Of a stretch of DNA of 32,487 nt, positions 1 through 32,487 are shown one piece after another (within the stretch, counting starts at the first letter, position 1; every line of letters begins with the position of its first letter). Origin of the DNA: Bacteroidaceae bacterium (GTDB taxonomy: Bacteria; Bacteroidota; Bacteroidia; Bacteroidales; Bacteroidaceae); the NCBI GenBank assembly GCA_017483665.1, contig JAFUVM010000083.1, positions 1 to 32,487 of the forward strand. The letters are read 5' to 3'. The notes beneath the pieces were generated by a model that saw only the letters and a list, made by a program, of their open reading frames with translations, ran no database searches and was not told the origin of the DNA. The position numbers and the translations under genes were made by a program.

Positions 1-216
1 AGCAGATTTACAAATATAAAGTGTTAATAATCAATAAAGTTATAAACTAAAAATATATAGAATATGATAGATGTTTTAAAGCCCGAATTTTGTGTATCAT
101 GTACCGCTTCAACGGAGCGGAAATTGTACTAAGTTATTTTTAAACGATTACTAAAATGTGAAAAGCAAAAGGCTGGGGGGCGATGCTATGCCTGTAGTTC
201 GTGTAATTCATTGTCA

Positions 217-1545
217 ATGATTAGATATTACCTCTGTATAGTTATTTTCGGCTTCTCCTGTGCCGTCTTTGCGCAGGAGAGGCTCGACTCGGTTTGTGCC
301 GTTGTGAAGGATGCAGCCACCGGAGAACCAATACCGTACGTCATGGTCTACGTCTCTCAGTCCTGCGGCACCATCACCAACTACGACGGCGAGTTCTGCC
401 TGCAATGCCTTCCCACCGACGTGCTCCGCATTTCCTGCATGGGCTACCAGCGTGTCTACTGCAAGGCAGCCGAGCTCTCCGAAGCCATCCTCACGAAGCC
501 CATTGCATCGACCTTGCGCGAAGTGACTGTCATGGCCACCGACGACATCCTGTTACGGCTGGTGCGCAAGATGCAGAAGGAAGCCAAGAAGAACAAGAAG
601 GCCGAGGGACATTACTTCTTCCGCCTGACCACTCAGTATCCGGGCACCAACGAGCTGGCGGAAGCTTTCCTGAGCGCCAAGTCGTGTGTGCAGATTCGCG
701 ACATCACCTTCCACAGCGGCAATCGCGGCCTGCTCTCCGATGGAATCCTCGAAAACAAAGACTTGAAGGGCCTGGGCCGCACCAACATGCACCTCTTCCT
801 GCGCTTGGCTCCCGTCTTGGTGAACTTCGATGTTTGGGACGTCGCATTCGTTCCGGCGGACATTTTCCTGAAGCGCGGACGAATCTACGACGTGTCGTGC
901 TCGGCTTTCAAGGAGGAGGACGGCACCGAGATATGCAAGATAACGGTGACGGGCGACAGCAATATCGTCTCGAGGCCCTTGCTGGAAGGGTCGTTGTACG
1001 TCGACCGGAAGACGTGCCGCCTGCTGCACTTCGACGGACAGATGCGCGGACTGTACCTGAAAGCGTACGACCAGGCCCGCCGACGCATCACCAAAGATCT
1101 GGTGCAGTACACGATGCATGTCGACTATCGCCACGATCATGGCTTCACCGAGATAGCCAACATGTCCGGAACCATCGTGCAGGACAAGGTCATGCTCCGC
1201 TATCTCCTGTTCAACCTTGGCGACAAAGAGATTCCGTTCAGAAAGTCGGTCCGTGTGGAAGACAACATGTTGCAGACTATCGACAAGGTGGGATTTGACT
1301 CCGTCCTGTGGGACATGACCGGCATCGTGAAGCGCACACGGCAGGAGGAGCGTGTGGCTTTCGGGGACAGCACCTTCCGCATGCCCGACCGCTCGAAGTA
1401 CAACGTCGCGCCCACGGTGCAGGAGCGTGAGACCAACACATACCTCAGGGATGCCATCCGCCAGCTGAAGGGCAACGCCATGCAGTTGCATCGCGGGCTT
1501 CCTCAGAGCAGCGTCCCCAAGAATCGCGTGGTGCATATAAAATAA
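217..1545 (+). CDS. Secreted carboxypeptidase-regulatory-like domain protein
   Basis: A 442-residue protein of unknown exact role. Residues 1-20 form a signal peptide (hydrophobic run ending AVFAQ), so it is exported. Residues about 25-100 read as a carboxypeptidase-regulatory-like beta-sandwich of the type common in Bacteroidota surface proteins (GEPIPYVMVYV, then TNYDGEF and the LRISCMGY segment). The rest, about 340 residues, has no motif I recognise; such proteins are usually annotated only by their N-terminal domain. A TTG two codons upstream is possible, but the ATG puts the signal peptide directly at the N-terminus. The gene stands alone, converges on nhaA, and its stop codon lies inside the first unit of a 22-bp tandem repeat. 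I found no clear TAnnTTTG promoter in the AT-rich 216 bases upstream, which hold only a small hairpin near 104-120. Confidence 0.8.
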   Translation: MIRYYLCIVIFGFSCAVFAQERLDSVCAVVKDAATGEPIPYVMVYVSQSCGTITNYDGEFCLQCLPTDVLRISCMGYQRVYCKAAELSEAILTKPIASTLREVTVMATDDILLRLVRKMQKEAKKNKKAEGHYFFRLTTQYPGTNELAEAFLSAKSCVQIRDITFHSGNRGLLSDGILENKDLKGLGRTNMHLFLRLAPVLVNFDVWDVAFVPADIFLKRGRIYDVSCSAFKEEDGTEICKITVTGDSNIVSRPLLEGSLYVDRKTCRLLHFDGQMRGLYLKAYDQARRRITKDLVQYTMHVDYRHDHGFTEIANMSGTIVQDKVMLRYLLFNLGDKEIPFRKSVRVEDNMLQTIDKVGFDSVLWDMTGIVKRTRQEERVAFGDSTFRMPDRSKYNVAPTVQERETNTYLRDAIRQLKGNAMQLHRGLPQSSVPKNRVVHIK

Positions 1546-1617
1546 GCGCCTTGCGCTTCCGAGATAAGCACGGGGCACTTCCGAAATAAGCGCCTTGCGC
1601 TTCCCAGATAAGCGCAC
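1542..1617. repeat. Exact 22-bp tandem repeat, 3.5 units
   Basis: Units begin with ATAAGC at 1542, 1564, 1586 and 1608, so the period is exactly 22 bp. Units 1 and 3 are nearly identical and carry the dyad AAGCGC-CTT-GCGCTT; unit 2 has diverged to AAGCAC-GGG-GCACTT. The stop codon of the upstream gene (1543-1545) is inside unit 1. The array fills most of the gap between two converging genes. Period and TTCCGAA content recall the larger arrays at 7.9 and 23.0 kb, but direct homology is not clear. Confidence 0.85.
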
Positions 1618-1671
1618 AAAGGTTTTGTGATATGTGCTGAGAGATGCGCGGCAGTCACCGCACAGTTGTCC

Positions 1672-3069
1672 CTATTCTTCAGCTTTCTGTTCGGCTGTCT
1701 TCTGTGCTTCGATGGCTCGCAGACGCTCCATTTCTTCCTCGCTCGGCAGGTAGCGGTTCAGCATGAGACAGCCCACGAGGGCACTGGCTATCGTGCCGCA
1801 CAGGATGCCCAGCTTGGCGTCGTTCAGCAGGTCGGCGTGCACGGGCGGATAGCTCAGTGCTGCCATGAACATGCTGACGGTGAAGCCTATGCCGCACAGC
1901 ATGCAGATGCTGGCGAACGACTTCCAGTCGGCATTGTGCGGCATGCGGATGATGCCCAGCTTGATGCCCAGCCACGAGAAGCTCAGCACGCCGCAGAACT
2001 TGCCGACGAGCAGACCCAGGAAGACGGCCAGACCTACGCCCGAGAAGAGGCTCATGGCGTTCATGCCGGCAAAGTTGACACCTGCGTTGGCAAAGGCGAA
2101 GAGCGGGATAATCTGGTAGTTGACGGGCATCTTCAGCTCGTCCTCCATGTCCTGCAGGGGGCTGATAAGGTGGTCGCTGCCCGACTCGACGCTCTTGAGC
2201 AGGGCTATCTCCTCGTCGGTCAGCACGACGGGCTTGTTGCGGTCGGCACGTGTGACGGTGGTGCTGGGGAAGTGCTGCAGGCTGCGGCGGATGCGCTCGA
2301 TGTAGAACTTCGTGCCGCGCGGCAGGTTGGCAGGTACGCAGAAGGCCAGCACGACACCGGCTATCGTGGCGTGGATGCCGCTGTTGAGCATGCAGTACCA
2401 GAGCAGCAGGCCCGTGTTGAAATAGAAGGCCTTGGTGCGGATGCCGAGCTTGTTGCCTGCGGCGAGCACGGCCACGATGGCTGCCGAGGCCAGCAGGAAC
2501 CAGTTGTTCAGGTGGTCGGTGTAGCGGATGGCAATGACGACGATGCCGCCCAGGTCGTCGGCAACGGCCAGGGCTGCGAGGAAGACCTTCAGGCTGACGG
2601 GGCAACGCTTGCTGAAGATGCTCAGACAACCCAGCGAGAAGGCGATGTCCGTCGCCATCGGGATGGTCATGCCGCGCTCCATGACGGGGTCCTTCGGGCA
2701 TATCAGGAAGAAGAGAATGACGGGGATTATCATGCCGCCGCACGCTCCGATGATGGGCGCCAGGGCTTTCTTCATGCTCGACAGCTCGCCGCACAGCAGT
2801 TCGCGCTTAATCTCGAGTCCGACGCTCAGGAAGAAGACGGCCATGAGGTAGTCGTTGATGAAGTCGCCCAGCGACATGGTGTGTCCGCCGTGGCTGAACA
2901 CGTTGAAGTTGCCCAGGCTCAGCGAGACGGGCAGGCTCCACAGCTGCCGGTAGAGGTCGCCCCAGGGACTGTTGGCAATAATCAAGGCCAGAATGGTGGC
3001 AATGGCAAGCAGCACACTACTGCTCACGTACTTGCGTAGCATGCTGATGAAGGGATAGTTGTTCTGCAT
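1672..3069 (-). CDS. nhaA: NhaA-type Na+/H+ antiporter
   Basis: A 465-residue inner-membrane protein that exchanges sodium for protons. It is hydrophobic throughout, with about 12 predicted membrane segments. The family's key acidic residues are visible: Asp141 in ATDIAFSLG (E. coli Asp133) and the Asp171-Asp172 pair in ADDLGGIVVIA (E. coli Asp163-164). An insert rich in charged residues around 255-300 and a charged Glu/Lys-rich tail of about 20 residues follow the Bacteroidota form, which is longer than the E. coli protein. A TTG codon at 3096 would extend the frame by nine codons, but it overlaps the -7 promoter box on the same strand (3094-3101), so the ATG at 3069 is preferred. The gene is monocistronic. 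Confidence 0.95.
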   Translation of the reverse strand: MQNNYPFISMLRKYVSSSVLLAIATILALIIANSPWGDLYRQLWSLPVSLSLGNFNVFSHGGHTMSLGDFINDYLMAVFFLSVGLEIKRELLCGELSSMKKALAPIIGACGGMIIPVILFFLICPKDPVMERGMTIPMATDIAFSLGCLSIFSKRCPVSLKVFLAALAVADDLGGIVVIAIRYTDHLNNWFLLASAAIVAVLAAGNKLGIRTKAFYFNTGLLLWYCMLNSGIHATIAGVVLAFCVPANLPRGTKFYIERIRRSLQHFPSTTVTRADRNKPVVLTDEEIALLKSVESGSDHLISPLQDMEDELKMPVNYQIIPLFAFANAGVNFAGMNAMSLFSGVGLAVFLGLLVGKFCGVLSFSWLGIKLGIIRMPHNADWKSFASICMLCGIGFTVSMFMAALSYPPVHADLLNDAKLGILCGTIASALVGCLMLNRYLPSEEEMERLRAIEAQKTAEQKAEE

Positions 3070-3093
3070 CTTCGTTTGTGTTGTATTTTTCCG

Positions 3094-3101
3094 CAAAGAT
3101 A
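3094..3101 (-). promoter_or_regulatory. Bacteroidota -7 box for nhaA
   Basis: On the minus strand the sequence reads TATCTTTGCGG, matching TAnnTTTG. It lies 25 bp before the nhaA ATG. No good -33 TTTG is seen. The box excludes the TTG at 3096 as a start. Confidence 0.7.
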
Positions 3102-3172
3102 CAAAAAAATGAAGAATGAAGAGTTAGGAATGAAGAATTAAAAGGTGCAGAAGGCTGAAAAAGTCCGTTTTA

Positions 3173-3204
3173 TTTGTCTTTTTCGTTACTTCTTTGTACT
3201 TTTG
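3173..3204 (+). promoter_or_regulatory. Promoter of the DPP IV unit (TTTG-N20-TACTTTTG)
   Basis: TTTG at 3173-3176 and TACTTTTG at 3197-3204 are separated by 20 bp, the expected Bacteroidota -33/-7 layout. Transcription would start near 3210, about 23 bases before the ATG at 3233. Confidence 0.75.
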
Positions 3205-3232
3205 CTGTGTGAATACCTAAATTTGCAGAAAG

Positions 3233-5437
3233 ATGAAACGATACACGACACTTCTGGTGCTCCTTTGCGCCGTTATCTGTATGAACGCAGCCGACCGCCT
3301 GACGCTCTCCGACCTGACCGGCGGCATGTACTCAGCCCAGGGCATCTCGGGCGTGACGCCTTTGCTCGACGGCGAGAGCTACGGCTGCATCGCCCCCGGC
3401 GGCAAGCAGATTGTCCGTCACAGCTTCCGCACAGGAGAGCAGACGGGGGTCCTCTTCGACGTTGATAACGTGAAGAACCGCGTCAAGCTGGACCGCATCG
3501 ACGGCTATCAGATGAGCCCCGACGAGACACACATCCTTGTTCGTACCCAGACACGGAGCATCTACCGGCACAGCCGCACGGCAGAGTATTATATATATAA
3601 TGTGCGGAACCGTACCCTCGCGCACCTGAGCGAAGGCGGACCGCAAGAGCAGCCCCTGTGGAGCCGCGACGGCACGATGATTGCCTTCGTGCGCGACGGG
3701 AACCTGTTCCTCGTGAAGCTCCTGTTCAACAACAGCGAGAGCCAGGTGACGAAGGACGGCGAGTTCGGCAAGGTCATCAACGGCAAGCCCGACTGGGTGA
3801 ACGAGGAAGAGTTCTCCTTCAGCCGTGCCTTCGACTTCAATGCCGACGGCACGATGCTGGCCTGGATTCGCTACGACGAGACGGAGGTGCCGCTCTTCAG
3901 CTTCCCCTGGTACAAGGGTTTGAATCCCGAAAAGAAGGATTATGCCGACTACCCCGGCTCGTACGGCTACAAGTACCCCATAGCCGGAGCACGCAACAGC
4001 ACGGTCAGCGTGCACAGCTTCGACATCAAGAGCCGCGTCATCCGCAAGATGCAGCTCCCTCTGCCCGCTGACGGCTACGTGCCGCGCATCTTCTTTAGCG
4101 AGCAAGACCCCGAGCAATTGCTCGTCCTCACCCTGAACCGACACCAGGACCAGCTCGACATCTGCCTGGCCAACCCGCGGAGCACCGAGTGCCGCGTCAT
4201 TCTGCGTGAACAGGCAGAACGCTATGTGCCCGAGGAAACCATCACGTCCTTCAGCACGACACCCGACGGCTTTGTCCTGCTCTCCAACCGCAGCGGCAAC
4301 AAACACCTCTACCTCTACGACATGCGCGGCACGTTGCGCCGACAGATAACGAGCGGCGACTACGAGGTCTGCAACTTCTACGGCTACGACAGCAAGACGG
4401 GCAACGCCTTCTATTCCAGCAATCAGGAGAGTCCCATGCGCAAGAGCGTCTATCGGAGCGACAGCAAGGGCAAGGTGTCGCGCCTCAGCTCTTCTGCGAC
4501 AGGCACGAACAGCGCCGTCTTCAGCAAAGGGTTCCGCTACTTCATGAACACATGGAGCGACCTGAACACGCCCCCGGTGGTCAGCCTCTGCGACGCTTCC
4601 GGCAAGAGCCTCAAGGTGCTGGAGGACAACGCTAACCTGCGGCAGAAGCTTGCATCTCTCAAGCTTGGCGAGCGGAAATTCTTCTCCTTCACCACAGCCG
4701 ACGGCGTGAAGCTGAACGGTTTCATGGTGCTGCCGGCCGACTTCAACCTGGGTCGGAAGTACCCCGTCGTCATGCATCAGTACAGCGGACCGGGCAGTCA
4801 GCAGGTGGTCGACAGCTGGAGCGCAGGCAACATGGGCGGTTGTCTCTACGAGCAATACTTGGCCCAGGAGGGCTTCATCTGCGTCTGTGTGGACGGTCGC
4901 GGCACGGGTGGTCGCGGCAGAGAGTTCGAGCAATGCACCTACCTCAAACTCGGCCAGCTGGAGAGCCACGACCAAGTGGAGGCTGCCATCTGGCTCGGCC
5001 AGCAGGCTTACGTCGATAAGAATCGCATCGCCATCTGGGGCTGGAGCTACGGCGGCTTCAACACCTTGATGAGCATGAGCGAGGGCCGTCCCGTCTTTGC
5101 CGCAGGCGTGGCCGTGGCTGCTCCCTGCAGCTGGCGCTACTACGACAGCATCTACACCGAACGCTACATGCGCACACCCGGCGAAAACGGCAGCGGCTAC
5201 GACGTCTGCCCCATCAGCCGTGCCGACAAGCTCAGCGGCAAGCTCCTGCTCATTCACGGCCTTGCCGACGACAACGTCCACTTCCGCAACGCGGCAGAGT
5301 ACACCGAGGCGCTCGTGCAAGCCGACAAAGACTTCCGCGAGCTGACGTACACCAACCGCAATCACAGCATCTATGGCGGCAACACACGCAACCATCTCTT
5401 CCGTCAGATAACGGAGCACTTCAAGAGCATGAATTAG
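3233..5437 (+). CDS. Dipeptidyl-peptidase IV (S9B serine peptidase)
   Basis: A 734-residue exported prolyl dipeptidyl-peptidase that removes X-Pro or X-Ala dipeptides from peptide N-termini. Residues 1-19 are a signal peptide (LLVLLCAVICMNA). Residues about 40-470 form the beta-propeller, which holds the substrate-gating double Glu in DWVNEEEF (187-194). The C-terminal alpha/beta-hydrolase contains all three catalytic residues: Ser605 in GWSYGG, Asp679 in HGLADDNVHF and His711 in NHSIYGG. Length and motif order match the Bacteroidales enzymes, for example the periodontal DPP IV family. A strong promoter precedes it, and the next gene follows after 37 bp, so the two are probably cotranscribed. 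The likely role is periplasmic breakdown of proline-rich dietary or host peptides. Nothing looks broken. Confidence 0.95.
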   Translation: MKRYTTLLVLLCAVICMNAADRLTLSDLTGGMYSAQGISGVTPLLDGESYGCIAPGGKQIVRHSFRTGEQTGVLFDVDNVKNRVKLDRIDGYQMSPDETHILVRTQTRSIYRHSRTAEYYIYNVRNRTLAHLSEGGPQEQPLWSRDGTMIAFVRDGNLFLVKLLFNNSESQVTKDGEFGKVINGKPDWVNEEEFSFSRAFDFNADGTMLAWIRYDETEVPLFSFPWYKGLNPEKKDYADYPGSYGYKYPIAGARNSTVSVHSFDIKSRVIRKMQLPLPADGYVPRIFFSEQDPEQLLVLTLNRHQDQLDICLANPRSTECRVILREQAERYVPEETITSFSTTPDGFVLLSNRSGNKHLYLYDMRGTLRRQITSGDYEVCNFYGYDSKTGNAFYSSNQESPMRKSVYRSDSKGKVSRLSSSATGTNSAVFSKGFRYFMNTWSDLNTPPVVSLCDASGKSLKVLEDNANLRQKLASLKLGERKFFSFTTADGVKLNGFMVLPADFNLGRKYPVVMHQYSGPGSQQVVDSWSAGNMGGCLYEQYLAQEGFICVCVDGRGTGGRGREFEQCTYLKLGQLESHDQVEAAIWLGQQAYVDKNRIAIWGWSYGGFNTLMSMSEGRPVFAAGVAVAAPCSWRYYDSIYTERYMRTPGENGSGYDVCPISRADKLSGKLLLIHGLADDNVHFRNAAEYTEALVQADKDFRELTYTNRNHSIYGGNTRNHLFRQITEHFKSMN

Positions 5438-5474
5438 TCGCACACGCTTGACAAACGAATAAAGTAGCACAAAC

Positions 5475-7796
5475 ATGAGACGCAATACATTCCTTCTGCT
5501 TCTCCTGTCCTGCTGTTCCCTCGCATGGGCACAGCAACGTCCGGCGGGCGGAGCCACAGAGACCACGCCCTCGCGCTCGGAATACTTCTCGTGGATAAAC
5601 AACACCAACGAGGGTGCCACCGAGGAACAGACGCGTATCAACCTCGACTTCTTCCGGTGGTTGCACGACGCCTACGGCATGACGCTCGACATCTACGCTT
5701 TCGATGCCGGACAAATCGACGGCTCGCAGATGTACGGCAGCATGAAGAGCGACCGCTTCCGCCGGCAGTTCCCGCGAGGCTTCCAGCCCCTGAGCCAGCA
5801 AGCCGCAGCCATGAACACCAAGCTTGGCCTTTGGTGCGGTCCCGACGGCTTCGGCGACACGGAGCAGGAGGCGCAGGAGCGCGAAGAGATGATGGTGTCG
5901 CTGGTGCGCGACTACGGCTTCGGTCTCTTCAAGATGGATGCCGTCTGCGGACAGCTTCGCCCCGAGAAGTACGACAACTTCGACCGCATGATGACCCGCA
6001 TCCGCCAGTATTGTCCCGACTTTGTCCTGCTCAACCATCGCCTCGACCTCGGCCCCGGCACTCGCCACAGCACGACCTACCTGCTCGGCGGCGCTGAGAC
6101 CTATATCGACGTTCACATGGCTAATAATGTCACAGCCACGCATCATCGGGTAGGGGCCATGACCCGTAAGTCGCCCGAGGGACTGACGCGTCTGACCGAA
6201 GACCACGGCGTCTGCCTCAGCTCCTGCCTCGACTACTGGGAGGACGACCTCATCCTGCAGGCCTTCGGACGCGAGCTTATCCTTGCCCCCGAGCTTTATG
6301 CCAACCCCTGGCTGCTGCGCGACGACGAGTATCCGCGCTTGGCCTACATCTTCAACCTGCATCGTCTCTACCGCGACATCCTGCCCGTCGCCAAGCGTTT
6401 GCCCGAGGCACAGTACGGCCCCGAAGCCCTCACCCGCGGCAACGGCAGGACGCAGTTCCTCACGCTCCGCAACCTCTCGTGGCAGACGAAACGCTACCGC
6501 ATCCGCCTGGACGAGGAGACTGGACTCAGCAAGACGGGCAAACAGGTGCAGATGCGTCTTTATCATCCTTATATCCACGACCTTGGTCGACATCGCTACG
6601 GCGACGAAGTGGAGGTGGAGGTGCTGCCTTTCCGTAGTGCCTTGCTCAAGCTGACCACCGAACGCGAGCGCGACAAGACGCTGGTCAGCGGCATCCCGTA
6701 CTACATCATCAGCGAGGTGGGGACGCCCGAGGTACAGCTTCTCGGCGAACCCGGCGAGACGTATCAGGTCAGTATCAACGGCAAACGGCAGACCGTCTCC
6801 TTTCCCGGACAGAAGCGCACCGAGCCCTACCATCGCCAGCTGCCCGCCATGCAGTCCGTCGACGTGCCCGCCGACGCCGCTTCCCTTTACTTCGCCACGG
6901 CCTTTGCCGCCGACAACAACGCCCTCGAGGTGCGCGAGCTCCGGCGCTCCGGCCCTACGCAGATACCGCAAGTGCAGGCTGCCCGCGACGCCTTCTTCCG
7001 CCAATCGCTCTTCATCGAACGCGACATCTGGGACGCAGCCCTCTTCGACGGCGACCCCGCCACAGCCTTCAGCATCGCCCAGCGCTGGGGCGACCAGCGC
7101 GTGTCGAACTCCTCGGCCCTGCTCATCGACTTGGGCAGACCCATGCAGCTCGACGAGCTTTGCCTTGATTTCCAGAACGAATACGACCTCTCGCCCCTTC
7201 GTACAGCCGAAGGCATGACGGTGAGAGCCAGCTCCGACCTCGCCTCGTGGCGCTCCGTCGTGGCCCTTGCCGACAAACGGATGCGCATCGACATGCGCGG
7301 AATGGGAGCCGTCCGCTTCGTCAAGCTGCCCGTCTGCCCCCTGCGCATCAGCGAGATTTATGGCCTGAAGGACGGCAAACCTGTTGACCGCACAGGCTGG
7401 CGTGCCAACAACCTCTTCCGCGATTACAACAGAGCGGGCGCTACGGCTCGTCAAGCTTGGCAGAGCACCTTCACCCTCGGCACGATACCCCCGGGCTCGT
7501 ACCTCTGCATCGCCATCCCCGGCGAGTGCGGCAACGAAGGCGCCTGGGCGGCAGTCAAGGTGGACGGCCAGTACGTGGGCTGTCCAGACCGCGCCCCCTC
7601 CTTCATGTCCAACACGTGGGAGTGTCCCGTGCGGCGCACCTCGCACGACTACACCTACTATCTTCCCCTCACTCCCGACATGAGCGGCAAGACCATTCAG
7701 GCTTGGGCTCTGGCCTTCGGCACGCAGCAGCTCCAGCCCGAAGTCTGGGTGACAGCCTATCCCATCCCCTTCGAGACGAAGAACGTCAAGTACTGA
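5475..7796 (+). CDS. Secreted alpha-galactosidase-clan-like glycoside hydrolase
   Basis: A 773-residue exported protein with signal peptide MRRNTFLLLLLSCCSLAWAQ. Residues about 35-330 look like a TIM barrel of the GH-D clan (GH27/GH36-like). GLWCGPDGFGD resembles the GH36 strand before the active site, and FKMDAV places Asp155 where the clan has its nucleophile (K-x-D). Asp253 in SSCLDYWEDD is a candidate acid/base, which is inference. A beta-sandwich follows (about 340-410), and residues about 510-640 resemble an F5/8-type (CBM32-like) carbohydrate-binding module (SNSSALLIDLGRPMQL, RFVKLPV). A final beta domain contains the PGSYLCIAIPGE stretch. The substrate cannot be read from sequence. 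It follows the DPP IV gene by 37 bp and ends at a strong terminator. Confidence 0.7.
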   Translation: MRRNTFLLLLLSCCSLAWAQQRPAGGATETTPSRSEYFSWINNTNEGATEEQTRINLDFFRWLHDAYGMTLDIYAFDAGQIDGSQMYGSMKSDRFRRQFPRGFQPLSQQAAAMNTKLGLWCGPDGFGDTEQEAQEREEMMVSLVRDYGFGLFKMDAVCGQLRPEKYDNFDRMMTRIRQYCPDFVLLNHRLDLGPGTRHSTTYLLGGAETYIDVHMANNVTATHHRVGAMTRKSPEGLTRLTEDHGVCLSSCLDYWEDDLILQAFGRELILAPELYANPWLLRDDEYPRLAYIFNLHRLYRDILPVAKRLPEAQYGPEALTRGNGRTQFLTLRNLSWQTKRYRIRLDEETGLSKTGKQVQMRLYHPYIHDLGRHRYGDEVEVEVLPFRSALLKLTTERERDKTLVSGIPYYIISEVGTPEVQLLGEPGETYQVSINGKRQTVSFPGQKRTEPYHRQLPAMQSVDVPADAASLYFATAFAADNNALEVRELRRSGPTQIPQVQAARDAFFRQSLFIERDIWDAALFDGDPATAFSIAQRWGDQRVSNSSALLIDLGRPMQLDELCLDFQNEYDLSPLRTAEGMTVRASSDLASWRSVVALADKRMRIDMRGMGAVRFVKLPVCPLRISEIYGLKDGKPVDRTGWRANNLFRDYNRAGATARQAWQSTFTLGTIPPGSYLCIAIPGECGNEGAWAAVKVDGQYVGCPDRAPSFMSNTWECPVRRTSHDYTYYLPLTPDMSGKTIQAWALAFGTQQLQPEVWVTAYPIPFETKNVKY

Positions 7797-7820
7797 TACA
7801 CAGAACGAAACGAATAGGAG

Positions 7821-7850
7821 AAGAGGGAACCGCGTTCCCTCTTTTTTGTT
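7821..7850 (+). terminator. Rho-independent terminator of the DPP IV unit
   Basis: A perfect 9-bp stem, AAGAGGGAA (7821-7829) with TTCCCTCTT (7835-7843), 5-base loop CCGCG, running into a T tract. It sits 24 bp after the hydrolase stop codon. Confidence 0.9.
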
Positions 7851-7866
7851 TTTCCCCGTTAACAAA

Positions 7867-8158
7867 TTCTCTTCGACATGTCCTCTTTTTCCTAAGTTCA
7901 CGTATAAAAACTATTTCCAAGCCTTGGAAATATATTTCAGAAGCTTTGAAATATATTTTAGTGCTTTGGAAATATATTTCTGTGCCACTGAAAAAGTTTT
8001 GTTCCCTTCGGCGGGGAAGTTTGTGTCGTGCAGAGGGGAAGTTGGTACTGTGCGGCGGGGAAATTGGTACTGCGCGGAGGAGAATTTTGTATTGTGCGGC
8101 GAGGATGATTGCTTCCTTCGACGAGAAGGCTTATTCCCTTTGGCGAAGGGTTTTATGC
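7867..8158. repeat. Tandem array of 21-22 bp dyad units (array A)
   Basis: This fills the gene-free stretch 7797-8230 between the two flanking terminators. After a less regular lead-in, ATTTC/ATTTT anchors recur at 7913, 7934, 7955 and 7976 (period 21), each unit joined by the palindrome GAAATATATTTC; the first is a near-perfect dyad TATTTCCAAG-C-CTTGGAAATA. The sequence then turns GC-rich, with GAA anchors near 8017, 8039, 8061, 8083, 8105 and 8127 (period 22). The common core is a dyad TTCC...GGAA around a GC-rich centre. Frames through it give heptad-like peptides (KYISKAL), but the 22-bp period breaks any reading frame, so I do not call a gene. Array B at 23.0 kb has the same architecture. 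Confidence 0.85.
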
Positions 8159-8163
8159 AACAT

Positions 8164-8200
8164 AAAAAAGGAAGCCCCCACATTGTGTGGAGGCTTCCTT
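8164..8200 (-). terminator. Terminator of gdhA
   Basis: Read on the minus strand, a 15-bp stem (8186-8200 with 8168-8182), loop of 3, ends in a T tract (A run at 8164-8169 on the plus strand). The single non-Watson-Crick pair is a U-G wobble only in minus-strand RNA, and a C-A mismatch in plus-strand RNA. That supports the minus direction. Confidence 0.9.
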
Positions 8201-8202
8201 AT

Positions 8203-8229
8203 CTCCCCCTAAAGGGGGTAGGGGGGTCT
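8203..8229 (+). repeat. GC-rich palindromic element, copy 1
   Basis: CTCCCCCTAAAGGGGG followed by TAGGGGGGTC, directly after the gdhA stop codon. It has the same layout as elements at 22.0, 22.4, 22.7, 25.3 and 25.5 kb: C-run, short loop, G-run, then a second G-run ending in GGGGTC or similar. Confidence 0.75.
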
Positions 8230-8230
8230 T

Positions 8231-9571
8231 TTATACGATGCCTTGCGCCATCATAGCTTTGGCAACCTTCATGAAGCCGGCCACGTTGGCGCCCTTCACG
8301 TAGTTGACATAGCCGTCGGCTTCGGTGCCGTACTTCACGCAGTTCTCGTGGATGTTCTCCATGATCCAGAGCAGCTTGGCGTCCACTTCTTCTGCACTCC
8401 AGCTGAGACGTTCGCTGTTCTGCGACATCTCGAGACCGCTGACGGACACGCCGCCGGCATTCGAAGCCTTGCCCGGAGAGTAGAGAATCTTGGCCTCCTG
8501 GAACACACGGATAGCGCCGGGCGTAGAAGGCATGTTGGCACCTTCGGCCACAGCGATGCAGCCGTTGGCAACCAGAGCCTTAGCCTGCTCCTCGTTCAGC
8601 TCGTTCTGCGTGGCACAGGGCAGGGCGATGTCGGCCTTCTCGAACCAAGGCTTTGCGCCGTCGCCCACGTACTTGGCTGTGGGATACTTGTCGAGGTATT
8701 CCTTGATGCGTCCGCGGTAGACCTGCTTGAGCTCCATGATGTAGTCCAGTTTCTCGCGGTCGATGCCGTCGGGGTCGTAGATGTAGCCGTCGCTGTCGCT
8801 CATGGTCATCACCTTGCCGCCCAGCTGCAGCACCTTCTCGGCTGCGTACTGTGCCACGTTGCCTGCGCCGGAGATGAGCACCTTCTTGCCCTCGATGGTG
8901 TCGCCCTTCGTCTTCAGCATGGCGCGGAGGAAGTAGACGGTGCCGTAGCCTGTTGCCTCGGGGCGAATCAGCGAACCGCCGAACTCCAGGCCCTTGCCTG
9001 TCAGCACGCCGCTGTACTCGCGCGTCAGTTTCTTGTACATGCCGAACATATAGCCCACTTCGCGTCCGCCAACGCCGATGTCGCCTGCGGGAACGTCCGT
9101 GTCGGGACCGATGTGGCGTGTCAGTTCCAGCATGAAGGCCTGGCAGAAACGCATCACCTCGGCATTGCTCTTGCCGCGGGGAGAGAAGTCGGAGCCGCCC
9201 TTGCCGCCGCCCATGGGCAGGGTTGTGAGTGAGTTCTTGAAGGTCTGTTCGAAGGCCAGGAACTTCAGGATGCCCAGGTTCACGCTGCTGTGGAAACGGA
9301 TGCCGCCCTTGTAGGGGCCGATGGCGTTGTTGTGCTGAATGCGATAGCCCATGTTGGTCTGAATCTGACCCTTGTCGTCCATCCAGGTCACACGGAACTG
9401 ATAGATGCGGTCGGGGATGCAGAGTCGCTCGATGAGGTTTGCTTTCTCAAATTCGGGGTGCTTGTTGTACTCTTCTTCGATAGTGCCCAGCACCTCTTCC
9501 ACTGCTTGATGATACTCGGGTTCACCCGGGAAGCGCCTTTTCAGGTCGGCCAAAACTTTCTTTGCGTCCAT
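8231..9571 (-). CDS. gdhA: Glutamate dehydrogenase, NADP-type hexameric
   Basis: A 446-residue cytoplasmic enzyme that interconverts 2-oxoglutarate plus ammonia and glutamate. The length fits the ~50 kDa hexameric family. Substrate-binding and catalytic signatures are present: YKGGIRF (Lys88), LPMGGGKGGSDF (Lys124) and PAGDIGVGGREVGYM. The nucleotide-binding Rossmann motif appears as SGAGNVAQ near residue 235. The NADP preference is inferred from overall similarity to the small hexameric class and not from a decisive residue. The gene is monocistronic, with its own promoter at 9619-9649 and a strong terminator at 8164-8200. It is probably a main ammonia-assimilation enzyme, as is usual in Bacteroidales. 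Confidence 0.96.
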   Translation of the reverse strand: MDAKKVLADLKRRFPGEPEYHQAVEEVLGTIEEEYNKHPEFEKANLIERLCIPDRIYQFRVTWMDDKGQIQTNMGYRIQHNNAIGPYKGGIRFHSSVNLGILKFLAFEQTFKNSLTTLPMGGGKGGSDFSPRGKSNAEVMRFCQAFMLELTRHIGPDTDVPAGDIGVGGREVGYMFGMYKKLTREYSGVLTGKGLEFGGSLIRPEATGYGTVYFLRAMLKTKGDTIEGKKVLISGAGNVAQYAAEKVLQLGGKVMTMSDSDGYIYDPDGIDREKLDYIMELKQVYRGRIKEYLDKYPTAKYVGDGAKPWFEKADIALPCATQNELNEEQAKALVANGCIAVAEGANMPSTPGAIRVFQEAKILYSPGKASNAGGVSVSGLEMSQNSERLSWSAEEVDAKLLWIMENIHENCVKYGTEADGYVNYVKGANVAGFMKVAKAMMAQGIV

Positions 9572-9618
9572 AGAGTTAAATTAATTAAAGCTAATTTTTG
9601 TGTTTTGTTATCCGGGTG

Positions 9619-9649
9619 CAAAAGTACAGAGAAATGCGGAATCTTGCAA
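9619..9649 (-). promoter_or_regulatory. gdhA promoter (TTG-N20-TACTTTTG)
   Basis: On the minus strand, TTG at 9647-9649, a 20-bp spacer, and TACTTTTGCA with the -7 box at 9619-9626. Transcription would begin near 9613, leaving a leader of about 40 bases before the ATG at 9571. Confidence 0.75.
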
Positions 9650-9713
9650 CTTTTTGAAAGAAAAAGTTCAAAAGAAACCGCATTTTGTCACATTTCGTGC
9701 TTTGGCGTATGGT

Positions 9714-11372
9714 TTAAGACTGCTCGGACGCGTCTTTGTCTCCGTTCTTGAACCATCGCATATAGAGGGGCCGCATCCGCGAGAGCAGCTCGATGCCGTA
9801 GACCGGCCAGAGCGGCATGCGGCGGGCACCCGTGCGGACGGCCGGTATGTCGAGCAGCAGGAAGAGCATCGTCATCAGGCCGCTTGCCCAGATTACAATG
9901 CCGTAGATTTGCTTCAGCGCAACGGACATCATGGAATGCAGGTAGTAGGAGCCCATGAACTCGCCCATGTCGAAGCGGCTCATGTCAAGGTGGGACAGGG
10001 TCAGCTGGCTGCCGTAACGCGAGATGTCGTCGTTGAGGAAATGCGAGAAGAGCGTTGTGTAGATGCCGTAACCCGCTGCTCCGGCCAGGTACATGTGGAA
10101 GATGTTGAAGACGAAGAGCCCCATGAAGAACTGTTCGAGGTCCGGGATGCTCTCGTCCAGCGACCACATGAGCGTGGCGGCAAGTATGGCGTAGGCTGCT
10201 CCGCGAAGCATGATGGCAGGTCGCCACACCTCGAGGGGAGCGTTCACGTCGAGCATCAGATACATGATAATGGCGTAGGCCGTGATGCATCCGAAGCCGA
10301 TTCCCAGCAGCTTCCACACCTTCCATTTCATCACCTTCAGCCAGAGCAAATCGATGGCGACGCCCACGTAAACGCCCGGCAAGGCCCAGAGAAACTGCTT
10401 TTCCTTCGTCAGCTCCTCCAGTCCGACGACTTCCTCGTACCAAATCTCCTCCAACGTATGTTCGCAGCCCAGCAGGAGTTCGCCGATGGCAGTCACGACG
10501 AGGATGGGCAGGACGTTACGGTAGGTGAACAGCTTGAGCGAGACGTATGGATTGCTGACGTGCGAAAGTCGGTGCATGATGAGTGCCGCGAGCATCAGCG
10601 ACACGCCGAGCAGCAGCCTGAGGCCAGGGCTGTCCATCCACATCCGGTAGTCGCCATATACCATAATATATGACACCATGAGCATGAGCAGGCTGATGAG
10701 CAGGCCGCTCAGGAAGTCGATGCCTTTGAGAGGCAAGCGCCCAGGCATGGGGCAGAACGGGCGGCACAGGCATAGTTGCGTAAGCAAGATGAACGACATC
10801 GTGCCTACCGTGAAGATGTGCATCATTTGCCACGTGAAATGATGGGCAAACCATGCGGCCAGGAAGCCGCTGCCTTCGATGGCTGTCAGCAGGACGATAT
10901 GCAGCACGGGGAAGAAGACGGCAAAATCGCGGCGCGGCGTTATCCAGAGTTGGATGTTCGACATGCACTCGAACGTGCCTTGTATCTTCGCCATGCCAGC
11001 CACGAAACACACGACCAGCAGGACGGGCATCGACTGGCAATGCATCGTGATGAGGTTGCAGACGGCAATGGTGATGGCTGCTCCGCAAAGCAGTTGCTGG
11101 TTGGTGAAGCGGAACTTCATGCGGAAGAGCATCGGGAAGTAGATAGCCATGCCAGCCAGTCCTGCATAGAGCAGCATCAGTAGGTCCTCTATCATGAAGT
11201 TCGTGGTGCCGCGGATGCTGTCCAGCGCTCCCAGATACATGCCGCTGGTGAACTGCACGCACAGCACAGTCGCGACGTATATCCAGGGTTGGATGCGCTT
11301 GGGCACCCAAGGCCGGAACATGGGCATCATGAAGCCCATGCCCGCAGGTGGGGGAGGAGGGAGGGGCAGCAT
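9714..11372 (-). CDS. DHA2-type MFS efflux transporter (EmrB-like)
   Basis: A 552-residue inner-membrane protein and the third gene of a tolC-emrA-emrB-type operon. It has about 14 hydrophobic segments, as in the DHA2/EmrB branch of the major facilitator superfamily, and it starts 1 bp after the membrane-fusion gene. Its partners imply proton-driven export of a hydrophobic compound across both membranes, but the substrate is not readable. The N-terminus is odd: residues 2-9 are LPLPPPPP, encoded by a run of C-rich codons. The ATG at 11336 (MGFMMPMF) would skip this. I kept the upstream start because of the tight coupling to the preceding gene. The sequence is quite divergent from E. coli EmrB. 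Confidence 0.85.
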   Translation of the reverse strand: MLPLPPPPPAGMGFMMPMFRPWVPKRIQPWIYVATVLCVQFTSGMYLGALDSIRGTTNFMIEDLLMLLYAGLAGMAIYFPMLFRMKFRFTNQQLLCGAAITIAVCNLITMHCQSMPVLLVVCFVAGMAKIQGTFECMSNIQLWITPRRDFAVFFPVLHIVLLTAIEGSGFLAAWFAHHFTWQMMHIFTVGTMSFILLTQLCLCRPFCPMPGRLPLKGIDFLSGLLISLLMLMVSYIMVYGDYRMWMDSPGLRLLLGVSLMLAALIMHRLSHVSNPYVSLKLFTYRNVLPILVVTAIGELLLGCEHTLEEIWYEEVVGLEELTKEKQFLWALPGVYVGVAIDLLWLKVMKWKVWKLLGIGFGCITAYAIIMYLMLDVNAPLEVWRPAIMLRGAAYAILAATLMWSLDESIPDLEQFFMGLFVFNIFHMYLAGAAGYGIYTTLFSHFLNDDISRYGSQLTLSHLDMSRFDMGEFMGSYYLHSMMSVALKQIYGIVIWASGLMTMLFLLLDIPAVRTGARRMPLWPVYGIELLSRMRPLYMRWFKNGDKDASEQS

Positions 11373-11373
11373 C

Positions 11374-12405
11374 TCAGTATGTTACTTTGCATTCCACGTT
11401 GTAGCCGGCACGGAGCTGTTCCAGTTTGTCTGCATCGGCCTCGTCCAGTGCGATGCGCACCGTCACCCTTTGCTCCACCTTCACGAAGTTGCCCGTGGCA
11501 TTGTCAATGGGCAGGAGCGAGAAGGCCGAGCCTGTGGCGTCCGAGATGCGCTCCACACGTCCCTTGTACTCCACGTCGGGAACGGCATCGGCCGTCATCT
11601 TTACTTCCGAACCGACATGGATGTGGTGCAGTTGGCTCTCTTTGAAGTTGGCCTCCACCCATATCTCGTCGTCCGAAACGATGTTGACCATCGTCTGCCC
11701 GGGCTGCACGAGCTGCCCTTCCTGAATGTCCTTTGTGCCCAGCACGCCGTCGCATGTGGCCGTAATGTAGCAGTAGGAGAGGTTCAGCCTTGCCAGGTCG
11801 ACGGCGGCACGCGCCACCTCCAGCGTGGCATTCGCTGCCGAGAGATGGTGCTGCTCGGCCTTGACGAGATGCTGAGCCGTCTGCGAGCGCTGAACCTGTT
11901 CGTAGCGGGCCTTGGCAGAGAGGTAGGCTGTATGCACATTGTCGTACTGTTGGCGCGTGACGGCATCTTCGCTGAGGAGCTTCTCGAAGCGTTTGTCCTC
12001 GCGCAGCGCGTTCTCCATCTGGGCACGCGCCTCTTCGATGCTGGCTTCCGTCACGGCGATGTTTCCTTCCGTCGTGTGGATGCTGCTGCCGGTCGCCTTG
12101 CTGCCCTGCTCGGCGCGGGCCAGGTCTGCCTCGGCTTGTGCCAAGCGCAGACGGAACTCGGCGGGTTCGATGACGACTAGCGTGTCGCCCTTGTGTACCT
12201 GTTGGAACTCGTGGAAGCGTACTTCGCGGATGAAGCCTTGCACACGAGTGTTCTGCGGCGTGATGTGCTGGCGGACGCGGGCATTGTCGGTGAACTCCAC
12301 GCCAGCGAAGTGTACGAACTGAAGAGTAACGATGATTGCACCGGCCAGCAGGAAGCCGACGATGACGCAGTTGTAGATGATGGTAGTGAGTCTGTGTTTT
12401 TCCAT
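11374..12405 (-). CDS. HlyD/EmrA-family membrane fusion protein
   Basis: A 343-residue periplasmic adaptor that links the inner-membrane transporter to the TolC-like outer-membrane channel. One N-terminal membrane anchor (about 8-30, YNCVIVGFLLAGAIIVTLQF) is followed by a split biotinyl-lipoyl-like domain: VQGFIREVRFHEFQQVHKGD at about 54-73, with its second half near 185-210 (GVLGTKDIQEGQLVQPGQ). Between the halves is an alpha-helical coiled-coil hairpin rich in Ala, Glu and Arg (about 80-180). A beta-barrel domain completes the protein (DDEIWVEANFKESQL onward). It lies 45 bp after the tolC-like gene and 1 bp before the transporter gene, the usual order for this pump type in Bacteroidota. 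Confidence 0.92.
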   Translation of the reverse strand: MEKHRLTTIIYNCVIVGFLLAGAIIVTLQFVHFAGVEFTDNARVRQHITPQNTRVQGFIREVRFHEFQQVHKGDTLVVIEPAEFRLRLAQAEADLARAEQGSKATGSSIHTTEGNIAVTEASIEEARAQMENALREDKRFEKLLSEDAVTRQQYDNVHTAYLSAKARYEQVQRSQTAQHLVKAEQHHLSAANATLEVARAAVDLARLNLSYCYITATCDGVLGTKDIQEGQLVQPGQTMVNIVSDDEIWVEANFKESQLHHIHVGSEVKMTADAVPDVEYKGRVERISDATGSAFSLLPIDNATGNFVKVEQRVTVRIALDEADADKLEQLRAGYNVECKVTY

Positions 12406-12450
12406 ATCGTAGAGAAGGTCTATTTGTTATACATCAGATATATTATACTC

Positions 12451-13791
12451 TTAAAGTGTTCCGCTCAGGAACTTCAGGCTATAGTAGTTAAGCAGTACGT
12501 TGATGCGGCTGTTGACGAGGCGAAGCTGGGCATCGAGCCGCTGGTTGGCGGCGTCCACCATGTCCGTGACGAGGGCAAGGCCGTTGTCGTAGCGGTTGTT
12601 TATCACGTCGTAGTTCTGTGTAGCCAGTTCCACGCTCTTCTGACTCGTTGCGAGCTCGGCCTGAGCTGTCTGCAGGTCGTTGTAGCCAGCCTGTATCGCA
12701 TTCTCGACCTCCTCCAGCGCGTTCTGATGTTTCTGCTTGGCGGTCTCGGTTGCTTGGCGTGCCTGTCGCACCTTTTTGCTGTTCTTGTAGAGCGAGCCGA
12801 AGCGGTACTTTATGCCCACGCCCACAAAGAAGTAGTTGATGTTCTTGTCGATGTTGGGAATCTCGAAAGTGATGGGGCCGTCGAGATGTTCTTCGGCGAT
12901 GAGGGCAACGGAAGGCCGGCGGGCGCTCTTCTCCAGCTTGACCTTCTGTTCGCTCATGGCGATGCCGAGCTGCGAGCGCTGGAGCGTCGGCGAGTTGTCT
13001 GTTGCCTCGGCTTGCCAGAACTGCTCCGTTGCTGCTGTTTGTCCTTGGTCCGCCGTTTCTTCCAGCGCGAAAGCTTCCGTAGGCAGAATCTCGATGTCCT
13101 GCTCCATGCCGAGGGCTGTCAGCAATTGATGATTGACGGTCTTGGCACGGTTCTGCACCTGTGTGCGTCCCAGCTTCAGGCTTTCCATCTGCAGCTCATA
13201 GCGTGTCAAGTCGTTGCGCAGGGCCACGCCTTCGCTCTGCCGCTTCTGTGTGTGGTCGATGAGCGTGGCGGTCAGGGCGATGTTCTCGTCGAAGACACGT
13301 TCCTGGTTCTTGAGGTTGTGCAGTCCGAGGTAGTAGCCCACGAGCATCATCCTGACGCGTTGCCTGTTATCCACAGCGTTTACCTCGGCCATCTTCTGTG
13401 TCAGCCGGCTCAGGTTGATGCCGCTTTCGATGGCGCCGCCAGCGTAGATTGGCATTTGAGCCGTCAGGGCGAGGTCGTTTCCGTAGTGCGGGATGTGCAC
13501 ACCGAAGCCGTTTGAGAAGTCGCGGTCCATGATGCGTCCGCCGCCAAGATACGAGAAGGAGACATTGGCATCCACGTCGGGCAGCCGTTCGGCCTTAGCT
13601 GCGGCCACGCCCGCCTCGGCTTCGTGGATGGCAGATTCAAAACTCTTGATGGAGGTGTTGTGCTCGTCGGCCGTACGGAACAGCTGTTCCAGCGTCATGG
13701 TCAGCGTACGGCTCTGAGCAGTCAGCCTCCCCATGTTGCCCCCGATTGCTAACAGTACAGCAACCGTGAGCAGGGATGTCTTGCTCATCAT
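12451..13791 (-). CDS. TolC-family outer-membrane efflux channel
   Basis: A 446-residue outer-membrane protein with a signal peptide (about residues 1-25, ending GRLTAQS). Two TolC repeats are visible as long amphipathic helices: first half MTLEQLFRTADEHNTSIKSF onward, second half AEDNSP-like stretch TDNSPTLQRSQLGIAMSEQ onward. The matching VGVGIKYRFGSLYKNSKKVR strand region is near residue 330. It is the first gene of the efflux operon and probably forms the trimeric channel for the EmrA/EmrB-like partners downstream. No MarR- or TetR-type regulator lies beside the operon. Its promoter is about 245 bp upstream, giving an unusually long leader. Confidence 0.93.
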   Translation of the reverse strand: MMSKTSLLTVAVLLAIGGNMGRLTAQSRTLTMTLEQLFRTADEHNTSIKSFESAIHEAEAGVAAAKAERLPDVDANVSFSYLGGGRIMDRDFSNGFGVHIPHYGNDLALTAQMPIYAGGAIESGINLSRLTQKMAEVNAVDNRQRVRMMLVGYYLGLHNLKNQERVFDENIALTATLIDHTQKRQSEGVALRNDLTRYELQMESLKLGRTQVQNRAKTVNHQLLTALGMEQDIEILPTEAFALEETADQGQTAATEQFWQAEATDNSPTLQRSQLGIAMSEQKVKLEKSARRPSVALIAEEHLDGPITFEIPNIDKNINYFFVGVGIKYRFGSLYKNSKKVRQARQATETAKQKHQNALEEVENAIQAGYNDLQTAQAELATSQKSVELATQNYDVINNRYDNGLALVTDMVDAANQRLDAQLRLVNSRINVLLNYYSLKFLSGTL

Positions 13792-14036
13792 ACTGATATT
13801 TTAAGATTGAATGGTTTTAGAATTGAATGATTTAAGAATGCGCATTTCGGGATGCAAAACAAGTATATGGCACGCTGCAACGCAGGCCATTCTTAAATTC
13901 TTAAGTCCTGAAATGCTGAAACCCTTAAATCTCTGCTAATGCTGACAGCTGCGTCCCCATTTATGAAAAGCATGAATGGAGTTGATTTGGTGTATTTCCA
14001 AGTTATAGTATCGTAGCGTCATGTCTTTTTGCTTTG
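13792..14036 (-). promoter_or_regulatory. Long leader of the tolC efflux operon with inverted repeats
   Basis: This covers most of a 324-bp gene-free stretch (13792-14115). It is AT-richer than its surroundings. TTTAAGAATG at 13831-13840 is exactly complementary to CATTCTTAAA at 13888-13897, with a 47-base loop, and CTTAAATTCTTAAG at 13892-13905 is a second near-palindrome. If transcription starts at the box at 14043-14050, all of this lies in the 5' leader. It could be a regulatory RNA structure or a set of operator sites. I recognise no riboswitch class, and no open frame of convincing quality is present. Confidence 0.45.
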
Positions 14037-14042
14037 CGGCTG

Positions 14043-14073
14043 CAAAGGTACGAAGGTTAATTCAAAAATCAAA
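14043..14073 (-). promoter_or_regulatory. Promoter reading toward the tolC operon (TTTG-N19-TACCTTTG)
   Basis: On the minus strand, TTTG at 14070-14073, a 19-bp spacer and TACCTTTGCAG with the -7 box at 14043-14050. It is a strong match to the Bacteroidota consensus. The only downstream gene in this direction is the tolC-like gene at 13791. Confidence 0.75.
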
Positions 14074-14115
14074 ATTTGTTCATTCAAAAAAGGAGGAACA
14101 TGCACGATTTTTCCG

Positions 14116-14805
14116 TCAGTCGCGTGCCAAAGCGAGCGGAAAGATGCTTACTTCCAAGCTCGGGTCGGCGTCGAGCAGAGCCTTTGCGCAGTTGGCGAGG
14201 GTGGAGCCCGTCGTCATCACGTCGTCCACCAGCACCAGGTGTTTGCCGCGCCACTCGTCGGGAACGTAGGCTTTGTAGAGGTCTTCCGCATTCTTCCGAC
14301 GCTCTTCGCCGCTGAGATTCGTTTGCGAAGTGCGGTTTTTCGTGCGTCGGAGCAGGTTCACCACAGGCACTTCCGCCACTTCCGCCATGCCGCGGGCCAG
14401 CATCTCCGCTTGGTTGTAGCCCCGTTCGAATTGCCTCCGTCGCGTCAGCGGCACGGGTACCAGCGCGTCGATGTCTTCCCAAAAGCCATCTTTCACGGCC
14501 GCCGTCGCCGCCCACCTTCCGAGGCGGACGGCCAAGTCGCACTTTCCGTGAAACTTAAAGTCGATGACCAGGTTGTGATAGAGCGAGAAGTGGTTGTAGG
14601 AAAGGTACGTCGTGGCCCGTTTGACGTCGGCTCTGTCCCACACCATCCGCAGGAGCAGGTTGTCGCCGATGTTCGTGACGCGGTATCGTGGCATACTGAT
14701 AGCGCAGTAGGCGCACATTACGTTTTCGCCCTCCATCAGCAGCTTTCCGCATACCGGACAGAGTCGCGGCAGCAGCAGTTCCTTCAGGTCCGTTATCAAA
14801 CTCAT
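14116..14805 (-). CDS. comF: ComF-family phosphoribosyltransferase-like protein
   Basis: A 229-residue protein of the ComF/amidophosphoribosyltransferase-like family, linked to DNA uptake in naturally competent bacteria and of unclear role in many others. The N-terminal zinc site is complete (Cys16, Cys19, Cys31 and Cys34 in CPVC...CAYC). The PRPP-binding loop VDDVMTTGST lies at residues 193-202 near the C-terminus, as is typical. The gene is monocistronic, divergent from pepD, and has its own -7 box 62 bp upstream. Length and domain order are normal. The comF symbol rests on the family and does not claim proven competence. Confidence 0.9.
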   Translation of the reverse strand: MSLITDLKELLLPRLCPVCGKLLMEGENVMCAYCAISMPRYRVTNIGDNLLLRMVWDRADVKRATTYLSYNHFSLYHNLVIDFKFHGKCDLAVRLGRWAATAAVKDGFWEDIDALVPVPLTRRRQFERGYNQAEMLARGMAEVAEVPVVNLLRRTKNRTSQTNLSGEERRKNAEDLYKAYVPDEWRGKHLVLVDDVMTTGSTLANCAKALLDADPSLEVSIFPLALARD

Positions 14806-14866
14806 CTTCGCGCGCGTATATTATATATAATGTATGTAGACATTATGCCTGCGGTTGTTCTTTTTG

Positions 14867-14874
14867 CAAAGTTA
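14867..14874 (-). promoter_or_regulatory. -7 box for comF
   Basis: The minus strand reads TAACTTTGCA, with the box at 14867-14874. No clear -33 element is seen. Between the box and the ATG there is a 7-bp inverted repeat, ATAATGT (14827-14833) and ACATTAT (14840-14846), that could be an operator or leader hairpin. Confidence 0.6.
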
Positions 14875-14930
14875 TGGCAAAAAGAGTTAAAAATTGAAAG
14901 TAGAGAGATGAAATTTGGAATAATCTTCGT

Positions 14931-14938
14931 AAATTTGC
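14931..14938 (+). promoter_or_regulatory. -7 box for pepD
   Basis: TAAATTTGC matches TAnnTTTG, 32 bp before the pepD ATG. The nearest upstream TTTG (14915-14918) is too close for a standard -33 element, so only the -7 element is supported. Confidence 0.55.
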
Positions 14939-14970
14939 TCAACATTATCAATAATTAAACACTAAAGTAT

Positions 14971-16422
14971 ATGGCAACGTCAATTAAAGAACTTGATCCT
15001 CAGATTATCTGGAAGAATTTCTACCTTCTCACACAAGTGCCGCGCCCGAGCGGTCACCTCGAAAAGATTCAGCAGTTCCTGCTCGAATGGGCAAAGGAGC
15101 ACGGCATCGAAGCCTTCAAGGACGATGCGGAGAACATCGTGATGCGCAAGCCTGCCACGCCCGGACGCGAAAGCGCGAAGTGCGCCGTCCTGCAGGCCCA
15201 CATGGACATGGTGCCGCAGAAGGTGGACGAGAGCACCCATAACTTCGAGACCGACCCCATCGAGACCTACATCGACGGCGACTGGGTGAAGGCCAAGGGA
15301 ACCACCCTCGGCAGCGACGACGGCATGGGTGTGGCTGCCATCATGGCGGTTATGGAGAGCAAGGACATCAAGCACGGACCGCTGGAGGCCCTCATCACGG
15401 CTGACGAAGAGACCTGCATGTACGGCGTCAACCACCTTTCGGCCGATACGCTGAAGGGCGACATCCTCTTGAACATCGACAACGAGACGATGGGCGAGTT
15501 CGTCATCGGCTCGGCCGGCGGCGTCAACATCAATGCTTCGATGAAGTACAAGGAAGTTGCTCCCGAGGAAGGAGACGTTGCCGTGAAGGTGATGCTCCGT
15601 GGGCTCCGTGGCGGTCACAGCGGTTTGGAAATCAACGAAGGCCGTGCCAATGCCAACAAACTGATGGCCCGCTTCGTGCGCCAGGCCACTATCGACGACG
15701 AGGCACGCCTCTGCTCCTGGCAGGGCGGCAACATGCGCAACGCCATTCCGCGTACGGCAACCGTGGTGCTCTCTATACCGAAGGAGAACTACGACGACCT
15801 GTGCGAGCTGGCCGGGTACTGCGAGCAGGTGTTCAAGGACGAGTTCCGCGGCGTGGAAGAAGGCATTTCGCTGACGGTGGAGCCGACCGCGATGCCTGCC
15901 GGACAGGTGCCCGGGGAGATACAGGACAACCTGATAGATGCGCTGATGGCCTGCCACGACGGCGTGCTGAGGAACATTCCGAGCATCCCCAGCGTCGTGG
16001 AGACGAGCTCCAACCTGGGCATCGTCACCATCGGAGAAGGCGAGGCCAGCATCCTCATCCTGGCGCGTTCGTCGGGCGAGACCATGATGGAATACATCCA
16101 GGAGATGCAGGAGAGCTGCTTCTCGATGGCTGGCATGAAGGTAGAATACGGCGGCCAGTACGGCGCTTGGCAACCGAACTTCGACAGCCCCATCACGGCC
16201 AAGATGGTGGAGGTGCATCGTCGTCTCTTCGGCGAGGAAGCCAAGGTGCAGGTCTGCCACGCAGGTCTGGAGTGCAGCATCATCGGCGGAGTCTATCCCA
16301 AGATGGACCTCGTGAGCTTCGGTCCCACGTTGCGCAGCCCGCACACGCCCGACGAGCGTTGCAACATCCCCAGCGTTGCGAAGTTCTGGGAGTTCCTCAA
16401 GGCGCTTCTCGAAGAGATCTGA
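14971..16422 (+). CDS. pepD: Aminoacyl-histidine dipeptidase (PepD, M20 metallopeptidase)
   Basis: A 483-residue cytoplasmic dipeptidase of broad specificity (peptidase D, carnosinase-type). The dizinc site can be read in order: His77 in LQAHMDMV with catalytic Asp79, bridging Asp116 in GSDDGMG, catalytic Glu146 and zinc ligand Glu147 in TADEET, Asp170 in NIDNE, and His458 in RSPHTPDE. All match the spacing of the family. The lid domain lies between about 190 and 380. The likely role is the last step of peptide use, complementing the exported DPP IV at 3.2 kb. Its own promoter lies upstream; a palindromic element follows the stop codon, and the large fusion gene begins 68 bp later, so cotranscription is possible. 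Confidence 0.95.
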   Translation: MATSIKELDPQIIWKNFYLLTQVPRPSGHLEKIQQFLLEWAKEHGIEAFKDDAENIVMRKPATPGRESAKCAVLQAHMDMVPQKVDESTHNFETDPIETYIDGDWVKAKGTTLGSDDGMGVAAIMAVMESKDIKHGPLEALITADEETCMYGVNHLSADTLKGDILLNIDNETMGEFVIGSAGGVNINASMKYKEVAPEEGDVAVKVMLRGLRGGHSGLEINEGRANANKLMARFVRQATIDDEARLCSWQGGNMRNAIPRTATVVLSIPKENYDDLCELAGYCEQVFKDEFRGVEEGISLTVEPTAMPAGQVPGEIQDNLIDALMACHDGVLRNIPSIPSVVETSSNLGIVTIGEGEASILILARSSGETMMEYIQEMQESCFSMAGMKVEYGGQYGAWQPNFDSPITAKMVEVHRRLFGEEAKVQVCHAGLECSIIGGVYPKMDLVSFGPTLRSPHTPDERCNIPSVAKFWEFLKALLEEI

Positions 16423-16424
16423 AC

Positions 16425-16445
16425 CTCACCCCCGTTAAGGGTGAG
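16425..16445. repeat. GC-rich palindrome after pepD
   Basis: CTCACCC (16425-16431) pairs with GGGTGAG (16439-16445) around a 7-base loop, 2 bp past the pepD stop. It is a simpler relative of the CTCCCC...GGGGAG elements. There is no T tract, so it is unlikely to be a strong terminator. Confidence 0.6.
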
Positions 16446-16490
16446 TGACGTGCCGTAATAGCTTGATAACGTAATAACGATAAATATAAC

Positions 16491-19400
16491 ATGAGAAATC
16501 TCCTCGCTTTCCTTCTTGCCCTGTGCTTCGGACTCGGCTGTCTTGCCGGCAAGAACGACGCTGTCGTAGTGGCTTACGTCACGTCGTGGACTAAGGTGAT
16601 GCCCGACCCGACGGTGATGACGCACATCAACTATGCGTTCGGTCACGTCAACGACCAGTTCAATGGAGTCCGCATCGACAACGAGCAACGGCTCCGCGAC
16701 ATTGTCGCCCTGAAGAAGCGGCAGCCACGGCTGCGTGTCATGCTTAGCATAGGAGGGTGGGGCAGCGGCCGCTTCAGCGAGATGGCGGCTTCCGACGAGA
16801 ACCGCACGGCCTTTGCCCGCGACTGCCGCCGCCTTTGCGACGAGCTGGGACTGGACGGCATCGACATCGACTGGGAATACCCCACGCAGAAGAGTGCCGG
16901 CATCAGTGCCTCGCCGCAGGACACCGAGAACTTCACCCTCCTGATGTGCGACCTCCGGAAGGCCTTGGGCAGCAGGCTCTGGCTCACCTTGGCAAGCGTC
17001 GGCAGCGCACAGTACATCGACTTCCGCAGCTGCCAGCAGTACCTCGATATGGTCAACGTCATGGCCTACGACATGGGTAATGCCCCCAAGCACCACTCGG
17101 CCCTCTTCCGCTCGGAAATCGTCGGATGGCTCAGCGCGTCGGATGCCGTGGAGGCTCATCGCAAGGCCGGTGTGCCCGACGAGAAGATTGTCCTGGGCAT
17201 GCCCTTCTACGGAAGAGGCAAGAGCGGCGTGTATATGAAGTATCGCGACCGCGACAAGCACACAGAGACAGAGGTGTGGAGCAACACATCGAAGGCACCC
17301 TTCCTCAAAGATGAGAACGGCGAGTTGGTCATCGGCTTTGAGAGTCCGAGGTCGATTGCAGCGAAGTGCGCCTACATCAAGGAGCAAGGCTTGCGAGGCG
17401 CAATGTATTGGGAATATGCCGACGACAACGAACAGGGCGACCTGCAAAGAGCCGTCTGGCAAGGCGTGCTGCAAAGCGACAAAGATAGGAGTTCGGCATG
17501 TCAGAAGGCAGCCAAGCGATTAACTGCTGTTCTCGCTGAGAATCAGAAGCGGGAGGACATCACGCCAGACAGCTTCTTCTACGACTGGCGGCAGCTCAAG
17601 GCAGAGATGCTCGCTGAGAAAGACCCGACGGCTCAGGCTATCTACCGCGCTGCAATGGCTCACATGCTTTGCCAAAACCGATGGCGTTCGCAAGGCTACG
17701 GACGCAAGACCTCAAGCCACCCCGACAGCATACAGGAGTGGAGCATTAAGGAATACAATGACTATGCCATCAAACTCTATGCCCAGGCTATGCAAGACCC
17801 TGATGCCTTGCACCGTTGCAAAGTGGCAAACATAAAACCTTTGGCTGTGCCAGGCAAGGACGACGTCATCTTCGACGGCGACCTGCTCTATCTCATCTGG
17901 CAGACTTTCAAGGATGATTGCTCTGCAAGGGGGAGGGGTCTCTACCTGCATTACACGGACATCATAGACGTTTACCGCAGGCACGGACAGAGAGAGGCGG
18001 CATTGCTGCTACGCATCGATTCGCTCGAAGAAAAAGGTGGGCAGGATAAAGAAGAACTTCTTTTGAGGCTTCGCGACGAATACGCCGACCTGGATGCCTG
18101 TGCCGACGTCTATATGTTGCTCGCTGGCCTTCCTGACAAGACGAACCGGGAGAAGCAGGACCTCCTGGAAGCGGCTTTGCGGCGTTATCCCAAGAGTCGG
18201 CAGGCAGACGAGCTGAGGAACAGAATCGCCGACCTGCGGCGTCCGAGCCTATCGGCAAGGTTCAATCAGATGTATTACCCTGACAGGAACTACGACATCC
18301 CGCTCAAGATAAAGAATATGCAAACGGGCAGTCTCGCCGTGTACCGTTTGCCGAAGGACTTCGAGTTCAGCGACGACGAAAAGGACGGTACGAGGCCCGA
18401 GCAGGTCCGCCGTGCGGGGACGCTCGTCGAGACGCTGTCCATCCCGATGGAAGGCGTGGAGGCTCTCGAGACGAAGAACGACACCTTGAAGTGGCACTCT
18501 CCTGGTTTCGGGTGCTACGCCTTTGTCCTCGACGGCACGACGCAGGAGAAGACCGACGGTCATGAACCCTATGTTCACCAGTTCTCCGTGTCGGCCCTCA
18601 CCTTCATGTCCGTTGCTTTGCCCGAAGGAATAGAGCGCGTGATGGTGACAGACGCGATGAGCGGCGAGCCGCAGCAGGGCGTCAAGGTCAACTTCTACAA
18701 GAGAGACGGCCGCAACTACGCTTTGCTCGGGGAGAAAACGACTGATGCCCGTGGCATAGCAGAGCTGCCCTATGACGGGAAGAGAAACTATCTGTACGTC
18801 GAACTGTCGCGCGGCGAGGACAATATGCACGAGAAGGAAAGCGTCGGATGGCGTTATTCGCGGGAAGGCGACGACAAGCTCTCGCACCATCTCAACATTT
18901 ATACCGACCGCAGCATCTACCGTCCGGGACAGACCGTCTACGTGGGCGGCTTCGCTTACACACAGAGTCACGACCAGGCGCCGCAAGCCGAGGCAGGCAG
19001 GGAACTTACCCTCACGCTCCAGGATGCCAATGGCGAGGAGGTCTTGACACACACGCTGAAGACCGACGAGTTTGGCTCCTTGCAGGACAGCCTGCTGTTG
19101 TCCGAATCGGGATTGCCCGGTCATTACAGCCTTCGCGTCGGCGACAGTTGGCACGGCTTCCGCGTCGAGGAGTATCGCCGTCCGACCTTCGAGGTCAAGA
19201 TGGACGCGTCGCCAGCCGTCTCGCTACCCGTCGACAGCATCACCTTGACGGGTCGTGCACTGACCTACAGCCAGTGGCCGGTGGCCGGAGCATGCGTCAC
19301 GGGAACCTATCAGTGGCAGCAGAGCTGGTGGTACAAGCGTTTCGCTCCGAGCGAGCAACACAGCATCGACACCCTCTACACCGATGAGGAGGGGCGGTTC

Positions 19401-22400
19401 AGCATTACCGTTCCCGTCTCGAAGGAACTGAATGAGGAGCAGTTGCGCTGGGGGCAGACGCTCAGGCTCAACGTCGATGTGCTCAGCACGGAAGGCGAGA
19501 CGCAGCAAGGCAGCACGCATCTGACGCTTTGCAGCACGCCGCTGCGCATGAGGGGCCACGTGCCGGAGCAGCAATGTCGCGAGAAGTTGCAGCCGTGGCG
19601 CATTGACCTCTATTCGAGCAACGACAAGCCGCTGGAGGGCGACGTGCTTTGCATGCTCACGCAGGACGGCCGGGATGTGAAGAACTTCTTCGTTCCGGCA
19701 GGCAAGGACACCATTCCCGACGTGCTCCGTAGCCTGCCCTCCGGCCATTATGAACTCAAGGCGAAAGCCGACGTCAAGGGCGACACGGCTTCGTACAAAG
19801 CAAGCTTCACCATTTTCTCTATCATGGATAAGCGTCTGCAGGGCCGTCACGACCTGTGGCTCTACACGCCCAGCGATGTGATGTCGGCAGAGAAACCGGC
19901 CCGCTTCCAGGTGGGCACGGCCCTCCCCGAAGCTTGGATATACTGCATCCTGACGGGCGAGAACGGCATCGTCCGCGACACAATCCTGCATCTCTCGGGC
20001 GAGGCAACCCTGCTCGAAGTGCCTTACGAAGAGCGGTTCCGCCATCATCTGGGTGTCTCGCTGCTGCTCATGCACGAAGGCGAACTGCGTCAACAATCGG
20101 CAGACTTCAAGCTCGAAGAACCCGACACGAAGCTCACGATGCGCTGGGACACCTTCCGCGACTACCTGCAACCTGGGCAGAAGGAGACGTGGCGGCTCAC
20201 CTTGACGCGTCCCGACGGCAGTCCTGCCTCCGCCAACGTCATGGTCGGCATGTACGACGCCTCGCTCGATGCGTTGACTTCCTACAATATGTCGGCCAAT
20301 ATCTACCGTGGTTGCGGCCGCAACGTGACGCTTTTCGCAAGCTACCTTTGGAGCTTCAAGGATATGCACACAGCTTGGCTGAATATGCCGCCACGTTATC
20401 TGCCCGTCGAGGGCTACGACTTCGCGAGGTGGAACGAAGAGTTGTTCCAGGGCGGAAGGCCTATGACGAGAAGCGTCAGGGTGCGCGGCGTAGGAGCAAA
20501 CAGGTGGGAGGATAGAGTCTTCGAAATGGTGGAACCTCCGTTGGTGGCAAAGGCTGCCGCCGTGGAGACTATGGCTTTCGCGTCTGTCGACCAGGAAGCT
20601 CTGAATGGCAAGATAGCCGGGCTCGACATCGTGGAGAGTGCGGATGACTTGGGCGACAGCGCGATGCGTCTGCGCGGCTTGGGCACGCCGGAGGAACCAG
20701 AGGAAGAGGAGGAGGCACTGGACGAGACATACGTCCGTTCCAATCTCTCCGAGCTCGCCTTCTTCTACCCGCAATTAAGGACTGACAGCAAGGGGCAGAC
20801 ATCCATCGAGTTCACGCTTCCCGAGGGCCTCACCTCGTGGCACCTGCACGGCCTTGCACATACCAAGGACATGATGACTGCCGAGTGGCAGGAAACGGTT
20901 GTGGCGAAGAAGGAGCTGATGGCAGAGCTGACGTTGCCGCGCTTCCTGCGCAGCGGCGACGAAGTGAGTCTGACGGCCAGCATCCGCAACGCCTCCGAGA
21001 CGAGGCAGCGGGGCGAGGCTGTCTTGGAGGTCCGCGATGCGGAAAGTAACAAAGTGTTGAAGAAGATGAAAGTCAGCTTCGACCTTGAGCCAGGCAAGGA
21101 GGCAGTCCACCAGATGCCCTTCAAGGCAACAATCGACCATCCCATGCTTGCCGTGCAATGGGTTGCGAAGGCAAAGGGCAGCAGCGACGGCGAAGTGCGC
21201 TATCTGCCTGTGCTCTCCGACATGCAGAACGTCACCGAGACCCGGACATACCTGCTCAAAGGCGATACGACACTCACGCTGGACCTCTCCAGTCTCTTCG
21301 GGAGCAAGGAGCAGGGAGCAAGGAACAAGACCCTGACCATCGAGCATGTGGCCGAGCCCATCTACCTTGCTTTGCAGGCTCTGCCCTCCCTGACGGCACC
21401 GACACGCAACGACGTCCTTTCCGTCGCCTCGGCCTATTATGGCGGCAGTGTCGCTTACCATCTTGCCCACAAGTATGATTTGCGACCCGTCATCGAGCGT
21501 TGGGCGAAGGAAGAGGACTCGCAGGCTTTGGAGAGTCCGCTCGCGAAGAACCAGCAGTTGGCAGACATCCTGCTGGGCGAGACCCCGTGGATGATGGAGG
21601 CACAGCAGCAGAAAGCCAGCCGTCATCGCCTCGTTTCGCTCTTCGACGAAATGGAGCAGGAGCAGCGCCGCATGACGATGCTCGCCGCCCTCTCTGCCCG
21701 TCAGCACGACGACGGCTCGTTCGGCTGGTTCCCGGGCATGAGCGGCAGCGTCTGGATGACCAGCGAGGTTGCCACGCTTCTTGTGCGCCTTGGTGCCATC
21801 AGGGACGATGTGTTGTCCGTCCCCGAACGTCAGATTCTCGACAAAGCCATGTCGTTCCTCGCGAAGGAAATGCACGAAGACGTGGAGGCGCTCAGGAAGG
21901 AGAAGAACCCCACTTTGTCGTTCTCCCAGCTCCGCTACCTATATATATATATAATGTGTAAAGAAAAGACCCTCACAACCTCCCCCGGGGGAGAGGAGAC
22001 AACGCGGTATCTCCTGTCGCTACTGAAAAAACAGGCAGGTGCTTCCTTCCCCCTTTGGGAGGACAGGGAGGGGCTTGAGCTTCGTGCCCTGGCTGCCATC
22101 GTACTGAAGAAAGCAGGCGAGGAGAAGAAGGCACAGGCCCTGATGCCTCGCATCCACGAGCAGCTCCGCCACAACGACGGTGCCTACCTGGCCTATCCCG
22201 GCGGCTCGTTTACAAGCATCGACCGCAAGGTGGAGACGCATGTCAACCTGATGGAAGCCGTGCAGACCGTCGAGCCCAAGGAAACCGACCTGCTTGCGAG
22301 GATGGCTGAATGGCTTATCCAGCAGAAGCGGACGCAGGAGTGGGAGCAGCCTGTGCAGTCGGCGGATGCGGTTTATGCGTTATTGCAGACCCCCCAACCC

Positions 22401-23021
22401 GCTTTACAGGGAGCAACGTCCAAGTGGAATGGTGAGATTACATTCGACAATAAAAAGCTTCTCCTAAAGGGAAATGATGGTGAACCTTGCGTCCGTGAGC
22501 GCATAGAACTTCCTCAGCAGGGAACAGGAAATGCCGTCAAGCTCCGCATCGAGCAGCAAGGCGGCGACAGAAACGTGGCTTGGGGCTCCGTCATCACGCA
22601 ATATCAACTGCCAGCCGTTGAGGTGGAGAGCCATCGCGAAGGTATGACCATCCGCCGCGAACTCCCTTCCTCCTCGGGGGAAGGGTTGGGGAAGGGGGCT
22701 GTCCACGTCCGCTATACCATCACGGCCGACCGCGACTACGAATACGTTTGCCTGCGGGCTCCGCGTCCTGCGGCAGCAGAACCCGCACGGCAGCTCTCGG
22801 GCTACCGTTGGCAGAACGGCTTAGGCTTCTACCAGGCCATGCACGACGCCAGCACGGAGTACTTCATGGACCGCCTGCCACGCGGCACCTATGTCATCGA
22901 AGAGGACTGGCTCATGAGCAGCGACGGCACTTTCCTCCTGCCGCCAGCACGTCTGACGTGCCTCTACGCACCCGAGTTCCAGTCGCAGACCTCTGGCACA
23001 AGGCTCGGCGTAGCACCTTGA
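16491..23021 (+). CDS. GH18 chitinase-like domain fused to alpha-2-macroglobulin
   Basis: A 2176-residue exported protein in one unbroken frame. The N-terminus is a signal peptide ending near GLGCLAGK; Cys17 gives only a poor lipobox. Residues about 25-320 are a GH18 domain with all hallmarks: LSIGGWG near 86, DGIDIDWEYP at 122-131 with catalytic Glu129, and MAYD near 192. A helical linker (about 330-560) leads into a Bacteroidota-type alpha-2-macroglobulin: MG2 domain near 800-830 (YRPGQTVYVGGF), a SusC-plug-like stretch at about 1368-1398, a thioester-domain toroid near 1630-1900 (DDGSFGWFPG) and a C-terminal receptor-binding-like domain (LPRGTYVIEEDW). The thioester motif CGEQ/CLEQ is absent. 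The GH18 substrate may be chitin, peptidoglycan or N-glycans and is undetermined. Five GC-rich palindromes and a (TA)7 tract lie in frame. Confidence 0.85.
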   Translation: MRNLLAFLLALCFGLGCLAGKNDAVVVAYVTSWTKVMPDPTVMTHINYAFGHVNDQFNGVRIDNEQRLRDIVALKKRQPRLRVMLSIGGWGSGRFSEMAASDENRTAFARDCRRLCDELGLDGIDIDWEYPTQKSAGISASPQDTENFTLLMCDLRKALGSRLWLTLASVGSAQYIDFRSCQQYLDMVNVMAYDMGNAPKHHSALFRSEIVGWLSASDAVEAHRKAGVPDEKIVLGMPFYGRGKSGVYMKYRDRDKHTETEVWSNTSKAPFLKDENGELVIGFESPRSIAAKCAYIKEQGLRGAMYWEYADDNEQGDLQRAVWQGVLQSDKDRSSACQKAAKRLTAVLAENQKREDITPDSFFYDWRQLKAEMLAEKDPTAQAIYRAAMAHMLCQNRWRSQGYGRKTSSHPDSIQEWSIKEYNDYAIKLYAQAMQDPDALHRCKVANIKPLAVPGKDDVIFDGDLLYLIWQTFKDDCSARGRGLYLHYTDIIDVYRRHGQREAALLLRIDSLEEKGGQDKEELLLRLRDEYADLDACADVYMLLAGLPDKTNREKQDLLEAALRRYPKSRQADELRNRIADLRRPSLSARFNQMYYPDRNYDIPLKIKNMQTGSLAVYRLPKDFEFSDDEKDGTRPEQVRRAGTLVETLSIPMEGVEALETKNDTLKWHSPGFGCYAFVLDGTTQEKTDGHEPYVHQFSVSALTFMSVALPEGIERVMVTDAMSGEPQQGVKVNFYKRDGRNYALLGEKTTDARGIAELPYDGKRNYLYVELSRGEDNMHEKESVGWRYSREGDDKLSHHLNIYTDRSIYRPGQTVYVGGFAYTQSHDQAPQAEAGRELTLTLQDANGEEVLTHTLKTDEFGSLQDSLLLSESGLPGHYSLRVGDSWHGFRVEEYRRPTFEVKMDASPAVSLPVDSITLTGRALTYSQWPVAGACVTGTYQWQQSWWYKRFAPSEQHSIDTLYTDEEGRFSITVPVSKELNEEQLRWGQTLRLNVDVLSTEGETQQGSTHLTLCSTPLRMRGHVPEQQCREKLQPWRIDLYSSNDKPLEGDVLCMLTQDGRDVKNFFVPAGKDTIPDVLRSLPSGHYELKAKADVKGDTASYKASFTIFSIMDKRLQGRHDLWLYTPSDVMSAEKPARFQVGTALPEAWIYCILTGENGIVRDTILHLSGEATLLEVPYEERFRHHLGVSLLLMHEGELRQQSADFKLEEPDTKLTMRWDTFRDYLQPGQKETWRLTLTRPDGSPASANVMVGMYDASLDALTSYNMSANIYRGCGRNVTLFASYLWSFKDMHTAWLNMPPRYLPVEGYDFARWNEELFQGGRPMTRSVRVRGVGANRWEDRVFEMVEPPLVAKAAAVETMAFASVDQEALNGKIAGLDIVESADDLGDSAMRLRGLGTPEEPEEEEEALDETYVRSNLSELAFFYPQLRTDSKGQTSIEFTLPEGLTSWHLHGLAHTKDMMTAEWQETVVAKKELMAELTLPRFLRSGDEVSLTASIRNASETRQRGEAVLEVRDAESNKVLKKMKVSFDLEPGKEAVHQMPFKATIDHPMLAVQWVAKAKGSSDGEVRYLPVLSDMQNVTETRTYLLKGDTTLTLDLSSLFGSKEQGARNKTLTIEHVAEPIYLALQALPSLTAPTRNDVLSVASAYYGGSVAYHLAHKYDLRPVIERWAKEEDSQALESPLAKNQQLADILLGETPWMMEAQQQKASRHRLVSLFDEMEQEQRRMTMLAALSARQHDDGSFGWFPGMSGSVWMTSEVATLLVRLGAIRDDVLSVPERQILDKAMSFLAKEMHEDVEALRKEKNPTLSFSQLRYLYIYIMCKEKTLTTSPGGEETTRYLLSLLKKQAGASFPLWEDREGLELRALAAIVLKKAGEEKKAQALMPRIHEQLRHNDGAYLAYPGGSFTSIDRKVETHVNLMEAVQTVEPKETDLLARMAEWLIQQKRTQEWEQPVQSADAVYALLQTPQPALQGATSKWNGEITFDNKKLLLKGNDGEPCVRERIELPQQGTGNAVKLRIEQQGGDRNVAWGSVITQYQLPAVEVESHREGMTIRRELPSSSGEGLGKGAVHVRYTITADRDYEYVCLRAPRPAAAEPARQLSGYRWQNGLGFYQAMHDASTEYFMDRLPRGTYVIEEDWLMSSDGTFLLPPARLTCLYAPEFQSQTSGTRLGVAP
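17927..17940 (+). repeat. GC-rich element half-copy inside the fusion gene (R3)
   Basis: AAGGGGGAGGGGTC matches the G-rich right end of the element family and encodes about residues 479-484 (within SARGRGLYL). It is only a half-copy, so assignment is tentative. Confidence 0.4.
21940..21953. repeat. (TA)7 tract inside the fusion gene
   Basis: Seven TA dinucleotides in a GC-rich coding stretch, encoding the YIYIYI-like residues near 1817-1821. Loss or gain of one repeat would shift the frame and remove the last ~350 residues. Confidence 0.8.
21980..21993. repeat. Perfect palindrome inside the fusion gene (R4)
   Basis: CTCCCCCGGGGGAG is a perfect 14-bp palindrome, followed by AGGAG. It is read in frame as the SPGGEE part of the protein near residue 1832. 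Confidence 0.75.
22042..22079 (+). repeat. GC-rich element inside the fusion gene (R5)
   Basis: A C-run (TTCCCCC), loop TTT, G-run (GGGAGG), then ACAGGGAGGGGCTTGAG. It has the family's layout and is read in frame as FPLWEDREGLELR, near residues 1851-1863. Confidence 0.65.
22388..22413 (-). repeat. GC-rich element inside the fusion gene (R6, reverse)
   Basis: Its reverse complement starts CTCCCTGTAAAGCGGGTT and ends GGGGGGTC, closely resembling the copy at 8203-8229. It is read in frame as QTPQPALQGA, near residues 1966-1975. Confidence 0.75.
22662..22701 (+). repeat. GC-rich element inside the fusion gene (R7)
   Basis: CTTCCTCCTCGGGGGAAGG followed by GTTGGGGAAGGGGGC. It is read in frame as PSSSGEGLGKGA, near residues 2057-2070, between two conserved beta strands. 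Confidence 0.75.
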
Positions 23022-23029
23022 ACGTTTCC

Positions 23030-23330
23030 CTCCGGCACAGGTCTGAAACTACTCCGGCACAGGTCTAAATGTTCTTCGGAACAGCTCCACAAGTTCCGAA
23101 GGCTGTGCATAAAAACTATTTCCAAGGCTTTGAAATATATTTCAGAGCCTTGGAAATATATTTTAGTGGCTTTGAAATATATTTCCGTGCCGCTGAAATT
23201 GTTTTGTTCCCTGCGGCGAGGATTTATGTCCCGTGTGTCGAGGAATTTTGTTCCTCGTACCAAAGAATTTTATTTCTCGCGGCAAGGAATCTCATGTCCG
23301 GCGGCTCGAAATCTCTTCATTTGGAGTGGA
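23030..23330. repeat. Tandem array of 21-22 bp dyad units (array B)
   Basis: This occupies most of the gene-free stretch 23022-23489. CTCCGGCACAGGTCT occurs at 23030 and 23052, with degenerate units at 23074 and 23096 (period 22). It is followed by the AT-rich block with ATTTC/ATTTT anchors at 23118, 23139, 23160 and 23181 (period 21), then GC-rich units with GA anchors at 23222, 23244, 23266, 23288 and 23310 (period 22). The AT block is nearly the same as in array A and begins with the identical ATAAAAACTATTTCCAAG. Units 3 and 4 can pair as a perfect 9-bp hairpin, CTTCGGAAC with GTTCCGAAG. After the array only AT-rich DNA and the lplA promoter remain. Confidence 0.85.
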
Positions 23331-23408
23331 AAGTTGTTGCCTGTTGGCCCGATGCCGAATTGCTGCGGAGGGTAGTTTTGCGGTAAAAGGAAAAAAACCT
23401 TGTTTTTA

Positions 23409-23440
23409 TTTGTCCGTCTCGAAAAAAAGAAGTAACTTTG
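23409..23440 (+). promoter_or_regulatory. Promoter of the lplA-gcv operon (TTTG-N20-TAACTTTG)
   Basis: TTTG at 23409-23412 and TAACTTTG at 23433-23440, spacer 20 bp, identical in spacing to the DPP IV promoter. Transcription would start near 23446. The remaining leader of about 44 bases is too short for a glycine riboswitch. Confidence 0.8.
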
Positions 23441-23489
23441 TGACAACAACACGAAGAACAAGCCACTTTTGCCCAAAGAAACAGCCTCC

Positions 23490-24233
23490 ATGACCCACGT
23501 GACCCTACCATGCGAAGACACGCGTCGCCTCAGCTTCTATCTGGCGATGGAGGAGTATGCGGCCCGCTCTCTGAACGATGGCGACGACCTCTTTTTCCTC
23601 TGGCAGGTGGAGCCGACTGTCATCTTTGGGCGGAATCAGGTGATAGAGAACGAGGTGAACCTGGACTACTGCCGCGAGCATGGCATCCAGTTCTACCGCC
23701 GCAAGAGCGGAGGCGGCTGCGTCTATGCCGACCTCTCGAACGTGATGATGAGCTACATCACGCGCTCCGACCAGGTGCAGACCACGTTCTCGCGCTACAT
23801 GCAGATGGTCACGGCGATGCTCCGCGAGCTTGGCCTGCCTGCCACCTCCACGCAGAACAACGACGTGCTCGTCGGCGGACGGAAGGTCTCGGGCAATGCC
23901 TACTACCACATCCCCGGGCATAGCGTCGTGCACGGCACCCTGCTCTTCGACACCGACATGCAGCACATGCTCTCGGCCATCACGCCGCCTCGGGCGAAGC
24001 TCGACAAGCACGGCGTGGAAAGCGTGCGGCAACGCATCACCCTCCTCAAGGAGCACACCTCGCTCACCATCGGCGAGTTCAAGCGCTTCGCCGTGGAAAA
24101 GCTCTGCTCCGACACGCTCCTCCTTACCGAAGAGGACATCAGAAACATCGAAACCATTGAACAGGAATACCTAAGCCCCGAGTTCATTATGAAGGGTTCA
24201 CGCCTCCCTCGTAATAGCGAAACAACGTCATAA
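23490..24233 (+). CDS. lplA: Lipoate-protein ligase A
   Basis: A 247-residue cytoplasmic enzyme that attaches lipoate, through lipoyl-AMP, to lipoyl domains. The N-terminal catalytic domain carries the family signatures: GRNQ near the start (FGRNQVIENEV), the lipoate-loop RRKSGGGCVYAD, and the NDVLVGGRKVSGNAYY stretch with the ATP-contacting lysine, followed by HGTLLFD. Only a small C-terminal region follows. The ATG at 23490 is preferred over a TTG at 23469. It is the first gene of the glycine cleavage operon, 25 bp before gcvT, so its most likely substrate is the GcvH encoded downstream. The stop codon falls inside a small direct repeat. No lipoyl synthase or octanoyltransferase lies in the window, which suggests salvage of free lipoate, although the rest of the genome is unseen. 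Confidence 0.93.
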   Translation: MTHVTLPCEDTRRLSFYLAMEEYAARSLNDGDDLFFLWQVEPTVIFGRNQVIENEVNLDYCREHGIQFYRRKSGGGCVYADLSNVMMSYITRSDQVQTTFSRYMQMVTAMLRELGLPATSTQNNDVLVGGRKVSGNAYYHIPGHSVVHGTLLFDTDMQHMLSAITPPRAKLDKHGVESVRQRITLLKEHTSLTIGEFKRFAVEKLCSDTLLLTEEDIRNIETIEQEYLSPEFIMKGSRLPRNSETTS

Positions 24234-24242
24234 CGTCATAAC
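24224..24242. repeat. Short direct repeat over the lplA stop codon
   Basis: AACGTCATAACGTCATAAC: two 9-bp units that include the lplA stop (TAA at 24231-24233). A similar AACGTAATAACG run lies at about 16464-16476 before the fusion gene. Such TAACG-rich runs are probably generic intergenic sequence in this genome. Confidence 0.5.
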
Positions 24243-24258
24243 AAAAAGCGAAAACAAT

Positions 24259-25338
24259 ATGGAAAAAAAAACATGTCTCTACGACCGCCACGTGGCACTC
24301 GGCGCACTCATGTCGCCCTTCGGCGGTTTCATCATGCCCATCCAGTACACGAACATCACCGACGAGCACATGGCCGTGCGCCAGCATTGCGGTGTCTTCG
24401 ACGTCAGTCACATGGGCGAAGTGCGCATCACCGGTCCCGATGCCGAGCGCTACGTGCAGCACATCTTCACGAACGACGTCAGCGGAGCGCCCCTCGGACA
24501 GATTTACTACGGCATGATGCTCTACCCGAACGGCGGTACGGTGGACGATTTGCTTGTCTACAAGATGGGCGAGAACGACTTCTTCCTCGTCATCAACGCC
24601 GCCAACATCGACAAGGACGTGGCCTGGATGAAGGAGCACACCGAGGGCTTCGACATCAAGCTCGACCATCAGAGCGACTACTACGGCCAGCTTGCCGTGC
24701 AAGGTCCCGAGGCAGAGGCCGTCGTGGAGGAAGTGCTTGGCATCCCCTGCAAAGAGTTGAAGTTCTATACGGCAAAGGTAGTGGGCGACATTATCGTGAG
24801 CCGCACAGGCTATACAGGCGAGGACGGCTTCGAGATCTACGGGTCGCACGAGTTCACCCAGCAGGCTTGGGACAAGCTCATCGCAAGCAGTCGCTGCAAG
24901 CCCTGCGGCCTCGGTTGTCGCGACACCCTGCGCTTCGAGGTCGGTCTGCCCCTTTACGGCGATGAGCTCAGCGCAGACATCTCCCCCGTCATGGCCGGCC
25001 TGTCGATGTTCTGCAAGCTCGACAAGCCCGAGTTCATCGGCAAGGAAGCCCTCGCAGAACAGAAGGCTAACGGCGTGCCCCAGAAGCTTGTCGGCATCGA
25101 ACTTGCAGACAAGGCCATCCCCCGTCACGGCTATCCCGTCCTCAACGCCGACGGCGAGCAGGTGGGCGAAGTGACGACGGGCTACCATTGCCTCAGCGTC
25201 GACAAGAGTGTCTGCATGGCCCTCGTCAAGACAGAGTTCGCCAAACTCGACACACCCCTCTGCGTCCAGATACGCAAGAAAGTGTTCCCCGGCACAGTTG
25301 TCAAAAAGAAATTCTACGATAAACACTATAAGAAATAG
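24259..25338 (+). CDS. gcvT: Glycine cleavage system T protein (aminomethyltransferase)
   Basis: A 359-residue cytoplasmic enzyme that takes the aminomethyl group from lipoyl-GcvH, releases ammonia and passes methylene to tetrahydrofolate. The length is normal for the family. Recognisable stretches are MPIQYTNITDEHMAVR and FDVSHMGEVRITGPDA at the N-terminus, PNGGTVDDLLVYK with the folate-binding region near 95-107, SRTGYTGEDGFEIY near 180, and LRFEVGLPLYGDEL near 225. It follows lplA by 25 bp. It is separated from gcvH by 161 bp, the longest gap in the operon, which holds two oppositely oriented GC-rich palindromic elements. Confidence 0.96.
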   Translation: MEKKTCLYDRHVALGALMSPFGGFIMPIQYTNITDEHMAVRQHCGVFDVSHMGEVRITGPDAERYVQHIFTNDVSGAPLGQIYYGMMLYPNGGTVDDLLVYKMGENDFFLVINAANIDKDVAWMKEHTEGFDIKLDHQSDYYGQLAVQGPEAEAVVEEVLGIPCKELKFYTAKVVGDIIVSRTGYTGEDGFEIYGSHEFTQQAWDKLIASSRCKPCGLGCRDTLRFEVGLPLYGDELSADISPVMAGLSMFCKLDKPEFIGKEALAEQKANGVPQKLVGIELADKAIPRHGYPVLNADGEQVGEVTTGYHCLSVDKSVCMALVKTEFAKLDTPLCVQIRKKVFPGTVVKKKFYDKHYKK

Positions 25339-25375
25339 GACCCTCCCCCTGCCCCCTCCCTTGTCGGGAGGGGAG
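25339..25375 (-). repeat. GC-rich palindromic element after gcvT (R8, reverse)
   Basis: Starts at the base after the gcvT stop. Its reverse complement reads CTCCCCTCCCGACAAGGGAG then GGGGCAGGGGGAGGGTC, the family layout. The stem is CTCCC with GGGAG arms around TTGTC. It is opposite in direction to the copy at 25458. Confidence 0.75.
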
Positions 25376-25457
25376 TAGTTACCATTGGAACTAAACTTAA
25401 ATTATTATAAACTTAAAAGAATGACCCTATAACCTCTTCCGCTCAAAAAACATTAAA

Positions 25458-25492
25458 CTCTTCCCCTACAAGGGGAAGCGGGGAGGGGGTCC
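25458..25492 (+). repeat. GC-rich palindromic element at the gcvH start (R9)
   Basis: CTTCCCCTACAAGGGGAAG followed by CGGGGAGGGGGTCC. The perfect 8-bp stem CTTCCCCT/AGGGGAAG sequesters part of it, while GGGAGGGGG lies about 10 bp before the gcvH ATG (25500), where a Shine-Dalgarno site would be. Confidence 0.75.
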
Positions 25493-25499
25493 GATTATC

Positions 25500-25880
25500 A
25501 TGTCTAAAGTTATTGAAGGACTCTACTACTCGGAGTCGCACGAATACGTAAGAGTAGAAGGCGAATACGGTTTCATCGGTATCACAGACTATGCACAGCA
25601 TGCCCTTGGCAACGTGGTCTACGTCGACATGCCCGAGGTGGACGACGAAGTGACGGCTGGCGAAGAGTTCGGCGCCGTAGAGAGCGTCAAGGCGGCCAGC
25701 GACCTCATCTCGCCCGTCAGCGGCACCGTAGTGGAGGTCAACGAAGCCCTCGAGGACGAACCCGAACTGCTCAACAAGGACGCTTTCGGCAACTGGATCA
25801 TCAAGGTTCAGCTCTCCGACCCCGCCGAGCTCGATGCCCTCATGGACGCAAAGGCTTACGAAAGCCATTGCGCAGAGTAA
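25500..25880 (+). CDS. gcvH: Glycine cleavage system H protein
   Basis: A 126-residue lipoyl carrier that shuttles the aminomethyl intermediate between GcvP, GcvT and Lpd. The lipoylation site is Lys64 in GAVESVKAASDL, the standard ESVKA motif; YSESHEYVRVEG at the N-terminus and ALEDEPELLNKDAFGNW downstream complete the family pattern. Length is normal. It is likely modified by the LplA encoded at the head of the same operon. Its start codon lies 7 bp downstream of a GC-rich palindromic element with a GGGAGGGGG run, an unusual leader for this phylum, where translation start sites are normally A-rich. Confidence 0.97.
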   Translation: MSKVIEGLYYSESHEYVRVEGEYGFIGITDYAQHALGNVVYVDMPEVDDEVTAGEEFGAVESVKAASDLISPVSGTVVEVNEALEDEPELLNKDAFGNWIIKVQLSDPAELDALMDAKAYESHCAE

Positions 25881-25882
25881 AA

Positions 25883-25909
25883 CCCATAAGTCCCATAAGA
25901 CCCATATGA
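25883..25909. repeat. 9-bp tandem repeat carrying the gcvPA start codon
   Basis: CCCATAAGT, CCCATAAGA and CCCATATGA lie end to end, followed by a degenerate CCTATAAA. The gcvPA ATG (25906-25908) is created by the third unit, where A changed to T. It fills the gap between the gcvH stop and gcvPA. Confidence 0.75.
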
Positions 25910-27222
25910 CCTATAAATACTTTCCTCAAACAGATGCCGACCTTCAGGCAATGCTCCAGAAGGCCGGTGTCAAGGACCTCGACGGCCTCTATGCCCAGAT
26001 TCCGGAGAGCATTCGCTACCGTGGCGACTACAACATCCCTTTGGAAATGAGCGAACAGGAGGTGCGCGAGGTCTTTGCTAAGCTTGGATCGCAGAACCAG
26101 GAGTTGACGTGCTTCGCAGGCTTCGGCGTGTACGACCACTACACGCCCTCCGTCATACCCAGCCTGTTGCAGCGCTCCGAGTTCCTCACTTCCTACACCC
26201 CCTATCAGGCCGAGATTTCGCAGGGCACCCTGCACTACATCTTCGAGTACCAAAGCATGATGACCGAGCTGACAGGCATGGACATCTCGAACGCCTCGAT
26301 GTACGACGGCACGACCGCCGCTGCCGAGGCCATGATGATGAGCGTGGCTGCAGGCAAGAAGGCCAATAAAGTGCTGGTATCGGCCGGCATGAATCCCCGC
26401 ACACGCCAGGTGCTCGACACCTATGCCCTGCATCAAGGCATCGAGCTCGTGACGCTTCCCCTGAAGGACGGCGTGACTTCAAGGGAAAACCTTGAAGCGC
26501 TGCTGGCCGAAGGCGGTGTGGCAGGCGTCATGGTGCAGCAGCCTAACGTCTACGGCATCGTGGAAGACTTCTCGGGCTTTGCCGATGCCTGTCACGAAAA
26601 GAAGGCGCTCTTCATCGTGGACAGCGTGGCAGCCGACCTCGCCGTGCTCAAGACACCCGGCGAATGGGGCGCCGACATCGCAGTAGGCGACGGACAAAGC
26701 CTGGGCATCCCCATGCTCTTCGGCGGTCCGTACGTCGGCTATATGTGCTGCACCGAGAAGCTCATCCGCAAGATGCCCGGGCGCATCGTAGGCATGACGA
26801 AGGACAGTCGCGACCAGCGTGCCTTCGTCCTCACCCTGCAAGCCCGCGAGCAACACATCCGCAGGCAGAAGGCAACCTCCAACATCTGCTCCAACCAGAG
26901 CCTGATGGCACTCTTCGTGACCGTCTACCTCTCGCTTCTCGGCAAGCAGGGCATCAAGGAGGCAGCCCAGCTCTCCTACGCCGGAGCACATTATCTCTGC
27001 GACGAACTCACGAAGACGGGCAAGTTCCGTCTCGCCTACGACAAGCCGTTCTTCAACGAATTCTTCGTGAAGTACGACGGCGACGTGGATGCCCTCTACC
27101 AGCGCTTCATCGATGCCGGCTTCCTGGGCGGCGTCAAGATGGACGGCGGACTGCTGTTTGCCGTCACGGAGAAACGTACGAAAGAAGAAATTGACAACCT
27201 CGTAAAGATTGCAGCCCTATGA
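25906..27222 (+). CDS. gcvPA: Glycine dehydrogenase (decarboxylating) subunit 1
   Basis: A 438-residue protein and the N-terminal half of a split P protein. Together with GcvPB it forms the PLP enzyme that decarboxylates glycine onto lipoyl-GcvH. Family landmarks are YFPQTDADLQAML at the start, FAGFGVYDHYTPSVI, the FLTSYTPYQAEISQGTLH stretch and SNASMYDGTTA. The frame stays open for 24 codons upstream of this ATG into gcvH, but MTYKYFPQ is the conserved start of the family and the upstream residues would overlap gcvH. It overlaps gcvPB by 4 bp (ATGA). The split arrangement differs from the single ~950-residue GcvP of E. coli. Confidence 0.96.
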   Translation: MTYKYFPQTDADLQAMLQKAGVKDLDGLYAQIPESIRYRGDYNIPLEMSEQEVREVFAKLGSQNQELTCFAGFGVYDHYTPSVIPSLLQRSEFLTSYTPYQAEISQGTLHYIFEYQSMMTELTGMDISNASMYDGTTAAAEAMMMSVAAGKKANKVLVSAGMNPRTRQVLDTYALHQGIELVTLPLKDGVTSRENLEALLAEGGVAGVMVQQPNVYGIVEDFSGFADACHEKKALFIVDSVAADLAVLKTPGEWGADIAVGDGQSLGIPMLFGGPYVGYMCCTEKLIRKMPGRIVGMTKDSRDQRAFVLTLQAREQHIRRQKATSNICSNQSLMALFVTVYLSLLGKQGIKEAAQLSYAGAHYLCDELTKTGKFRLAYDKPFFNEFFVKYDGDVDALYQRFIDAGFLGGVKMDGGLLFAVTEKRTKEEIDNLVKIAAL

Positions 27223-28628
27223 ACAACAAACTATATGGAAACCTGATCTTCGAACTCTCGAAGGAGGGTCGCAAAGGTTATAGCCTGCCGAAGAACAACT
27301 TTGGCTCCTACGAGATACCCGCTTCGATGCAGCGTGCGGAAGAGGCTCAGCTGCCGGAATGCGACGAAATGACCGTCGTGCGCCACTACACGAACCTCTC
27401 CAACAACAACTTCGGCGTCGACACCGGCTTCTATCCCTTAGGCTCCTGGACCATGAAGTACAATCCGAAGATCAACGAAGAGATGGCCGCTTTACCTAAG
27501 TTCCAATGCCTCCATCCCGAACAGCCCGCAGCTACCACCAAGGGAGCACTCGCTCTCGTTTCGCTCTTGGAACGGTCGCTTTGCGAACTGACCGGCCTTG
27601 CCCACTTCACCTTCAAGCCCTATGCCGGAGCCCACGGCGAGCTGACCGGCCTGATGACCATCGACAACTATCATCGTTCGTGCGGCGACGTGCGCAAGAA
27701 GGTCATTGTGCCCGACTCGGCCCACGGCACCAATCCTGCCTCCGCAGCTGTGTGCGGCCTGGAGATTGTCGAGGTGAAGTCGCTGGCCGATGGTACTGTC
27801 GACTTCGACGACCTGCAGCGCATCGTTGCTGAACAAGGTGCTGAGATTGCCGCCATGATGATGACGAACCCCAATACGCTGGGCCTCTTCGAGACACGCA
27901 TCCCGGAGATTGCCAAGCTCATCCACGGCTGTGGCGGCCTCATGTACTACGACGGAGCAAACCTCAACCCGATGCTCGGAGCCTGCCGCCCCGGCGATAT
28001 GGGCTTCGACGTGATGCACATCAACCTGCACAAGACGTTCTCTACGCCTCATGGCGGCGGCGGTCCCGGTGCCGGTCCCGTCGGTGTGCGCGAAGGCTTG
28101 CAGGAATTTTTCCCCTTCGTTTCACCCTATTATGGCAACTTCGGTGTGATGATGCGTGCCTATGCCTACATCCTTTCTCTCGGACGCGAACACGTCAAGG
28201 AGGTCGGTCCGCTGGCCGTGCTCAATGCCAACTACATCAAGGAGAGCCTGAAGGACGTCTACGAACTGCCCATCGACACCATCTGTTGCCATGAGTTCGT
28301 GTTCGACGGCTTGAAGGACAAGTCGACGGGCGTGACGACGATGGACGTGGCAAAGCGTCTGCTCGACTACGGTTACCATGCTCCCACGATTTACTTCCCG
28401 TTGCTCTTCCACGAGAGTCTCATGATAGAACCTACCGAGAACGAGTCGAAAGAAACACTGGATGCCTTCATTGACGTGATGCGCAGGATAGCCGAGGAAG
28501 CCCGGACGAACCCCGACGAGGTGAAGTCTGCGCCTCACACAACGCCCATCGGCCGCGTAGACGACGTCCTTGCTGCCAAAAAACCAATCACGACTTATAG
28601 GCAGTTGAAGGCAGAAGCCCAATTATGA
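27219..28628 (+). CDS. gcvPB: Glycine dehydrogenase (decarboxylating) subunit 2
   Basis: A 469-residue C-terminal half of the split P protein, carrying the PLP site. Lys272 in HINLHKTFSTPHGGGGPG is the Schiff-base lysine. Other family stretches are NNFGVDTGFYPLGSWTMKYN near 65-84, AHGELTGL, PDSAHGTNPASAAVCG and DGANLNPMLG. The start overlaps the stop of gcvPA by 4 bp and its stop overlaps the first ATG of lpd in the same way, so the three genes are probably translationally coupled. Length is normal for the subunit. Confidence 0.97.
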   Translation: MNNKLYGNLIFELSKEGRKGYSLPKNNFGSYEIPASMQRAEEAQLPECDEMTVVRHYTNLSNNNFGVDTGFYPLGSWTMKYNPKINEEMAALPKFQCLHPEQPAATTKGALALVSLLERSLCELTGLAHFTFKPYAGAHGELTGLMTIDNYHRSCGDVRKKVIVPDSAHGTNPASAAVCGLEIVEVKSLADGTVDFDDLQRIVAEQGAEIAAMMMTNPNTLGLFETRIPEIAKLIHGCGGLMYYDGANLNPMLGACRPGDMGFDVMHINLHKTFSTPHGGGGPGAGPVGVREGLQEFFPFVSPYYGNFGVMMRAYAYILSLGREHVKEVGPLAVLNANYIKESLKDVYELPIDTICCHEFVFDGLKDKSTGVTTMDVAKRLLDYGYHAPTIYFPLLFHESLMIEPTENESKETLDAFIDVMRRIAEEARTNPDEVKSAPHTTPIGRVDDVLAAKKPITTYRQLKAEAQL

Positions 28629-29923
28629 ATTGTGAATTGAAAATTATGAATTGTTCTAACCTTATTGTCATCGGTGCGGGCCCTGGAGGGTACCGCACCG
28701 CTGAGTATGCTGCCAAGGCGGGCCTGAAGGTCGTCGTCTTCGAAGGCGCTGAGGTGGGAGGCACTTGCCTGAACGTGGGATGCATCCCAACGAAGACCTA
28801 CGTGCACAGCGGCTCTTTTGCTGAGGCACGCGAACGTCTGCTGACGGTTGTGCCCGGACTTCGTGCCGGCGTGGAGGGCATCTTGTCGCATCCCAACATC
28901 ACTCTGGTCAAGGAGAAGGCTGAGTTCGTGGATGCCAAAACCGTAAGGGCCGTCTCCTCGGGCGAGACTTGGAGCGCAGACAACATCATCGTTGCCACAG
29001 GCTCGGAGAGCAAGATGATTCCTGTGCCGGGCATCGACGGCCCCAACGTCCTCGACTCCACGGGCCTGCTGAACCTCGACACCCTTCCCGCAAAGCTCTG
29101 CATCATCGGTGCCGGCGTGATAGGGATGGAGTTTGCCAGCGTGTTCAGCCGCTTCGGAACGCAGGTCACGGTGATTGAGTTCCTGAAGGAATGTCTCCCC
29201 GCCCTCGACAGCGACATCGCCAAGCGCCTGCGCAAGCAGATGGAGAAGGAAGGCATCACCTTCAACATGCAATGTGGCGTGAAGGAGATTGCCGACGGCA
29301 AAGTGTTCTTCGAAAACAAGAAGGGACAGACGGAAAGCGTTGAGGCTGACGTCATCCTGGTTGCTACGGGTCGCAAGCCCCGCGTGCAGGCAGACTTTGC
29401 GAAAGCCGGATTTGTCTACGACGAGCGCAAAGGCATCCAGACGGACGAGAACTTCGAGACGACCGTGAAGGGCATCTATGCCATTGGCGACGTGAACGGC
29501 CGGCAGATGCTTGCCCATGCTGCCGAGATGCAAGGCATCCGTGTGGTGAACCGCATTCTTGGCAAAGAGGACGGCATCCGCCTGGATGTGATGCCCGCTG
29601 CCATCTTCACCGAACCGGAGGCCGCTTGTGTCGGTCCGTCGGAAGACCAGCTGAAGGCCGATGTTGTTCAGTTCGAGTGCCACAAGTCCTTTTATCGTGC
29701 CAACGGCAAGGCTATGTCGATGGGCAAGACGGAGGGTATGGTGAAGCTCTGCTGCGAGCCCGGCGAAGGCAAGCTGCTCAGCGCCCATGTCTACGGTGCC
29801 CATGCTGCCGACCTCGTCCAGGAGGTGACAGCCTACATCACCCTCGGCGCCACGCTCCGTCAGCTTCGCGAGACGGTCCACATCCACCCGACGCTCTCCG
29901 AAGTGCTCATCGAGGTTAACTGA
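28625..29923 (+). CDS. lpd: Dihydrolipoyl dehydrogenase
   Basis: A 432-residue FAD enzyme that re-oxidises dihydrolipoyl-GcvH with NAD+. The FAD-binding GAGPGGY motif is near residue 16, the redox disulfide is Cys48-Cys53 in GGTCLNVGCIPTKT, the NAD-binding GAGVIGMEFASVF is central, GDVNG precedes the dimer domain, and the catalytic pair His421-Glu426 is in HIHPTLSEVL. It is slightly shorter than the common 460-475 residues. Two starts are possible: the ATG at 28625 overlaps the gcvPB stop, and the ATG at 28646 gives MNCSNLIVIG. The stretch between them is built of ATTATGAATTG-like repeats, so its seven residues may be dispensable. Placement in the gcv operon shows its main partner is GcvH. 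Confidence 0.95.
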   Translation: MNCELKIMNCSNLIVIGAGPGGYRTAEYAAKAGLKVVVFEGAEVGGTCLNVGCIPTKTYVHSGSFAEARERLLTVVPGLRAGVEGILSHPNITLVKEKAEFVDAKTVRAVSSGETWSADNIIVATGSESKMIPVPGIDGPNVLDSTGLLNLDTLPAKLCIIGAGVIGMEFASVFSRFGTQVTVIEFLKECLPALDSDIAKRLRKQMEKEGITFNMQCGVKEIADGKVFFENKKGQTESVEADVILVATGRKPRVQADFAKAGFVYDERKGIQTDENFETTVKGIYAIGDVNGRQMLAHAAEMQGIRVVNRILGKEDGIRLDVMPAAIFTEPEAACVGPSEDQLKADVVQFECHKSFYRANGKAMSMGKTEGMVKLCCEPGEGKLLSAHVYGAHAADLVQEVTAYITLGATLRQLRETVHIHPTLSEVLIEVN

Positions 29924-29945
29924 CACTTCTTCTGCGTTTTTCCCT

Positions 29946-30005
29946 ACACGCCTGCACGTATTCTTGCTTTCTGTCAGGTGAAAGAAAGAATTTGTGCAGG
30001 CGTGT
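29946..30005 (+). terminator. 60-base hairpin after the gcv operon, likely terminator
   Basis: ACACGCCTGCAC (29946-29957) pairs perfectly with GTGCAGGCGTGT (29994-30005). After a 2x2 internal loop, ATTCTTGCTTTC pairs with GAAAGAAAGAAT with one mismatch, closing on an 8-base loop. The total is about 24 bp. Only a weak T tract (TGTTT) follows, so it may be a terminator, or the palindromic scar at the boundary of the truncated gene beside it. Confidence 0.6.
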
Positions 30006-30007
30006 TG

Positions 30008-30139
30008 TTTAATTTCGACTACTATCAGGAGATTCTGTCGAGCGGCGAAGACATCGAAGTGCTCGAACCCCTCTGGCTCCGCAAAGAGATAGCAGGAATA
30101 ATTAACAGGATGTGGAACAAATATAAGAATGACGTATAA
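30008..30139 (+). pseudogene. C-terminal remnant of a WYL-domain regulator
   Basis: An open stretch of 43 codons without a plausible start reads NFDYYQEILSSGEDIEVLEP, then LWLRKEIAGIINRMWNKY, ending at TAA. This resembles the last ~40 residues of WYL-domain transcriptional regulators, which typically end in a VEVLEP-x-x-LR-x-E helix. The frame runs on upstream to the lpd stop without other recognisable sequence. The stop overlaps the exonuclease ATG by one base (TAATG), a junction normally made by intact neighbouring genes. So a complete regulator probably once preceded the exonuclease and was cut off near the 60-base hairpin. Confidence 0.6.
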
Positions 30140-30630
30140 TGAAAGACTTTGCAGCAATAGATTTTGAGACCGCCAACAACGAGCGCAGCAGCGTCTGCTC
30201 TGTCGGCATCGTTATCGTAAGGAATGGCGAGATGGTCGATTCCTTCTACTCCCTCATTCAGCCCGAGCCGAACTATTATAACTACTGGTGCTCGCAGGTG
30301 CATGGCCTTTGCCGGAGAGACACAGACGATGCCCCTGTCTTCCCAAAAGTCTGGGCACAGATAGAGCCGCTGATAGAGGGTCTGCCCCTTGTGGCCCACA
30401 ACAGGCCCTTCGACGAGAGCTGTCTGAAAGCCGTCTTCCGCGTCTATCGGATGGACTATCCCGACTACGAGTTCCTCGACACGCTTTGCGTCTCCCGCCG
30501 CAAGTTCCCTTCCCTGCCGAACCACCAGCTCCAGACCGTCGCCCAGGCCTGCGGCTTCTGCATGCAGAACCACCACCACGCCCTCGCCGATGCCGAGGCA
30601 TGTGCCTGGATAGCAAGGGAGATACTCTGA
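30139..30630 (+). CDS. DEDDh 3'-5' exonuclease (DnaQ-like)
   Basis: A 163-residue stand-alone exonuclease domain of the DnaQ superfamily. The active site is complete: Asp8 and Glu10 in IDFET (Exo I), Asp92 in HNRPFD (Exo II), and His147 and Asp151 in HALAD (Exo III), which places it in the DEDDh class. It has no polymerase, BRCT or helicase domain, so the role is probably nucleic-acid trimming or repair and not replication proofreading. Its start overlaps the stop of a WYL remnant by one base, consistent with a former wyl-exonuclease pair. Its last 11 codons plus stop are repeated, with only synonymous changes, at 31697-31730. Confidence 0.88.
   Translation: MKDFAAIDFETANNERSSVCSVGIVIVRNGEMVDSFYSLIQPEPNYYNYWCSQVHGLCRRDTDDAPVFPKVWAQIEPLIEGLPLVAHNRPFDESCLKAVFRVYRMDYPDYEFLDTLCVSRRKFPSLPNHQLQTVAQACGFCMQNHHHALADAEACAWIAREIL
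30597..30630 (+). repeat. Direct repeat, left copy: 3' end of the exonuclease gene
   Basis: Thirty-four bases that encode ACAWIAREIL and a stop. They match 31697-31730 at 29 positions, and the copies are exactly 1100 bp apart. Confidence 0.85.
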
Positions 30631-30669
30631 TTGTCGTCCAAAGATTTAGCAGGATTTGAGGAATAATCG

Positions 30670-30677
30670 TAATTTTG
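30670..30677 (+). promoter_or_regulatory. -7 box for the rhuM-fic gene
   Basis: TAATTTTGC matches TAnnTTTG and lies 17 bp before the ATG at 30695. The -33 element is poor. The box rules out the TTG at 30656 as the start. Confidence 0.6.
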
Positions 30678-30694
30678 CAAAAAGATTAAGAGCT

Positions 30695-31693
30695 ATGGAG
30701 GAGAATAAGATAATAATCTATCAGACAGAGGACGGACAGACGCAGGTTGACGTCCGGCTGGAAAATGAGACTGTATGGCTTACGCAAGCTCAGATGGCTG
30801 AACTGTTTCAGAAGGATAGAACGGTAATAACACGTCACATTAACAATGTGTTTAAAGAAGGAGAATTGGAGAAAGAAGAGGTATGTGCAAAATATGCACA
30901 CACCACTCGACATGGAGCTTTGGCTGGTAGAACACAAATTCAGGAAACTGTTCTATACAACCTTGATGTTATCATTTCTGTCGGCTATCGCGTGAAGAGC
31001 AAGCGTGGTACTGTCTTCCGCATATGGGCCAACAAGATTCTGAAAGACTACCTCATCAAGGGTTATGCCGTCAACGAGCGCATACGAAAGGGGCAGATAG
31101 GCGAACTGCGTCAGCTGGTTGGAATGCTTGGGCGTGCCGTACAGAGTCAGCCTCTGCTCTCCACCGACGAAACGAATGCTCTCTTCGAAGTAGTAACGGA
31201 CTACACCTACGCTCTCGACACGCTCGACAACTACGACTACGAGCGACTGACCATCGAAAAGACTACGAAGGAAGAACCCTTCCACGCCACCTACGAGAAT
31301 GCGATGGAAGAGATTCGTCGCCTTCGCGAGAAGTTTGGCGGCTCCGTCTTGTTCGGCAACGAGAAGGACGACTCTTTCAAGAGCAGCATCGGACAGATCT
31401 ATCAGACCTTCGGCGGCGAGGAACTCTATCCCAGCGTAGAGGAGAAAGCCGCCATGCTCTTGTATCTCGTCACCAAGAACCACTCCTTCAGCGACGGAAA
31501 CAAACGTATCGCTGCCACGCTGTTCCTCTGGTTCCTCAACAACAACGGCATCCTCTACCGCAAAGACGGCTCAAAACGTCTCGCCGACAACACCCTTGTC
31601 GCCCTGACCCTGATGATTGCCGAGAGCAAGACGGAAGAAAAAGACGTGATGGTAAAGGTCGTGGTGAACCTGATTAACCAGAGGAATGCCTAA
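30695..31693 (+). CDS. RhuM-family protein with C-terminal Fic/Doc domain
   Basis: A 332-residue protein. The N-terminal ~150 residues match the virulence-RhuM family (VWLTQAQMAELFQKDRTVITRHI, a DNA-binding-like helix-turn-helix, then TVLYNLDVIISVGYRVKSKRG). The C-terminal part contains a Doc-like Fic motif, HSFSDGNKR at 263-271, with the catalytic His263. Fic proteins transfer AMP or phosphate to target proteins; the target here is unknown. No separate antitoxin is adjacent, so a self-regulating toxin or a defence protein is a guess. The 5' part is AT-richer than the exonuclease, and the gene is bounded on both sides by copies of the exonuclease 3' end, which suggests arrival by transfer. 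Confidence 0.88.
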   Translation: MEENKIIIYQTEDGQTQVDVRLENETVWLTQAQMAELFQKDRTVITRHINNVFKEGELEKEEVCAKYAHTTRHGALAGRTQIQETVLYNLDVIISVGYRVKSKRGTVFRIWANKILKDYLIKGYAVNERIRKGQIGELRQLVGMLGRAVQSQPLLSTDETNALFEVVTDYTYALDTLDNYDYERLTIEKTTKEEPFHATYENAMEEIRRLREKFGGSVLFGNEKDDSFKSSIGQIYQTFGGEELYPSVEEKAAMLLYLVTKNHSFSDGNKRIAATLFLWFLNNNGILYRKDGSKRLADNTLVALTLMIAESKTEEKDVMVKVVVNLINQRNA

Positions 31694-31696
31694 AAT

Positions 31697-31730
31697 GGCA
31701 TGTGCCTGGATTGCAAGAGAAATACTGTAA
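31697..31730 (+). repeat. Direct repeat, right copy: orphan exonuclease 3' end
   Basis: It begins 3 bp after the rhuM-fic stop and encodes ACAWIAREIL plus a stop, the same as the true exonuclease end. All five mismatches are silent (ATA/ATT, AGG/AGA, GAG/GAA, CTC/CTG, TGA/TAA). An ATG inside it (31700) opens a frame into the next gene, but in a different frame from the exonuclease remnant. Confidence 0.85.
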
Positions 31731-31744
31731 GTAAAAAGAATGTT

Positions 31745-32380
31745 ATGAAATACTGGTTACATAGAATAACAGGTGGAGATAATGCATTGGGATTCGCTCA
31801 TCCTCTATTGTTTACCCACCACTTTTTATCCATCGGCTGGAGCGATTTCTCCTCAGATGCATTTGTGAGGCAAGTGCAGACTGAAGGAGAAACAGCCATA
31901 GAAAGCGCCATGCAAGCTGAAGGATGGGGCTTGCCCAAAAACAGATGGAACCTATGGCGTTTTATAATGGAGATGAAGAAGGGAGACATTGTCCTGGTTC
32001 CCACAAGTCAGGAGTTTAGCCTGTTTGAAATTGAAGACGACTTCATCTATTCAAATGATTCCATAGACGCTTCTCTTTTTATGGATTGGAACGGAAAGCA
32101 AGCCATTCGACAAGAAAACGGTTATTATTATAATGAAAACGGCCAGCCTATAGACTTGGGCTTCTATAGAAGGGTGAAGCCAATTCTGTATAACATACCA
32201 CGAATGGGGTTTGCCGACCAAAAACTGATTTCCAGAATGAAAATCCGACAGACAAATGCGGATATTTCAGACCTGAAGGATTCTATAGAGAATGCACTGA
32301 AGGCTTACGAAGAGCATAAGCCAATCAATCTGAAAGAGAAAATTATGGCGCAACCGACAAACCCTGTGGAGTGCGTATAG
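31745..32380 (+). CDS. N-terminal domain of a restriction-endonuclease-like protein
   Basis: A 211-residue protein that I recognise only in outline. The start MKYWLHRITGG, LSIGWSDF, NRWNLWRFIMEMKKGDIVLVP and the later DLGFYRRVKPILYNIPR and RMKIRQTNADISDLK stretches resemble the N-terminal, EVE/PUA-like domain of Bacteroidota proteins annotated as restriction endonucleases, where a C-terminal Mrr-like nuclease would follow. Here the frame ends at PTNPVECV with no nuclease domain, so it is either truncated or a free-standing reader domain. That family link is from memory and only moderately sure. The ATG at 31745 is preferred over the one at 31700, which lies in the orphan repeat. It is AT-richer than the rest of the window, consistent with transfer. 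Confidence 0.6.
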   Translation: MKYWLHRITGGDNALGFAHPLLFTHHFLSIGWSDFSSDAFVRQVQTEGETAIESAMQAEGWGLPKNRWNLWRFIMEMKKGDIVLVPTSQEFSLFEIEDDFIYSNDSIDASLFMDWNGKQAIRQENGYYYNENGQPIDLGFYRRVKPILYNIPRMGFADQKLISRMKIRQTNADISDLKDSIENALKAYEEHKPINLKEKIMAQPTNPVECV

Positions 32381-32432
32381 TCGCTAACCCAAAAACATGT
32401 TGCTAAACGGTACATAATTGCAAAAAAGTTAT

Positions 32433-32440
32433 TACCTTTG
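32433..32440 (+). promoter_or_regulatory. -7 box for the last, partial gene
   Basis: TACCTTTGCACC matches the Bacteroidota -7 consensus closely. No clear -33 element is present at the usual distance. Confidence 0.6.
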
Positions 32441-32468
32441 CACCATGAATCGTAGCAGCAATATAAAT

Positions 32469-32487
32469 ATGTACGAGGGCCTTGCCT
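32469..32487 (+). CDS. Start of a gene cut by the window end
   Basis: The frame opens with an ATG at 32445 (MNRSSNIN) or, more likely, at 32469 (MYEGLA), and runs off the end. The -7 box at 32433-32440 would start transcription close to 32445, which leaves almost no leader for the first ATG but about 24 A-rich bases for the second. Too little is visible to name a product. Confidence 0.4.

Follow-up and report, generated by a model that had tools for sequence, protein, structure and literature searches.

A GH18 chitinase-type domain joined in one frame to a thioester-less alpha-2-macroglobulin in a genus of Bacteroidaceae

Gene structure and genomic setting

The window, i.e. the whole stretch of 32,487 nucleotides that was analyzed, is contig C18 of a metagenome-assembled genome (G000, 78% complete). 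Positions 16491-23021 of its forward strand form a single open frame, with an ATG at 16491 and a stop at 23021, encoding 2176 amino acids. The GH18, MG2, A2M, and bMG10 domains of this protein all scored above Pfam cut-offs, while bMG3 and TED gave weak matches only. Membership of the alpha-2-macroglobulin (A2M) family follows from the MG2, A2M, and bMG10 profiles, the last of which closes the A2M half. The features of the gene and its upstream neighbor are as follows.

14971..16422, + strand: M20 dipeptidase (beta-Ala-His dipeptidase / PepD type), TIGR01893 E 7.5e-161
16491..23021, + strand: whole GH18-A2M gene (signal peptide, GH18, helical domain, A2M), 2176 aa
16491..16550, + strand: signal peptide, residues about 1-20, signal-peptidase-I-like, without a conserved lipobox Cys (by eye, alignment of 26 fused loci)
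16566..17426, + strand: GH18 domain, residues 26-312, Pfam E 1.4e-61
16854..16883, + strand: GH18 catalytic motif DGIDIDWEYP, residues 122-131, invariant in 26/26 fused loci
17439..18236, + strand: helical domain (about 317-582), forming the N-terminal portion of the resident A2M (AF2 model, mean pLDDT 78.9)
18897..19151, + strand: MG2 domain, residues 803-887, PF01835 E 7.7e-17
20463..20735, + strand: hypervariable presumed bait, residues 1325-1415, inferred from its variability and its place directly before PF00207
20556..20684, + strand: degraded TonB-plug-like segment within the presumed bait, residues 1356-1398, two-plug HMM i-E 3.7e-7
20760..21017, + strand: A2M domain PF00207, residues 1424-1509, E 3.9e-17
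21411..21422, + strand: thioester position, DVLS at residues 1641-1644 (alignment A3, gap-free around the site)
22698..22976, + strand: bMG10 C-terminal domain, residues 2070-2162, PF17973 E 8.4e-23

An earlier note on this DNA had proposed that one unbroken frame joins a GH18 domain with every catalytic residue to a complete alpha-2-macroglobulin. The single 2176-aa frame, the Pfam matches to GH18 (residues 26-312), MG2, A2M, and bMG10, and a junction spanned in 24/139 genomes of the genus bear out the fusion, and the catalytic residues, including Glu129 in DGIDIDWEYP at 122-131, are present as claimed. The word complete was too strong for the A2M half, in which MG2, A2M, and bMG10 exceed their cut-offs but the thioester motif is missing. 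Residues 320-560, described there as a linker, form a helical domain in the AF2 model, and unfused A2Ms of the genus have the same domain directly after the signal peptide.

By eye, a single signal peptide is seen, ahead of the GH18 part, so the fusion would be exported as a unit, as had been suggested. Lipoprotein anchoring was rejected, as no Cys is conserved at the end of the signal in the 26 fused loci (by eye), and NCBIfam families gave no sorting-domain match on the fusion protein. Given a leader of the signal-peptidase-I type and the lack of both a lipobox (by eye) and a sorting-domain match, the protein most likely resides in the periplasm.

The fused gene is flanked by the M20 dipeptidase gene, a small ORF, LplA, and glycine cleavage genes; judged on these flanking genes, it does not lie in a six-gene mag operon. 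A PBP1c-like gene was not found among 20 window frames scanned. The M20 dipeptidase gene lies upstream, within 4 kb of the A2M gene, in 17/17 fused and 19/20 unfused genus loci (the exception being L109), and its product is probably cytosolic, with no signal peptide by eye. Elsewhere in the window, positions 30656-31693 hold one frame with a RhuM-type region and a Fic/DOC domain, and two proteins have no Pfam or NCBIfam match at E 0.001, i.e. a 773-aa protein (5475-7796) that appears exported by eye and a 552-aa protein (9714-11372) that appears to be a membrane protein by eye.

Genuineness and distribution of the fusion

A query across the junction (residues 251-433) was spanned in one frame by 24/139 genus genomes, one of which (G020) had three such contigs. 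The contig scan yielded 32 loci, 25 of them (L032-L047 and L049-L057) with GH18 and A2M together; these and the window locus (L001) make up the 26 fused loci that were aligned. The fused loci come from assemblies labelled Bacteroidaceae, Prevotellaceae or Bacteroidales, and the host, where named, is a ruminant. The fusion is confirmed as real and conserved. The earlier note had asked that an assembly join be excluded, and an assembly or annotation artefact is virtually impossible. The 78% completeness of the window's genome might point to one, as might a fused locus (L055, whose gene is also listed as L106) in which the frame breaks in two about 600 residues in; the 26 fused loci from many separate assemblies and the 24/139 genus genomes that span the junction refute it.

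Outside the genus, the fusion was found neither among 399 family-sampled genomes (six fused, all of the genus, G000 included) nor among 395 phylum-sampled genomes (G000 only), in searches able to detect this GH18 type only. A plasmid collection gave no match. Because many of the genus genomes are incomplete, failure to find a gene in them says little about its absence. No report of a GH18-A2M fusion was found among the literature matches listed, the coverage of which misses most subscription journals, consistent with the previous statement that no such protein had been described. Both halves belong to known families; joining them appears to be new.

Downstream of the fused gene, the loci differ in detail. 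In one genome the GH18-A2M frame reads on without a break into a protein of GDSL-hydrolase and laminin-G-like type (L037:14529-16298), for 2798 aa in total, perhaps because a deletion fused two genes or because of an assembly join. A relative lies downstream in 15/16 other full fused loci of the contig scan, the exception being L033, which ends soon, and the relative in G000 is on contig C147. In L053 the fused locus is followed by two small exported-looking proteins (L053:15347-16039 and L053:16082-16723), cohesin- or sorting-tail-like by eye, one of which has a weak dockerin match (E 0.005).

The GH18 half

The GH18 profile scored 209.3 bits against a cut-off of 29.6. The DxxDxDxE motif of the family is present as DGIDIDWE, with the catalytic Glu129, in 26/26 fused loci, and Asp122, Asp125, Asp127, Glu129, and Trp307 are identical across all 26 aligned. 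Further GH18 motifs in the window protein are SIGGW (86-90), MAYD (191-194), and MYWEYADD (305-312). The TIM-barrel fold expected of GH18 was found in the window domain, and the closest solved fold to the window protein was the GH18 domain of CotE (best VIA match), in a fold search with rows covering almost the GH18 alone. Motifs and predicted fold suggest that this half is active on chitin-type oligosaccharides. GH18 enzymes usually cleave GlcNAc-GlcNAc bonds and, with some exceptions, not ordinary peptidoglycan.

Among eleven fused genomes searched for GH18 copies, the fused copy was the only one found in seven (all incomplete), a second full copy was present in three, and G000 holds a broken GH18 fragment elsewhere, together with a single A2M. 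Free GH18s of the same type are approximately 45-65% identical; those scanned (n=6) either stand alone or have ThuA, a lactonase propeller or DUF5121 as fusion partner. GH18-ThuA occurs in L074 and L078, GH18-lactonase in L079, and GH18-DUF5121 in L114, while a ThuA gene lies downstream in L058 and L059; ThuA proteins are thus frequent company of this GH18 type, which has several C-terminal partners.

The A2M half

In alignment A3, gap-free at the thioester site, DVLS of the window protein (1641-1644) lies opposite the CxEQ of 9/16 other-family A2Ms. CxEQ was absent from 24/24 genus rows and from 7/16 other-family rows, and the full thioester trap that the earlier description implied is not borne out in the genus. 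Judging from the aligned rows, the absence of the thioester is older than the fusion. By its absent CxEQ, the A2M half is classed as a putative type II A2M and not as type I, which carries the thioester.

The profile of alignment A3 matches the solved A2Ms 5a42, 4rtd, and 4u48 around the A2M domain. Residues 1325-1415, directly before this domain, are hypervariable. In E. coli A2M, disordered bait residues are given as Arg923-Leu942 in passages of PMC4498604; the stretch of solved A2M that aligns with the window A2M domain runs from chain positions 954-971 onward, shortly after these residues, in numbering that is not reconciled. The model of the A2M half had a mean pLDDT of 36.7, and bait and TED were therefore assigned from the alignment alone.

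Origin and evolution of the fusion

The 25 fused GH18 domains formed one clade with support of 99/98 in a tree from which duplicates and two near-copies were left out; this tree singled out no free GH18 as the nearest one, or donor. In the A2M tree, a quick tree without a mixture model and without partial and duplicate loci, the genus side (46 rows) grouped the 18 fused rows into a single clade that also takes in two unfused rows, L104 (G176) and L110 (G138). Fused and unfused states must change three times on this tree, the simplest account being one gain and two losses. The closest unfused A2Ms have a signal peptide and then directly the sequence that is found after GH18 in the fused ones, suggesting that the A2M is the resident gene and that the GH18 arrived between its signal peptide and mature start. 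A single event that set the GH18, in frame, behind the signal peptide of a resident A2M and ahead of its mature N-terminus is well supported by these sequence comparisons.

Trees, synteny, and unfused relatives suggest that the GH18 was lost again about twice within the fused clade. The earlier note had considered that close relatives might always encode two separate genes. For the A2M locus this was rejected, since unfused relatives carry the A2M alone at the same place, with G176 and G138 inside the fused clade. No GH18 was found in G138, and G176 has two other GH18s, one of them under the cut-off, in frames of 1176 and 878 aa; both genomes are incomplete. Loss of the GH18 with retention of the A2M in two lineages suggests that the halves are not strictly interdependent. 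Median dN/dS (NG86, 24 fused loci with L055 left out, 264/276 pairs usable) was 0.11 for GH18 and 0.14 for A2M, and by this measure both halves are under purifying selection since the fusion. The A2M half of the fused loci is 64-86% identical to that of the window.

A plug-like segment in the presumed bait

The likeness of the presumed bait to a receptor plug is the more surprising part of the locus, though it is only faint in the window's own bait. An HMM built from two SusC plugs of G000, that of the core SusC among them (of six SusC frames, four were dropped for failing the motif), matched 26/93 non-redundant A2M frames at a full-sequence E of 1e-3, while reversed-frame controls gave 0/118. 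Of the fused A2Ms long enough to include the bait, 17/22 matched and five did not; six of 28 fused rows stop before the bait and were not counted. The figure becomes 15/20 without L010 and L048, A2M pieces at contig starts that were counted as fused, the same bins holding the GH18 part on another contig. Among unfused A2Ms of the genus 7/28 matched, and among A2Ms from elsewhere 2/37.

Four 106-aa bait peptides, chosen for a visible plug motif, all matched TIGR04056 (SusC) at E 5.4e-10 to 1.1e-7, in partial matches far under the family cut-off, and matched Pfam Plug at E 1.7e-4 to 1.9e-3, also under the cut-off. The window's own 91-aa bait peptide gave E 0.066 with TIGR04056 and no match with Pfam Plug. 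In a whole-length NCBIfam scan of 40 A2M rows, SusC was matched at E 0.01 in one row only (best 3.4e-6). Clear plug-like bait segments lie at L034:11976-12293, L053:7945-8262, and L064:6807-7124.

The similarity is to one receptor, the core SusC encoded on contig C8 of G000, and covers the first half of its plug. Twelve chosen baits gave scores of 91-260 with this SusC and none above 82 with eight further SusC-like frames from G000. A plug match to the core SusC at 61% identity or above was found in 113/139 genus genomes, and 138 have some match, paralogues included. Across the 22 genomes with both the A2M and the SusC gene, the bait was identical to the genome's own SusC at 37/40 positions in G054, 52/62 in G056, 35/37 in G143, and 32/37 in G114; in five genomes 40-43 of 55-61 positions agreed, in G176 29/41, and matches were weak in G000 and five others and trivial in six. 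The window bait is identical to its own core SusC plug at 24/43 positions, and this plug ranks 21st of 22 SusCs for the window bait; the window's plug copy is a degraded remnant.

In the ten best bait/SusC pairs dN was 0.03-0.25 and dS 0.53 or more, saturated in four; low dN with diverged dS speaks for protein-level selection over fresh copying, in what is a rough comparison of a short segment. General gene conversion of the bait from the SusC of the same genome is not supported, the own SusC ranking first (with ties) in only three of 22 pairs, G054, G056, and G143, which are among those with a real match (four trivial matches also rank first). In G054, nucleotide identity of 89% over 40 codons and a dS of 0.53, the least of the ten, make a fairly recent copy possible. 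A plug match to core SusC better than 4e-23 was not found in 7/24 fused genomes (G005, G020, G027, G128, G129, G131, and G149; all incomplete), and the A2Ms of G027 (L039) and G129 (L033) nonetheless have a clear plug segment.

The core SusC lies next to fasciclin-domain proteins, SusD, and a second SusC, and no CAZyme was found among seven frames scanned beside it. On contig C8 of G000 (L215:926-4468 and L215:8194-10491), where it lies beside fasciclin-domain proteins, a gene for an M6 (immune inhibitor A type) metallopeptidase is found upstream; by eye only, this gene was not seen at the equivalent place in G056. In two A2Ms from other Bacteroidota classes, L175 and L177, a whole TonB plug is seen by eye directly before the A2M domain, and L175 has a CSEQ thioester; plugs may thus occur more widely in the baits of A2Ms from Bacteroidota. 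Database entries of Bacteroidota A2Ms with a plug in the bait presumably exist as well; nothing on a plug-like A2M bait was found among the literature matches listed.

Proposed function and alternatives

Our preferred reading, to which we give a probability of roughly 0.4, is that the protein is an exported, likely periplasmic, chitinase-type enzyme mounted on a non-covalent protease trap, with a bait that imitates a plug in many members. Architecture and single origin are well supported, and joint function is the weak step. The protein would be soluble in the periplasm, where the GH18 half may cut chitin-type GlcNAc oligosaccharides. By analogy with MagD, the A2M half would be a type II non-covalent trap, in which cleavage of the flexible bait ahead of the A2M domain leads to capture of the cleaving protease. 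In many members the presumed bait would imitate the opening portion of the plug in a core TonB receptor of the SusC type, and the trap may thus be set for proteases attacking such receptors. The fusion would bring glycan enzyme and trap to one place and in one dose. Against a link with proteases, the free relatives of this GH18, which are joined to or beside ThuA proteins, give no hint of one.

It is possible, if doubtful, that the protein is an opportunistic carrier, the chitinase domain having moved onto a stable exported protein on which the halves act independently and have no joint function. The varied partners of the free relatives (ThuA, lactonase propeller, DUF5121) are consistent with a partner-changing domain, the GH18 was lost without loss of the A2M in G176 and G138, and 7/11 fused genomes searched yielded no GH18 besides the fused copy. 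However, the fusion was kept in 24/139 genus genomes while the A2M half diverged to 64-86% identity with the window.

An unlikely explanation is that the GH18 half mainly binds GlcNAc polymers (peptidoglycan, chitin, mucin) and so keeps the A2M trap near them, as might be suggested by its nearest solved fold, the GH18 domain of CotE, which is reported to bind and degrade mucin (PMC5853579). The earlier note had suggested, as conjecture, such an anchor on chitin, N-glycan or peptidoglycan, or else a protective role for a glycan-degrading site against host proteases. A mere tether could lose catalysis, however, whereas the catalytic residues are invariant in 26/26 fused loci and dN/dS is 0.11; furthermore, CotE is a spore coat protein while the window protein looks periplasmic.

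We regard as quite improbable a more specific role as guard of a receptor, in which selection would maintain the bait as a decoy, at protein level, of the core SusC plug, attacking proteases would be trapped, and the GH18 would handle GlcNAc glycans of the attacker or of a food particle. Against such a decoy, 7/24 fused genomes have no core SusC match, including the two with a clear plug segment; five fused A2Ms that include the bait gave no plug match, and the window's own copy is degraded. If true, this would be a bacterial trap with a natural target readable from its bait; to our knowledge, the targets of bacterial A2Ms, above all of thioester-less ones, are largely unknown.

Very unlikely is a defense of the envelope against other bacteria, in which the A2M half, like MagD, would protect against injected peptidoglycan-targeting effectors and the GH18 would act on released glycan. 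MagD, like the window A2M, is without a thioester; the flanking genes show no mag operon, however, and the general preference of GH18 for GlcNAc-GlcNAc bonds over ordinary peptidoglycan argues against such a role. MagD gives resistance to some T6SS peptidoglycan-targeting effectors, but not against every such effector or attacker, according to passages of PMC12663445.

The presence of an apparently active glycan hydrolase on the A2M chain and, in many relatives, of a presumed bait that looks like a receptor raises concrete questions: which glycan, and which protease. The genus offers natural contrasts, with members that are fused, unfused or have lost the GH18 again, baits with or without a plug, and genomes in which a core SusC was found or not.

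Comparison with known systems

Type II bacterial A2Ms, which include MagD and E. coli YfaS, resemble the A2M half in the absence of CxEQ; the bait position that they have would correspond to the hypervariable stretch of the window protein. They differ in that the window protein has no adjoining mag operon, carries GH18 and a helical domain at its N-terminus, and belongs to a group in which the presumed bait is plug-like in many members. MagD of Pseudomonas aeruginosa is described in PMC5764988 as trapping protease non-covalently, without a thioester. With type I A2Ms (E. coli YfhM/ECAM and Salmonella A2M) the window protein has the MG2, A2M, and bMG10 regions in common, but it is without a thioester and (by eye) without a lipobox, and the 20 window frames hold no PBP1c-like gene.

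GH18 chitinases of the ChiD, CotE, and ChiW kind share fold and catalytic motifs with the window GH18, which differs in being joined to an A2M and reached 152 bits with the NCBIfam ChiD family against a cut-off of 750. CotE of Clostridioides difficile is a peroxiredoxin-chitinase with a reported role in mucin binding and degradation (PMC5853579), located in the spore coat (PMC7278498). Its GH18 is joined to a non-glycan domain, as in the window protein, but the partner is a peroxiredoxin and the location the spore coat. The GH18-ThuA, GH18-lactonase, and GH18-DUF5121 proteins of the same genus and family have the same N-terminal GH18 type, approximately 45-65% identical, with a C-terminal partner that is not an A2M. 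Finally, the Bacteroidota A2Ms L175 and L177 carry plug sequence at the same position as the presumed bait, where it is whole by eye, whereas members of the genus have the first half only, close to one core SusC.
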